In this document: positions 1 to 52,828 of the stretch, piece by piece
Layout: the number at the start of each line of letters is the position of its first letter
Position numbering within the stretch: position 1 is the stretch's first letter
Source of the DNA: Spirochaetota bacterium
GTDB lineage: Bacteria > Spirochaetota > UBA4802 > JAFGJZ01
Direction of reading: 5' to 3'
Assembly (NCBI GenBank): GCA_027858855.1
Contig: JAQIBV010000047.1
Coordinates: 1-52,828, forward strand
Length of the DNA stretch: 52,828 bases
Position numbers and translations under genes: made by a program
Notes under the pieces: generated by a model
Seen by the model: only the letters and a program-made list of their open reading frames with translations
The model's database searches: none
What the model was told of the DNA's origin: nothing

Positions 1-130
1 ACACGGTGGTGACGCCTCTTCGATAGAGTTTCTCTGTGAAGTTGGCCTCAACTACGTAAGCTGTTCTCCGTACCGGGTTCCGGTGGCTCGCCTTGCCGCA
101 GCTCACGCGAATCTGAAAACAGAAGAGTAA
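1..130 (+). CDS. ppdK: Pyruvate phosphate dikinase, C-terminal end (partial)
   Basis: The reading frame from base 2 to the TAA at 128-130 encodes the last 42 residues of a PPDK-type protein. It shows the family's C-terminal motif GGDASSIEF followed by [16 protein letters not shown], which belongs to the PEP/pyruvate-binding TIM barrel and includes the catalytic Cys region. The rest of the gene lies upstream of the window. PPDK interconverts pyruvate and phosphoenolpyruvate using ATP or PPi chemistry, and is common in fermentative anaerobes. A stem-loop 13 bases after the stop suggests it ends its transcript. Confidence 0.93.
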
Positions 131-142
131 GTAACAGCTATC

Positions 143-193
143 GAGATACGGCAGAAGAAAAGCCAAAATTAGACGTCTCTACTGCCGTGTCTC
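143..193 (+). terminator. Long stem-loop after ppdK
   Basis: GAGATACGGCAG (143-154) pairs with CTGCCGTGTCTC (182-193): 12 pairs with one wobble, closing a 27-base loop. It lies just after the ppdK stop. There is no strong T tract after it, so it may be a terminator or an mRNA-stabilising 3' hairpin. Confidence 0.5.
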
Positions 194-230
194 AATATTA
201 GAAACTCTAATAATTTACTTTTTAACCAGG

Positions 231-340
231 TTGCATGTGCGAGCAGCAAGAGTCATCTTGCGACCAGCACAGGTTGCATGTGCGAGCAGCAAGAGTCATC
301 TTGAGACCAGCACAGGCTGCATATGCGAGCAGCCCAGCAC
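231..340. repeat. 43-bp tandem repeat, about 2.5 copies
   Basis: Copy 1 is 231-273, copy 2 is 274-316 (one base different), and a diverged partial copy covers 317-340. Each unit contains the perfect hairpin CAAGA-GTCA-TCTTG, enclosed by TGTGC/GCACA across a symmetric 6x6 internal loop. No gene is supported here: the short open frames across it only reflect the repeat period and have no convincing start. Copies abut directly with no unique spacers, so it is not a CRISPR array. Confidence 0.85.
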
Positions 341-367
341 TACGTTGTTTTTTCAAAGTGGTGCTGG
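334..367. other. Hairpin at the end of the tandem repeat
   Basis: CCAGCAC (334-340), the tail of the last repeat copy, pairs perfectly with GTGCTGG (361-367). The loop is T-rich. It sits between the tandem repeat and the three-way-junction element, so 231-450 is almost continuously self-complementary. Confidence 0.6.
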
Positions 368-384
368 ACGACCAGCAAAGGACC

Positions 385-450
385 TTACCCGTGGGATTGT
401 TCTTATCAGAACAATAAGTTTTTAGCGCAAGATAAAAACCCCACGGGTAA
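385..450. other. Inverted repeat shaped as a three-way junction
   Basis: An 11-bp perfect outer stem, TTACCCGTGGG (385-395) with CCCACGGGTAA (440-450), encloses two perfect hairpins. These are ATTGTTCT/AGAACAAT (396-403 with 408-415, loop TATC) and GTTTTTA/TAAAAAC (418-424 with 433-439). Only two bases (416-417) are unpaired at the junction. This could fold as RNA or as a DNA cruciform. I do not recognise the family, and there is no coding gene here. Confidence 0.7.
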
Positions 451-576
451 CACGAAAAATTCCAATACGCTAAAATATTATTGCTTCTTTTCGAGCTTCA
501 CGAGAAAAATTACCCTTTGAAATAAGCTGATTTTTCGAAGTTCATTTCTATCACAAAATCAACGATTATACAATAA

Positions 577-618
577 AATTTATTAGCAAGATGTTTTTTT
601 ACATCCTGCTAATAAATT
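577..618 (-). terminator. Terminator of the M20-YfcC operon
   Basis: An 18-bp stem with one mismatch (577-594 with 601-618) closes a T6 loop about 37 bases after the stop of the minus-strand transporter gene. On the minus strand the stem is followed by a T-rich tract (TTTTATTG), as expected of an intrinsic terminator. Confidence 0.7.
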
Positions 619-654
619 CACAATCGGAAATAGGAATGCCGAGAATAAAGCTCT

Positions 655-2130
655 TCAAAAGGGGCCAAAATCGATGTATACGGCAAAGGCGAGAAAGAGA
701 GAGCTTATCAACAACATAAATAGCTGTAGTTTAAATGTGTACTTAATCCACTGTGGATAAGAGACAACTGTAAAACTTAATGCAATTAAAAGAAGAGCGT
801 TAGAGGGAAATACCATATTGGAAAAACCGTCACCAAAATCAAAGGCCAGTACTGCTGTTTGCCGGGTAATGCCAACCAAATCAGCAAGCGGAGTTAATAT
901 GGGCATCATTAGAAAAGCCTTAGCACTTGCCGAACCTATGAAAAAATTCATTACAAGAGTAACTCCGTATACAAGAAAAGCGGCTCCAACAGCTGGTGCA
1001 CTTGCGATAATTCCGGCAGCACGATTAAGAATGGTATCTGTTATCATCCCCTGGTCTATAATGTGTTTAATAGAATAGGCCATTAATATCAAAATAACTC
1101 CCGGAAGCATTGCAAGCCAACCGGAAAAGAAGGTCTTAGTAATATTTAAAAGATTCATACGGGCAAAGAGTGCCGCGCCGACTCCACCCACAAAAAAGAG
1201 AAGCCCCATAAGAGGAAACGCAATTACAGAAATATTTGGTATCACAGAAAAAGATGACAGCACAGAAACCGCAACAATTGAAACCATAGCACAAACCATA
1301 CAACATGAAAAGAAGATTAGTGCATGCCTCATTCCCGGGTGCTTTTCTTCCCAGTCGGGGATATTTTGTACAGTCGATATTAGTTTTTTATCCTGCTTAA
1401 AGGTAGGAGAAAGTTGCGGGTTCTGTTCAATACGGCGAGCGTAGCGCGACACAAAGCGATATAGCACCAGGTAAACAATGAAGAAAAATATTATACGAAG
1501 CCATGCCCCAGAAAAGAGTGGCAGATCAGCAATTGACTGGGCGACTGCTACCGTAAAGGGATTTGTAACCGCAGCTGCGAATCCGAAAGAGAGTGGTAAA
1601 AGGCTAATGCCCAGACCGGTTAAGCTGTCCCAGCCAAGAGAATGCGCAAGTGGCACAATAAAGATAATCAGAGGAACCAATCCCTCATAGATTCCCAGGA
1701 AAGAAGACATAAACATAAATAAAAAGATTAAAATTGCCATCAATAAATATTTCCGGTCTTTAAATCGTTTTACCAGACGTCCGATCAGGTCTGCCATAAC
1801 CTCAGACTTTTCAAGCAATGAGATGGCTCCACCGACAAAAAGAATAAAGATGATTATTGTTATCAAGGCAGCGTTTCGAAGAGGAAACAGAACTTCAAGT
1901 GGCGAAGTAAGCCATCGCCAAAAGGGATAGTCCGGTTTTTGTACATATCGAAATGAATCGGGAACTATTATTGTTCGTCCAAGATTATCTACAACCCGTT
2001 CGTACTGACCCGATGGCAAAATTATTGTTAAAACACCGGTAAGCATCATGAGAATAAAAATAATCAGAGCTGCCTGTAAAAACGCCCTTTTACCGATTAC
2101 GACCTGGCTTTCTCCCTGCAATCTCACCAT
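655..2130 (-). CDS. YfcC/DcuC-superfamily membrane transporter
   Basis: This 491-residue protein has about 12 hydrophobic helices. It carries motifs typical of the YfcC family (C4-dicarboxylate anaerobic carrier superfamily): an N-terminal helix ending LPSGQYER, the central TNPFTVAVAQ, and the C-terminal GSASAKAFLMMPILTPL with FPSNALL. Members are thought to move amino acids, peptides or dicarboxylates across the inner membrane; the substrate cannot be read from sequence. It lies 5 bases downstream of an M20 peptidase gene on the same strand, so import and hydrolysis of a peptide-like or N-acyl amino acid substrate is a reasonable inference. Confidence 0.85.
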   Translation of the reverse strand: MVRLQGESQVVIGKRAFLQAALIIFILMMLTGVLTIILPSGQYERVVDNLGRTIIVPDSFRYVQKPDYPFWRWLTSPLEVLFPLRNAALITIIIFILFVGGAISLLEKSEVMADLIGRLVKRFKDRKYLLMAILIFLFMFMSSFLGIYEGLVPLIIFIVPLAHSLGWDSLTGLGISLLPLSFGFAAAVTNPFTVAVAQSIADLPLFSGAWLRIIFFFIVYLVLYRFVSRYARRIEQNPQLSPTFKQDKKLISTVQNIPDWEEKHPGMRHALIFFSCCMVCAMVSIVAVSVLSSFSVIPNISVIAFPLMGLLFFVGGVGAALFARMNLLNITKTFFSGWLAMLPGVILILMAYSIKHIIDQGMITDTILNRAAGIIASAPAVGAAFLVYGVTLVMNFFIGSASAKAFLMMPILTPLADLVGITRQTAVLAFDFGDGFSNMVFPSNALLLIALSFTVVSYPQWIKYTFKLQLFMLLISSLFLAFAVYIDFGPF

Positions 2131-2135
2131 TCCTC

Positions 2136-3587
2136 CTATAGCGACTGTATCATTTGTGTGTAAAAATTAATTCCAAAGCAGTAGTTTTCAATACTAATGG
2201 ATTCGTTGCGACTATGAATTGTTTTTCGATCACCCGGAGTTAGAAGCATAGGCGAAAACCGGTAGATAGCGGAGCTAATTTGAGAAAAAAACTTTGAGTC
2301 CGTTGTAACGTTACAGAGTAGAGGAGCCGTAACAAATGAGGGGGCCACCTGTTCAATTACCTTTTTTATTGTTCTGTACCCATCACTATTAATTGGCGAT
2401 GCATTAATCGGTTCAAAGGACTCCTCTTCACAGGCATTTGTGACCGTAACCGCCGGATCATCTATTATTTTTTTTAACAAAGCACACACCGTTTCACGTG
2501 TTTCTCCAGGTAAAATACGTATATTAAGGTTAGCCTCCGACTCCAACGGAAGAACGTTACAGCGACTACCTGAATTAATCGTTGTAGCAACAACGGTTGT
2601 CTGAAGCAGAGTACGGGTTGCATCATCCTTTTTTAAAATTGCACACATCAACCCTGAGAAAAGCCAAAGGTTACTCCAGATTACAGCTAACGGGAAAGAA
2701 ACGCATGGAACCAATGTTTTAAAGAAGAGTGCAACCTCAGGAAGCATTTTTATAGGAAACCGATACTTATGCACACGGTAAAGAGCACGAACAAGACGAT
2801 CTCCACCATGCATTACGGGAGGCATTGAGGCATGCCCATCGACTCCTTCACAACCAAGCCGAACATTCATATATCCCTTTTCAGAAACACCGACAATAGC
2901 AATGGGATCAGCAACCATGGGAGGAAGTCCAGTGATTGCACAAGAACCCTCATCGAGTATCCAATCCAGCCTGATATTTTGAGAGATAAGGTGATCACGT
3001 ATGACAACTGCTCCACGTTCACTGGTGGTCTCTTCATCGCCGCCACACGCTATATATAGTGTCCGTTGCGGAGAAAACCCCTGCTGCAGGAGTGTTTCAA
3101 CTGCCTCGAGCGATGCCATAAGGGTGTTCTTTGTATCAAGAGTTCCCCTTCCCCAGATCCGCTCTTCGGCGACGGTTCCAGAAAAAGGAGGATATTGCCA
3201 GCCGGTGTCGTCAGCATCAACTACATCGTAGTGAGCATAAAACATAACAGGCAAGTCCTTGTTGGCGACTCCAGTCCATTTTATCAGCAAAGCATAATCG
3301 CTTAAAATTGTGACATCCAGTCGTGAAAAAATATTCGGGAAACTCTGTTTTAGAAAGCCGATGAAAGCGGAGAACCGAGATGAGTCGACAAGGGAAACAT
3401 CGGCAAAGGAAACAGTTTTGAACTGTATTGCACGTGATAGACGCTCTATCTGTTCCGGTAGAAGTGGTACGGTTTGCATAGCAGACGCCGTTTTACGGGG
3501 TTGAAAAAAAAGGATGGCTGTTCTGAATAGAAGAACAGCAAAGAATAAAGATATTGCAGTTATTATCAGTATAGTATTCATATCCAT
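2136..3587 (-). CDS. M20 family metallopeptidase, membrane-anchored
   Basis: A 483-residue zinc hydrolase of the M20 (carboxypeptidase PM20D1/CPS1-like) group. Metal and catalytic residues are visible in order: HYDVVDA (His and first Asp region), GRGTLDTK (bridging Asp), GGDEETTSERG (catalytic Glu and ligand Glu) and a C-terminal GDRKTIHSRNE (His ligand). An N-terminal hydrophobic segment (about residues 5-28) suggests membrane anchoring. The dimerisation insert lies mid-protein. It is the first gene of a two-gene operon with the YfcC-type transporter. The family cleaves peptides or N-acyl amino acids; the exact substrate is unknown. Confidence 0.88.
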   Translation of the reverse strand: MDMNTILIITAISLFFAVLLFRTAILFFQPRKTASAMQTVPLLPEQIERLSRAIQFKTVSFADVSLVDSSRFSAFIGFLKQSFPNIFSRLDVTILSDYALLIKWTGVANKDLPVMFYAHYDVVDADDTGWQYPPFSGTVAEERIWGRGTLDTKNTLMASLEAVETLLQQGFSPQRTLYIACGGDEETTSERGAVVIRDHLISQNIRLDWILDEGSCAITGLPPMVADPIAIVGVSEKGYMNVRLGCEGVDGHASMPPVMHGGDRLVRALYRVHKYRFPIKMLPEVALFFKTLVPCVSFPLAVIWSNLWLFSGLMCAILKKDDATRTLLQTTVVATTINSGSRCNVLPLESEANLNIRILPGETRETVCALLKKIIDDPAVTVTNACEEESFEPINASPINSDGYRTIKKVIEQVAPSFVTAPLLCNVTTDSKFFSQISSAIYRFSPMLLTPGDRKTIHSRNESISIENYCFGINFYTQMIQSL

Positions 3588-3703
3588 ATTTAAAATCCTG
3601 TAGTTTTTTTAACAAGTAGTAAACGGTGATAATTCTCACTTTTACAAGGAAGCTGTTCGTAAATAAGCTATGGAGGCTTCCAGGACTTCATGTAAAGAGA
3701 GTA

Positions 3704-4732
3704 CTACAGAGAAGAGATGGCAAGGTCGCTGTCAATTAATTTGACAACACTACGAAGTGTTTCCGACATAAAAACATTCATCTGTGCATCTATCAGAATA
3801 ACCTGCAGATCTGGTTGTTCTTTTAATATTGACTTTACACCTTTAAGACTCATTACAAAAAAGGCAGTAGCATATGCATCAGATGTTGCAGAATCATCTC
3901 CTATAACCGTTACTGAAATAAAGTTGCGAGCTGGATATCCTGTACGAGGATCAATAATGTGATGATACCGCTTACCATTTTTATCATAGGCAAAGCGCTC
4001 ATAATCACCAGAAGTTACACAGGTTTTACCAGTACGGATCGGAAAAGAAAAGAGCAGCTGGTTATTTTCACGTGGATGCCGTAGCCCCGTCACCCAGGGA
4101 GAACCATTTTTAGTGCCTAATACAACTATATCTCCACCGCCATCTACAAGAGCAGATGTTATACCCGAGTTTTTCAATAAATCAATTGCCTTTCCAATTA
4201 TATAACCCTTTGCTACTCCACCGAGTCCAATTTTTGTATTTTCATTATTTCGTGTAACGGTACCCATTGCGGAGTTTAACTTTATACGGTTGTACCCCAC
4301 TGATTCGAGAGCCTGTTTAATGTGCTCCTTTTGAGGTGGCACGAAATCGTTTTGGGAAAAGTTATAAAGATTTCCAGCCGAAGCGAAGGTTATATCGAAA
4401 GCGCCCCCACTTTGCTTTGCGACCTGTTGCGCAATTTGTAGCACCTGAAGGCAGTCAGATGATACTTGAACTGGCTTACCGGGCGGGGATTCGTTTATAC
4501 GGCTGACATCTGAACCCGGAGTCGGACCCAGCAGCTTACTAAGCCGACCAATTTCCTCGAACGCCTCATTAATTACGATATGAGCCTTTTGAGACGAATC
4601 TGCATATACAGTAATAGTTACAACCGTCCCTATCATAGCTTGTGTTAGGCTGTAAGGTTGTAATTCCATTTGCTGTCCCTGGCTGCATGCTGTTGTTACT
4701 GTTATTAATACAATAATTAATAGCTTGTTCAT
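3704..4732 (-). CDS. apbE: FAD:protein FMN transferase, lipoprotein
   Basis: ApbE attaches FMN through a phosphoester bond to Thr/Ser of target flavoproteins, such as Rnf or Nqr subunits. Family motifs are GGVAKGYIIGKAID, SALVDGGGDIVV, HIIDPRTGYPARN and GDDSATSDAYATAFFV. The N-terminus is a lipoprotein signal ending in a lipobox (VTTACSQ), placing it on the periplasmic side of the membrane. I start it at ATG 4732 (MNKLLIIV) rather than the TTG two codons upstream, because a GTGGA Shine-Dalgarno-like sequence is suitably spaced. No target flavoprotein or Rnf gene is in the window. It is monocistronic and divergent from the gene at 4884. Confidence 0.92.
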   Translation of the reverse strand: MNKLLIIVLITVTTACSQGQQMELQPYSLTQAMIGTVVTITVYADSSQKAHIVINEAFEEIGRLSKLLGPTPGSDVSRINESPPGKPVQVSSDCLQVLQIAQQVAKQSGGAFDITFASAGNLYNFSQNDFVPPQKEHIKQALESVGYNRIKLNSAMGTVTRNNENTKIGLGGVAKGYIIGKAIDLLKNSGITSALVDGGGDIVVLGTKNGSPWVTGLRHPRENNQLLFSFPIRTGKTCVTSGDYERFAYDKNGKRYHHIIDPRTGYPARNFISVTVIGDDSATSDAYATAFFVMSLKGVKSILKEQPDLQVILIDAQMNVFMSETLRSVVKLIDSDLAISSL

Positions 4733-4760
4733 CACCAATCCACTTTCTAACCTATAATTT

Positions 4761-4774
4761 CCGATAGTTATCGG
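4761..4774. repeat. Copy of the GATAGTTATC palindrome (intergenic)
   Basis: CCGATA-GT-TATCGG is a perfect 6-bp inverted repeat around a GT centre. The same core recurs at 5711-5722, 24499-24518, 32675-32698 and 34006-34015, always in this orientation on the + strand. This copy is in the divergent promoter region of apbE. Confidence 0.6.
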
Positions 4775-4844
4775 TAAGATAATTATGTCACAAAGATTTT
4801 GTAGGTTTTTTTAGTTTTTTTCGACAAGTTGATCATTTTCAACG

Positions 4845-4870
4845 TTGTAATTAGTAGTACCGAATTACAA
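4845..4870 (+). promoter_or_regulatory. Inverted repeat next to the RBS of the gene at 4884
   Basis: TTGTAATT (4845-4852) and AATTACAA (4863-4870) form a perfect 8-bp inverted repeat ending directly at the AAAGGAG ribosome-binding site. Since the downstream gene looks like a ribbon-helix-helix DNA-binding protein, this is a candidate autoregulatory operator (inference). Confidence 0.45.
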
Positions 4871-4883
4871 AAAGGAGAATCTC

Positions 4884-5384
4884 ATGATTGACACTACAAT
4901 TACAATGGAATCAAATCGATTAATTAAGCTTTTAAACCTCTGTATTAAAGCCGGAATTACTAAAAATCGCTTTATTATCCTCTGCTTAAACAAATACATT
5001 CCCAAAATGAAGAGGACACGCTACAAGTTCACCACAAAAAAATATCAAGACCGTGCTCCAGACTGGGAAAATGTACATTTATATATTCATCCAGCAACAT
5101 TTGAGAAATACAACAATATAATAAGTTTCCAAAAATACACTTTATCACTTCTAGCTGCCTTAGCAATTGATAAATATGGCGAAGAAGTGCTGGAATCAAT
5201 TTTTTCAAAGAGATCACAAGACAATGAAGAATCGTTCTCTAACTATTTTTCGGTTTTTTGTGATAAAAAATATGGGAAAGTCACCTTTGTGTCAATTTGG
5301 GACAAAACAGATATACAAGGAGCGATAACTATTGAGCAAATCGTCCACGATAAAGACCTAATTTTAGATATTAACGACTGGTAA
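4884..5384 (+). CDS. Small protein, probable tandem ribbon-helix-helix fold
   Basis: I do not recognise a named family. The 166-residue protein begins TTITMESNRLIKLLNLCIK followed by TKNRFIILCLNKYI, a strand-helix-helix pattern like ribbon-helix-helix regulators. A second similar block, NVHLYIHPATFEKY then TLSLLAALAIDKYGEEV, lies around residues 60-100. The C-terminal 60 residues are acidic and unassigned. It has a strong ribosome-binding site (AAAGGAG) and an inverted repeat just upstream, consistent with a self-regulated DNA-binding protein. Its 3' end overlaps the convergent HAD gene by 14 bases. Confidence 0.6.
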   Translation: MIDTTITMESNRLIKLLNLCIKAGITKNRFIILCLNKYIPKMKRTRYKFTTKKYQDRAPDWENVHLYIHPATFEKYNNIISFQKYTLSLLAALAIDKYGEEVLESIFSKRSQDNEESFSNYFSVFCDKKYGKVTFVSIWDKTDIQGAITIEQIVHDKDLILDINDW

Positions 5385-6036
5385 TGCTTAAAACAAGCTG
5401 ATAGATCTCACTAACAGAATGAGCAACATATTTTTCTGCTTCCACCTCACTGATTCCGGCATGTCCGTATGAACAGCCTATAAAGGGTATGCCATTTGCA
5501 CGTGCGGCATCGCGATCAGATACCCTATCCCCAACCATAATAGCCATTTCATATTCACTATTATCGAGATAGGTCGTTACTAATTCGTTTTTATTATGTA
5601 TTTTTTGTTCATCTACAACAATAACAGGCGAAAGGAAGTATTTTTTTAAATTATAAAACTCTAAAATTTTTTCAATATAGTTAAGAGCACCATTTGATGC
5701 CATAACAAGTCGATAGTTATCGGTAACAAGTTTATCCAAAAGCTCTTCAACTCCCGGATAAATTGAACCACCACCATCAGAAATACCAGAAATAAGACTC
5801 CGATTAAACAGACGAATCATTAAATCACAAAACTTAGTATCCACACCAGGCATTAACTCTTGAAAAATCCCAAGAGGAGGTAAACCTATCACACTAAAAA
5901 TCTTTTCATCAGAAGGCACAGCAACCGCAAGACCTGTTTCAGAATTAAAGTCATCAACAGTCTTTCGATAACTCTCCACTAAAATATCACTGTTATCAAA
6001 AATTGTTCCATCCATGTCAAACGCAATGAGATTCAT
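5371..6036 (-). CDS. HAD-superfamily phosphatase (phosphoglycolate phosphatase-like)
   Basis: A 221-residue HAD hydrolase. Motif I is FDMDGT (residues 6-11, nucleophile Asp7 and acid/base Asp9), motif II is VMASNGA, the Lys region is HNKNELV, and motif IV is VGDRVSDRDAARANG. An alpha-helical cap lies between motifs I and II, as in the Gph/PgmB group that removes phosphate from small metabolites; the substrate is unknown. I chose ATG 6036 because GGAGG sits four bases before it. An in-frame ATG at 6054 overlaps the stop of the preceding gene (ATGA) but lacks its own Shine-Dalgarno. It is probably translated with the Lnt-like gene upstream. Confidence 0.87.
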   Translation of the reverse strand: MNLIAFDMDGTIFDNSDILVESYRKTVDDFNSETGLAVAVPSDEKIFSVIGLPPLGIFQELMPGVDTKFCDLMIRLFNRSLISGISDGGGSIYPGVEELLDKLVTDNYRLVMASNGALNYIEKILEFYNLKKYFLSPVIVVDEQKIHNKNELVTTYLDNSEYEMAIMVGDRVSDRDAARANGIPFIGCSYGHAGISEVEAEKYVAHSVSEIYQLVLSITSR

Positions 6037-6050
6037 ACATCCTCCAGAAA

Positions 6051-7583
6051 TCATCGACTCAGAAAGGGAAAAAAGACATTAACGACAAGAAATCCAAACA
6101 GCACAACGCATAACCATGCAAAGAGATCACCAATAAAACCATATATGGTGTTAACACGCATAACAGGTACATCCACATACATTACCCTATTAGAGGTAGT
6201 AAATGAGTTCATTACCCCCTGAATCCTACCGTATCCATTAACCGCATATGAAAGACCGTTTTGAGTAGCATAAACAACCGAAAACCCATTCTCTACGGCT
6301 CTAAAGAGCTGGCTATAAGCCATAGAGGCGTTCTTAATAGTTCCAAAGGCTGAGACAAGCATAATATCAACTCTGCGGCCAGCTGATGAACGTATATATC
6401 CACCAAAATCCATGTCCCGTCCCATAACAAGTGCAAGTTTCCCATAAGGAGTCTCAACTACCGGAACAGTTCCCTCTCCTTCTAAGACCCAACTGTTTTC
6501 ACGCAAAGACAAATTCTTTTTTTGATATTCAGCAATCACCATTCCGGCCGGATCAAACATAAGGGAACGATTTATACCCTTTTCCGCATCATCAAGTTTA
6601 ATATTACTCATAAAAGTTTCATGCAAACCCTCTTTCAGCAAAGGTACAGCCAGATAACTTATCACAACATAAACCCCATTTTCCTGAGATATGCGAGAAA
6701 GTTGTGTGCGCAAATTTTTATCCTGATCTAGAGGTATATATATTGTATACTCTTGAAACAAGACTATTTTTGAACCGGCTGTCGAGGCCGCAACAACAAC
6801 TGCTTCCAGACTTTTAATACTATTTTCAAAGTCAGAATATATCCTACTATTACGCATATCATTAATAGAGTTTAATTTCGAATCTTTTGCCGGTGGCATA
6901 ACCGCAGAAGCAACCCTTACAGTTTTATTTGTATTGTTTTTATTAAGAGGGGATACTCGGATACTGCCATAAAAGATCAATAAAAACAAAACAACTCCAT
7001 AAAGCATTACTCCACCCGCTACTCTGTTCAGCCGAAAGCCGTTATTCCACAACCAGCAAATCATAGAAGAGCTCCATGACAGTATAAAAACCAGCAGCCA
7101 TAATCCACCAAGTGAAACAACTTGCATCAGCGCCTGATTACCAAACCATGCATACCCCTGTATACCGCCATTTGCGCTAAAAAAATCACTTTTAGAGAAC
7201 AAGAAGTAGGTTGCCACAGTACAAAGCGGAAAAATCAAGGTATACGTAAAACCATAATTTTTACGATAAAAAAGACGCGTCACCCAGAAGGGTAAAGCGA
7301 GAGCCAGAGCAATGAATATATTTCGCAAAACTCCATAATACCAAAACGGAGCCCCGCTTAAATCAAGAAATGACAAAGTAGAAAGTTGTAGAGCAATAAT
7401 AAACCCAGCAACTGAATAAAGCCATCCTTCCAAGAACTCCTGATTTTCAAGGAGGTGCAGTATAAAAACCGGAGCAAGGACAGTCGCAATAGGTAAGACT
7501 GTGAATTCACCTGTAAACACATACAGTCCATATCCAAATACAAACCATATTAAAACCAACTCGCCTTTAACCGATCGTTTCAC
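6051..7583 (-). CDS. Lnt-like membrane protein with nitrilase domain lacking the catalytic Cys
   Basis: The 510-residue protein has the apolipoprotein N-acyltransferase architecture: about six N-terminal membrane helices (residues 8-215), a carbon-nitrogen hydrolase domain (about 225-475) and a last helix. Lnt adds a third acyl chain to lipoproteins using a Glu-Lys-Cys triad. Glu is present in VLFQEYT and Lys in YQKKNLS. The position of the nucleophile (ICYEDLF in typical Lnt) reads VMGRDMDF, with Gly388 in place of Cys. It is therefore probably inactive as an N-acyltransferase, or does something else. The start is GTG with AAGGAG. The HAD gene follows directly. Confidence 0.8.
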   Translation of the reverse strand: MKRSVKGELVLIWFVFGYGLYVFTGEFTVLPIATVLAPVFILHLLENQEFLEGWLYSVAGFIIALQLSTLSFLDLSGAPFWYYGVLRNIFIALALALPFWVTRLFYRKNYGFTYTLIFPLCTVATYFLFSKSDFFSANGGIQGYAWFGNQALMQVVSLGGLWLLVFILSWSSSMICWLWNNGFRLNRVAGGVMLYGVVLFLLIFYGSIRVSPLNKNNTNKTVRVASAVMPPAKDSKLNSINDMRNSRIYSDFENSIKSLEAVVVAASTAGSKIVLFQEYTIYIPLDQDKNLRTQLSRISQENGVYVVISYLAVPLLKEGLHETFMSNIKLDDAEKGINRSLMFDPAGMVIAEYQKKNLSLRENSWVLEGEGTVPVVETPYGKLALVMGRDMDFGGYIRSSAGRRVDIMLVSAFGTIKNASMAYSQLFRAVENGFSVVYATQNGLSYAVNGYGRIQGVMNSFTTSNRVMYVDVPVMRVNTIYGFIGDLFAWLCVVLFGFLVVNVFFPFLSR

Positions 7584-7732
7584 CAGAATCTCCTTTTTTA
7601 TTAAACAGATAAAATTAGAACGTCTGCAACAAACTTATTTTGAGAGACGCATAATAAAATTATAATTTTTAATCTTAATATCAGAAACCTCCAGAGCTGA
7701 TTAATATCAAGCACAATTTAAACATTGAATTT

Positions 7733-7795
7733 TATCGGAGTTCGCACCAGTAATCAAAATTTTAATTATTCATCTACTCGACTGTTTCTCCGATA
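7733..7795. other. Spaced inverted repeat upstream of the PBP1A gene
   Basis: TATCGGAG (7733-7740) and CTCCGATA (7788-7795) are perfect inverted 8-mers 47 bases apart, in the 261-base gap between the divergent Lnt-like and PBP1A genes. They could be paired operator half-sites or a weak stem. Nothing else is recognisable in the gap. Confidence 0.35.
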
Positions 7796-7844
7796 CTTTA
7801 AATAGGTGCATCAATAACGATTCCTGACTGGATACAAATCATTA

Positions 7845-10082
7845 ATGAAACGACGAATATTCATCATAATTTTCCTGCTTTGTCTGCTGATGCTGCCATA
7901 CATGTTTTTTGTATACATGTACCATACACAATATGACCTGATATCCGCAGATCTTGAATACACTCCCAATCTACCAACAACCATTTATGATGTTAACAAT
8001 GAAATTATCGCCGAGCTCTATGACGAAAAAAGAATTCCCGTAAAATTTGATGAGATACCAAATACTGTAATTGCTGCTTTCACTACAGCAGAAGACAAGA
8101 ATTTTTATAACCATACAGGTCTGGACTACACCGGCATGTTGCGGGCGTTAATTATTGATATCAAAGAGGGTTCTATTAAGCAGGGGGGCTCTACAATAAC
8201 ACAGCAACTAATCAAACAGCTATATACCCACCGCAAGAGAACTTTCGAGAGAAAAATTATTGAAATACTTTTAGTTAAGAAAATTGAAGAGAGTTATACA
8301 AAAGATCAGATAATTGAGATGTATCTGAACCAGATCTATTTCGGTCACGGTGTTTACGGCATTAAATCAGCAGCAAACTTTTTTTTTAACAAAGAACTGA
8401 GAAACTTAAATATTTACGAAGCCTCTCTTCTTGCGCTAATTCCGCCGGCACCGAACCGGTATTCCCCCCTGCGGAATCCTGAAGTTACATTTACTCGTCA
8501 TCGCCAAATTCTATTTAACCTTATCCGAAACGGTTACCTCTCAAAAAAAAAAGCACTTAGCGGTTTCGAAGAGTTCTGGTCTGAATATCTGGATCAACTT
8601 TATGAACGCTCGCCAAACGAAATTGCACGCAGCTCGGCCCCTGACAAAGCACCTTATGTTACGGACTATCTGAGACAGCAGCTCATCGCTGAATATGGAG
8701 AGAATAGAGTCTATCGCGGAGGACTAAAAGTTTTCACAACAATCGACCTGCGAATGCAGCAAATTGCACACAGTCATCTTAGTGAACAGATTACAATCCA
8801 ACAAAAAATTTCTTCACGCTTTAACGAAAGCGAACTTCGAAAACTCGAAGAACAGTCATTAAACACCAGTGAAACAGCAAACATTAAACAAACCGCGCAA
8901 ACATTCAGAAACTTCCGGGAAAACCTGATGGACGAACTTGCTCTACTGACATTAATTAACGGTTTGGATCCTCTAACTGATTCACTGGTTAATCACCGTA
9001 GGTTTCAACGCTACCAACGCCAAAAAGCACAGGTCGAGGGAGCCTTTATTGCACTTGAACCAGATACTGGCAAAATCAGATCAATGGTTGGAGGAAGATC
9101 ATTCAACTATGAAAACCAATTGAATCGTGCCACAGCAGCACACAGACAACCAGGATCAGCATTTAAACCCTTTGTCTATGCTGCTGGAATCGATTCTAAT
9201 ATCATAAATGCCGCAACAGAATTTCAGGATCTTCCAATGGTTTATAATGAACGCACCAAAACCTGGGCACCTTCAAATGCTTCCGATAAATTCTCAGGCC
9301 CCGTTCTGGTTCGCAAAGCAATAACAAGATCTATTAATACAATTGCGGTATTGGCATTCGAAAAAATAGGAGGAGAACGTATTGCCAAAACAGCCTCCGG
9401 CATGATTGGTATCGATAAATCACGCTTTACAATTGACCCTACCCTTGCTTTAGGAACATCCGAGTTAACCCCTCTGGAACTGGCTACCGGTTTTGCCTGT
9501 TTTGCCAACAGGGGCATCAAGGTAAACCCCTATTTGATAGAAAAAATTGTTGATTCAAGCGATACCCATATATATAATCACACCATGCCCGCTGATAAAC
9601 AGGTTATTTCGACATCCACCACATATATCATGAATTCAATTCTTCAAGGGGTAATCACAGGTGGAACTGCAACCGCAACAGTTCGCGGGAGATACGGATT
9701 TACTTCACCTGCTGCGGGCAAAACGGGCACAAACAGCGAATACCGTGATGCATGGTTTGCCGGATATACCCCTGATCTTGTCGCAGTTGCATGGATAGGG
9801 TGTGATTCACAAAAATTCACATTGGGACCAGGGCAATACGGAGCAACTGTTGCAGCACCTGTTTGGGCGCGTTTCATGAAAGATACAGCACCAATACGTC
9901 GCAAAAAAAGTTTTCCGGGTAAACCCGGCACTGTTATTTCTGAATCGGTTTGTGCCTACTCCGGATCATTACCTCGTGAAGGGTGTCCGACTATTACTGA
10001 ATACTTTCATGCCGGCACTGGCCCTACAGAAAGATGCACAAGTCCTCATGAACAGATGCGGAGTATTTTTGACCTATTTTGA
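7845..10082 (+). CDS. mrcA: Penicillin-binding protein 1A (bifunctional)
   Basis: This 745-residue class A PBP polymerises and cross-links peptidoglycan at the inner membrane. One N-terminal membrane anchor (residues 5-26) is followed by a GT51 glycosyltransferase domain, with catalytic Glu83 in TAEDKNFYNH and the motif GGSTITQQLIKQL. The transpeptidase domain carries SxxK in PGSAFKPF (active Ser), SxN in RSINTIAV and KTGT in AGKTGTNSEYRDAWFAGY. All catalytic motifs are intact and the length is normal. The Shine-Dalgarno is weak. The following zinc-ribbon membrane protein and phosphoesterase genes are close behind and may be cotranscribed. Confidence 0.95.
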   Translation: MKRRIFIIIFLLCLLMLPYMFFVYMYHTQYDLISADLEYTPNLPTTIYDVNNEIIAELYDEKRIPVKFDEIPNTVIAAFTTAEDKNFYNHTGLDYTGMLRALIIDIKEGSIKQGGSTITQQLIKQLYTHRKRTFERKIIEILLVKKIEESYTKDQIIEMYLNQIYFGHGVYGIKSAANFFFNKELRNLNIYEASLLALIPPAPNRYSPLRNPEVTFTRHRQILFNLIRNGYLSKKKALSGFEEFWSEYLDQLYERSPNEIARSSAPDKAPYVTDYLRQQLIAEYGENRVYRGGLKVFTTIDLRMQQIAHSHLSEQITIQQKISSRFNESELRKLEEQSLNTSETANIKQTAQTFRNFRENLMDELALLTLINGLDPLTDSLVNHRRFQRYQRQKAQVEGAFIALEPDTGKIRSMVGGRSFNYENQLNRATAAHRQPGSAFKPFVYAAGIDSNIINAATEFQDLPMVYNERTKTWAPSNASDKFSGPVLVRKAITRSINTIAVLAFEKIGGERIAKTASGMIGIDKSRFTIDPTLALGTSELTPLELATGFACFANRGIKVNPYLIEKIVDSSDTHIYNHTMPADKQVISTSTTYIMNSILQGVITGGTATATVRGRYGFTSPAAGKTGTNSEYRDAWFAGYTPDLVAVAWIGCDSQKFTLGPGQYGATVAAPVWARFMKDTAPIRRKKSFPGKPGTVISESVCAYSGSLPREGCPTITEYFHAGTGPTERCTSPHEQMRSIFDLF

Positions 10083-10102
10083 TTTTTTAAGGAGACCGGA
10101 TT

Positions 10103-11563
10103 ATGCAGTATCAGACACAGTCACGGGGTAAACAGAAAATTATCTCTACACAATGCCAGACCTGCGGACACAGCTTTAATCTGACAACAGAAAAAATACA
10201 CTCTTTTCCTGACGGCATGACAAGCTGTCCATCCTGTTCAAAACCGATTAAAATAACTTTCTGCCCGCATTGCAACGTCTCATACTCCATATCAACAGCT
10301 GGTTTATCACCAAACAGATATGCTACTAAATGCAAACAGTGCGGATCCCCATTCTATATTGATATACCCGCAAAAAAAAATCGAACAGATCCAATGCCTT
10401 TTATTACTCGAGTAACAAAACCTGTTGTGCCCCCGGACATTCCGAAACCAGCACCTGCAACAGAAACACCCGCCGTTACTGATGCGCAGAGCATTATTAA
10501 CAGAACCAAGTCAACAGAACCTAGTGAACAGACATTCAATCCTCACTCATTAAGTACATATGCAAAAGACCTGTCTCTATCATTTAAAAAACGTTACGTA
10601 TTATTATCTCTCGTAGCGCTTGTTTCGATATCACTTGTTATCACCGCAGGCTCTTCACTAATCTCGCTATTTCTTAAAGGTCAGCCGCTATCAAATACCT
10701 ACATCATATCATTTGTAAAACTTATTCCTCTCTCCATTTCATTTGGTATATACACTGCCTTTGCTTCACTGATTACACGATCAGTTCTACTGCAAAAAGC
10801 TATTCCCGGCATTACAGGCATAAACAGCTCATCTCTTTTTTTCAGATCGCTCATCAGCGCTATCTTTGGAGGGGTACCGGCTATAATTGCAATAAGCGCA
10901 TTGCTTGTTTACATGACCCGAATTCCGGATGGGGGAACTTTAATCTTCTCTTTAACTTTTTTACCACTGTACATAGGCGCCATTGTTACCACTACTCTGC
11001 TGATTGTTGGCTTCTGGTTCATTCCAGCAATCTATTCACGTAGTGATTGCTCCTTCTCAAATTCACTTCCACTTTTCTTTGCATTCATTAAACACTACAA
11101 TTTCAGACTTATTTATATGGTTGCCTCACTCTTTATGCTCACAGGTGCATTTGTCGGATCCGCCCTGTTTCTACATGGAAGTGCTATTACTCTCGTTAAA
11201 ATGATGACGGTCTCCATCGGTGGAGAAAACATAACACAGGTTCTATCGGATATACCGATAATTTTCGCATCTCTTGCACGATACTCTTTTATTGGAGAGA
11301 ACAGCTCATTTCTTAACTATCTATCAGGAAACTCTTCTACTTTATCTTCAATAAGTGGCTTCATATTAGGTGGTATTCTCATAGCCATAACTTTTGTACT
11401 ATATAGTATAACTCTAACGCTAGTAACACTCACCAGTGCAACCATGTATGCACATCTAAAATCACCAACAGTGCAAAACACTGATCGTGCGAAAAAAGAG
11501 TTATTCATAATTCTTCTGCTGATCTACACGGTTTTTATTGCCATGAAAATCGCCATATTTTAA
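10103..11563 (+). CDS. Zinc-ribbon membrane protein of unknown function
   Basis: No named family is recognised. The 486-residue protein starts with four CxxC pairs (Cys18/21, 42/45, 54/57, 77/80), which would form two zinc ribbons in the cytoplasm. A Pro/Thr-rich linker (about 95-150) leads to six or more membrane helices from residue 165 to the C-terminus. The layout (MJ0042-like zinc ribbon plus helices) resembles many uncharacterised delta-proteobacterial and spirochaetal proteins. A strong AAGGAG site precedes it, 20 bases after the PBP1A gene, so a cell-envelope role is possible. Confidence 0.6.
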   Translation: MQYQTQSRGKQKIISTQCQTCGHSFNLTTEKIHSFPDGMTSCPSCSKPIKITFCPHCNVSYSISTAGLSPNRYATKCKQCGSPFYIDIPAKKNRTDPMPFITRVTKPVVPPDIPKPAPATETPAVTDAQSIINRTKSTEPSEQTFNPHSLSTYAKDLSLSFKKRYVLLSLVALVSISLVITAGSSLISLFLKGQPLSNTYIISFVKLIPLSISFGIYTAFASLITRSVLLQKAIPGITGINSSSLFFRSLISAIFGGVPAIIAISALLVYMTRIPDGGTLIFSLTFLPLYIGAIVTTTLLIVGFWFIPAIYSRSDCSFSNSLPLFFAFIKHYNFRLIYMVASLFMLTGAFVGSALFLHGSAITLVKMMTVSIGGENITQVLSDIPIIFASLARYSFIGENSSFLNYLSGNSSTLSSISGFILGGILIAITFVLYSITLTLVTLTSATMYAHLKSPTVQNTDRAKKELFIILLLIYTVFIAMKIAIF

Positions 11564-11591
11564 TAAAATTAAAATATAAGGAAATTCCCTT

Positions 11592-12764
11592 ATGAAAGTC
11601 AACGCGTTTCTTATCTTCTTCTCTGTATTCATGATTGTCTATGCATCGGCAAACTTCTACATATACCGCAGACTCAAACAACTATTGCTACTGTACGGTA
11701 AGTCGTTAAACATTTTTCGAATCTGTTTTATTCTGCTCGCAGGATCATATATTCTTGCACGATTCTTGGAAAGTTTATTCCAAAACGGCTTCACTTCACT
11801 ACTGGTAATAATCGGCTCTTTTTATCTTGCGATCATGCTCTATATGTTTCTTATTCTTTTATGCGGCGACCTAACCCGACTAGTTATTAAGCACATTTCG
11901 CTTACTGCCAGGCTCTACTTAAAATACAAAGAAAAATTTCGTCCCTGGTTTGCCGGGCTGTTGATTGGATCAATAGCACTGATTACGATTTACGGTTATC
12001 ACCATGCATGCTCGCCCGTTATGAAATACCATAGAATTACTTCTTCTAAACCGGGTCTACAAAATCCGGTCAGGATAGCATTTGTATCCGATATTCACTT
12101 GGGTACTATTATTAAAAATTCACGACTTGCCCGCATGATAACGCTCATAAACGGACAATCTCCCGACATAATTCTTTTAGGAGGCGACATTATTGATGAA
12201 GACATCGCCCCAGTAATTGAAAATGATATGGGTGCTCTTTTAACCGTACTAAAAGCTCCACTTGGTGTGTTCGGTGTAACCGGAAACCATGAGTACATTG
12301 GAGGAGTTGATGCCGCAGTTGACTACCTTGAAACTCATGGCGTAACGATGATACGCGATTCAGCACTTCTTTTCCCCGATAATTTTATTCTTGTCGGACG
12401 AGAGGATTTCAGCATTAATCGCTTCTCTGATAAATCACGCAAATCTTTGAAAAAAATTATAGATACAGAAACGGATCCTGGTGACATTGCACGACTGCCG
12501 ATTATTGTTGTCGATCATCAACCTAAAGCGGCTCAGGAGGCTATTGAAAGCAATGTAGATCTAATGCTCAGCGGGCATACTCATAACGGTCAGCTCTGGC
12601 CGGTTAAACACATAGTTGCACAAATTTTTAAAATAAGACATGGACTGAAAAAATTCGACAACACAAACCTTTTAGTCTCAAGCGGATATGGCACATGGGG
12701 TCCACCCGTACGGATCGCTACCGATTCCGAAATTATTATTATTGATCTATTCCCTTCTGATTAG
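11592..12764 (+). CDS. Membrane metallophosphoesterase (YkuE/YaeI-like)
   Basis: A calcineurin-type phosphoesterase with four N-terminal membrane helices (residues 4-150) and a C-terminal catalytic domain facing out or anchored at the membrane. Metal-binding motifs are intact: SDIHLGT (DxH), LLGGDIIDE (GDxxD-like), GVTGNHEY (GNHE), VDHQP and SGHTHNGQLWP (GHxH). Family relatives act on lipid-linked or nucleotide phosphoesters such as UDP-diacylglucosamine, but this one's substrate is unknown. It follows the zinc-ribbon gene by 28 bases. Confidence 0.87.
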   Translation: MKVNAFLIFFSVFMIVYASANFYIYRRLKQLLLLYGKSLNIFRICFILLAGSYILARFLESLFQNGFTSLLVIIGSFYLAIMLYMFLILLCGDLTRLVIKHISLTARLYLKYKEKFRPWFAGLLIGSIALITIYGYHHACSPVMKYHRITSSKPGLQNPVRIAFVSDIHLGTIIKNSRLARMITLINGQSPDIILLGGDIIDEDIAPVIENDMGALLTVLKAPLGVFGVTGNHEYIGGVDAAVDYLETHGVTMIRDSALLFPDNFILVGREDFSINRFSDKSRKSLKKIIDTETDPGDIARLPIIVVDHQPKAAQEAIESNVDLMLSGHTHNGQLWPVKHIVAQIFKIRHGLKKFDNTNLLVSSGYGTWGPPVRIATDSEIIIIDLFPSD

Positions 12765-12771
12765 GAATCTC

Positions 12772-12800
12772 TTGACAAAAAACATTATGTAAATAATAAT
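12772..12800 (+). promoter_or_regulatory. Sigma-70-type promoter before the SDR gene
   Basis: TTGACA (12772-12777) and AATAAT (12795-12800) are separated by exactly 17 bases: a full -35 match and a five-of-six -10. It starts just after the phosphoesterase stop codon and would drive the gene at 12875. Confidence 0.6.
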
Positions 12801-12874
12801 TAAAATTCCTTGATATAAAAGAAAATCTAAATAATTTTGAATTTTCATACTGCATTGTATAAAGAGATAAACTC

Positions 12875-13834
12875 ATGAGAATTTTTATAACCGGTGGCAC
12901 CGGATTCATTGGCAGACACCTTATTCCACGACTCATTCAAAAACGACACAAGGTAACTGCGGTTGGTCGAACGGCGCATGCCCTCAGCAAACTTGAAATT
13001 ATGGGGGCGACTCCAGTCAGTGGAAACCTACGATCTGTAAGCACCTTTACAAGTAATTTTAGCAAAGCTGATGCAGTTATTCATATAGCCGGAAAAAATG
13101 AGACCTGGGGGTCGTACAAGGATTTTTATGAATTGAACATTCGTGCATCTGAAGAGATTACGGGTGCTGCATCCTATCATGGTGTGAAAAAATTGATCTA
13201 CGTAAGTACAGCCTCCGTTGTATGCACCGGGAAACCTCTTTATGATATAGATGAAGAGTACAACCCCATCCAACTACCTTCTGACAGCTTCACCAAATCC
13301 AAAGCCATTGCCGAGGCTCGTGTTCGTGAAATCTCAAACCGTCTTAATACTGTTATTCTTCGCCCTCCATTAGTTTGGGGCAAAAAGATGACACTCATTG
13401 AACAGCTGCGGCGAAGCATCAGCCGAATCGGATTTCCATTAATAGGCAAACCCGGCCATCAGATTTCGACCTGTCATGTCGAAAACCTTGTGGAGGCCAT
13501 TGTTATTGCCTTGGACAAACCGGAAACAAGTGGAACCTTTTATGTTACAGACGGCGAGGCACTTCCAATTCGTATTTTCATACCCAGCCTTCTGTTAACC
13601 CATGGTCTTTTCGCGGGGCGGATGCGTATGCCTAAGTGGGCAGCTATGACTCTTGCATCAATTTTAGAAGCAGTATGGTCAATCACTCCTTTCAAGTCAT
13701 CTCCCCCGCTTACCCGGACACTCGTAAACCTTTTCGGCACCGAATTAACTGTTCGCGACAACAAAATCAGAGAAATACTTGGTTACCAGAACAGGGTAAA
13801 TTTGGAAGACGAGTTACAACAAAGAAGATACTGA
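12875..13834 (+). CDS. Extended SDR protein (NAD-dependent epimerase/dehydratase-like) lacking the catalytic Tyr
   Basis: The 319-residue protein opens with the Rossmann motif TGGTGFIGRHL and the downstream VIHIAG, NIRASEEI and VSTASVV elements of extended SDRs (3beta-HSD/epimerase type). The YxxxK catalytic motif reads SFTKSK: Lys143 is kept but Tyr is Phe139. Sugar or steroid-like chemistry through the usual Tyr proton transfer is therefore doubtful, though atypical SDRs exist. It has its own promoter and stops 4 bases before the convergent kinase gene. Confidence 0.8.
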   Translation: MRIFITGGTGFIGRHLIPRLIQKRHKVTAVGRTAHALSKLEIMGATPVSGNLRSVSTFTSNFSKADAVIHIAGKNETWGSYKDFYELNIRASEEITGAASYHGVKKLIYVSTASVVCTGKPLYDIDEEYNPIQLPSDSFTKSKAIAEARVREISNRLNTVILRPPLVWGKKMTLIEQLRRSISRIGFPLIGKPGHQISTCHVENLVEAIVIALDKPETSGTFYVTDGEALPIRIFIPSLLLTHGLFAGRMRMPKWAAMTLASILEAVWSITPFKSSPPLTRTLVNLFGTELTVRDNKIREILGYQNRVNLEDELQQRRY

Positions 13835-13838
13835 ATAA

Positions 13839-15545
13839 TTACCCGGAAACTAAAATAGAGCTTATCGAAGAGTAAAGTTCGTCAAGAGTAAACGGCTTTG
13901 CAATAAGACCGGCAATTCCCTTTTTTTTGATCCGTTCATATCGATCCGGCTGCACAAAACCACTAACCATTATCACCGGCACCTTTGGATTTATCTCTTT
14001 TATAACAAGATAGACTTCATCGCCTCCAATTCCCGGCATCATTATATCCAAAAGAACCAGATCTATATCCCTGTTATTCTGAATAAAAATGTCAATACAC
14101 TCCTGCCCGTTTGTTGCCTCAATGACTGAAAGGCCAAAATTCTTCAGCATGCGAGTCGTAGTTGTCCTCAGCAACTCTTCATCATCAACAAGTAGAACCG
14201 TTCCTTTGAGCGGTCCGCTCTTATATTTTCCACCAATATTCCCTGATGTAGAAGTACCAACAGCTGGAAACTTTAATGTAAAACTTGCCCCACGCCCCGG
14301 CTCAGAATCTACCGATACAACACCTTTCATCTGAGTAGTCATGGCATATACCATTGATAACCCCAATCCGGTACCGGTCTCTAAATCTTTCGTTGAAAAG
14401 AAGGGGTCAAAAAGCTGTTGCTTTGTCTTTTGATCCATTCCAATCCCTGTGTCTGAAATGGTAATGACAACCATACAACCATTATCATCGCACACCTTTT
14501 CGCTGTTAAGGCGCAATACTCCACCGTATGGTTCGTCCTCAGCACGCATTATAGTCATAGCATGAGCTGCATTAATACAGATATTCATTAAAATCTGATC
14601 GAGTTTTGCCACATCTCCGGCTATATGGATATCTTCGTCACAGGGTTCAATAATGATCTCGATAGATTTATCAAAGGTGTTTTTACAGACCTGAGCTATT
14701 GTATTCAATGCCTGATTAACGGCCACATCTGACTCCTCAAGTTTACTACTCTTTGAGAAAGATAAAAGCTGCTGAATTATCTCGCGCGCCCTGTCTGAAG
14801 AGTTCTGCATCACCTCAATATACTGATGCAAATCATCATCAGTAATCGGATCATTATTTTCAAGCTGATACTTCATCAGGCTGACAGTCCCTGTAATTCC
14901 GCTTAGAATATTATTGAAGTCATGTGCTATTCCGCCTGCAAGCATCCCCAATGTTTCAAGTTTTTGCGACTGAATCAACTTTGCCTCAGTATCAATCTCT
15001 TCAGACAAATCACGAACCGAAACCAGAATCACGATTTTACCCTGCAAATCAAGCCTCTGCATTCTTAGCGAAACGTGACAATTAACATTTTTCTTGTATT
15101 TATAGGACGCCTTAACACAGGATTCTCCTGTCTCAACGACATCATCAAAATATCGCTTTATAGAAATCCTGCGCTGACTTCCCTCCAGCTCAAAAAGATC
15201 AGAAAAATCACCAACATCACCAAACCGCTTCTTGGCGCTCAAATTCAGATCTACTATTTCAAGATTTTTTGCTTTAACCAGAAACAGATAATCACGGGAT
15301 GATTCAAACAGTTGACGGTATTTCATTTCAGACTCAAAAAGTGTTGAGCAGAAATCCTTCTGTCTTAGAATCTCATTAGCAAACAGGCCCTTTATGGAAT
15401 TTAACTCATCAATCCAGGATGCAACTTCATCAGGCGCATTTTTTTTTAGGTCGGCAAGCAAATCTGCTGAGGATTCAATTCGCGACGCAATCGAATAGAA
15501 AGATGATTCCAGACTCTCAAAATCCGCCTTATTGGTTTTTTTCAC
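13839..15545 (-). CDS. PAS hybrid histidine kinase with C-terminal receiver
   Basis: A soluble 568-residue signalling protein. A helical N-terminus (1-70) is followed by a PAS-like domain (about 75-185), a HisKA dimerisation helix with phospho-acceptor His208 in GGIAHDFNN, and a HATPase_c domain with N-box NICINAAHAM, G1 ISDTGIGMD and G2 GTGLGLSMV. The receiver at the end has VDDEE and phospho-acceptor Asp in VLLDIMMPG. No membrane helix is visible, so it senses an internal signal. It starts at GTG. A perfect 20-bp palindrome lies about 55 bases upstream. No separate response regulator is adjacent. Confidence 0.92.
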   Translation of the reverse strand: MKKTNKADFESLESSFYSIASRIESSADLLADLKKNAPDEVASWIDELNSIKGLFANEILRQKDFCSTLFESEMKYRQLFESSRDYLFLVKAKNLEIVDLNLSAKKRFGDVGDFSDLFELEGSQRRISIKRYFDDVVETGESCVKASYKYKKNVNCHVSLRMQRLDLQGKIVILVSVRDLSEEIDTEAKLIQSQKLETLGMLAGGIAHDFNNILSGITGTVSLMKYQLENNDPITDDDLHQYIEVMQNSSDRAREIIQQLLSFSKSSKLEESDVAVNQALNTIAQVCKNTFDKSIEIIIEPCDEDIHIAGDVAKLDQILMNICINAAHAMTIMRAEDEPYGGVLRLNSEKVCDDNGCMVVITISDTGIGMDQKTKQQLFDPFFSTKDLETGTGLGLSMVYAMTTQMKGVVSVDSEPGRGASFTLKFPAVGTSTSGNIGGKYKSGPLKGTVLLVDDEELLRTTTTRMLKNFGLSVIEATNGQECIDIFIQNNRDIDLVLLDIMMPGIGGDEVYLVIKEINPKVPVIMVSGFVQPDRYERIKKKGIAGLIAKPFTLDELYSSISSILVSG

Positions 15546-15598
15546 GATTGACTCACTTTCATAATGGTAAACACCCAGTCTTTATGACAATTTATCTA

Positions 15599-15618
15599 AT
15601 AAATAACATGTTATTTAT
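15599..15618. promoter_or_regulatory. Perfect 20-bp palindrome upstream of the hybrid kinase
   Basis: ATAAATAACA followed by its exact complement TGTTATTTAT forms a 10+10 palindrome with no spacer, in the 322-base gap between the kinase (minus) and glnS (plus). It has the shape of a dimeric regulator site. Otherwise the gap holds only the glnS leader elements. Confidence 0.45.
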
Positions 15619-15785
15619 AGTTTTGTTCATATAAATATAATGACAACCAGGTTCTGATGCAAACCATTTTTGTCTCTTTATTTTAATAATGACCATATGA
15701 AACTAAATAATTCTTAACAACCAGACTCTTTTTTTACAAACAAGTAAAAAGATACACTTGCCAATCATGAGGCTCTTAATAGTAT

Positions 15786-15835
15786 TTGACACAAAATAGA
15801 CCTGATCCTTTAGAGTTAATTCCTAAAGCATCAGG
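15786..15835 (+). promoter_or_regulatory. glnS leader: -35-like box and hairpin
   Basis: TTGACA stands at 15786-15791. CCTGATCCTTTAG (15801-15813) pairs with CTAAAGCATCAGG (15823-15835): 12 pairs with one symmetric C/C mismatch and a 9-base loop. The hairpin ends 32 bases before the glnS start. It overlaps where a -10 box would be expected, so it may be an operator or an RNA leader hairpin. Confidence 0.45.
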
Positions 15836-15867
15836 GTTGTCAGGATGTACGCCATACAGGAGAAACC

Positions 15868-17538
15868 ATGGAAAAGACCACGTCAAACTTTATTGAAGAG
15901 ATTATTAACGAAGATATACGCTCCGGAAAGGCTAATACTGTTGTCACACGCTTTCCACCCGAACCAAACGGTTACCTGCACATCGGTCATGCAAAATCGA
16001 TCTGTCTTAATTTTGGTCTGGCTCGAAAATATAATGGACGCTGCCACCTTCGTTTTGACGATACCAACCCAAGTAAAGAGGAAACCGAATACATAGACTC
16101 AATAAAAGAAGATGTAAAATGGCTCGGATTCGACTGGGGTGAGCACATCTACTATGCCTCGAACTATTTTGAGCAGTTATTCGAGTTTGCAATTGACCTA
16201 ATCAAGGCCGGAAAGGCCTACGTTTGTGACCTCTCTGCTGATGAGACACGACAATACCGAGGAACCCTTAAAGAAAGTGGCAAAGAGAGTCCTTTCCGCT
16301 CAAGGAGTATCGAAGAGAACCTTGAGCTTTTCAAAGCAATGCGCGAAGGCAAGTTCAAAGAGGGCGAAAAGGTTTTACGGGCAAAAATTGACATGAAATC
16401 GGGTAACATCTGTATGCGTGACCCAATAATATACCGGATTCAATACTCAAACCATCATCGAACTGGTGACACGTGGTGCATCTATCCTATGTACGACTTC
16501 ACTCATTGCCTCTCTGATGCAATCGAAGGAGTGACACATTCTATCTGCACACTCGAGTTCAAAAATAACCGTGAGCTTTACGACTGGGTTCTTGAAGCAG
16601 TTAACAGTAAAAACCGCCCAAAACAGATTGAATTTGCGCGTCTTAATCTAAACTATACTGTAATGAGTAAACGGAATCTTCTTCAGCTTGTGAAAGAAAA
16701 CCTTGTATCAGGTTGGGATGACCCCCGTATGCCGACAATCTCGGGGCTGCGACGCCGGGGCTTTACACCGGAGTCAATTCGTGATTTCACCTCCCGTATA
16801 GGTGTGGCCAAATCTGATAATATAGTGGATATCGCTTTTCTTGAGCACTGTTTACGTGAAGATTTGAATAAACGGTCAAACCGAGCAATAGCTGTACTTA
16901 ACCCAGTAAAGGTAATTATTGAAAACTTTTCGGATGACGAAGAGCTATGGCTAGAAGCAACGAACAACCCCGAAGATGAAGCCTCTGGGAAAAGAAAGAT
17001 CCCCTTTACCAGAGAACTGTACATAGAACGTGATGATTTTAAAACGGAAGCACCTAAAAAATACTTCAGATTAGCTCCAGGCAAGGAGGTTCGTCTGAAA
17101 TTTGCATTCTATGTAACCTGTACCAGTTTTGAAACAGACAACGACGGGAACATAATTGAGATAAGATGTACCTACGACCCTGCGACTAAGGGCGGATGGT
17201 CAGAAGACGGTCGCAAAGTAAAAGGAACAATTCACTGGCTCTCAGCCAGGCACGCAAAGAAGGCCGAGGTTCGTCTTTATGACAGGCTATTCACAGAACC
17301 AAACCCCTACACTTCTGAAGAGGGGGGCAGTTTTCTGGACAATCTTAATCCGGATTCACTGACGGTTCTTAAAGATGTACTGATCGAAGAGTCGCTTGCA
17401 AATGCAGATCCGGGATATATTTGCCAGTTTGAGCGTACCGGCTATTTTTGCAGCGACATCAAGGATCATACACCAGAAAACCCGGTATACAACCGGACTG
17501 TAGCTCTTCGCGACTCATGGGCAAAACTCAACAAATAG
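15868..17538 (+). CDS. glnS: Glutaminyl-tRNA synthetase
   Basis: The 556-residue class Ib synthetase charges tRNA-Gln directly with glutamine. The HIGH motif is in [15 protein letters not shown] (about residues 32-46) and the KMSKS equivalent is VMSKRNLL. GlnRS-specific stretches are FRLDDTNP-like [27 protein letters not shown] and the C-terminal anticodon-binding beta barrels ending in [12 protein letters not shown]. The start has a GGAG site. Length is typical. Cotranscription with the two small genes downstream is likely. Confidence 0.97.
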
Positions 17539-17626
17539 TCCAAACGGTAAAATCTGTTGAAACAACGGGTAACTCATTGTATCTTAATCTGAGAACAAAA
17601 GAGTTTATCAAATTAGGAGATCTAAC

Positions 17627-17944
17627 ATGGAGCAGCGCAATTTTATTCAGCACCTTCTGGAACACAAGAGTTCACACTCCATTCAGCAGGTCGATTCTAA
17701 ACATGATTTCATAGAATTTATTGGGACTCCGAAAAAACATCCGGTCGACAAGAATGTTCTTGTGCTTCTGACTAATCCTTTCGAAGAACACAGACACTAC
17801 TACGAATTTACCATGGACAGTATCTGTGATATTGAAGAGCTGAATTCAGTCTCTGCTGACAATGGAGAGACTGCATATCAGGTCCGAATCTGGGTACATA
17901 AAGGTTCACTTGCCTTCAAAACAGAGCCATTCATTGTGACATGA
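17627..17944 (+). CDS. 105-residue conserved protein (family sometimes labelled inorganic pyrophosphatase Ppa)
   Basis: The pattern GTPKKHP, NPF, YYEFTMDSI, IEELNSV, GETAYQVRIWVHKGS and PFIV resembles, from memory, a family of roughly 100-residue proteins in Deltaproteobacteria that databases sometimes call inorganic pyrophosphatase Ppa. None of the known pyrophosphatase metal-binding motifs is visible, so I regard that label as unproven. There are no membrane segments. The ribosome-binding site AGGAG is well placed. Its stop codon overlaps the next start (ATGA-type), indicating translational coupling with the DUF1848 gene. Confidence 0.65.
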   Translation: MEQRNFIQHLLEHKSSHSIQQVDSKHDFIEFIGTPKKHPVDKNVLVLLTNPFEEHRHYYEFTMDSICDIEELNSVSADNGETAYQVRIWVHKGSLAFKTEPFIVT

Positions 17945-18906
17945 AGCCCTGGCCTCGCGTTTCAACCGGCCTACCGGGCCAAAAACCGGCTCGGGCGCCT
18001 CTAATAATCTCGGCAAGCCGAGCAACAGACATTCCGGCGTTTTATGGAAAATGGCTTATTAGCCAATTTGAGCAGGGCTATACAGAATGGAAGAACCCTT
18101 ACAGCGGGATTGTTAACCCGGTAAACCTTAGCAAGTGCCGGCTTATTATTTTCTGGACTAAAAACGCCGCGCCCTTTATTGATCTTCTTTCCTGGTTTGA
18201 TTCCCAGAATATTAACTACTACTTTCTTTATACAATAAACTCTTACGACTCAGAATCCTATGAGCCGGGACTGCCCCCGCTAGATGAGCGCATTTCTACT
18301 TTCAAAAAACTCTCCCAAAAGATCGGTCGTGAGCGTGTTCTCTGGAGATTCGACCCAATCCTTGTCTCGAACAAGTTACCTATCAAAGAAGTAACCGAAA
18401 GATTATCCGAGCTTGCCCGGCAGCTGACTCCCTTTACCTGTCGCCTCATATTCAGCTTTATCAAGATACACCGTTACCAAGCAGTGCAACGAAACTGTAG
18501 CAAATGCGACAGCTCAATTCGAGAGCTAACTCTTGATGAAAAACTCGAAGCGTCCGCAGCACTAATGCAGATTATGCAATCAGCGAATAGGGAGGACTTT
18601 TTTGTACAAAGCTGTGGGAGTAAGGAGGACTTATCATCGTACGGGATCGAACAGGGAAGTTGTATCGATTACGACCTTATCACAGGATTGTTCAATAGTG
18701 ATGAAAAGTTGATGGACTTTCTGGAATATGAGCCCTCTCTTTTCGATGATACGACTACTCCACCACGTTCACTGAAGGCAACCGGGCAGCAACCCTTCTG
18801 CAGATGCCTACAAAGTGCCGACATTGGCTTCTACAACAGCTGCCCCCACGGCTGTGTCTACTGTTATGCAAATCATTCACCAACAAAAATTAAAATGAAA
18901 TTCTAA
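17941..18906 (+). CDS. DUF1848 family protein
   Basis: The 321-residue protein has the DUF1848 signatures ISASRATDIPAFYG near the N-terminus, FWTKNAAPF, and the cysteine-rich C-terminus CRCLQSADIGFYNSC with HGCVYCYAN. The Cys pattern suggests an iron-sulfur or zinc site, and the family is often discussed as radical-SAM-related in layout, but no reaction is established. The start overlaps the preceding gene's stop by four bases. Intact and of normal length. Confidence 0.82.
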   Translation: MKPWPRVSTGLPGQKPARAPLIISASRATDIPAFYGKWLISQFEQGYTEWKNPYSGIVNPVNLSKCRLIIFWTKNAAPFIDLLSWFDSQNINYYFLYTINSYDSESYEPGLPPLDERISTFKKLSQKIGRERVLWRFDPILVSNKLPIKEVTERLSELARQLTPFTCRLIFSFIKIHRYQAVQRNCSKCDSSIRELTLDEKLEASAALMQIMQSANREDFFVQSCGSKEDLSSYGIEQGSCIDYDLITGLFNSDEKLMDFLEYEPSLFDDTTTPPRSLKATGQQPFCRCLQSADIGFYNSCPHGCVYCYANHSPTKIKMKF

Positions 18907-18968
18907 AAAGCAGAACCTTTTTTATTACAAAACCCTTCAACATTAAGCTCAAAAAAGAGAATTTTTTG

Positions 18969-18997
18969 TTGATCATTAGGGTAGTAGAAATTATTCT
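18969..18997 (+). promoter_or_regulatory. Candidate promoter for the alpha/beta hydrolase
   Basis: TTGATC (18969-18974) and TATTCT (18992-18997) are 17 bases apart, upstream of the gene at 19106. The -35 lies within GTTGATCATT, a 10-mer also found at 4828 and 20335 in front of other genes. Confidence 0.35.
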
Positions 18998-19105
18998 TTA
19001 ACATAATGCACAAATATTAAAGGAATGATTTCTTCACCCGCTCGGGGCTTGAAAAGATAATTAAACTAAGAATCAAGATGTCGGTTACACAATTCGGAGG
19101 ACAAA

Positions 19106-20275
19106 ATGGGCTTCAGCATAAAAGATAGTGCCTACAAAACTGCAGGCTACCTGTTCGTCATTCCCGGCCTTTTATTCTTTTTTGTCGGAATTGCAATGTA
19201 CATCACCTCCAATGACCCAACCGAAATAGAGGCCGGTATGGGTCTTACGATTTTTTCGTTTGCACTTATTCTGCCCGGCTTCTTTTTTCTATACCGAGGG
19301 TTTCACCTTGCCAAAGAAGAGGAGATGGTCGAGTCGTTAGCTATGATAGAAAAAATTAATCCAAATCTTTTATTCAGAAACAGACACATTAACACCATCT
19401 ACGCCTCAAAATTTCGTGTTATGCCTGATATATACACAAACAGATTTCGATTGGAACTTTCCGACGGAGATTTTCTGGATATTGACACGACCCTGAATAA
19501 TAACAGGCGGGCAGCAGTGATCATTCACGGTCTTGGCGGACATTCACATCGTGGATATGTTCTTGGGCTGGCTGATATTTTTATGCGTAACGGATATGAC
19601 ATTTTTGGAGTAAACCTGCGGGGATGCAGTGGTGAAACGAACCGCCTTAAACAGACCTATCATGCCGGCAAATTCGAAGACATTTCCGAAATTATTGACT
19701 ATATTTCAAAAAAACATAAGTACAAATCAATCGGAGTCGCAGGTTTCTCGCTGGGTGGCGTCATGACATCGCGCCACCTAATTGAGTCCGGTAATTCATC
19801 TGCAAACTTCGGTGTTGCCATATCGGCACCATTTGACCTCGAAAGCACTTCACAACTACTTTCAAAATCACGGTTTTATATGAGCTACTTTTTAAAAAAG
19901 TTGCGCCGAGAGATGGAAAAGAAGGCAGCCATTTTCCCGGAAATTTCTTTGGAGGGGTATGACTCCATACGATCTTTCGCAGAGTATGACGAAAGATATA
20001 CCGCACCCTTGAATGGCTTTTCTTCTGCAAAGGATTACTGGAGACAATCGAGTACGATCTCGAAACTGGATAGCATCACCCAGCCCTTTCTTATTATTTC
20101 TTCGGTTGATGATCCGGTGCTTTCTGAGGCCAGCCTTCCACGAGTTCTGCCTCAAAAAAGAAAAAATTGCGAGGTCGAAATAACCAGATATGGTGGCCAT
20201 ACCGGTTTTATAGAAAAACGCAATAATATTTGCTGGCATGAAAAACGACTAGATAAATTTCTGAAACAGTTTTAA
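19106..20275 (+). CDS. Alpha/beta hydrolase, YheT/ABHD1-like, membrane-anchored
   Basis: Two N-terminal membrane helices (about residues 10-30 and 45-67) precede a hydrolase domain of the YheT type. Motifs are FRNRHINTIYAS, VIIHGLGGHSHRGY (oxyanion region), NLRGCSGE, GFSLGG (nucleophile Ser elbow), and a C-terminal SVDDPVLSE (Asp) and YGGHTGFIE (His). The triad is complete, so it is likely an active esterase or lipase-like enzyme with an unknown substrate. A CGGAGGA site gives a confident start. Confidence 0.85.
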   Translation: MGFSIKDSAYKTAGYLFVIPGLLFFFVGIAMYITSNDPTEIEAGMGLTIFSFALILPGFFFLYRGFHLAKEEEMVESLAMIEKINPNLLFRNRHINTIYASKFRVMPDIYTNRFRLELSDGDFLDIDTTLNNNRRAAVIIHGLGGHSHRGYVLGLADIFMRNGYDIFGVNLRGCSGETNRLKQTYHAGKFEDISEIIDYISKKHKYKSIGVAGFSLGGVMTSRHLIESGNSSANFGVAISAPFDLESTSQLLSKSRFYMSYFLKKLRREMEKKAAIFPEISLEGYDSIRSFAEYDERYTAPLNGFSSAKDYWRQSSTISKLDSITQPFLIISSVDDPVLSEASLPRVLPQKRKNCEVEITRYGGHTGFIEKRNNICWHEKRLDKFLKQF

Positions 20276-20370
20276 ATTTGCTACATACATATAACATTTG
20301 AGAACTTCTAATACTTTGATTAATATCCCGTGAAGTTGATCATTTGATGTTGCTAATAATGTGAGGTTCT

Positions 20371-21657
20371 ATGAACGAAAAAGAAAAAGCTTCTCTTAAT
20401 CATCAGGACAAAAGTCTGCAGGAAGACGACACGGAGAAAAAAAGCACAGAGAATGAAAGCCCCGAAAAAAACAGTTCCAGAACTTTTTTTTCTTCTCTTT
20501 CTGAAAAGTTTGAACAAGGCAAACAGGCTTTCCAGGATAGAGCTGATTCGTTCAACGAGGAGCTTCAACAAGCTACCGTATATACTGACAACACTCTGAA
20601 AAACATTAGAAGTCGCGCAACCCTCTTTGAAATGATTACCAGACCTGCAAAGTGGAAAAATCTCTACAGCGACTACCAAGCCAAAAGACAGAAAGAGAAA
20701 GAGGATCTTAACGTATATGGAATTCTCTTTAGCGGGGCATCACCTTCAATTGAATACTATATGCTCACTATTCTCTCATGTGTTATTGCAACAACAGGTC
20801 TTATCCAGGGATCAACTGCTGTAATAATCGGAGCAATGATTGTTGCACCGCTAATGACACCAATACTGGCAAGTTCACTGGGGGTCATCTGGGGTGATCT
20901 AAACCTGATGCGCATGTCAATCTTTTCGTTAATCAAGGGAGCCGTTTTGACTGTATTGATATCATCACTGCTTGCCTATATTATCCCCTTAACATCCTAT
21001 TCAGACGAAATCATCTCGCGCACCATACCGTCGCTTTTCGACATTTTGGTAGCGCTCGCATCGGGCTGTGTAGGAGCTTATGGATATGCCAATAAAAAAA
21101 TCAACAACACCCTTGTGGGAATCGCAATTGCCGTCGCCTTAATGCCGCCATTATGCACTATCGGAATCGGACTGGGAACCATGAACTCACAGATTGCTAT
21201 AGGAGCAACCATCCTCTTTCTGATTAACTATATCTCAATTTCTCTGGCAGGTGCAGTTGTATTTCTCATTATGCGCATTCACCCACTGGCCGAAGAGACC
21301 GGCACTGTTATCAGACGGGCAACATCACAGATAATCTTATCCTTAATACTGCTGACCGCAATTGCAATACCTATTGGATCCTTTATGTATAATGGATTCC
21401 GACTGGCTCACATAGAAACCGAAATCCGTCAGTTTGTAAAGGATCAACCAGGGAAAATGGCGGTTATTTCAATTAATTCAGAAATTTCAAAACTTGAATA
21501 TCGTCAATTACGCTATACCTACACTATGGAGGTCGTGATAACGGCACCATCAGCCCCCAACTACAGGTCATTCAATAGTTTTATCGATGAGATCTACGGC
21601 TCGGAAATAATCGATAATGTAAAAATGAACTTTCTACCTTCAACACTTATTGAATAA
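20371..21657 (+). CDS. DUF389 membrane protein
   Basis: A charged, coiled-coil-like cytoplasmic N-terminus of about 110 residues precedes a DUF389 (TIGR00341-type) membrane domain, with the motifs SPSIEYYMLTILS, AVIIGAMIVAPLMTPIL, ASGCVGAYGYANKK and VGIAIAVALMPPLCTIG. A soluble tail of about 70 residues ends the protein. The family's function is unknown. GAGG precedes the ATG. A perfect 9-bp hairpin follows the stop. Confidence 0.88.
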   Translation: MNEKEKASLNHQDKSLQEDDTEKKSTENESPEKNSSRTFFSSLSEKFEQGKQAFQDRADSFNEELQQATVYTDNTLKNIRSRATLFEMITRPAKWKNLYSDYQAKRQKEKEDLNVYGILFSGASPSIEYYMLTILSCVIATTGLIQGSTAVIIGAMIVAPLMTPILASSLGVIWGDLNLMRMSIFSLIKGAVLTVLISSLLAYIIPLTSYSDEIISRTIPSLFDILVALASGCVGAYGYANKKINNTLVGIAIAVALMPPLCTIGIGLGTMNSQIAIGATILFLINYISISLAGAVVFLIMRIHPLAEETGTVIRRATSQIILSLILLTAIAIPIGSFMYNGFRLAHIETEIRQFVKDQPGKMAVISINSEISKLEYRQLRYTYTMEVVITAPSAPNYRSFNSFIDEIYGSEIIDNVKMNFLPSTLIE

Positions 21658-21691
21658 AATCCATAAAATATATCTTGCAATATTCCCCTCC

Positions 21692-21716
21692 GGCTGATAC
21701 TTTCACTGTATCAGCC
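21692..21716 (+). terminator. Hairpin after the DUF389 gene
   Basis: GGCTGATAC (21692-21700) and GTATCAGCC (21708-21716) form a perfect 9-bp stem with a 7-base loop, between the DUF389 stop and the methyltransferase start. No T tract follows, so termination may be weak. Confidence 0.5.
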
Positions 21717-21761
21717 GATCTTCATCGCTTATCAGAAAAAAAATTATTATCAGGTAATTGT

Positions 21762-22322
21762 ATGAATGCAGAAAAAAAACAGAAGTTAAACAATCCTGAA
21801 CGTTTTGAATGGATACCTCCAAAAGACATTTGCAGGCTACTAAACCTTTCTGAAGGCATGCGCATACTAGATGTGGGTGCTGGAACCGGCTATTATGCGC
21901 AAAGGTTAACAGAGACGATGAAGAGCATTACAATTGAGTGTCTTGATACCGACCCGGCAATGGTAAGCGAAATAGAGAATTACTACGGAGATAACGCAAG
22001 AATACATCCACTTTTGACGGATGGTGTTTCATACCCGATCGAAGATTCAAGCATAGACGCGGCCTACTCTATTGCGCTATTCCATGAACTCAACGAGACT
22101 CAACGATTTGTTTCGGAACATAAGCGGGTTCTTAAACCTGGAGCCCCTCTGCTTGTTATTGACTGGGAAAAAATTCTGGAATCAACTACACGTGGACCTT
22201 CTTTAGAGTATCGTATAGAAACAGAACGAGTTGTTAATGTTCTTGAAGAGTCGGGTTTTAAAAACGTTACAGTTCACCGCGATTTTATTTATCACTTTGG
22301 TGTACGTTGCGAGAACATCTGA
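21762..22322 (+). CDS. Class I SAM-dependent methyltransferase
   Basis: A 186-residue Rossmann-type methyltransferase (Methyltransf_11-like). Motif I is LDVGAGTGYYAQ, the acidic motif II end is ECLDTDPAM, motif III-like is ALFHELNET, and post-motif is RVLKPGAPLLVIDWE. It resembles small UbiE/arsenite-type enzymes, but the acceptor is unknown. I start at ATG 21762: a longer TTG-started frame at 21675 would run through the hairpin after the DUF389 gene. The gene converges on lspA with a 9-base gap. Confidence 0.83.
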   Translation: MNAEKKQKLNNPERFEWIPPKDICRLLNLSEGMRILDVGAGTGYYAQRLTETMKSITIECLDTDPAMVSEIENYYGDNARIHPLLTDGVSYPIEDSSIDAAYSIALFHELNETQRFVSEHKRVLKPGAPLLVIDWEKILESTTRGPSLEYRIETERVVNVLEESGFKNVTVHRDFIYHFGVRCENI

Positions 22323-22331
22323 AAAGACTCA

Positions 22332-22868
22332 TTATTCGTCAGTCGGCTCTTCAGAAACATCAGAAACCGAACTTTTTACTGATTGCGGAAAAAGCGTGCG
22401 ATATTCATAAAGAATAAAGGCAATCGCACCAAAGGTAATAGAAAGATCGGCAACATTCAGAATTCCGGTTCGGAGAGTCCCTATGCCAAAGTTCATAAAA
22501 TCTACCACATAAAAGTCGTAAACAAAACGGTCATAGATATTTCCAAAACCTCCGGCAATAATAGTAGCAATTATTATTAATCTTATTTTATCAGTTTCTC
22601 GAAGAATGCAGTATGCAATAGCAACTGCACATACAAGCACTGGAAGCCCCAGAAGCAACAGATATTTCGCTGCGACCGGCCAGTTTGTCCCCATGCTTAA
22701 AAAAGCGCCGCTATTTTCTGCATATTTCAAAACAAACATATTATTCAGAAAGGAATAGGCTCCCTCATCCTTCAAGAAAGCAATAGCGAGAAGCTTTGTA
22801 ATTCTGTCAAAAAAGAGATTCACAAAAATAGTTACGAATGTAATTATAACGGCCTTATTTCGTTTCAT
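22332..22868 (-). CDS. lspA: Lipoprotein signal peptidase (signal peptidase II)
   Basis: LspA removes signal peptides from prolipoproteins in the inner membrane. The 178-residue protein has four membrane helices and the conserved motifs KYAENSGAFLS, GGFGNIYDR (catalytic Asp) and NVADLSITFG (second catalytic Asp). The C-terminus is a short acidic tail. It fits the lipoproteins encoded at 3704 and 50591. A distal Lnt-like gene at 6051 probably cannot complete the N-acylation step. Confidence 0.95.
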   Translation of the reverse strand: MKRNKAVIITFVTIFVNLFFDRITKLLAIAFLKDEGAYSFLNNMFVLKYAENSGAFLSMGTNWPVAAKYLLLLGLPVLVCAVAIAYCILRETDKIRLIIIATIIAGGFGNIYDRFVYDFYVVDFMNFGIGTLRTGILNVADLSITFGAIAFILYEYRTLFPQSVKSSVSDVSEEPTDE

Positions 22869-22910
22869 AGTCGTCCTGTCGGTGAATTATTCCGGTTTAT
22901 AGTGCTCTTC

Positions 22911-23714
22911 TTATAGAAAAAATAAAAGACTTAACGCCATTACGGCCATACCAGCTATTAAGCCACCAATAGCAATATGGTGCTCTCCATACTCCTCAGC
23001 AGTCGGCAAAAGCTCATCAAACGAGATATAGACCATTATTCCGGCAACTGCTCCAAAAACTATTCCCATAGTTGCGTCTGTTAAAAACTGCCTGAAAATG
23101 AAAAATCCCACAAGAGCGCCTATCGGCTCGGCTAAACCGGAAAGAAACGAAAAGGTAAACGCTTTTTTACGGCTTTTAGTCGCATAAAGAATCGGTACCG
23201 ATACTGCCACACCCTCGGGAATATTGTGAATAGCAATCGCTACTGCAATACTGACACCCAGTGTAGGATCAGTCATAGCAGCCATAAATGTCGCAAGCCC
23301 CTCAGGAAAATTGTGAATGGCAATCGCAAGGGCTGAAAACATCCCCATTCGTAATAAACGCGAATCCCCATCTTCAAGAGTTCCCTCTTTAACACGTTTT
23401 AATTCATGCGGGTTTTCGTATGACGGAATAATTTTGTCGATAAGGGCAATCACCGCAATACCCGAAAAGAAGGAGATAACAGTTATCCAATGGCCGATGC
23501 GCATACCATAGGCTTCTGTCAAAGAGTCCTGTGCCTTCACAAATATTTCAATCATCGATACATATATCATCACTCCGGCTGAAAAGCCAAGAGCCAAAGC
23601 CAAAAACTTAGGTTTAAACTCTTTGGACAAAAGAGCCATAAGACTGCCAACTCCGGTTGAAAGACCGGCAAAGGTCGTGAGTCCAATGGAAAACCAGAAA
23701 TTTTCCATATTCAT
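22911..23714 (-). CDS. zupT: ZIP family zinc transporter ZupT
   Basis: The 267-residue protein has about eight membrane helices and the two ZIP metal motifs AIHNFPEGLATF and AIHNIPEGVAVSV, whose His and Glu residues line the metal path. It imports zinc and other divalent metals. The start is ATG 23714 (MNMENFW), because GGAGG lies seven bases upstream. A longer frame to 23876 encodes an unrelated hydrophilic N-terminus and is rejected. Length then matches ZupT. Confidence 0.93.
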   Translation of the reverse strand: MNMENFWFSIGLTTFAGLSTGVGSLMALLSKEFKPKFLALALGFSAGVMIYVSMIEIFVKAQDSLTEAYGMRIGHWITVISFFSGIAVIALIDKIIPSYENPHELKRVKEGTLEDGDSRLLRMGMFSALAIAIHNFPEGLATFMAAMTDPTLGVSIAVAIAIHNIPEGVAVSVPILYATKSRKKAFTFSFLSGLAEPIGALVGFFIFRQFLTDATMGIVFGAVAGIMVYISFDELLPTAEEYGEHHIAIGGLIAGMAVMALSLLFFL

Positions 23715-23901
23715 AGCAAATCCTCCAGGACTATGGCAGAACTGTTCATATAAGAAATTTTTCTTTTCGGGAAATTGAATCATGTTAAATATTTTAATAA
23801 ACATCAAATTCGATTCCCTAAACGTCAAACTCTTTTCAAAAAAACATTGAAAATCTTCAAAGATATTCAATGTCAAAAATCACACTATTTACTGAAAACA
23901 G

Positions 23902-24108
23902 CTAATCAAGCACGCTATTAATCAAGTCATCTGTTTCTTTCATTATGTAGATCATGAATTTTTGTATGTCGCCGATTGTAGAGACAAGATTGGCAGCTGA
24001 CCAGTATGTTAAATTTGCAGTTATATTTTTCGCAGCAAGATCGGAGGTATAGGAGGTGGTTAACCATGGAATTATTGACTCATCAATATAAAAGGACGAA
24101 TCGGTCAT
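23902..24108 (-). CDS. Possible small protein of unknown function
   Basis: A 68-residue frame starting at ATG 24108 (MTDSSFYIDES) follows a GAGGGG ribosome-binding site. The sequence is Thr/Ser/Ile-rich, ends in DDLINSVLD and matches nothing I know. It lies in the 540-base gap between zupT and the decayed Amt gene. It may be a real small gene or a remnant of the neighbouring sensor gene. Confidence 0.35.
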   Translation of the reverse strand: MTDSSFYIDESIIPWLTTSYTSDLAAKNITANLTYWSAANLVSTIGDIQKFMIYIMKETDDLINSVLD

Positions 24109-24255
24109 TTCCAGCACCCCTCGGTCTATCAGTTTCCTTTTTAAGAATATAGTCTTTCATTCCTTCCGGTCAATAATTATTTTAAAATGGTTTTATACCA
24201 AAAAGCCCGCATGTTTTTACAGGGGGGCTTTTACAGAGTCATCTATATTGACTCT

Positions 24256-25058
24256 TCAGTTATTACTAATGCGAAATGACTCGACTGACTGTTTCATCTG
24301 TTCGCTGCTGGTAAAAAGATCCCGGCTACGTTCCTGAACCGACGCTGAATGAGTCTGAAGCTCTTCAAATGCATGGTTGATCCCCCACAACGCTCCCAAA
24401 ACCTCGGTGATATCATTTTGACGATCATGCACCATTGAAGTTATCATATCGATCTTGCTATTTATACCGGTGAAAAAAGTACGCATTTCATGAACAATAG
24501 AGCGATAGTTATCGCTCTCTGCAAGCAGCATCTTCATGATACGCTTCAGAATATCGATCTCGTTTCGGATAGTCTGAAATGAATCAACAGCTTCGGCAAG
24601 AGTTGTATTCACAATAATGCGCGGCATCTGATCAGTCAGCCCGAGGGTTGAACCGCCATTGAAACCGAACCACCCAAGCCACAGAATAAGAGTTCCAAGA
24701 ACCGAAAGCGGTAAATTATGCTCATACATATGGTTTAGCTCACCATTTTCAGAATATTTATCCTTTCGTGGGCCAAGAACAATCGCACCAGCAAGGCCGA
24801 TCCACCCACCGACAGAGTGCACAACCGTGCTTCCCGCGAAGTCAATGAATCCAAGTTCTGCGAGCCACCCTCCGCCCCAGACCCAGTGTCCGAAAACAGG
24901 ATATATCAGAACAGAGATAATTACCGACATTAACATATAGGAGTGAAACTTTATCCTTTCAGCAACGGCTCCCGAAACTATTGTTGCAGCAGTACCCATG
25001 AACGCTATCTGAAACATGAAAAAGGAAAAATGCAAATAGCGACAATCCATGGTTTCAT
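24256..25058 (-). pseudogene. amt: Decayed Amt ammonium transporter-sensor fusion
   Basis: The open frame from 25050 encodes only the middle of an Amt transporter: IAFMGTAATIVSGAVAERI, YPVFGHWVWGGGWL, HSVGGWIGLAGAIVLGPRK, then GWFGFNGGSTLGL and IIVNTTLAEA. It jumps directly to a coiled-coil C-terminus (DILKRIMKML to SSEQMKQSVESF) like those of methyl-accepting or sensor fusions. The second half of the Amt pore is missing. A good Shine-Dalgarno with ATG at 25058 starts a signal-like MKPWIVAICIFPF in another frame that stops after 17 codons. Both point to at least two deletions, so ammonium transport is not expected. The promoter and RBS still look intact. Confidence 0.75.
24499..24518. repeat. 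Copy of the GATAGTTATC palindrome
   Basis: AGAGCGATA-GT-TATCGCTCT: nine perfectly paired bases on each side of the GT centre, inside the sensor tail of the decayed Amt gene. Confidence 0.6.
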
Positions 25059-25260
25059 ATACTTCTCCTTTAACTTCTGGCTAAGTTTGATACAATAGAT
25101 CTGCTACTTTTTTGTCAATACGGGGGTATCCACAAGGTACAGATTCGACTTCAATTTTACATCTATGTAACAGTTGCTAACTTTGGAAATTTTTCAAATT
25201 TCGTATGATTGTAAACAATTCTAAATGTTATTGATCCTCGCTGGTATTTTTGATAATCTC

Positions 25261-25287
25261 ATTTTTCCTGCCGAAGGCAGAAAAAAT
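25261..25287. terminator. Terminator-like hairpin in a divergent promoter region
   Basis: CTGCC-GAA-GGCAG (25268-25280) is flanked by ATTTTT and AAAAAAT, so either strand would give a GC stem with a U tract. A wider pair, ATCTCAT and ATGAGAT, surrounds it. It lies between the Amt remnant (minus) and the gene at 25418 (plus), in a roughly 360-base gap without other recognisable content. Confidence 0.5.
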
Positions 25288-25417
25288 GCGTTCTGTCAGA
25301 AAAAACCAGAAAAACTTGAAAACAGGATGAGATTTGATATTTTAGCAGACAAGAACTTAAACTAATCGCTGGAAACTGGTAATAATGCCCCCAGTTATAC
25401 ATATTCAGGAAGGGTGT

Positions 25418-26206
25418 ATGAGAGATGCTCTCAAAATTGCAGGTTTATACCTGCTTGTTTCGGTTATATGGATAATATCATCCGATAAGGTAACTTATAT
25501 TATATCACAACATCCCGACTCGTTGATATTCTACTCTACAGTAAAAGGCATTTTTTTCATTACTGCGACAAGCCTCTTTATTTTTTACCTCTCTTATCAG
25601 CAAATAAACAGACGCACTCTTCTTATTGAAAAACTCAATGAAGAGCTGAAAATAAAAAAAGAACTTATCAGAGAGCTGCATCACAGGATTATGAATAACC
25701 TTCAGGTTGTCATCAGCCTGTTTTCTAATGAGACACAAACAGAGGAGTTTCCGGAAAACATACGAAACCGCCTACTGAGCAAATTATTCTCTTTGAAATC
25801 TGTGTTTACAATTGTCTACTATACAAATAATATGAATAATCTTAATTTCGGTGCTATTTTAAAAGAATATGCCAGATGCCGACCAGATCGAATAACTATC
25901 GGTAACACGGATAATGCAGATGATTTCAAATTGTCTGTCGAACAGATCGTCACACTCATGGTGGCCATTGATCTGATTTCATACAGTTTTAAAGAAGAAT
26001 CTGTTATTAAAATAGACTTATCCGACAATCAGAGCATCGTCGTTAGTACTGGCGCTGATAACTGCGAAGAATCAGTACACCTACCCGAAGAAGAAGAACA
26101 ACTTCTTTCTATGCTTCTTGAGTCTGTTGGAAGCACTATAAAAATAGAACCATGCCAAAAGAAGTTATTACTGAATCAGCATATTCTACCATTACCTGAT
26201 TATTAA
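25418..26206 (+). CDS. HisKA_2-type sensor protein with degenerate ATPase region
   Basis: Two membrane helices (about residues 5-22 and 35-60) lead to a HisKA_2 dimerisation segment, ELHHRIMNNLQVVISL, with phospho-acceptor candidates His88/His89. The following 160 residues have the size of a HATPase domain. However, the N-box position reads VTLMVAIDLISYSF with no Asn, and no glycine-rich G1/G2 boxes are visible. It may act as a phosphotransfer protein or be inactive. ATG 25418 is preferred because GGAAGGG precedes it. It converges on the HEPN gene with an 11-base gap. Confidence 0.7.
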   Translation: MRDALKIAGLYLLVSVIWIISSDKVTYIISQHPDSLIFYSTVKGIFFITATSLFIFYLSYQQINRRTLLIEKLNEELKIKKELIRELHHRIMNNLQVVISLFSNETQTEEFPENIRNRLLSKLFSLKSVFTIVYYTNNMNNLNFGAILKEYARCRPDRITIGNTDNADDFKLSVEQIVTLMVAIDLISYSFKEESVIKIDLSDNQSIVVSTGADNCEESVHLPEEEEQLLSMLLESVGSTIKIEPCQKKLLLNQHILPLPDY

Positions 26207-26217
26207 ATCAAGACTCT

Positions 26218-26622
26218 TTAACAAACCTTCTCTCTAATATATGAGGCGACAAGATTACAGGTTTCAAGAAATTTAAGAGTATCATTATTAGATGGCGTTT
26301 TCCGGTCATAGGCTTCGATCGAACAGATTTCCTGAAAGCTGTCCATGTAACGCAGCTTCTCTTCAAGATCAACAGGACAATCTGAAAGCTCATTCATGTA
26401 ATCAACAAGATCGCGTATAGTGTGATTAGGTGGCATCTTGTTATTTTTCAAAAAGTAGGCCATGAAAAATTTCTCAATGGACATTGAAGCGATATTGTAA
26501 ATTATTTCATTAGTAAATTTCTCAGGGTGATTAATAGATTTTTGCACAAGAGAATTGTACTTATCTCCATCATCCATAAATAATTTCCATTCAACATTTT
26601 CCATTTTCAGACCCAACCTCAT
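26218..26622 (-). CDS. HEPN-domain protein
   Basis: A 134-residue all-helical protein. NEIIYNIASMSIEKFFMAYF and NHTIRDLVDYMNEL match the HEPN (PF05168) pattern of a helix pair followed by His-x-Leu. The Rx4-6H ribonuclease motif of toxic HEPN proteins is not seen, and no nucleotidyltransferase antitoxin is adjacent, so an RNA-cleaving toxin role is unsupported. An alternative start at MENVEWKLF (six codons later) is possible. It is the last gene of a three-gene unit behind a NifX-like protein. Confidence 0.7.
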   Translation of the reverse strand: MRLGLKMENVEWKLFMDDGDKYNSLVQKSINHPEKFTNEIIYNIASMSIEKFFMAYFLKNNKMPPNHTIRDLVDYMNELSDCPVDLEEKLRYMDSFQEICSIEAYDRKTPSNNDTLKFLETCNLVASYIREKVC

Positions 26623-26628
26623 TTTTAT

Positions 26629-26922
26629 CTACTCCTGGAAAACCAGGTCAAACTCCGCCTTATAGGGATTATCACGAAGTTCATAATCCTTTTCACGGGT
26701 TATGCGCAACGAATGATTTTTGAACGCTGCTTCGATTAAATTACAGATCTCATCCTTTTGCGAGCAGTCCCTGTTAAAGTGTATATAAACATGATTATCA
26801 TCAGAGTCATCAAAGCGAACTAAAAAAGTGTTAGTCTCGATAAAGACCAGATCTTCATATGCGTATGAGAGTTTCAAACCAAGCTCAGACAAAGCCTCTT
26901 CAATCTTTCCCAACGGTCTCAT
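26629..26922 (-). CDS. 97-residue protein of unknown function
   Basis: I do not recognise the family. The protein starts MRPLGKIEEALSELGL at ATG 26922, chosen for the GGAGG five bases upstream. An earlier in-frame start at 26943 would overlap the preceding gene. It has an alternating beta-alpha pattern (VFIETNTFLVRF, VYIHFNRDC, EICNLIEAAF) and is soluble. It lies between the NifX-like and HEPN genes with gaps under 12 bases, so it belongs to that operon. Confidence 0.65.
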   Translation of the reverse strand: MRPLGKIEEALSELGLKLSYAYEDLVFIETNTFLVRFDDSDDNHVYIHFNRDCSQKDEICNLIEAAFKNHSLRITREKDYELRDNPYKAEFDLVFQE

Positions 26923-26933
26923 GAAAACCTCCA

Positions 26934-27332
26934 CTACCCGCAACTTGCGGAGGAACAGGAATCACAACTGTCTCCGCAAGTTGGAAAAACAATGTTCTCT
27001 TCAGTAATCACAGAAAGAGAGTTGTTTTTGTATTTTTGTATACACTCCTTAAGACTACTCGTATCGGATGTGTAGACCTGAATATCATTGCAATAAAAGA
27101 GATAATAGGCTCTAGGTTGAAGAGAATTAGAGATGACGCTTGTTATTTTCAGACAAGCAAAAATATCGACAATACTGCTGCTTCCATTTTTCTGGAGTTC
27201 GCTTGATGATACTATTTCAAAACTATCTGTATCGGAGTCATATATTCCAAGGTAGTCAGTATCTGTAAAACTATTCATTACAGTTTCGTTTAAATGATCG
27301 TGACAACCTGAAACGGGGATCGCAAGTCTCAT
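26934..27332 (-). CDS. NifX/NifB-type dinitrogenase cofactor-domain protein with Cys-rich tail
   Basis: A 132-residue protein of the PF02579 fold, starting MRLAIPVSG, with the YLGIYDSDTDSFEIV and AYYLFYCNDIQVY strands of this fold. In nitrogenase systems it carries FeMo-cofactor precursors. Outside nif clusters similar proteins are presumed to bind Fe/Mo-sulfur clusters. The tail CGDSCDSCSSASCG adds five Cys that could bind metal. No nif genes are present. GGAGG precedes the start. A structured stretch lies upstream. Confidence 0.78.
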   Translation of the reverse strand: MRLAIPVSGCHDHLNETVMNSFTDTDYLGIYDSDTDSFEIVSSSELQKNGSSSIVDIFACLKITSVISNSLQPRAYYLFYCNDIQVYTSDTSSLKECIQKYKNNSLSVITEENIVFPTCGDSCDSCSSASCG

Positions 27333-27355
27333 ATTGGTAAACCTCCACTTAAAGA

Positions 27356-27437
27356 TTCCTTTTTAAGGAACCATCTAATGGACTTGTGTATTGTCTTTAC
27401 ACTCAGAGACTCCACAAGAACCTTTTAAAAGATGGTT
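27356..27437 (-). promoter_or_regulatory. Structured 5' leader of the NifX-like operon
   Basis: On the minus strand AACCATCT (27437-27430) pairs with AGATGGTT (27376-27369), enclosing a CTTGTG/CACAAG stem (27418-27413 with 27388-27383). A following TTCCTT/AAGGAA hairpin (27356-27370) shares two bases with the outer stem. A competing CTTAAA/TTTAAG pairing reaches toward the GGAGG of the NifX-like gene. This could be an attenuator or a riboswitch-like leader. I recognise no known class. Confidence 0.4.
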
Positions 27438-27530
27438 TGCAGGAGTCACACTGGTCAACTCTTATACAGTGACATTTTGACTATTTAACATAGAGGAAAC
27501 GAAAACGGAAGAATGGCATCAAGCAACCTG

Positions 27531-28061
27531 TTACGAATCATCCAGTTGCCTGCCATTCGAATCGATAGCAACAATTAAAGGAAAGTCTTTGACTCTCAAT
27601 TTATGAACGGCTTCGGCACCAAGATCATCATAAGCAACAACTTCACATGAGACTACACAGCTTGCGATCAGAGCGCCGGCTCCGCCAATTGCTGCGAAAT
27701 AGACTGCGTCGTTTCTTGCCACCGCCAGGGCTACGTCCTCTGAGCGATCGCCCTTACCTACCATTCCCTTTAAACCACACTCATCCAAAAGGCGCGGTGT
27801 ATAAGGATCCATACGGTATGATGTTGTTGGTCCGGCGCTTCCAATTACTTGACCCGGTCGCGCGGGAGTAGGCCCTGTATAATAGAGAACCTGATCTTCA
27901 AGATTTACCGGCAGTTTTTCACCACTGTCAAGTGCTGCAACAAACCTTTTATGCGCAGCGTCACGAGCCGTGTAGATAATTCCTGAAAGAGAGACCTCGT
28001 CCCCCGGTTTAAGCTTAAGCAAATCTTCTTGGCGTAAGGGTGTAGTTAACTGAATATTCAT
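27531..28061 (-). CDS. Class I fumarate hydratase, beta subunit
   Basis: The 176-residue C-terminal half of a class I (iron-sulfur) fumarase, matching the FumA C-terminal/TtdB family. Motifs are GDEVSLSGIIYTARDAAHK, YYTGPTPARPG, GSAGPTTSYRMD and GKGDRS, and YFAAIGGAGAL. Together with the alpha subunit gene 8 bases upstream it hydrates fumarate to malate, or the reverse in a reductive direction. Its Fe-S ligands are in the alpha subunit. Last gene of the frd-fum cluster. Confidence 0.92.
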   Translation of the reverse strand: MNIQLTTPLRQEDLLKLKPGDEVSLSGIIYTARDAAHKRFVAALDSGEKLPVNLEDQVLYYTGPTPARPGQVIGSAGPTTSYRMDPYTPRLLDECGLKGMVGKGDRSEDVALAVARNDAVYFAAIGGAGALIASCVVSCEVVAYDDLGAEAVHKLRVKDFPLIVAIDSNGRQLDDS

Positions 28062-28069
28062 CCCGCCTC

Positions 28070-28918
28070 CTATAACGAAATCACCGCGTGACGGTGAACA
28101 TGACAGTTTATATTTACAGCAACAGGTAAAGAGGCGATATGGCAGGGTTCATATTCTATATGAGCATCAAAAGCTGTAACCTTACCTCCGAACCCCTGCG
28201 GACCGATCCCCAGAGCGTTGACCGCCTGAAGAATTTTCTGCTCGAGAGCCGCATAACGCTGATCTGAGTGCGGTTCTTCACGGAAAAGAGCTTTTTTAGC
28301 AAGATACGTGCATCTCTCAAAATTGCCACCAATACCAACACCGATTACTACAGGCGGGCATGGGTTGCCACCAGCTTCCTTTACTGTTTGGACAACAAAG
28401 TCGAGCACACCCTCTTCACCATCCGCAGGCGTCATCATCTTCAGCCTGCTCATGTTCTCGGCACCTCCACCTTTAGGGGCATACTCTATTTCAAGAATAT
28501 CCCCTTCACATTGCTCAAGATGAATAATTGACGGTGTATTATCAGTACTGTTTTTACGCTCATAGAGAGGATCAGAAACTATTGATTTTCGCAGATAGCC
28601 TTCAGCATACCCCTTTCGCACTCCATCGTTTACAGCATCACAGATTAGTGGCGAAGGACCTCCGGCAAGAGTAATTCCATTTCCTATCGTAATAAAAAAT
28701 ACTGCGGTTCCAGTATCCTGGCAGAGTGGGAGCGAACGCTCGGCTGCAACGGCCACATTCTGAATATAACGGTCAATTATCGACCTGGCCCGGTTATCGG
28801 TTTCGCGCTTAAGTGCGGTGCGGTAATAACTGAGTGAAAATTCCGGAAGTTCTCTATTCGCCCTGATACAGGCCGATGCTACCTCATCAACAACAGATGC
28901 ATAATCAACAGTTCTCAT
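28070..28918 (-). CDS. Class I fumarate hydratase, alpha subunit
   Basis: The 282-residue N-terminal half of a two-subunit class I fumarase. The three likely [4Fe-4S] ligand regions are PLCQDTGTAVFF, GGNPCPPVVIGVGIGG and EYEPCHIASLPVA. Family hallmarks AGGPSPLICDAVN and APKGGGAENMS are present. The cluster makes the enzyme oxygen-sensitive, which fits an anaerobe. The start overlaps the frdB stop by four bases (ATGA), so the reductase and fumarase are translationally linked. Confidence 0.93.
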   Translation of the reverse strand: MRTVDYASVVDEVASACIRANRELPEFSLSYYRTALKRETDNRARSIIDRYIQNVAVAAERSLPLCQDTGTAVFFITIGNGITLAGGPSPLICDAVNDGVRKGYAEGYLRKSIVSDPLYERKNSTDNTPSIIHLEQCEGDILEIEYAPKGGGAENMSRLKMMTPADGEEGVLDFVVQTVKEAGGNPCPPVVIGVGIGGNFERCTYLAKKALFREEPHSDQRYAALEQKILQAVNALGIGPQGFGGKVTAFDAHIEYEPCHIASLPVAVNINCHVHRHAVISL

Positions 28919-29637
28919 GTAGTTACTCCCAATTTCAATAACGCTATTCTAAACGAAGCAAGAGAAGAGGCAAGCGGAATATTCTTGGGACAGGAACTGT
29001 CACAGGCCAGTAGCGCTGTACAACCAAATACGCCGTTATCTGTCGCATACAGTCGGTACCAGAACTCATCATCACGAGGATCTCTTGGATCAACCATTAT
29101 CCGCCAGGCATTTAAAAGTTCCGCAGCACCGACAAAACTACTGTTCATCTGAGCCGTTGCACATGCAGAAACGCAGCAACCACATTCAATACAGCGATCG
29201 AGCTCATAGATACGAAGCATTGTCTCATTATCATGTCTGCATGATAATGCATAAGCGATCTCCTCTTCTTTTGTACGGTGCAGATTCATAGCCTGGTTCT
29301 GATACATACGGATAAAATAACTTCCGGTATCCACCGAAAGGTCACCTAATAGTAAAAATCCCGGAAGCGGTGCAAGAGTCAAAGCCGAGCCATAATCATC
29401 AAGCCTAGCACGGCACGCAAGTGCAGGCCTTCCGTTAATAAGCATGGCACAACTACCACAAACACCCGCACGACAAACATAGTCAAACTTGAGTGAATGA
29501 TCTACTTCATTCCTGATCTGAAGAATCAGAGAAAGGACTGTGTCTCCGGTCGGAACAACTGAGTATCTCTTAAACCTCGGTTTTAAATCGCTGCCTGGAA
29601 CAAATCGGAATATTTTTACTTTTTTACATTTATCCAT
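28915..29637 (-). CDS. frdB: Fumarate reductase/succinate dehydrogenase iron-sulfur subunit
   Basis: A 240-residue FrdB/SdhB-type protein. The plant-type [2Fe-2S] ligands are CRAGVCGSC and the later ALACRA. Two ferredoxin-like clusters are bound by CIECGCCVSAC and by CTALLACDSSCPKN. It carries electrons between a donor and the FAD subunit. It lies 5 bases after frdA. No membrane anchor gene (FrdC/D or SdhC/D type) is adjacent, so the electron donor or quinone connection is unclear. Confidence 0.93.
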   Translation of the reverse strand: MDKCKKVKIFRFVPGSDLKPRFKRYSVVPTGDTVLSLILQIRNEVDHSLKFDYVCRAGVCGSCAMLINGRPALACRARLDDYGSALTLAPLPGFLLLGDLSVDTGSYFIRMYQNQAMNLHRTKEEEIAYALSCRHDNETMLRIYELDRCIECGCCVSACATAQMNSSFVGAAELLNAWRIMVDPRDPRDDEFWYRLYATDNGVFGCTALLACDSSCPKNIPLASSLASFRIALLKLGVTT

Positions 29638-29642
29638 CCTGC

Positions 29643-31406
29643 TTAACCTTGTGGTGAAATATCCTCATAATCAATTTCTATCGATTCACTAATACTGTTC
29701 CACCTGCACAGCGTACGTTTGCAGAACTCTTCCGACATTTCCGGATAATCATCACGATTATGGCAACCTCTCGATTCTTTGCGCTTAAGCGCACAACCAA
29801 CAACAGCAAGAGCAAGTTTGACCATTCCACGACACTCAAGAGCTGCCGTTGTTTCAGGCGAAGTCGCAGAAAAGCTGCCGGCAATTGCTGCGTCAGGCTC
29901 CTGTTCAAGAAGACGGTTAAGCTCAAGACGTGCCGTGTTTAAACCCTCTTCATTTCTAAAGACACCAGCATATCGGCTCATCAGCGACTGCACAGACGAA
30001 ATAATTGAAACATAACTTAAACCCGGCTTTCCACTCTGTTTTTCAAGACGCAATAAACGCTCACTCTGCTTACCAAACTCATCATCAGCAGCGCTCACCG
30101 AAAGACGGCTACCCTTTTTTTGTATATAATCGCTCATCGTTACTGCAGCGAATTCTCCGGCAACGATAGTTTCACCAAGAGAGTTGCCCCCTAAACGGTT
30201 AAAACCGTGAAGATCCCAGCAGGCGGCTTCACCCGCAGCAAAAAGTCCGGAAATTCCATATTTTTCGGTGGAAAGCGATTTGTCGGTTCGAATTCCTCCC
30301 ATTGTATAATGCTGCGCAGGATAAACCGGAATCAGGTCATGCACAGGGTCAACTCCGGCAAAACAGAAGGCGTTTTCAGCAACCTCGCGCAGGTGTGTAC
30401 TGATATGTTCCCTTCCCAGGTGACGGATATCAAGCCAAAAATGTGAACCGCTATCTCCTTGGCATGCATTACCCAAACGCTCTTCAAGAATCATGGAACG
30501 CGAAATAACATCACGGCTAGCAAGCTCTTTCGCCTCAGGAGCATACTTAAGCATGAAGCGCTCCATCTTATTGTTGTACAGATAACCCCCGTCCCCTCTG
30601 CATCCTTCAGTTATCAGAACTGAAGACGGCATTAGTGCAGTCGGGTGAAACTGAACAGCCTCCATATTCGAAAGTGTTCCTCCGGATATTGAGAGTACAA
30701 GCGCCTGCCCTGCTCCATTACAAATAGAACCGTTAGTTGAATATTCAAACAGCCGTCCGTATCCACCGGTAGCAAGAAGAGTCGCTTTTGACTGAAACAG
30801 CTTTATCTTTCCGGTTCGCAGATCAAGAGCCGTTACGCCTTCACAGGTATTATCGCTCATAATCAGAGAAAGAGCCTGCATACGATCCACAATAGGCAAC
30901 CCGACAGCGGCAGACCTGCGAAGATGAGCCCGCATAAGATTGTGCCCGGTAGAATCAGAACAGTAGCAGGTTCGCCACTGAGCTGTACCACCAAAATTGC
31001 GGGCAGTAATTTTACCATGATTATCTTTTTTTTCAACAATCATACGGCCATCTGAAAGAATGCGCTCTCCCGCAGAAACACGAGTCCAGGGAACCCCCCA
31101 CGAATCAAGCTGATAAACAGAATCAATAACCGAATGGCAGAAATAGTCAACAACGGCAGGATCGGCAATGCCTGCACCTCCGTTGATAGTATCCTGATAA
31201 TGCAGGCATGGCGAATCAGATGCCCCCATAAATGATGATGCAAGTGCCGCCTGCACCCCTCCCATTGCTGCAGAACTGTGTGATCGCAATGGCGGCACTA
31301 TCGATATGAGTACCACATCGATGCCGCGCTCCTTAAGTTCAATAGCCGCTCTTAATCCGGCCAGACCGCCACCGACAACGAGCGCCTCTGAGTACGATAT
31401 ATCCAT
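29643..31406 (-). CDS. frdA: Fumarate reductase/succinate dehydrogenase flavoprotein subunit
   Basis: A 587-residue FrdA/SdhA-type protein. The FAD-binding Rossmann motif VVGGGLAGLRAA is followed by the covalent-FAD His region RSHSSAAMGG. Active-site motifs are FHPTAL, TEGCRGDGGYLYN, HYTMGGIRTD and FNRLGGNSLGE. All expected catalytic His and Arg residues are present. No signal peptide is seen, so it acts in the cytoplasm. The Shine-Dalgarno is weak. Placement with fumarase and Rex suggests operation as a fumarate reductase disposing of electrons. Confidence 0.95.
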   Translation of the reverse strand: MDISYSEALVVGGGLAGLRAAIELKERGIDVVLISIVPPLRSHSSAAMGGVQAALASSFMGASDSPCLHYQDTINGGAGIADPAVVDYFCHSVIDSVYQLDSWGVPWTRVSAGERILSDGRMIVEKKDNHGKITARNFGGTAQWRTCYCSDSTGHNLMRAHLRRSAAVGLPIVDRMQALSLIMSDNTCEGVTALDLRTGKIKLFQSKATLLATGGYGRLFEYSTNGSICNGAGQALVLSISGGTLSNMEAVQFHPTALMPSSVLITEGCRGDGGYLYNNKMERFMLKYAPEAKELASRDVISRSMILEERLGNACQGDSGSHFWLDIRHLGREHISTHLREVAENAFCFAGVDPVHDLIPVYPAQHYTMGGIRTDKSLSTEKYGISGLFAAGEAACWDLHGFNRLGGNSLGETIVAGEFAAVTMSDYIQKKGSRLSVSAADDEFGKQSERLLRLEKQSGKPGLSYVSIISSVQSLMSRYAGVFRNEEGLNTARLELNRLLEQEPDAAIAGSFSATSPETTAALECRGMVKLALAVVGCALKRKESRGCHNRDDYPEMSEEFCKRTLCRWNSISESIEIDYEDISPQG

Positions 31407-31450
31407 ATTATATTATCTTGCAGGTTTATTTTTTATGACGACGGTTCGAG

Positions 31451-31708
31451 CTATTCACGATCCCAACGATCAGCCTCTTCTTTTAGTTCTACCAGAAGCT
31501 CTTCAAGGATTTTAGTTTGAGAACGGTTAGCCCCCAGACCTTCAGGAAAATACTTGGTTATTGCAGCAATGGCCCGCTCGTAGGAGCTCTTCTGCTTTGA
31601 GCCGTTAAAATAGTGTAATATCAGTTTCTGCCCGGTTGGTGATAATTCATAATTTGTTATATGTTCCACTACGTTAAATATTGCCTGTCTTAAACCTTCT
31701 CTACTCAC
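31451..31708 (-). CDS. 85-residue protein of unknown function, first gene of the frd-fum operon
   Basis: No family recognised. I start at GTG 31708 (VSREGLRQAIF) since GGAGG stands five bases before it. The ATG at 31720 overlaps that GGAGG and is less likely. The protein is soluble and helical (IFNVVEHITNYELS, SSYERAIAAITKYFPEG) with a strongly acidic end (ELLVELKEEADRWDRE). It has no membrane segment, so it is not a cryptic anchor subunit. It is directly downstream of the Rex box and 44 bases before frdA. Confidence 0.65.
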   Translation of the reverse strand: MSREGLRQAIFNVVEHITNYELSPTGQKLILHYFNGSKQKSSYERAIAAITKYFPEGLGANRSQTKILEELLVELKEEADRWDRE

Positions 31709-31799
31709 ACAAACCTCCATGAATCAATTTCATTGGTTCAGACTCATACGCATATGTCAAAGAAAAAAGATGAGCAGCATTTATACGCTTCTCTCTTTT

Positions 31800-31817
31800 T
31801 TGTGATTTTTTTCACAT
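31800..31817. promoter_or_regulatory. Rex operator
   Basis: TTGTGA-TTTTTT-TCACAT matches the known Rex consensus (TTGTGA, six A/T-rich bases, TCACAA) except for the last base. It lies between divergent rex (start 31906) and the frd-fum operon (first start 31708), so Rex could control both. Confidence 0.85.
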
Positions 31818-31905
31818 TTTAAGCCTTCTACTTGACAAAATTGCAGATGCAGCCAAAAAATTAGTAATTAAAAATAACAGATATCATTATCAAATCGGAA
31901 ATCAA

Positions 31906-32517
31906 ATGATAAACCGCAAAAGAATAATTCGTCTTATACGGTATAAAAATGTACTGAAAAAACTTCGCAATTCAGGAGAGGATAAAGTCTTCTCTAACAT
32001 ACTCGCCGAGCTAACCGGAGAAAAATCTACACAGGTTCGAAAAGATTTTTCACTACTAAAAATCACTGGAAACAAGAAATCAGGGTATGATATTCATGAA
32101 CTCATAGAACGCGTAAACGAAATTTTAATTAAACGCGAGAAGAATTGTGCAATAATTGTAGGCTGTGGGAAAATGGCCAAAGCCTTAATGGAATACCAGA
32201 ACTTCGAAGATGAAAACATTACCATCAGCGCCGGTTTTGATAACAACCCGAAGAAGATTTCACGTGCAAAAGCAACACCTATTTATCCAGTCGAAGAGAT
32301 CGAATCTTATGTAAAGGAGCACTCAATCAAAGTTGCGATTCTCACAGTTCCAGCAAAATCTGCCCAGCCCGTGTTTGAACAACTAAAGGACTGTGGTATT
32401 CGCGCAGTAATGAACTTTGCGCCAGTTACACTGAAAAACTGCGACGAGGTGACTGTAAAGTACATTAATCTTGATGTAGAATTGGAAAGCCTCTTCTATT
32501 TCGTGAACGCTCGTTAA
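31906..32517 (+). CDS. rex: Redox-sensing transcriptional repressor Rex
   Basis: The 203-residue protein has the Rex layout. An N-terminal winged helix (about residues 5-75, with VFSNILAELTGEKSTQVRKDFS as recognition region, including the RKD motif) precedes a Rossmann domain starting IIVGCGKMAKAL. Further motifs are FDNNPKKI, VAILTVPAKSAQPVF, GIRAVMNFAPV and a C-terminal domain-swapped helix ELESLFYFV. It binds DNA when NAD+ is high and is released by NADH. A Rex box is 90-105 bases upstream. Confidence 0.95.
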   Translation: MINRKRIIRLIRYKNVLKKLRNSGEDKVFSNILAELTGEKSTQVRKDFSLLKITGNKKSGYDIHELIERVNEILIKREKNCAIIVGCGKMAKALMEYQNFEDENITISAGFDNNPKKISRAKATPIYPVEEIESYVKEHSIKVAILTVPAKSAQPVFEQLKDCGIRAVMNFAPVTLKNCDEVTVKYINLDVELESLFYFVNAR

Positions 32518-32598
32518 CCCGCCCTCATCGAAAGTAACTTGACTTTCCTATTTTATTAATGCATTATGGAATATATCAATCAACTCAGGGAGCAACAT

Positions 32599-33201
32599 AT
32601 GTTAATAGCCTTTCTTCTTCTGCTTCTCATCGTTGTTTCGGTTCTTCTCTTTATCTATATGATTCAACTGCTCTTTATACCGATAGTTATCGGTATAATT
32701 ATATTGATGATCCGAAATGCCGCAAAAAAAAGGGAACCGGGAGTAAGCATGTACATTCGCGGGGTAGAAAACTCTGAAGCCCGGACAGTTCTGACTAAAG
32801 GTTTTGAAAAACAGCAGACACTTAAAAAGCTCAAGATCAAGGTCTCGAAAAGGGAGATTCGAGAGAAAGTTAATTCAATCATCGATGTGGTAGACCGGAT
32901 ATTTGAATGCATTAAAAATGATCCGACTGATATAAAGGCTGCACGACAGTTTTTGAACTACTACCTTGACTCTACAATTACGATACTGAACAAATATATT
33001 GAGCTTTCCAAGCATAGTACGGCAAGCAGCGAAATAGAGGAAACGCTCAAAAAAACAGAGGAACTACTTGATACCATTCACCATTCATTCGAAGTACAGT
33101 TGGGCAAGCTGCTTAGTAATGATGTAATGGATCTTGATACAGAAATTACACTTCTGGAAAAGACATTCAGGATGGAAGGTCTTAATTACAAACGGTCATA
33201 A
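32599..33201 (+). CDS. xpaC: XpaC-family membrane protein
   Basis: A 200-residue protein: an N-terminal hydrophobic hairpin (residues 2-38) and a helical cytoplasmic domain with the XpaC (PF10112) pattern around ARQFLNYYLDSTITILNKY and EIEETLKKTEELLDTI. XpaC is usually encoded with TelA, as here, but its function is unknown. I start at ATG 32599 because GGGAG lies six bases upstream. An earlier in-frame ATG at 32566 lacks a site. The gene carries a copy of the palindrome with core GATAGTTATC. Confidence 0.82.
   Translation: MLIAFLLLLLIVVSVLLFIYMIQLLFIPIVIGIIILMIRNAAKKREPGVSMYIRGVENSEARTVLTKGFEKQQTLKKLKIKVSKREIREKVNSIIDVVDRIFECIKNDPTDIKAARQFLNYYLDSTITILNKYIELSKHSTASSEIEETLKKTEELLDTIHHSFEVQLGKLLSNDVMDLDTEITLLEKTFRMEGLNYKRS
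32675..32698. repeat. Longest copy of the GATAGTTATC palindrome
   Basis: Eleven paired bases on each side of a central GT (left arm TTATACCGATA, right arm TATCGGTATAA), inside the xpaC coding region where it encodes membrane-segment residues. Another core copy is in telA at 34006-34015. Confidence 0.65.
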
Positions 33202-33232
33202 TTACTCACAGAACCACTTTAAGGAGAATACA

Positions 33233-34327
33233 ATGTCAGACGGAATGCTTCAAAAAAAAGAACCAACAGAACTGATCGATCGGTCAAAATTCGTACCGGG
33301 TGATCTGGCTAAAATTGAAGAGATTAAAAAGAGTTTTAACATTAATAACTCTGACGAAGTTATTGGTTACGGTATCGGAGCTCAACGCGAGATATCAGAT
33401 TTTTCAGACACTATCCTCAACCAGGTACGCTCAAAAGACTCTGGCTATGTTGGTGAAGTTTTAACCGGACTGATGTTCACCGTCAAGGATCTTAAGGTAG
33501 ACTCACTCTCTACAGGTGGCAGTTTTTTATCTTCTGTTCCAATAATTGGCGACATGGTCGACAAGGCCAAAAGGTTTATCGCCCGTTACGACAAGCTCTC
33601 GGTACAGATTGAAAAGATAATTGAAGAGCTCGAAAAAGCACGCATGAACCTTCTGAAGGACATCACCCTTCTGGATAATTTATATAACAAAAATCTTTTG
33701 TACCTCAAAAACCTTGATGTATACATCGCTGCCGGTGAAGACAAGATAGATGAACTTTACACAGTTGTACTACCGCAGTTTAAAACTAAAGCCGACGAAT
33801 CGAATGATCCTGCTGATGCACAACGATACCACGATCTTTCACAGTTGATTAATCGCTTCGAGAAGAAGCTGCACGATCTAAAACTTTCCCGTATGATCGC
33901 CATTCAAACTGCACCACAAGTCAGGATGATTCAAAACGGCGACCAGGTTCTGGTCGAAAAAATTCAAAGTTCCATTCTTAACACCATTCCACTTTGGAAA
34001 AACCAGATAGTTATCGCCATTACACTCTTTCGACAGAATAAGGCTCTGAAGCTACAGAAGGAGATCTCTGAAACGACGAATGATCTTCTGAAGAAAAACT
34101 CTGAAATGCTAAAATCAGGAACAGTTGAAGTAGCGCGCGAGAGTGAGCGCGGTATTGTAGAGATTGAAACTCTGAAGAAAGTTAATAATGATCTAATTTC
34201 CACAATTGAAGAGACTCTCAAGATTCAGCAGGAAGGCAAGGCGAAACGACAAAACGCCGAAAAAGAGCTGATAAAGCTGGAAGGCGAACTAAAAACAAAG
34301 CTGAAAGCTGCGAAAGATACCGCATAA
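33233..34327 (+). CDS. telA: TelA-family toxic anion resistance protein
   Basis: A 364-residue TelA (PF05816) protein, predominantly helical. Family features include FLSSVPIIGDMVDKAKRF, LLDNLYNKNLLYLKNLDVYI, LHDLKLSRMIAIQTAPQVRM, IPLWKNQIVIAITLFRQ and LKKVNNDLISTIEETLKIQ. Family members are linked genetically to tellurite or envelope-stress resistance, with unknown mechanism. The start is ATG 33233 with AAGGAG; a longer frame to 33134 overlaps xpaC and is rejected. The stop codon lies within a terminator hairpin. Confidence 0.9.
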   Translation: MSDGMLQKKEPTELIDRSKFVPGDLAKIEEIKKSFNINNSDEVIGYGIGAQREISDFSDTILNQVRSKDSGYVGEVLTGLMFTVKDLKVDSLSTGGSFLSSVPIIGDMVDKAKRFIARYDKLSVQIEKIIEELEKARMNLLKDITLLDNLYNKNLLYLKNLDVYIAAGEDKIDELYTVVLPQFKTKADESNDPADAQRYHDLSQLINRFEKKLHDLKLSRMIAIQTAPQVRMIQNGDQVLVEKIQSSILNTIPLWKNQIVIAITLFRQNKALKLQKEISETTNDLLKKNSEMLKSGTVEVARESERGIVEIETLKKVNNDLISTIEETLKIQQEGKAKRQNAEKELIKLEGELKTKLKAAKDTA

Positions 34328-34346
34328 GCGGCATTGTTCCGCTTAT
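34324..34346. terminator. Bidirectional hairpin between telA and the convergent gene
   Basis: ATAAGCGG (34324-34331) and CCGCTTAT (34339-34346) form a perfect 8-bp stem with a 7-base loop. It includes the telA stop codon and ends 3 bases before the end of the minus-strand gene. Confidence 0.6.
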
Positions 34347-34348
34347 AA

Positions 34349-34717
34349 CTACTCTTCAGGGTCAGGGTTAAAGGCTTTTAATGAGTTACTAACCGCCTGA
34401 AGAGCAGTTATACTCATCTCATCCGCCTGATTTATTATCTGATCAAGTTTTTCTTTTTCAATACTCTCAATACTCGCACTACTTTCAATCCCACGGATCT
34501 CTTTCAATACAGCGCCTACATACTCATCCAGGCGCGCCAGGTTATCAAGTAGAGTTTTAATAGGAGCAATAACATCTTTATTCTCTTCTGTGTCGAAGGC
34601 CTCAATCGCACCTGTAATTCTTTTTCTGCTGTTGTTTAGAACCACTCCGCAATTTTCCAGTCGCTCTCGACACTCACGGACTCGAATAGCATTTTTATTC
34701 TTCTTTTTAAAAAACAT
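34349..34717 (-). CDS. 122-residue helical protein of unknown function
   Basis: No family recognised. A basic N-terminus (KKKNKNAIRVRE) is followed by long amphipathic helices (RERLENCGVVLNNSRKRI, LLDNLARLDEYVGAVLKEI, ITALQAVSNSLKAF), without membrane segments. The ribosome-binding site AGGAGG lies very close to the ATG. It is convergent with telA; its helical character resembles the XpaC/TelA cytoplasmic domains, so a linked function is conceivable. Confidence 0.6.
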   Translation of the reverse strand: MFFKKKNKNAIRVRECRERLENCGVVLNNSRKRITGAIEAFDTEENKDVIAPIKTLLDNLARLDEYVGAVLKEIRGIESSASIESIEKEKLDQIINQADEMSITALQAVSNSLKAFNPDPEE

Positions 34718-34800
34718 ACTCCTCCTATTAACAAGTACAACTGTATGATCACTTCAATATGAATTCATACAGTTGCACCACAGTCAAGATAATTCCAAGT

Positions 34801-36027
34801 TTAATCAATTACAAAAAGACCATCTTTCATAATTGTTTTTTCAGATTTATCTCGACATAATGCGATAACGTCCATGGTTTCAGATCCGATCATAAAGTCG
34901 GTATGCACTAAAGAGACGTTACAGCCAGCCTTTCGTAGATCTTCATCACCATGCAGGCTGTTCATATTTGACAGACATGACGGATATCCGCTTCCAAGAG
35001 CGATATGCGAGGCTGCATTCTCGTCATAAAGAATTGATCCGAAAACCTTGCCGCTTGTGTACAGTGGGGAATCACAGCCAACAAGCGCCACCTCTCCAAC
35101 GAAAGAAGCTCCCTCATCAATGGAAAGATACTTAGCCAGTACCGCCTCATTCTTATCCGCCGAAAACTCCACAACCTTACCATCTTTAAAAACAAAAGAG
35201 GCTCCTACGACCATTGTCTCGAGCACTTTAAGTGGCCGTGTTACCTTAACTCTTCCCTCCGTCCGTGTATAATCAGGTGTAGTAAAAACCTCTTCTGTAG
35301 GGATATTCGCAATAAACAGCCGTCGGTCAAGAGTATAGGAGGGGCCACCATGCCAGCATGATGTTGAGGTCAGACCGATTTTGAGATCTGTATCACTGTT
35401 TTTAAAATGGAGAGTGTCAATCTGCATCTCATCCAGAATTCTGCGTCGTTCAAGAAGCTTAAGACCGTGATCGGTCCAGGCCTGAACTGCATCATCATGG
35501 TCCAACCGCAAAATCGGGGCCAGCAGTTCCCAGAGATTATCAACAGATTCGTTACCGGTCAAATAATGAGCCCACTTAGGCCCGGGCGCACAGACAACAC
35601 ACCAGCAGATCTTGTCTTTCAACAAGTTCTTGTAGAATACTGTCTTTGATTTTCGCAAGGCAGTTTCCAGATTTCCCAGCTTCTCGGGATCGGCACCCTC
35701 AAGAACCGATAACTCTTCGGTATCGTCGATTCGGACAAAGGCCCAGTCATCAGCACACATCTCGTTATATCGTGATGACAGAAAATCCGGTACAAAATCC
35801 AGATAACTCTCTTTTGAATGTGTCAAACGGGTTTTCCGTTCTGTATTTGAGACAACATCGATATGTACATACCGGGCACCGGCCTTGTAAGCCTGCTCGG
35901 CAATAACAACAGCAAACTCATAATTGTGATATCCGGTTGTTACATTGAGACACTGTCCGGGATAAAGATTAACCCCTGTCTGTATAATGACACGGGCGTA
36001 CCGCTCTGCATAGTTATCCATATTCAC
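34801..36027 (-). CDS. M29 family aminopeptidase
   Basis: A 408-residue cytoplasmic metallo-aminopeptidase of the AmpS/AmpT (M29) family, which releases N-terminal residues from peptides. Motifs are YAERYARVIIQTGVNLYPGQ at the N-terminus, GGPSYTLDRRLFIANIPTEEVFTTPD, ASFVGEVALV, SHIALGSGYPSC and LVHTDFMIGSETMDV, which contribute the metal-binding Glu, His and Asp. Length and motifs are normal. It is monocistronic and divergent from the rhomboid gene. Confidence 0.92.
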   Translation of the reverse strand: MNMDNYAERYARVIIQTGVNLYPGQCLNVTTGYHNYEFAVVIAEQAYKAGARYVHIDVVSNTERKTRLTHSKESYLDFVPDFLSSRYNEMCADDWAFVRIDDTEELSVLEGADPEKLGNLETALRKSKTVFYKNLLKDKICWCVVCAPGPKWAHYLTGNESVDNLWELLAPILRLDHDDAVQAWTDHGLKLLERRRILDEMQIDTLHFKNSDTDLKIGLTSTSCWHGGPSYTLDRRLFIANIPTEEVFTTPDYTRTEGRVKVTRPLKVLETMVVGASFVFKDGKVVEFSADKNEAVLAKYLSIDEGASFVGEVALVGCDSPLYTSGKVFGSILYDENAASHIALGSGYPSCLSNMNSLHGDEDLRKAGCNVSLVHTDFMIGSETMDVIALCRDKSEKTIMKDGLFVID

Positions 36028-36144
36028 TCCTCATTTTCCATGGTAATATCGGACATGTTTCTTTATTTTAGGGTACGTCATATATTTTTCTTGTTTTTTT
36101 GTAAAACAGTATTCATTATATAAGTCAATCAAACGGAGGTACTG

Positions 36145-36720
36145 ATGAACGAGAAACATTTATCACTCAAGATTAAGACTTTGATAACCCTGATTGTGAT
36201 AATGTGGGTTATGCTCTTTGTTAATTTTGTTATTTTCAATCATAATCTGCTCAGCTATGGAATTACTCCCAGAACCTTAAGTGGTCTACGGGGTATTTTT
36301 TTCGCACCTTTTCTTCATGCAAATTTAGTCCATCTTACCTCTAACACTATACCGTTTTTCATTCTGGGAATTCTTGCGATGCATGATGGTACTGGTGAAT
36401 TTTATACAGTTTTTATTGTTTCAATGATAACCGCTGGAATCGGAACATGGATAACCGGAAGGTCAGGCACAGTTCACATAGGTGCGAGTGGTATAATATT
36501 CGGTCTATTCGGGTACCTGCTTCTGAAAGGCTATTTTCACAGAAGGGCGCTCTCGATAATAACATCAATAGTTGTAGCACTGCTCTATGGCGGGATGATC
36601 TGGGGTGTTCTGCCGAAACAGACAGGCATATCCTGGCAAAGCCATCTCTTCGGATTTATAGGAGGGGCACTGTGTGCAAAGGCTATGAGTAAACGGGTCT
36701 ATATCAAAGTCGACAACTGA
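36145..36720 (+). CDS. Rhomboid family intramembrane serine protease
   Basis: The 191-residue protein has six membrane helices. Rhomboid motifs are HANLVHLTSNT (helix 2 His/Asn region), HIGASGIIFGLFGY (GxSG catalytic Ser) and WQSHLFGFIGGALCA (catalytic His). It cleaves membrane proteins within the bilayer; substrates unknown. A GGAGG site gives a clear start. It is a compact bacterial form without extra domains. Confidence 0.92.
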   Translation: MNEKHLSLKIKTLITLIVIMWVMLFVNFVIFNHNLLSYGITPRTLSGLRGIFFAPFLHANLVHLTSNTIPFFILGILAMHDGTGEFYTVFIVSMITAGIGTWITGRSGTVHIGASGIIFGLFGYLLLKGYFHRRALSIITSIVVALLYGGMIWGVLPKQTGISWQSHLFGFIGGALCAKAMSKRVYIKVDN

Positions 36721-36766
36721 TTCCTGGGTACTTTGAAGAACCTCCCTCTTTTATTACACCTGATAA

Positions 36767-36788
36767 CTAAAGCTCCAATTTATCGGGG
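36767..36788. terminator. Weak hairpin between convergent rhomboid and DUF456 genes
   Basis: AGCTCC pairs with GGGGCT (one T/G wobble) across the loop AATTTATC, in the 94-base convergent gap. A modest bidirectional terminator is possible. Confidence 0.35.
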
Positions 36789-36814
36789 CTCTTGACCAAA
36801 CAGTTAAGCTTAAA

Positions 36815-37309
36815 TTAGAAATAGCGAACGATATGCACTATCATCAATATCAGGATTAACGATGATAGTATAAATTTCACCACAACTCCACTTATGACAC
36901 CCATAAAGGCTCCAAATGACGCCTTCAAAGCCGGATCAAGCTCCATTCCTCCGCTTAATTCGCCAATCAAGGCACCCAAAAAAGCACCCAAAAAAAGCCC
37001 CACCGGAGGAAAGAAGATAATACCGACAAAAAGACCAATAGTAGCCCCGAGCGACCCACGTTTTGTACCTCCATATTTCAATGACCCCATTGAAGGCAAA
37101 ACATAGTCCAGAATCGTTATCAGTACTGAAAAGAAAGCGGCTACAACCAGCATTAGCATTGAAATATCTGCAAACCGTGTCCAGTTAAGAAGCAGCAACG
37201 CAACAAGACTTACAAAGGGTCCCGGTATAACCGGCACAACACTACCTATTATTCCAAGAATTCCAAACAGAACTGCAATTATGAGGACTATCTCATGTAT
37301 ATAAGCCAT
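36815..37309 (-). CDS. DUF456 membrane protein
   Basis: A 164-residue protein of about four to five membrane helices matching DUF456: GSVVPVIPGPFVSLVALLLL near the N-terminus, DYVLPSMGSLKYGGTKRGSLGATIG centrally, and glycine-rich helices (FLGAFLGALIGELSGG). Function is unknown; the glycine-zipper-like repeats suggest membrane association. AAGGAAG precedes the ATG. Monocistronic. Confidence 0.85.
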   Translation of the reverse strand: MAYIHEIVLIIAVLFGILGIIGSVVPVIPGPFVSLVALLLLNWTRFADISMLMLVVAAFFSVLITILDYVLPSMGSLKYGGTKRGSLGATIGLFVGIIFFPPVGLFLGAFLGALIGELSGGMELDPALKASFGAFMGVISGVVVKFILSSLILILMIVHIVRYF

Positions 37310-37432
37310 TAATATCTTCCTTATTTTTCATCTTTGAAAAAAGTCTACAGAGAAAGATGCTTCAGGTCATTTCCAGTTTTAGGCGACATTCCGCATCTCT
37401 TTTTTTGCCCGATTGAGTGTGATCGGTTCAGC

Positions 37433-37558
37433 TTATTTCTCAATGACGATATCAACAACCATTCCGGTTGCCTGCGCTAAATCTTTCTGAAACATAATTA
37501 CATCGTTGAAATTATTAAAGGTTCCTATAATCGATCTCGTTTGTTTGTTTCCAAGATT
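37433..37558 (-). pseudogene. In-frame 41-codon continuation past the stop of the gene at 37559
   Basis: After the TAA at 37559-37561 the same frame stays open for 41 codons and then ends at TAA 37433-37435. The translation looks protein-like (SIIGTFNNFNDVIMFQKDL then AQATGMVVDIVIEK). No start with a ribosome-binding site is visible for a separate gene. It may be the former C-terminus cut off by a nonsense mutation, or the tail of another lost gene. The rest of the 37310-37432 gap shows nothing clear. Confidence 0.4.
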
Positions 37559-38206
37559 TTATTGCATTTCACCAACAGCCATTCTGATATCTTCTTTTGA
37601 GTAAATAGCTGAGACATCCTGACGAATCGCAATAAACTCAAGAACATACTTTAAACGACAGGCAGCATCCAGAGGGCTAGAGAAACGACTGTCCGTATGA
37701 GCGGAAAACTGCTGAATACGCTTTACATTCAAAGTTTTTTTTTCACGATCAGTAATTGCTACATCCATTCGGAAAGTCTTAAAAGTTTCAAAAATTGCAT
37801 TAATTATCAGCTCATTAGTAACTAATTCTGCTAAATGAAGATTTGTGTCTGAATTCTGAATATTACGGGTAAAGAATTTCAATATTTTAATAACGATTTC
37901 GGGCATCAGATGTTCATTTAATAATAATTTTACTTTTTCTTCCATTTTATGATTCTCGATTCTCATGGAGGGATATGCCATATTCGCAATATGTGGAACT
38001 CCGGTACGCGCCTTAAAGACGATATAATCAATTAATCTATCAAGGGAATCTTTTCTTTCAATATCCATCCCCATAAAAGTGCCTTCAATAATCTTCTCAG
38101 CAGCATCCTCTAACGAATAATCATCAGATAAGAGTACTTGAATATTTTTAAACGCCCGTTCGTGCTCATAAGTCTGAAACTTATGAGCAGTAATACTTGT
38201 GTCCAT
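37559..38206 (-). CDS. 215-residue protein of unknown function
   Basis: No family recognised. The protein is soluble and mostly helical, beginning MDTSITAHKFQTYEHERAF. Notable segments are SLDRLIDYIVFKARTGVPHI, KVKLLLNEHLMPEIVIKILK and LAELVTNELIINAIFETFKTF. The start is backed by AGGAAGG. Its stop is followed by a 41-codon open stretch in the same frame, so the native protein may have been longer. Confidence 0.65.
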   Translation of the reverse strand: MDTSITAHKFQTYEHERAFKNIQVLLSDDYSLEDAAEKIIEGTFMGMDIERKDSLDRLIDYIVFKARTGVPHIANMAYPSMRIENHKMEEKVKLLLNEHLMPEIVIKILKFFTRNIQNSDTNLHLAELVTNELIINAIFETFKTFRMDVAITDREKKTLNVKRIQQFSAHTDSRFSSPLDAACRLKYVLEFIAIRQDVSAIYSKEDIRMAVGEMQ

Positions 38207-38370
38207 TTTACCTTCCTGTGCCTATTTAAGTACCCTATTCTATTAAATCGAACTATATTGAAAAAAAATGAACCAGAAAGCAGCATATATGGAATTATTT
38301 ATTGAATTCTTAACCGCTGAAAGGTTCGATGATACTACTAGGAACCTCTAATAATAAACTAATTATCAAG

Positions 38371-38446
38371 GAACTTGCGAAAAATTCCTTAATAATAGAC
38401 ACTTTAACTGTGTTACCTTCTGAAATATTGTAATTTTTCGAAGTTC
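38371..38446. repeat. 76-bp terminal inverted repeat element, copy A
   Basis: GAACTTGCGAAAAATT at the left end is mirrored by AATTTTTCGAAGTTC at the right end (one extra base). A second element of exactly 76 bp with the same ends is at 42769-42844. It ends 34 bases before the start of the DHH-phosphoesterase operon. A separate AGGTTC/GGAACCT hairpin lies just upstream. The 273-base gap holds no gene. Confidence 0.6.
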
Positions 38447-38479
38447 CCTACTTTAAAATAATAATCAGAGACGGAGAAC

Positions 38480-39583
38480 ATGAGTACAATAGACTACAGC
38501 GATATTAAAGCAAATTTACTGTCAGTTTTCAGCAGACACACCAAACTGCTGATAGTAATCCAGGGGTCTCCGGACCCTGATGCAATAGCCTCTTCGTTTT
38601 TTTTAATGAAAATGGCTGAATTATGCAACTGCGCAAGCACTATAATTGCAGGCAAGACTATCTCATTACCACAAAACCGCGAACTCATCAATCAGCTGAA
38701 AATCCCGGTCAGTTTCAGCTTTCCAACCTCTTTCGAAGAGTATGATGGTTATTGCGTGGTTGACTTTCAAACACCAGCAGTAGAAGGAATACCAGCCTCA
38801 ATCCCCTGTGCCCTGCATATAGATCACCATACACGCACAGAAAATACTATCGTTCCCGAGTATGCGCTCTATCCCGTTGATGTCAATTCAGTATCTACCG
38901 TTCTTGCAGGAGTAATGCTGGAACCGGACATCTCATTTGACGAACTAGCAACTGAATATTTAGCTACTGCCCTTGCCTATGGTATAAAAACAGACACCGA
39001 CAACCTCACCATTGCATCAGCTACCGATAAGGCAAGTTTCAGTGAGATGGAAAAACTCGCAAACCAGGAAATTCTGTCTATGATCACGACCATGCCCTAC
39101 TCTGAGGAGACCCTCACAGTAATCAGCAAGGCACTACTTGGCAGTATCAACTATAAAAATTGGCTCATCACAGGTCTGGGGTACATTCCCGAATCCATGA
39201 GAGATTCTCTGGCGATAACGGCAGACTACATGCTTGAGCAGGAACATGTAACAACAGTTATCGCCTTTGCACTAATCAGTTCCGATACAACTGTCACTCT
39301 TGACGCCTCTTTCCGAACAAAAAACAGAGATCTCGATCTTAACGGAATAATCAAATCAATCACTCCAAATGGCGGAGGGCGCAGTTTTAAAGGAGCATTT
39401 CAACTTGATTTGTCCTATTTCATTAACTACAGTGAACGGCACTCACTCTGGTCTGTTGTAAACGAAGCAACACTTACAAATATAAAGAAAGCCCGCGATA
39501 ACATCTCTTTTTATGAAGTACGAACATTCTTTTCTGGTTTTAAAAAACAATTAACAGACATTTTTTATAAACAGGAGTCATGA
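38480..39583 (+). CDS. DHH/DHHA1 family phosphoesterase (NrnA-like)
   Basis: A 367-residue protein. The DHH domain has QGSPDPDAIASSF (DxD), CVVDFQTPA and ALHIDHHTRT (the DHH motif). The C-terminal DHHA1 domain contains NGGGRSFKGAFQL. Relatives hydrolyse nano-RNA, pAp or cyclic dinucleotides; which applies here is unknown. Its stop overlaps the start of the ABC ATPase gene by four bases, starting a four-gene overlapping operon. Confidence 0.88.
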   Translation: MSTIDYSDIKANLLSVFSRHTKLLIVIQGSPDPDAIASSFFLMKMAELCNCASTIIAGKTISLPQNRELINQLKIPVSFSFPTSFEEYDGYCVVDFQTPAVEGIPASIPCALHIDHHTRTENTIVPEYALYPVDVNSVSTVLAGVMLEPDISFDELATEYLATALAYGIKTDTDNLTIASATDKASFSEMEKLANQEILSMITTMPYSEETLTVISKALLGSINYKNWLITGLGYIPESMRDSLAITADYMLEQEHVTTVIAFALISSDTTVTLDASFRTKNRDLDLNGIIKSITPNGGGRSFKGAFQLDLSYFINYSERHSLWSVVNEATLTNIKKARDNISFYEVRTFFSGFKKQLTDIFYKQES

Positions 39584-40374
39584 ATATTATTACGTTAACC
39601 GATATATCTCTTACTCCCGACATAAACAGGCAGCCTGTTCTAAAATCAATCAACTGGACTATAAACAAAAACGATCGGTGGGTTCTTTTCGGAGCAAACG
39701 GATCCGGAAAGAGTATGCTTCTGGAACTGATAACCGGTTACCGACGTCCCTCATCAGGCAGTATCAGCCGTTTCGGCAAACCCGCAACGGGAAGCGACAT
39801 CCGGCAGATACGGAAAAAGATTGGATATGTCTCGTCCAACATTCGCACACAGGTATTTCCGCGCGAGACCGTCCTTGACCTCATCATGAGTGGTCACTAT
39901 GCGACAATCGGCCTCTATGACAAACCGGACAGCCTGTTACGCAATAACGCCGAAGAGTTACTTGAACACACAGGATTGATCGATCGCAGGAACGACTTCT
40001 TTTCACACCTGTCTGATGGAGAAAAACAGAAAATTCTAATCGCTCGTGCACTCATAAATAGACCGGAACTACTTATCCTTGACGAGCCAGCTGCCACGCT
40101 CGACATAGCTTCACGGGAAGATCTTCTCCTTACGCTTTCAAGACTACTGGACAACCACAATGGAGCCCTTATCTATGTTACCCACCACATCGAAGAGATA
40201 ACTCCTCTGTTCCAGCAATGTCTGATACTTCAAGATGGAACCGTTTTTAAATCCGGATCAATATCAGAAACTATCAGCTCCGAATCTTTGAGCGAACTTT
40301 TCAACCTCCCATTGAAAGTTCATTGCCACAACAACCGTTTTTTTCCGATGCTCAAGACAGAAGAGGAGAACTAA
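39580..40374 (+). CDS. ABC transporter-type ATPase without partner permease
   Basis: A 264-residue ABC ATPase: Walker A GANGSGKSM, Q-loop region, signature HLSDGEKQKILIARAL, Walker B ELLILDEPAATLD and switch His in YVTHHIEEI. It resembles the ModF/YlmA group of stand-alone ATPases. No permease or binding protein gene is in this operon, so partner and substrate are unknown. It overlaps both neighbours (ATGA upstream, TAATG downstream). Confidence 0.88.
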   Translation: MNIITLTDISLTPDINRQPVLKSINWTINKNDRWVLFGANGSGKSMLLELITGYRRPSSGSISRFGKPATGSDIRQIRKKIGYVSSNIRTQVFPRETVLDLIMSGHYATIGLYDKPDSLLRNNAEELLEHTGLIDRRNDFFSHLSDGEKQKILIARALINRPELLILDEPAATLDIASREDLLLTLSRLLDNHNGALIYVTHHIEEITPLFQQCLILQDGTVFKSGSISETISSESLSELFNLPLKVHCHNNRFFPMLKTEEEN

Positions 40375-41711
40375 TGACAAGAAAATTTCCCGACTCTTTT
40401 ATCTGGGGGAGTGCCATCAACGCATACCAGACTGAAGGTGCAGCTGCACAAGACGGAAAACTTCAGTCCATATGGGACAGCTTCACAGCCGGGAAGCGAA
40501 AGAAAAGGACTTCGCCAAAAGCTGGGGCAAATTTTTACAACAAATTCACCCAAGATATAAAACTGCTTCAGCAACTGGGGATTCAAAACTTCCGCTTTTC
40601 ACTTTCATGGAGCCGGATTATACCTGATGGCAGTGGTGAAGTTAATAAAGAGGCAATACATTTCTATAACCGACTGATTGAGACCCTTCTTGAGCACAAT
40701 ATCAGACCACATGTTGCGCTTTATGCTCATGACCTTCCAGTTATGCTTCAGAAAAACGGAGGCTTTCTTAACCGTGAAACCTGTACAGCCTTTGCAGACT
40801 ATGCAGAGGTCTGCGCAAAAGAATTTGGAGATAGAATATCAAGCTGGATTACACTCGAAGATCCTTTAACTGAAATTGAATATGGTTACCGTTGCGGCAC
40901 AATGGCACCGGGAGTAGTCGCACCGGAAAAGCTATTCATCGCTGTTCACAACATGCTTGTCGCACACTCGCTTGCATACTATGCACTGAAGAAATCTCGT
41001 AGTAGCTGTTCGGTAGGATTCTCAACCAGGCTTGACCCCCCCCTGCACTCGAACAGAAAAATCAGCAATAAAACTTATGAAATCGCCTATGCATATCTTG
41101 TCGACCTCTTCATTGCCCCTGTGATAAAAGGTTATTATCCACGACTATTTGAGGGAGAAATCTATAATCAGAATAAATTCAACCTGCGCCCGAAAGACGC
41201 CATGCTTATTCAAAACAGCTTCGATTTTATCGGCATCGTTCACTCCGGTCAAACAATCATCCGGAAGAAGCGAATGAATGTCTTTACGAATGACTATCTG
41301 CCGTTTAACATTGTACAGGCGCCCTCTGTAAAACCAGCTCTTTCAGTTAAACAGCCCTACAACCCTGAAGCTCTATCGACTCTGCTACTGTCCCTTCGAC
41401 AGGATTACGGGAATCCCCCAGTTGTATTTACTGGCGTCGGCTTTCCAGCATCAGACCTGACAAATAATACGACAAACGACTCCATCAGGACACAATTCTA
41501 TAAAACTGTTCTTTCAACAATACACTTATCTATTGACTCAGGTAATAATATAATAGGCTTTTTTGCAAAAAGTTTTCTTGACGGTTTTGAGTACAACTGC
41601 GCAACTCTTCATCGATCAGGGCTTATTCATGTAGATTTTAAAACTTTTGAACACAGCCTGACAGGTACTGCTCAATGGTATTCCGGAGTCTGTAAAACAG
41701 ATGAAATCTAA
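40374..41711 (+). CDS. Glycoside hydrolase family 1 fold protein lacking catalytic residues
   Basis: The 445-residue protein has a full GH1 beta-glucosidase scaffold: FIWGSAINAYQTEGA, FRFSLSWSRIIP, FYNRLIETLL, KNGGFLN, and the C-terminal SFLDGFEY and AQWYSGV. The active site is gone. The acid/base motif TxNEP reads TLEDP (residues 160-164). The nucleophile motif TENG reads TGVG (Gly354). LYHWDLP reads LYAHDLP (Ala118), and the NYYT region reads IVHSG. Hydrolysis is not expected, so a binding or regulatory role is more likely. Start ATG 40374 overlaps the ABC gene stop, with GAGGAG upstream. Confidence 0.85.
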   Translation: MTRKFPDSFIWGSAINAYQTEGAAAQDGKLQSIWDSFTAGKRKKRTSPKAGANFYNKFTQDIKLLQQLGIQNFRFSLSWSRIIPDGSGEVNKEAIHFYNRLIETLLEHNIRPHVALYAHDLPVMLQKNGGFLNRETCTAFADYAEVCAKEFGDRISSWITLEDPLTEIEYGYRCGTMAPGVVAPEKLFIAVHNMLVAHSLAYYALKKSRSSCSVGFSTRLDPPLHSNRKISNKTYEIAYAYLVDLFIAPVIKGYYPRLFEGEIYNQNKFNLRPKDAMLIQNSFDFIGIVHSGQTIIRKKRMNVFTNDYLPFNIVQAPSVKPALSVKQPYNPEALSTLLLSLRQDYGNPPVVFTGVGFPASDLTNNTTNDSIRTQFYKTVLSTIHLSIDSGNNIIGFFAKSFLDGFEYNCATLHRSGLIHVDFKTFEHSLTGTAQWYSGVCKTDEI

Positions 41712-42678
41712 AACAGATATTATCCATCCCGCAACCGAACAATCCATACGCAATGCCGGTCTGGCACTGGCAAATGGCAGTCTTGTTGTCATTCCTACAG
41801 AGACGGTATATGGACTTGCTGCCAACGCTCTTAATCCAACAGCTGCTACAGCCATTTTCGAGGCAAAACAAAGACCATTCTTTGACCCGCTTATCTGTCA
41901 CATCAGTGACTACGAAATGCTTAACCTTTTAACAGGCACTCTTTCTGCTCAAATGAGACGCCTTACCGAAGCATTCTGGCCGGGGCCCCTGACAATTGTT
42001 GTACCAAAACTAACGGAAGTTCCTGAAATAATTACTGCTGGCCTTACAACAGTTGCAATTAGAATGCCATCTCACCCGGTTTGCACGGCCGTGATCAAGG
42101 CCGCAGGAGTTCCGCTTGCAGCGCCCAGCGCAAACCTCTTCGGCAAGTTGAGCCCGACCAGGCCGGAACATACACTCGAGCTTTCATCGTCGGTTCACTC
42201 CATAATTGATGGCGGCCCCTGCACTATCGGTATCGAATCTACCATTATACGCGAAATAGATGGCAGATTTGTTCTATTACGTCCAGGCAAAATTACGGCT
42301 CATCAGATCGAGTCTGCTCTAAATATACCTGTTATACCCACAGAAGAGACCGAACTGCCAGACGCACCGGGACAACTTCCCTCACACTATTCACCCAATT
42401 CTCAGGTTATACTGATAGATGAAGGCGCTACTCCTTCACTGGTAGCCGAACATTCAGTACTTCTCGCTTTTCGAAGAAGCCGCAAAGAGAGTCCTTTTGC
42501 AAAAACCATTGTTCTCTCTTCACAGGGCTCCCTCACAGAGGCTGCTTCAAAGCTTTTTGAATCATTGCACACACTTGACGCTCTTTCACCATCAGCTATT
42601 TTTGTCGAAACCGTTCCGGAAGAGGGAATAGGAGTTGCGATTATGAACCGGCTAAAAAAGGCAGCATTTCGGGAGTAG
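41701..42678 (+). CDS. tsaC: Threonylcarbamoyl-AMP synthase (Sua5 type)
   Basis: A 325-residue Sua5/YrdC protein makes threonylcarbamoyl-AMP for the t6A37 modification of ANN-decoding tRNAs. The YrdC domain shows VVIPTETVYGLAANA, EAKQRPFFDPLICHI, EAFWPGPLTIV, IRMPSHP and LAAPSANLFGKLSPT. The linker LPDAPGQLPSHYSP and C-terminal Sua5 domain are present. It overlaps the GH1-like gene by 11 bases and is the last gene of the operon. Confidence 0.94.
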   Translation: MKSKTDIIHPATEQSIRNAGLALANGSLVVIPTETVYGLAANALNPTAATAIFEAKQRPFFDPLICHISDYEMLNLLTGTLSAQMRRLTEAFWPGPLTIVVPKLTEVPEIITAGLTTVAIRMPSHPVCTAVIKAAGVPLAAPSANLFGKLSPTRPEHTLELSSSVHSIIDGGPCTIGIESTIIREIDGRFVLLRPGKITAHQIESALNIPVIPTEETELPDAPGQLPSHYSPNSQVILIDEGATPSLVAEHSVLLAFRRSRKESPFAKTIVLSSQGSLTEAASKLFESLHTLDALSPSAIFVETVPEEGIGVAIMNRLKKAAFRE

Positions 42679-42768
42679 TGAATCTCTCTCATTTTTATTT
42701 TCTAATCTGTTTTCTATTTGACATTGCCCTAACTCCACTCATATCTATTCTATAAGCTTTAAAAGCTT

Positions 42769-42844
42769 GAACTTCGAAAAATTTCCAAATTACTAAAAAC
42801 CATGCTTTTCTAAAACTGCATTATTTGACAATTTTTGAAAGTTC
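42769..42844. repeat. 76-bp terminal inverted repeat element, copy B
   Basis: GAACTTCGAAAAATT at the left is mirrored by AATTTTTGAAAGTTC at the right. Length equals copy A exactly, although the interior is only loosely similar. It ends 62 bases before the EI24-like gene start. Confidence 0.6.
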
Positions 42845-42851
42845 TATAAAC

Positions 42852-42875
42852 GAGGTAATCATTAGAGATTACCTC
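42852..42875 (+). promoter_or_regulatory. Hairpin in the leader of the EI24-tmk operon
   Basis: GAGGTAATC (42852-42860) and GATTACCTC (42867-42875) form a perfect 9-bp stem with a 6-base loop, 31 bases before the start at 42907. It could act as a leader hairpin or a terminator for the previous operon. Confidence 0.5.
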
Positions 42876-42906
42876 TTAGTATCAATGATCCTGAATGGAG
42901 GGCATT

Positions 42907-43704
42907 ATGGCGCAGCAGATAATTTTTCATAAATCAAAGCGAAAACTTTTTAAAGGTTTCGGTGACGGAATGAGAGCCCCTTTTGCAGCCTTCGCTTTCA
43001 TAAAAGGGAGAAAAGGATATGTTAAATTCTTTATTATTCCATTTCTGTTAAACATCGTCCTACTTGCTGCAATATTCTACTTAACCTTCACCTGGTTATA
43101 CCCTACAATTAAAACAGTTCTCCCTCAGGGAGAAGAGTGGTATATCCTTCTGATACGATCATTAACAAGCTCTCTTCTTTTTTTTGTTACCGTAATTAGT
43201 GCAATTTTTTTATACTCGATATCAGGGATGGTTATCAGTTTCCTCTTTCTTGATCCGCTCTCTTCAAAAGTTGAAAAGGAGTTACTCATCTCCTCTTCTG
43301 ATAAATTAACCCTGCGCAAAGTATTCAGCGATTTAGCCTTAACGATAACAACCATTTTCAAAATGATTCTTTTGCTTATTCTTTTTAATGGCGCAATTTT
43401 CGCATTGAACTTTATTCCAATAGCAGGCAATCTTTTATTCTCTATTTTCAGTTTTCTTTCTCTAATCTTTTTCTTTGGCGCCCCCTTTATTGAGATGCCT
43501 CTGGACAGACGCACGGTAAATTTCAAATCCAAGTTGAAACTGCTACTGCATTACCGTTACATTATAATGGGGCTGGGGTTCAGCTTTATGGTATTAAGCA
43601 TAATTCCTGTTATTGGTTTTTTAAGCCACAGCCTGGGAGCTGTAGGAGGATCAATTCTATTCAGCGAGAAAATACATCCTGAAGTTGAGTTTGTTCAGAA
43701 GTAA
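42907..43704 (+). CDS. EI24/CysZ-like membrane protein
   Basis: A 265-residue membrane protein with four to five long hydrophobic segments. Family features of EI24 (PF07264) are GFGDGMRAPFAAFAFI at the start, the KFFIIPFLLNIV helix, YSISGMVISFLFLDPLSSKVE and the late PFIEMPLDR. CysZ relatives move sulfate, but other members have unknown roles. ATG 42907 with GGAGGG is preferred over 42895. It lies 3 bases before tmk. Confidence 0.75.
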   Translation: MAQQIIFHKSKRKLFKGFGDGMRAPFAAFAFIKGRKGYVKFFIIPFLLNIVLLAAIFYLTFTWLYPTIKTVLPQGEEWYILLIRSLTSSLLFFVTVISAIFLYSISGMVISFLFLDPLSSKVEKELLISSSDKLTLRKVFSDLALTITTIFKMILLLILFNGAIFALNFIPIAGNLLFSIFSFLSLIFFFGAPFIEMPLDRRTVNFKSKLKLLLHYRYIIMGLGFSFMVLSIIPVIGFLSHSLGAVGGSILFSEKIHPEVEFVQK

Positions 43705-43707
43705 ATT

Positions 43708-44325
43708 ATGAATAACCCATCATCGATTAAATCGCTTTTTGTCCTTTTCGAAGGTATAGACGGTTCAGGTAAAACAACAATTATTGACTCCGTAAATACA
43801 CTTCTCTCAAAAGAGGCTCTTCCGGTTACCGTTTTACGCGAACCGACCTCCGGTCGACATGGTCAGAAATTGCGCACATTACTTGCGGAAAAAACCGAAC
43901 CGGACAGAGCTCTTCTGCTTGATCTCTTCATCACAGACCGCCTTGAAGATGTGACACTGAATATTAAACCGGCACTTGAGAAGAAGCAGATAATCCTCAT
44001 GGATCGCTACTATTACTCTACGGCTGCCTATCAGGGCAGGACTGTAATCGATGCCAGAAAAATTGTTGAGCAGAATCAAAAACTGGCAGTACCGGAACCA
44101 GATATGATCTTTTTTCTTGATATTACACCTGAAACAGCATTCAAACGTGTTACTGAACGTCGCAGTAGCAAAGATATCGAATGCTTTGAAAAAATAGAAC
44201 GAATGCAGCATATAGATGAAATATACCGAGCAATTCTTCCAGAGACAACACGGTTTCTGAATGCAGGCTTATCTCCAGAAGTTATAGCCGGGCAGGCCGT
44301 ATCAATGATTAAGGATTTTCTTTAA
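43708..44325 (+). CDS. tmk: Thymidylate kinase
   Basis: A 205-residue dTMP kinase-type P-loop enzyme makes dTDP from dTMP. Motifs are FEGIDGSGKTT (P-loop), LREPTSGRHG (DRX-like/Arg region), LFITDR, LMDRYYYSTAAYQG and the LID-like TERRSSKDIECFE. Intact and of typical length. Its Shine-Dalgarno is weak, so coupling to the EI24-like gene is likely. A second-copy or dNMP-kinase-like role cannot be ruled out. Confidence 0.88.
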   Translation: MNNPSSIKSLFVLFEGIDGSGKTTIIDSVNTLLSKEALPVTVLREPTSGRHGQKLRTLLAEKTEPDRALLLDLFITDRLEDVTLNIKPALEKKQIILMDRYYYSTAAYQGRTVIDARKIVEQNQKLAVPEPDMIFFLDITPETAFKRVTERRSSKDIECFEKIERMQHIDEIYRAILPETTRFLNAGLSPEVIAGQAVSMIKDFL

Positions 44326-44327
44326 CA

Positions 44328-45686
44328 ATGATCAGAAAACTATACTCCATCACTATTAACCTAACCTATAGCGTTATGCTGATTATTATCGCCCTTAATG
44401 CAAAGAATCTTCATATTCGCAGCGAATACTTTATTCTCTTTATAATAATTCTATGTGTAGTTCTATTTCCGCTTATCGACTATTTTAAAAAAAACACTCC
44501 TCTTTTACAACGCAAGAAAGAGCGAACAGAACTATACCTTGATACGATCGATTCAATTATTCAGCTTGATTCCATTGACGACTTATTGAGTCTGCAATTC
44601 AACAAGCTACTTTCAACAATCTCTCTATCTGAAGGGAGGATGATTTTTTATGACAGGGAAAAGGACGAGTACACACTCTATCTTAAGACACTAAAGCCCG
44701 ACTCTTTTTCGGCAATTGAGAAACTGGACTATAATAACATACTGCTAGAGATACTAGATACTCCACAGGATATAATCATCAAAAACAGAATTGGCGATGC
44801 CCTCCACTTCGAACGTCGTCTTCTTTCCGAGATGACCCGCCTCAATACAGAGATAATTGTTCCGATGTTTTTTTCAGACATAATGACAGGAGCACTTCTA
44901 CTGGGCAAACGCGAAACGCCCTATTCTTCAGATGACCTTGCGGCTCTGAAAATTTTCGCTTCAAAAGTGGCATCCCTTTCCATGAATGCCGCTTTCTGGA
45001 AAGAGATGACCCGCAAAATCGAACTTGAAAAAGACCGCAAAACTGAGCTTCGTGTTCAGCGCTCCTTTCTTCCCATGGCTAACCGCATCATGCCTCATGC
45101 TCAGGCTGTAATATATTTTTTAATGAGTTCCGTGCTTTTCGACCGGTTTTATAATCTTTTCCGATATGCCGATTCAATATATTTTATCTCTTACACAATA
45201 ATCCGAGATAATCGCTCGACAATGATATTTCTTCCTTCTTTGGCTGTTCTATTTGAAACCTTTATCAAATCGGGCATGAATATTGAACAATCTATTTATG
45301 AGGCGCGTCAGATTCTAATAGACAAGGGGATGTTCGAAACATCTCCCCGCCTGTTCGTAAGTTCACTTAACACGGAAGGCAGTCTTTTCTTTATAAATGA
45401 GACAAAGGTGTCACCCTTTCGATATCGTGGCTCATTGATCAAACTAACAGAACCTGCACAGCTTGAACCAGATGATCTGTGCATATACATGAACCACTAT
45501 ACAGAAAATCTGCTTTTTTCAAACTATGAGAGAGCAAAAAAAATACTGGATGCAAATGTGTCTGAGACCGCAGAAAAGATAAAAACCGAACTTGTTAATT
45601 TTTTATCTGAAGAAAACCGCATAAAAGAGAATCTGTTTTTTTGCCTGTTCAAATATACAGGAGTCGACATCAATGAATCTGAATAG
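44328..45686 (+). CDS. Membrane-bound GAF-domain protein
   Basis: A 452-residue protein. Two N-terminal membrane helices (residues 5-25 and 30-50) precede a GAF-like domain (about 60-225; EIIVPMFFSDIMTGALLLGK is typical). A C-terminal region of about 220 residues is unassigned. It starts 2 bases after tmk and overlaps the following SpoIIE phosphatase gene by 14 bases, so the two products probably act together as a membrane signalling pair. Confidence 0.7.
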   Translation: MIRKLYSITINLTYSVMLIIIALNAKNLHIRSEYFILFIIILCVVLFPLIDYFKKNTPLLQRKKERTELYLDTIDSIIQLDSIDDLLSLQFNKLLSTISLSEGRMIFYDREKDEYTLYLKTLKPDSFSAIEKLDYNNILLEILDTPQDIIIKNRIGDALHFERRLLSEMTRLNTEIIVPMFFSDIMTGALLLGKRETPYSSDDLAALKIFASKVASLSMNAAFWKEMTRKIELEKDRKTELRVQRSFLPMANRIMPHAQAVIYFLMSSVLFDRFYNLFRYADSIYFISYTIIRDNRSTMIFLPSLAVLFETFIKSGMNIEQSIYEARQILIDKGMFETSPRLFVSSLNTEGSLFFINETKVSPFRYRGSLIKLTEPAQLEPDDLCIYMNHYTENLLFSNYERAKKILDANVSETAEKIKTELVNFLSEENRIKENLFFCLFKYTGVDINESE

Positions 45687-48045
45687 AACCGTAATATTTT
45701 CCCGTTTTCAGAAAGCCGGAGCCGTTATACTTCTTCTGCTCATCGACTTCTATTTTATCACCGCTCTTTTTACCTATGCTGAAAAGTACCCATTTTCACG
45801 ACTTATTGTCGATTCGACCCTTCATCATTCAGTTGACATGTTCAACTCCGATAAGCTCTATAAAGGGGTTATTATTTCAATAAATGACAAACCGGTAACA
45901 TCCTCACCCCTTGCAACAATTCTGAATTCTGAGAATGGAGTCCGTAAGGCTGTGATTCAAACTGAAGGAACTACCCACACTCTCAATTTTCGATCTAAAC
46001 AGTTTAACAGTGATATTTTTGTTTTCGGATTTTTTCTGCTTATAATTGCCAATCTTCATCTCATTTGGGGATTGATTCTCTACTTCGCAAAACGACTCTA
46101 CTCCTCTTCCCGCTACTATTCAGCAGCCTCTACTTCATTAGGGCTTCTTATTTTTTCCTCACTTTTTTATTTTTTTACCAGCAATAGTATTCCGCTATTT
46201 TTATTCGCGTTACTGTTTGCCTTTGTAATAATTAAAATACTTATATATCTGTGCCGGTTTAAATATCGCAAAATTATTGAAGGGCTGCTTGCAACCCTTA
46301 TGTTAATCTTTTCCTTGAGAATTATTACGCTGCCCGTCAAACTTTCACTTAGTGAATACTTTCCGATATTTCTCGTTTTCTTTTTAATAACTGCAACCAT
46401 ATGCGGTACAATAGCTGTTATTAAAAATATAGGGAACAAATACCGGAACAAAGCACTACTGATACTTCTTCTGGCGTCTGTTTCCGGGCTGATCATTCCC
46501 TTCGCACTGGTACTCCCAATGCTTTATTATGACTTCCCTATTCCGATAAGCTTTACCAGCCTCTTAACGGTCATTGCACCAATAGTCATCGGGAAAACCC
46601 TTATTGAAAAAAGCCAGATAAGCGAACTGATATCACGAAAACTTAACTCCTATCACATCATTATTGATATTATCACTTCAATATTTATCGCTCTCTTTCT
46701 GACTGGTCTTCTGCTGATGAATCATATTTACGGTTATATGTACATACCAATTCTATTTGCAGTTCTGAATATTTCTCTGATCGGCCGCTCCTTCATTATT
46801 AATAGAAGCTCACATCCTGACGGCAATGAACGAGATCTTCAAACATCATCCCTGCAAAGAATAATTGAAACATCGGTTCGGCCTATCGATTTTTCTGAAC
46901 GGATAGCCCGAATCTATCGCGAAATTTCCCTCTTTCTTGATGTAGAGGCGGTTGAATTAGCCGTGTTTGAATCAGAACAGACAAAATCACTTGTCTCTTC
47001 AAACTCTATTACAATTCTTGAAAAGACAAATCCCATAGTGGAGCATTTTCACCACGGCAATGATATTATTAAACGAGATCTGCTTTATAACTCCCATATT
47101 GATGACTACATGTCTCTTCGTCCGGAAACGGATCGCTACTATCTGATTGTTCCCATATTCTTTAGGAACGTCATTAAAGCCGTTTTTTTTCTGACCCAGA
47201 AAAACAGACGCACCCCATATTTCAAAAATGAGTATGACTATGTTTCTACTGCAGGTGCGATTATTTTTCAGACGATTGAAAATGAGGCTCTGCTTCACCA
47301 CTCTTTAATAAGAACCAAATATGAGCAAGAGCTAGATAACGCCTCATATGTTCAGATGCGTCTCTTTCCGGTCTATATTCCAGCTGAATCGGGACTGGAA
47401 CTTTCACTGTACACACGCCCCTACAACAAGGTTACCGGAGACTATGTAGACATTGTGAAACTGGATCAGAATCGCACAGCAATCATTATAGGTGACATTA
47501 CAGGCCATGGACTACCCGCTGCTATGCTTCATTCGACCACATCGACACTTATTACAGCACTATTTAAGCAGGAAAAAACTCTTTCAGATATTTTTTATGC
47601 CATTAACGACTTTCTAATTAACAAATATCGCGGATACGAACTGATAACCATGTTCGGGGCAATTTTTGACAGAAATGAAACATCAATTGAATATATAAAT
47701 GCAGGCCATCCACCAATATATGTGATGCACCCTGAGAAAGAGACTTTCATCAGAATAGAATCGAAGGGGCACATTCTTGGAGTTACAAATGAAGCAGAAT
47801 ATGAGTCACAAAAGATGTCGTTGCTGCACAAAAGCCAGCTCTTCTTTTTTACTGACGGCTTGACAGAAATAAAGAAGGAGCGTGTAGACTCAAATATCGG
47901 GGAGGAATTTCTGGAAAAGATTCTTCACCAACTGCTAAAAGAGCCAATGGAAAAGAAGGTTGAAGAGCTTACCTATTTCATAAGCGGGGTAGACAGCAAC
48001 TGCATAAGTGATGATATAACAATTGCTGGTGTTGAGGTATTATAG
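45673..48045 (+). CDS. Membrane SpoIIE/PP2C-type phosphatase with PDZ-like and GAF domains
   Basis: A 790-residue receptor-like phosphatase. Domains in order: membrane helix, periplasmic PDZ-like segment (about 55-100, YKGVIISINDKPV), about eight membrane helices (115-375), GAF-like domain (400-545) and SpoIIE phosphatase (560-790). The phosphatase has metal-binding GDYVDIVK, IGDITGHGLPAAM, NAGHPPIYV, FFTDGLTEI and DDITIAGVEVL. Such enzymes dephosphorylate anti-sigma antagonists; no partner gene is nearby. A strong terminator follows. Confidence 0.88.
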   Translation: MNLNRTVIFSRFQKAGAVILLLLIDFYFITALFTYAEKYPFSRLIVDSTLHHSVDMFNSDKLYKGVIISINDKPVTSSPLATILNSENGVRKAVIQTEGTTHTLNFRSKQFNSDIFVFGFFLLIIANLHLIWGLILYFAKRLYSSSRYYSAASTSLGLLIFSSLFYFFTSNSIPLFLFALLFAFVIIKILIYLCRFKYRKIIEGLLATLMLIFSLRIITLPVKLSLSEYFPIFLVFFLITATICGTIAVIKNIGNKYRNKALLILLLASVSGLIIPFALVLPMLYYDFPIPISFTSLLTVIAPIVIGKTLIEKSQISELISRKLNSYHIIIDIITSIFIALFLTGLLLMNHIYGYMYIPILFAVLNISLIGRSFIINRSSHPDGNERDLQTSSLQRIIETSVRPIDFSERIARIYREISLFLDVEAVELAVFESEQTKSLVSSNSITILEKTNPIVEHFHHGNDIIKRDLLYNSHIDDYMSLRPETDRYYLIVPIFFRNVIKAVFFLTQKNRRTPYFKNEYDYVSTAGAIIFQTIENEALLHHSLIRTKYEQELDNASYVQMRLFPVYIPAESGLELSLYTRPYNKVTGDYVDIVKLDQNRTAIIIGDITGHGLPAAMLHSTTSTLITALFKQEKTLSDIFYAINDFLINKYRGYELITMFGAIFDRNETSIEYINAGHPPIYVMHPEKETFIRIESKGHILGVTNEAEYESQKMSLLHKSQLFFFTDGLTEIKKERVDSNIGEEFLEKILHQLLKEPMEKKVEELTYFISGVDSNCISDDITIAGVEVL

Positions 48046-48074
48046 AAAAAGCTGCCCTGAGGACAGCTTTTTCT
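48044..48074. terminator. Bidirectional intrinsic terminator
   Basis: AGAAAAAGCTG (48044-48054) pairs with CAGCTTTTTCT (48064-48074), extended by CC/GG with one bulged A and a CTGA loop. It starts in the SpoIIE gene stop codon and ends 4 bases before the convergent ferredoxin gene. Both strands give a U tract. Confidence 0.85.
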
Positions 48075-48078
48075 ATTG

Positions 48079-48246
48079 TTAACCTTCGATAGCATCTACC
48101 GGACAAACGCTCGCACAAAGACCGCAACTTGTACAAGTGCTCTCATCAATTACATATTGTGACTCGCCCTGAGAGATAGCCTCTACCGGACATTCGCTTT
48201 CGCATGAACCACATGAAGTACATGCATCAGTTATTTTATAAGCCAT
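48079..48246 (-). CDS. 2[4Fe-4S] ferredoxin
   Basis: A 55-residue clostridial-type ferredoxin with two complete CxxCxxCxxxCP motifs: [12 protein letters not shown] and [12 protein letters not shown]. It carries low-potential electrons between enzymes such as pyruvate:ferredoxin oxidoreductase and hydrogenase. ATG 48246 (MAYKITDAC) follows AAGGAG; a longer frame to 48306 is rejected. It is divergent from uvrB. Confidence 0.95.
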
Positions 48247-48389
48247 AAAATTCTCCTTATCTTCTAAGATGTATGAGACATATCTTTTAAAAATGGTATT
48301 CGTCAAGCAGTTATTGACGAATATTAATGAAAATCCTCTCTATACTTTTTTTCGATTTTCTTTTTTAAATCAACAATCATATTTCACTC

Positions 48390-48418
48390 TTGACACTTCT
48401 TCAAAACCGGTATATATA
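48390..48418 (+). promoter_or_regulatory. Sigma-70-type promoter of uvrB
   Basis: TTGACA (48390-48395) and TATATA (48413-48418) are 17 bases apart, 33 bases before the uvrB ATG. I could not identify a convincing SOS box. Confidence 0.7.
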
Positions 48419-48451
48419 TGTTTAGTATTCGTACAGAGAAGAGGAGTTTTT

Positions 48452-50458
48452 ATGCCGGAATTCAAAGTTGTAAGCCCCTATCAGCCATCAGGAGACCAGG
48501 TAACCGCAATAAAGACACTGACAAAAAGCCTGGGAAACGGTAATAAATACCAGACACTGCTTGGAGTCACCGGATCAGGAAAAACCTTCACAATGGCAAA
48601 ACTGATCGAAAACGTACAGAAACCGACACTGGTGCTGACCCATAACAAGACTCTCGCAGCTCAGCTCTATCGTGAATTCAAAGAGTATTTTCCCAACAAT
48701 GCAGTTGAATACTTTGTATCATACTACGACTATTACCAACCGGAAGCCTATGTTGTTTCACAGGATCTCTATATCGAAAAAGACTCTTCAATCAATGATG
48801 AGATAGACCGATTGCGTCTATTGGCGACATCGTCTCTACTGGAGAGAAAAGATGTGATTGTCGTTTCTTCCGTATCATGTATTTACGGTATTGGAAGTCC
48901 TACTACCTACGAGAAGATGATGATATATCTTCAGGTTGGAGAGGAGATGGATCGTAACCAACTGCTGGAAAATCTGGTAAACATTCAGTACAGTCGCAAT
49001 GACATCTCATTTACCCGTGGCAACTTTCGTGTCAGAGGTGACATTGTAGAGATTTATCCGGCATATAAGGAGGAACCGATCCGCGTGGAGTTCTTCGGCG
49101 ATGAGATTGAGGCTATTTCACGTCTTCACCCCGTTACAGGCAAGTCTCTAAAATCGTTACCCTACATCAACATCTATCCGGCAAAACACTTCGTCTCAGA
49201 ACCAGGTACAACACAGGAGACAGTTTCAATAATTGAAAAGGAGCTGAATGAACAGCTGGCCTATTTTCAGTCAAAGGGCAAACTGGTTGAAGCACAGCGG
49301 CTGGAGAGTCGTACACGCTACGACATGGAGATGATACTTGAAATGGGATATTGCTCAGGAATTGAAAATTATTCACGCATTGTTTCGAGGCGTGAACCTG
49401 GTGAACGCCCCGATTGCCTGATTGACTACTTTAAGGGTGATTACATGATGTTTATAGACGAGTCGCACGTTACACTTCCACAGGTTCGCGGCATGTATCA
49501 TGGAGACCGGTCACGGAAACAGAACCTTGTTGACTATGGCTTCAGGCTTCCCTGCGCTCTCGATAATCGCCCTCTCTATTTTGCTGAATTCGAAAACATC
49601 ATAGATCAGGCTCTGTTTATCTCGGCAACACCAACCGATTATGAAATTGAACAGAGCACTGTTGTCGGTGAACAGATTATCCGCCCGACTGGCCTTATCG
49701 ACCCTGAAATAGAAGTTCGACCGGCAGTAAATCAGGTCGATGATCTGATAGGCGAAATCCATAAGCGTATCGAACAGAAAGAGCGGGTTCTTGTAACGAC
49801 TCTGACAAAAAAAATGTCGGAAGAGCTTACTACCTATCTTCAGGATACAGGAATTGCCTGCAGATACCTTCACTCGGAAATTGAGACAATTGAACGGGTC
49901 GAAATAATCAGGGATTTGAGAAAGGGAGAATTCGACGTACTCATCGGCATAAACCTTCTTCGTGAAGGACTCGATATTCCGGAGGTATCTCTTGTCGCTA
50001 TTCTTGACGCAGATAAAGAGGGATTTTTACGGTCAGAGCGATCACTCATTCAAACCTCAGGGCGTGCAGCCCGGAACCTTAACGGGTCTGTTATATTTTA
50101 TGCCGACAAGATGACCAACTCCATGAAAAAGGCCATTGACGAGACCAACCGGCGTAGAACAATTCAAACAACTTATAATACTACTCATAATATTACACCG
50201 AAAACGATCTCCAAAGAAATTTATGACATTATTGAACGTGAATACAGCACAGTTGACCTTGAAGGTGATACCGTTGTTGCTGAGTTTAAAAGCAGATACC
50301 GAACAAATAGCATAACCGACCTTGAACAGCTTCGTGATGAGCTTAAGGAAGAGATGCTGGAAGCAGCCGACAAGCTGGAATTTGAAAATGCGGCTTCCCT
50401 GCGTGACCAGCTGGCAAAAACTGAAAAGAAAATCCTGATGTTACAACGATCGACCTAA
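48452..50458 (+). CDS. uvrB: Excinuclease ABC subunit B
   Basis: UvrB verifies DNA damage and loads UvrC in nucleotide excision repair. The 668-residue protein has Walker [12 protein letters not shown], the beta-hairpin [31 protein letters not shown], motif [22 protein letters not shown] and QTSGRAARN, and a C-terminal UVR motif ([19 protein letters not shown]). ATG 48452 follows GAGGAG; the open frame continues upstream to 48269 but that part is not conserved-looking and contains the promoter. Confidence 0.97.
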
Positions 50459-50469
50459 ACAGACCATGA

Positions 50470-50495
50470 GCCATTCTGAATGTCTACGGAATGGC
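50470..50495 (+). terminator. Hairpin after uvrB
   Basis: GCCATTC (50470-50476) and GAATGGC (50489-50495) form a perfect 7-bp stem 11 bases after the uvrB stop. No clear T tract follows. Confidence 0.4.
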
Positions 50496-50590
50496 ATTAC
50501 CAAATCAGGGTTTTGAGTGAACATTCAGATCCGTTAGAACATTTATAATGAGTTTTAAAAGAAATGATATAATTATTACAAGGAACTGGA

Positions 50591-52699
50591 ATGCGTTTAC
50601 GAATCCTAATCACGCTACTGTTACTTTCATTAACTGCCTGCTCTGATTCTATTAAAGATGATGATCTGAAATGCAGACAGGGACAGATTGATCTTGCCGG
50701 TTGGAATCGTTTGCAGAATCCGATCCTGAACCTTAACGGAGAGTGGGAGTACTTCCCGAATCTGTTACTGTATCCCTCTGATTTCAGGCTATCTAATTAC
50801 GAGAACCCAAGCTACACTGACGTCCCTGGAGTATGGGACAATTCAAAAAAATATAATATCGAAAAGGGTCAGGGTTACGCAACCTACCGATTGATTATCA
50901 ATTCACCGGAAGCAATTAATGATATAGCCTTGAAATTTGGATCTATCAGAACGAGCTATATCTGCTGGCTGAATGAAGCTTTTCTTACAGCAACCGGAGT
51001 TGTAGGCAACTCTGCTGAGAGCTCTGTTCCACAGCAGTTTTCAAAGTTCGTTCCAATATCCTTGAATCAGGGTGAGAATGAACTGATAATACAGATCTCA
51101 AATTATTACGATGCATACGGTGGATTTTGGGACCCCCTGCTTTTTGGCGACTTGAATACAATACAAAAAAAATTTCTTTTCGAAATCAGCAAAATATTCA
51201 TCATTGTCGGCTTTATGGTTTTTTCAATACTTCTGGCCACCACTCTTATTATTGTTTCCAATCAACGGACGGATCTTCCTGCAATAATTATATTAGGCCT
51301 TTCACTTATGATTCGGATACTGCTCGACCAAGGGCATCTCCTCTTTAACCTTCTGGGATCTCAGTTATGGCACATTTTATTCCGAATTCAGTATCTGTCC
51401 CTTACCGTAGGGGCCATTTCGGCAAATATATATATTCTGAAGAAAATTCACACGAAATGGAAACATATCAATCTCGTTCTGTTCCCACTCTATCTGGCAA
51501 CAACTTTGATCATCATATCCCCTCCCCGAATTTATTCAGGTTTACTCATGATGATTTATGCCTATATGATAATACCAGCCACAGCTGTACTATTTCTGCT
51601 CATTTTCCGACGAAGAAAAAACTTCAGCGACTTAACCTTCACAGCCATAACCGGCATTGCTTTATTATCTGCCATATACACACTTAGCATGCGCATCCTG
51701 TTTAATCAGCCAACCATAGCTGTTTATGCTGGGTTATCACTGCTGATTCTATACGCAATTACTGAAACCTATTTAATCAGTTTTAGAAAGACGCGTTTTT
51801 GTTCAGAAGAAAGGGAAAGAGAGAATAAATCGGTCGAATTATTATACAGCTTCATTCCGAATAAAATAATCGATCTTTTTACACGCACCAAGACTAAACC
51901 CTTAGGCGGGGAAAGCCTCTCCATCAGCGGAACCTTAGCATCAATTATTCTGGAAACTTATGATAAAGCGATGTCTGTTTCTCTTCCCGAAGAGTCATTT
52001 TCACTGTTAAATTCTCTTTATGGAACCATTGAACCTTTAATCGAAAAAGAGGGGGGAATAATACTCTCATATTGTAACAACCAACTTCTGGTATTATTCC
52101 AGGATAATAAAGGCAGTGCCTATAAGGCTATTCGCGCAGCACAGGAGCAGATCAAGTTATTCAATAGACGTAGTGAAATGCTTAACGCGGAATCATTAAG
52201 ATGTCACTGCATAATAGATAAATCTGATTTTATCATTGGTATAGCTGGAAGCAGATCACTGCTGCAACCCGTATTAATATCAGACTCTAAAAGCTCAATC
52301 GATAAAATTACAGGTATAGCAAAAAGGCTACAGATCGATTTTATTATAAGTGAAGACTGTTTTTATCATCTTCTTAAAACTCTTGAAAGAGGCTCTCTGT
52401 TGAGCTATCGTCTTATTGGCCGTACAACGTTTGAAGGATCTTCCCGAAGTACTACGCTATATCAGATATTAGAAACAGCCGATCAGAAAGAAAAAACATT
52501 AAAAGAGTCGACCAAGGAATCTTTGGAAAGAGGAATATGTGAGTTCCTAAGTGGAAACTTTGAAAAGGCGGAACTGTTATTTGCTGAAGTCATAAAAAAA
52601 GATTCAAAAGACAGAGTCGCACAGATTTATCTAGAAAGAGTCAAGGTATGTAAAAAGATGGAAGAGAGTGATCTGTTATTCTGGAATGGTGATTTATAG
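50591..52699 (+). CDS. Lipoprotein receptor: extracytoplasmic jelly-roll, 7TM and degenerate cyclase-like domain
   Basis: A 702-residue protein. A lipoprotein signal (LLLSLTACSDS) is followed by a beta-rich carbohydrate-binding-like domain (about 25-190; LNLNGEWEYFP, YATYRLIINSP, GENELIIQIS). Next are seven or so membrane helices (200-395, 7TMR-DISM type), a cytoplasmic domain laid out like a class III nucleotidyl cyclase (425-625) and a short TPR-like tail. The first metal-binding Asp segment of cyclases reads LSISGTLASII, without Asp, so cyclase activity is doubtful. AAGGAA precedes the ATG. Confidence 0.75.
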   Translation: MRLRILITLLLLSLTACSDSIKDDDLKCRQGQIDLAGWNRLQNPILNLNGEWEYFPNLLLYPSDFRLSNYENPSYTDVPGVWDNSKKYNIEKGQGYATYRLIINSPEAINDIALKFGSIRTSYICWLNEAFLTATGVVGNSAESSVPQQFSKFVPISLNQGENELIIQISNYYDAYGGFWDPLLFGDLNTIQKKFLFEISKIFIIVGFMVFSILLATTLIIVSNQRTDLPAIIILGLSLMIRILLDQGHLLFNLLGSQLWHILFRIQYLSLTVGAISANIYILKKIHTKWKHINLVLFPLYLATTLIIISPPRIYSGLLMMIYAYMIIPATAVLFLLIFRRRKNFSDLTFTAITGIALLSAIYTLSMRILFNQPTIAVYAGLSLLILYAITETYLISFRKTRFCSEERERENKSVELLYSFIPNKIIDLFTRTKTKPLGGESLSISGTLASIILETYDKAMSVSLPEESFSLLNSLYGTIEPLIEKEGGIILSYCNNQLLVLFQDNKGSAYKAIRAAQEQIKLFNRRSEMLNAESLRCHCIIDKSDFIIGIAGSRSLLQPVLISDSKSSIDKITGIAKRLQIDFIISEDCFYHLLKTLERGSLLSYRLIGRTTFEGSSRSTTLYQILETADQKEKTLKESTKESLERGICEFLSGNFEKAELLFAEVIKKDSKDRVAQIYLERVKVCKKMEESDLLFWNGDL

Positions 52700-52712
52700 A
52701 TGATATATAAAT

Positions 52713-52828
<116 letters not shown>

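Follow-up and report, generated by a model that had tools for sequence, protein, structure and literature searches.

Bacterial MITEs such as RUP, the Correia elements and Nezha are short, non-coding, AT-rich and intergenic, and occur in multiple copies with terminal inverted repeats (TIRs), target duplications (TSDs) and strong secondary structure. The same properties are found in a spirochaete repeat family represented in the window—that is, the stretch of 52,828 nucleotides analysed here in full—and the features of MITEs in general also agree with the family (PMC10969869). It differs from RUP, Correia elements and Nezha in a combination of TIRs and TSD that this analysis matched to no described family, and in the unusually large number of hairpin modules located at fixed points.

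The BOX elements of pneumococci and Streptococcus suis (boxA-boxBn-boxC) share with the family constant ends and variable, sometimes tandem, self-folding internal modules, and measure 67–637 bp (PMC3049150), compared with about 67–400 bp for the spirochaete elements. However, their hosts belong to another phylum, and the spirochaete family has several module types, including a hairpin within a hairpin. BOX elements are the best architectural parallel, with the likeness being one of architecture only.

Free organelle hairpins may nest within one another. Such elements (double-hairpin elements and the RHE of sponges; PMC2800124) resemble the spirochaete modules in being small hairpins at many sites, but they lie free in mitochondrial DNA, whereas the modules described here lie inside a MITE bounded by TIRs and flanked by 4-bp TSDs. 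Quasipalindrome correction, in which one arm is rewritten to match the other and several pair-restoring changes occur together (PMC8794818; PMC7202029), offers a likeness of another kind, being not a family of elements but a process, proposed below as the mutational origin of the perfect base stem in the window copy. REP/BIME elements with RAYT, which consist of a palindromic unit of 20–40 bp and have no TSD, were rejected as a counterpart, the family having TIRs, 4-bp TSDs and a unit of at least 109 bp.

A three-way junction inside a MITE

The gap that contains positions 385–450 of the window is bounded by a PEP-utilising enzyme (ppdK-like; PF02896), whose C-terminus ends at position 130, and by a DcuC/YfcC-type carrier encoded on the minus strand at 655–2130. 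Stem 1 (11 bp) is formed by TTACCCGTGGG at 385–395 and CCCACGGGTAA at 440–450, stem 2 (8 bp) by ATTGTTCT at 396–403 and AGAACAAT at 408–415, and stem 3 (7 bp) by GTTTTTA at 418–424 and TAAAAAC at 433–439, with the AA at 416–417 providing the only unpaired bases of the junction. The three perfect stems and two unpaired bases, which can be read directly from the sequence, are as the initial annotation had described them, and its statement that they are very unlikely by chance holds as well: the RNA fold was calculated at −30.5 kcal/mol (z = −6.3), a value equalled by 0 of 200 dinucleotide shuffles, and base composition predicts about 1.5e-8 such trios of perfect stems (11, 8 and 7 bp) per window. 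Folding of the other strand as DNA gave z = −8.3.

The junction is only the middle part of a repeated element of about 349 bp (about 199–547), all parts of which are given here for the plus strand. The element begins with a left TIR at 199–218, a degenerate copy of GGGAACCTCTAATAATTAAC (fuzzy match with 5 mismatches to the consensus of the 57 copies that have exact TSDs), and ends with a right TIR at 526–547, a degenerate copy of GGTAATTTTTCGAAGTTCCC (fuzzy match with 4 mismatches). Between them are two 43-bp accessory hairpin units at 231–273 (TTGCATGTGCGAGCAGCAAGAGTCATCTTGCGACCAGCACAGG) and 274–316, a variant unit with a long CCAGCAC...GTGCTGG hairpin at 317–381 (variants of which occur among other copies), the three-way-junction module at 385–450, and a further accessory module containing TTTTCGAGCTTCACGAGAAAAATT at 460–515, whose limits, taken from comparison with other copies, are approximate. 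The TSD of this element is degenerate, and a search of the genome of the sister species (G001) for DNA orthologous to its flank gave no match.

Alignment of the flanks of the copies revealed a constant left end, GGGAACCTCTAATAATTAAC, and a constant right end, GGTAATTTTTCGAAGTTCCC, forming imperfect inverted repeats; the resulting TIRs of about 20 bp (GGGAACYTC...) have the consensus sequences GGGAACCTCTAATAATTAAC and GGGAACTTCGAAAAATTACC, with 16 of 20 positions identical. An exact 4-bp TSD was found in 57 of 86 elements, compared with 10.4 after shuffling, and the signal appears at k = 4 only, with a per-base identity of 0.88. The targets are AT-rich, mostly TATT, TTAT, TAAT and TATA. Furthermore, removal of the element and one ATTA from contig C35 of the window's own genome (G000) leaves a sequence that aligns nearly without gaps to an element-free orthologue in G001 (L107/L086), demonstrating an empty site; in a second occupied/empty pair (L186/L122), the lengths agree and the alignment is poor. 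By its anatomy, then, the family is a MITE, having TIRs, 4-bp TSDs, an empty site, and short, non-coding, mostly intergenic copies (67–397 bp in length; 81 of 87 extracted elements do not overlap an open reading frame of at least 100 amino acids). One option raised in the initial annotation, an end of a mobile element, was right as to the kind of element, given the dispersed copies, TIRs, 4-bp TSDs and empty site, but not as to the position, the junction being an internal accessory module. The reading preferred here, with a probability of about 0.88, is that 385–450 is an accessory hairpin module within a decayed, non-autonomous MITE (about 199–547)—that is, a neutral hairpin cassette.

BLAST searches with the 385–450 module retrieved 18 copies in G000 (63 contigs) and 15 in G001, which is very probably JAFGRW from Zodletone spring, and none in the other relatives searched. 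A covariance model trained on 23 copies of the module matched 17 sites in G000 and 25 in G001. Matches to the core number 55 and 43, respectively, and the family as a whole comprises at least 86 delimited copies in the two genomes, 87 elements having been extracted and one spurious pairing of 1012 bp (L006) left uncounted. While flanking regions are about 70–82% identical between G000 and G001, the G001 module copies are 84–90% identical to the window copy, and many G001 cores 82–95% identical to the query core. One weak covariance match (G031; E 1.8e-4), the sole one in the 44 other genomes searched from the order, was judged to be due to chance, as was an identical stretch of 21 bases in a record from Neomarinimicrobiota; searches of viral contigs, plasmids and phages for the family gave no match. 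As judged from these searches, the range of the family is limited to one genus. A literature search found no paper on spirochaete MITEs of such kind, and as far as the analysis shows the family would be new, while being ordinary in kind.

Two further members are present in the window. The region 38336–38452 (plus strand, TSDs included) holds a 109-bp core MITE at 38340–38448 with no modules and an exact TSD (TACT/TACT), and 42767–42873 on the minus strand matches as a degenerate core copy. An ATG is located at about 38480, approximately 28 bases downstream of the former copy, which might affect the promoter of the gene beginning there.

In G000, many copies are found no more than about 200 bases from the end of a contig (C6, C10, C13, C17, C22, C36, C42, C53 and C55). 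Repeats of the family therefore probably break the assembly, making the copy numbers underestimates. Orthologous gaps of the two species (L061/L050 and L107/L086) each contain at least one element, oppositely oriented in one case, a hint that a given gap may have received insertions more than once. Another shared repeat (ttccggttaaaaaacgcggcttgtatactc...) was seen upstream of two module copies, at about 260–436 of L013 and in L010 (G000 C31 and C17).

Hairpin modules and the base stem of the window copy

The commonest form of the family is the 109-bp core, to which longer copies add hairpin modules, always at fixed positions. The extracted elements show about 24 combinations of these modules, which comprise 43-bp hairpin units (from none to about 5), the long-hairpin variant, the 385–450-type module, and further AT-rich units. 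The 43-bp units, 45 of which occur in the loci analysed, covary at one closing pair, which is Watson-Crick in 26 cases, compared with 10.4 after shuffling. In its short form, the 385–450-type module is a 42-bp insert relative to the core and forms one hairpin; the long form has an additional 24-bp hairpin, AAGTTTTTAGCGCAAGATAAAAAC, located at 416–439 in the window copy. Comparison of the sequences, the folds and the two forms shows the three-way junction to be built as a hairpin within a hairpin, with the 24-bp hairpin lying inside the stem of the 42-bp module. Forty-two elements have no scored module, and many of these are of core length and have exact TSDs, so that no module is needed for movement.

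The window copy is exceptional in the perfection of its base stem. In all 22 other aligned long copies, the 5′ arm is, apart from minor changes, TTGCCCTTGTAGG, whose pairing with CCCACGGGTAA is imperfect, and the folds range from −14 to −24 kcal/mol, compared with −30.5 kcal/mol in the window copy. Relative to the consensus, the window 5′ arm shows four substitutions and the loss of one base (an alternative register turns these into two substitutions plus two small indels), with the 3′ arm unchanged, and each of these changes converts a wobble, mismatch or bulge into a Watson-Crick pair. This second register of the base stem, in which the common form has a two-base bulge and one A-C mismatch, leads to the same conclusions. 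Pairing was improved by 4 of 4 changes in the window copy and by 1 of 29 distinct helix changes elsewhere (Fisher p = 1.2e-4 in a post hoc test). Since all of the changes in the window 5′ arm improve pairing, the stem of this one copy of the module suggests 'palindrome correction' by a template switch. Template switches are a known source of new hairpins and a known means of their repair (PMC8794818). In addition, the arms of long-hairpin modules in G000 C62 (L007) and G001 C50 (L068) are homogenised over 25–27 bp, including the variable closing base, where the other long-hairpin copies have a mismatched block.

A variant of the MITE reading would make the perfect stem ancestral and the imperfect stems products of decay, with no template switch needed. 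Decay is indeed general, with 27 of the 29 distinct helix changes outside the window copy weakening the pairing, but the long copies share the same imperfect arm across two species, for which parallel decay is implausible. An imperfect-arm founder could explain the shared arm if the window copy had branched off early; however, the window copy does not resemble an early branch, having the T42/A61 and G50 of most other G000 copies. An ancestral perfect stem is thus considered unlikely, and correction of the 5′ arm is preferred. A more general proposal—that the MITE core is a platform for hairpin cassettes that are added at fixed sites, nested within one another, and born and mended by template switching, so that the family records how compact multi-branched folds, from hairpin to three-way junction, can originate without selection on RNA function—is put forward as a speculation and considered rather unlikely.

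RNA and DNA-structure readings of the fold

A functional structured RNA, either a small RNA or a cis-regulator, dispersed and kept by selection on its fold, would account for some features of the alignment. Pairs 42/61 (U-A, C-G and A-U), 45/58 and 22/35 vary on both sides, with three Watson-Crick types at the first and two at each of the others; the covariation score of 0.113 exceeds the 0.064 of shuffled alignments (0 of 500) and also that of slid controls; and on the plus strand, 48 G-U cells are found versus 8 A-C cells. There may, then, be some structural constraint on the module, with covariation exceeding that of both shuffles and slid controls. However, the number of pairs changed on both sides does not exceed that in shuffles (98 of 500), the covariation rests on a few changes common to subfamilies (42/61 and 45/58), and template switching can itself yield compensatory changes. 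The initial annotation had held that compensatory changes in a covariance search would support RNA function. Such changes were indeed found, but they do not establish that function, because they define a few subfamilies, while most other changes (the 27 of 29) break pairs. Against an RNA also stand the absence of orientation bias relative to co-directional genes (16 versus 24, p = 0.27), the presence of elements in divergent and convergent gaps alike, the lack of the module in most elements, and a range of one genus. An Rfam scan of positions 1–4000 of the window gave 0 matches at E ≤ 1. Taken together, these observations make a functional RNA very improbable. A role as terminator was considered and rejected, with divergent gaps being favoured over convergent ones (25 versus 10, p = 0.017), the opposite of what a terminator would lead one to expect.

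Also very improbable is a DNA hairpin or cruciform that is required for transposition or serves as the binding site of a host protein, in the manner of IS200/IS605 ends, REPs and attC sites: the module is very stable as single-stranded DNA, its fold is kept in many copies, and there are many hairpin modules per element, but it lies in mid-element and not at a terminus, is not needed for movement, given the 42 elements that have no scored module (among them many core-length copies flanked by exact TSDs), and belongs to elements whose TIRs and exact TSDs point to DDE-type transposition and not to Y1 or integron recombination.

Source of mobility and meaning of the family

On the neutral-cassette reading, a DDE transposase acting in trans would have recognised the TIRs, made a 4-base staggered cut and so moved the copies. 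The modules would be passengers, added or removed by recombination or replication errors, and the base stem in the window would have been perfected when template switching rewrote one arm from the other by quasipalindrome correction. TIRs starting with GG together with a 4-bp TSD presumably recall the IS5 group, which is taken here as a lead only. A MITE commonly, though not invariably, has ends in common with an autonomous element or IS of its genome. Searches of G000 and G001 for PF01609, PF13586, PF13358, PF05598 and PF13701 found none with the TIRs of the family; the lone match was a decayed PF01609 remnant in G001 C62 (L191), with internal stops and without these TIRs. Widely spaced facing ends were also considered as an autonomous partner and rejected: in L161 the two ends are partial and enclose host-like genes, while those in L006 are the spurious pairing left out of the count. 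The autonomous partner has possibly been lost. For the host, the structure would most likely have no function other than occasional effects on flanking transcripts.

With its strong z-score, compact junction and real compensatory changes, the fold at 385–450 could be mistaken for a novel structured RNA, although what fits the data is a mobile element with hairpin modules; this calls for caution in covariation-based RNA discovery in multicopy repeats. The family, in which modules are nested and the arms of at least three copies are seemingly homogenised, provides a data set for testing whether template switching lies behind compensatory changes. From the host's side, the family is an ordinary genomic parasite, one that seemingly also breaks assemblies.
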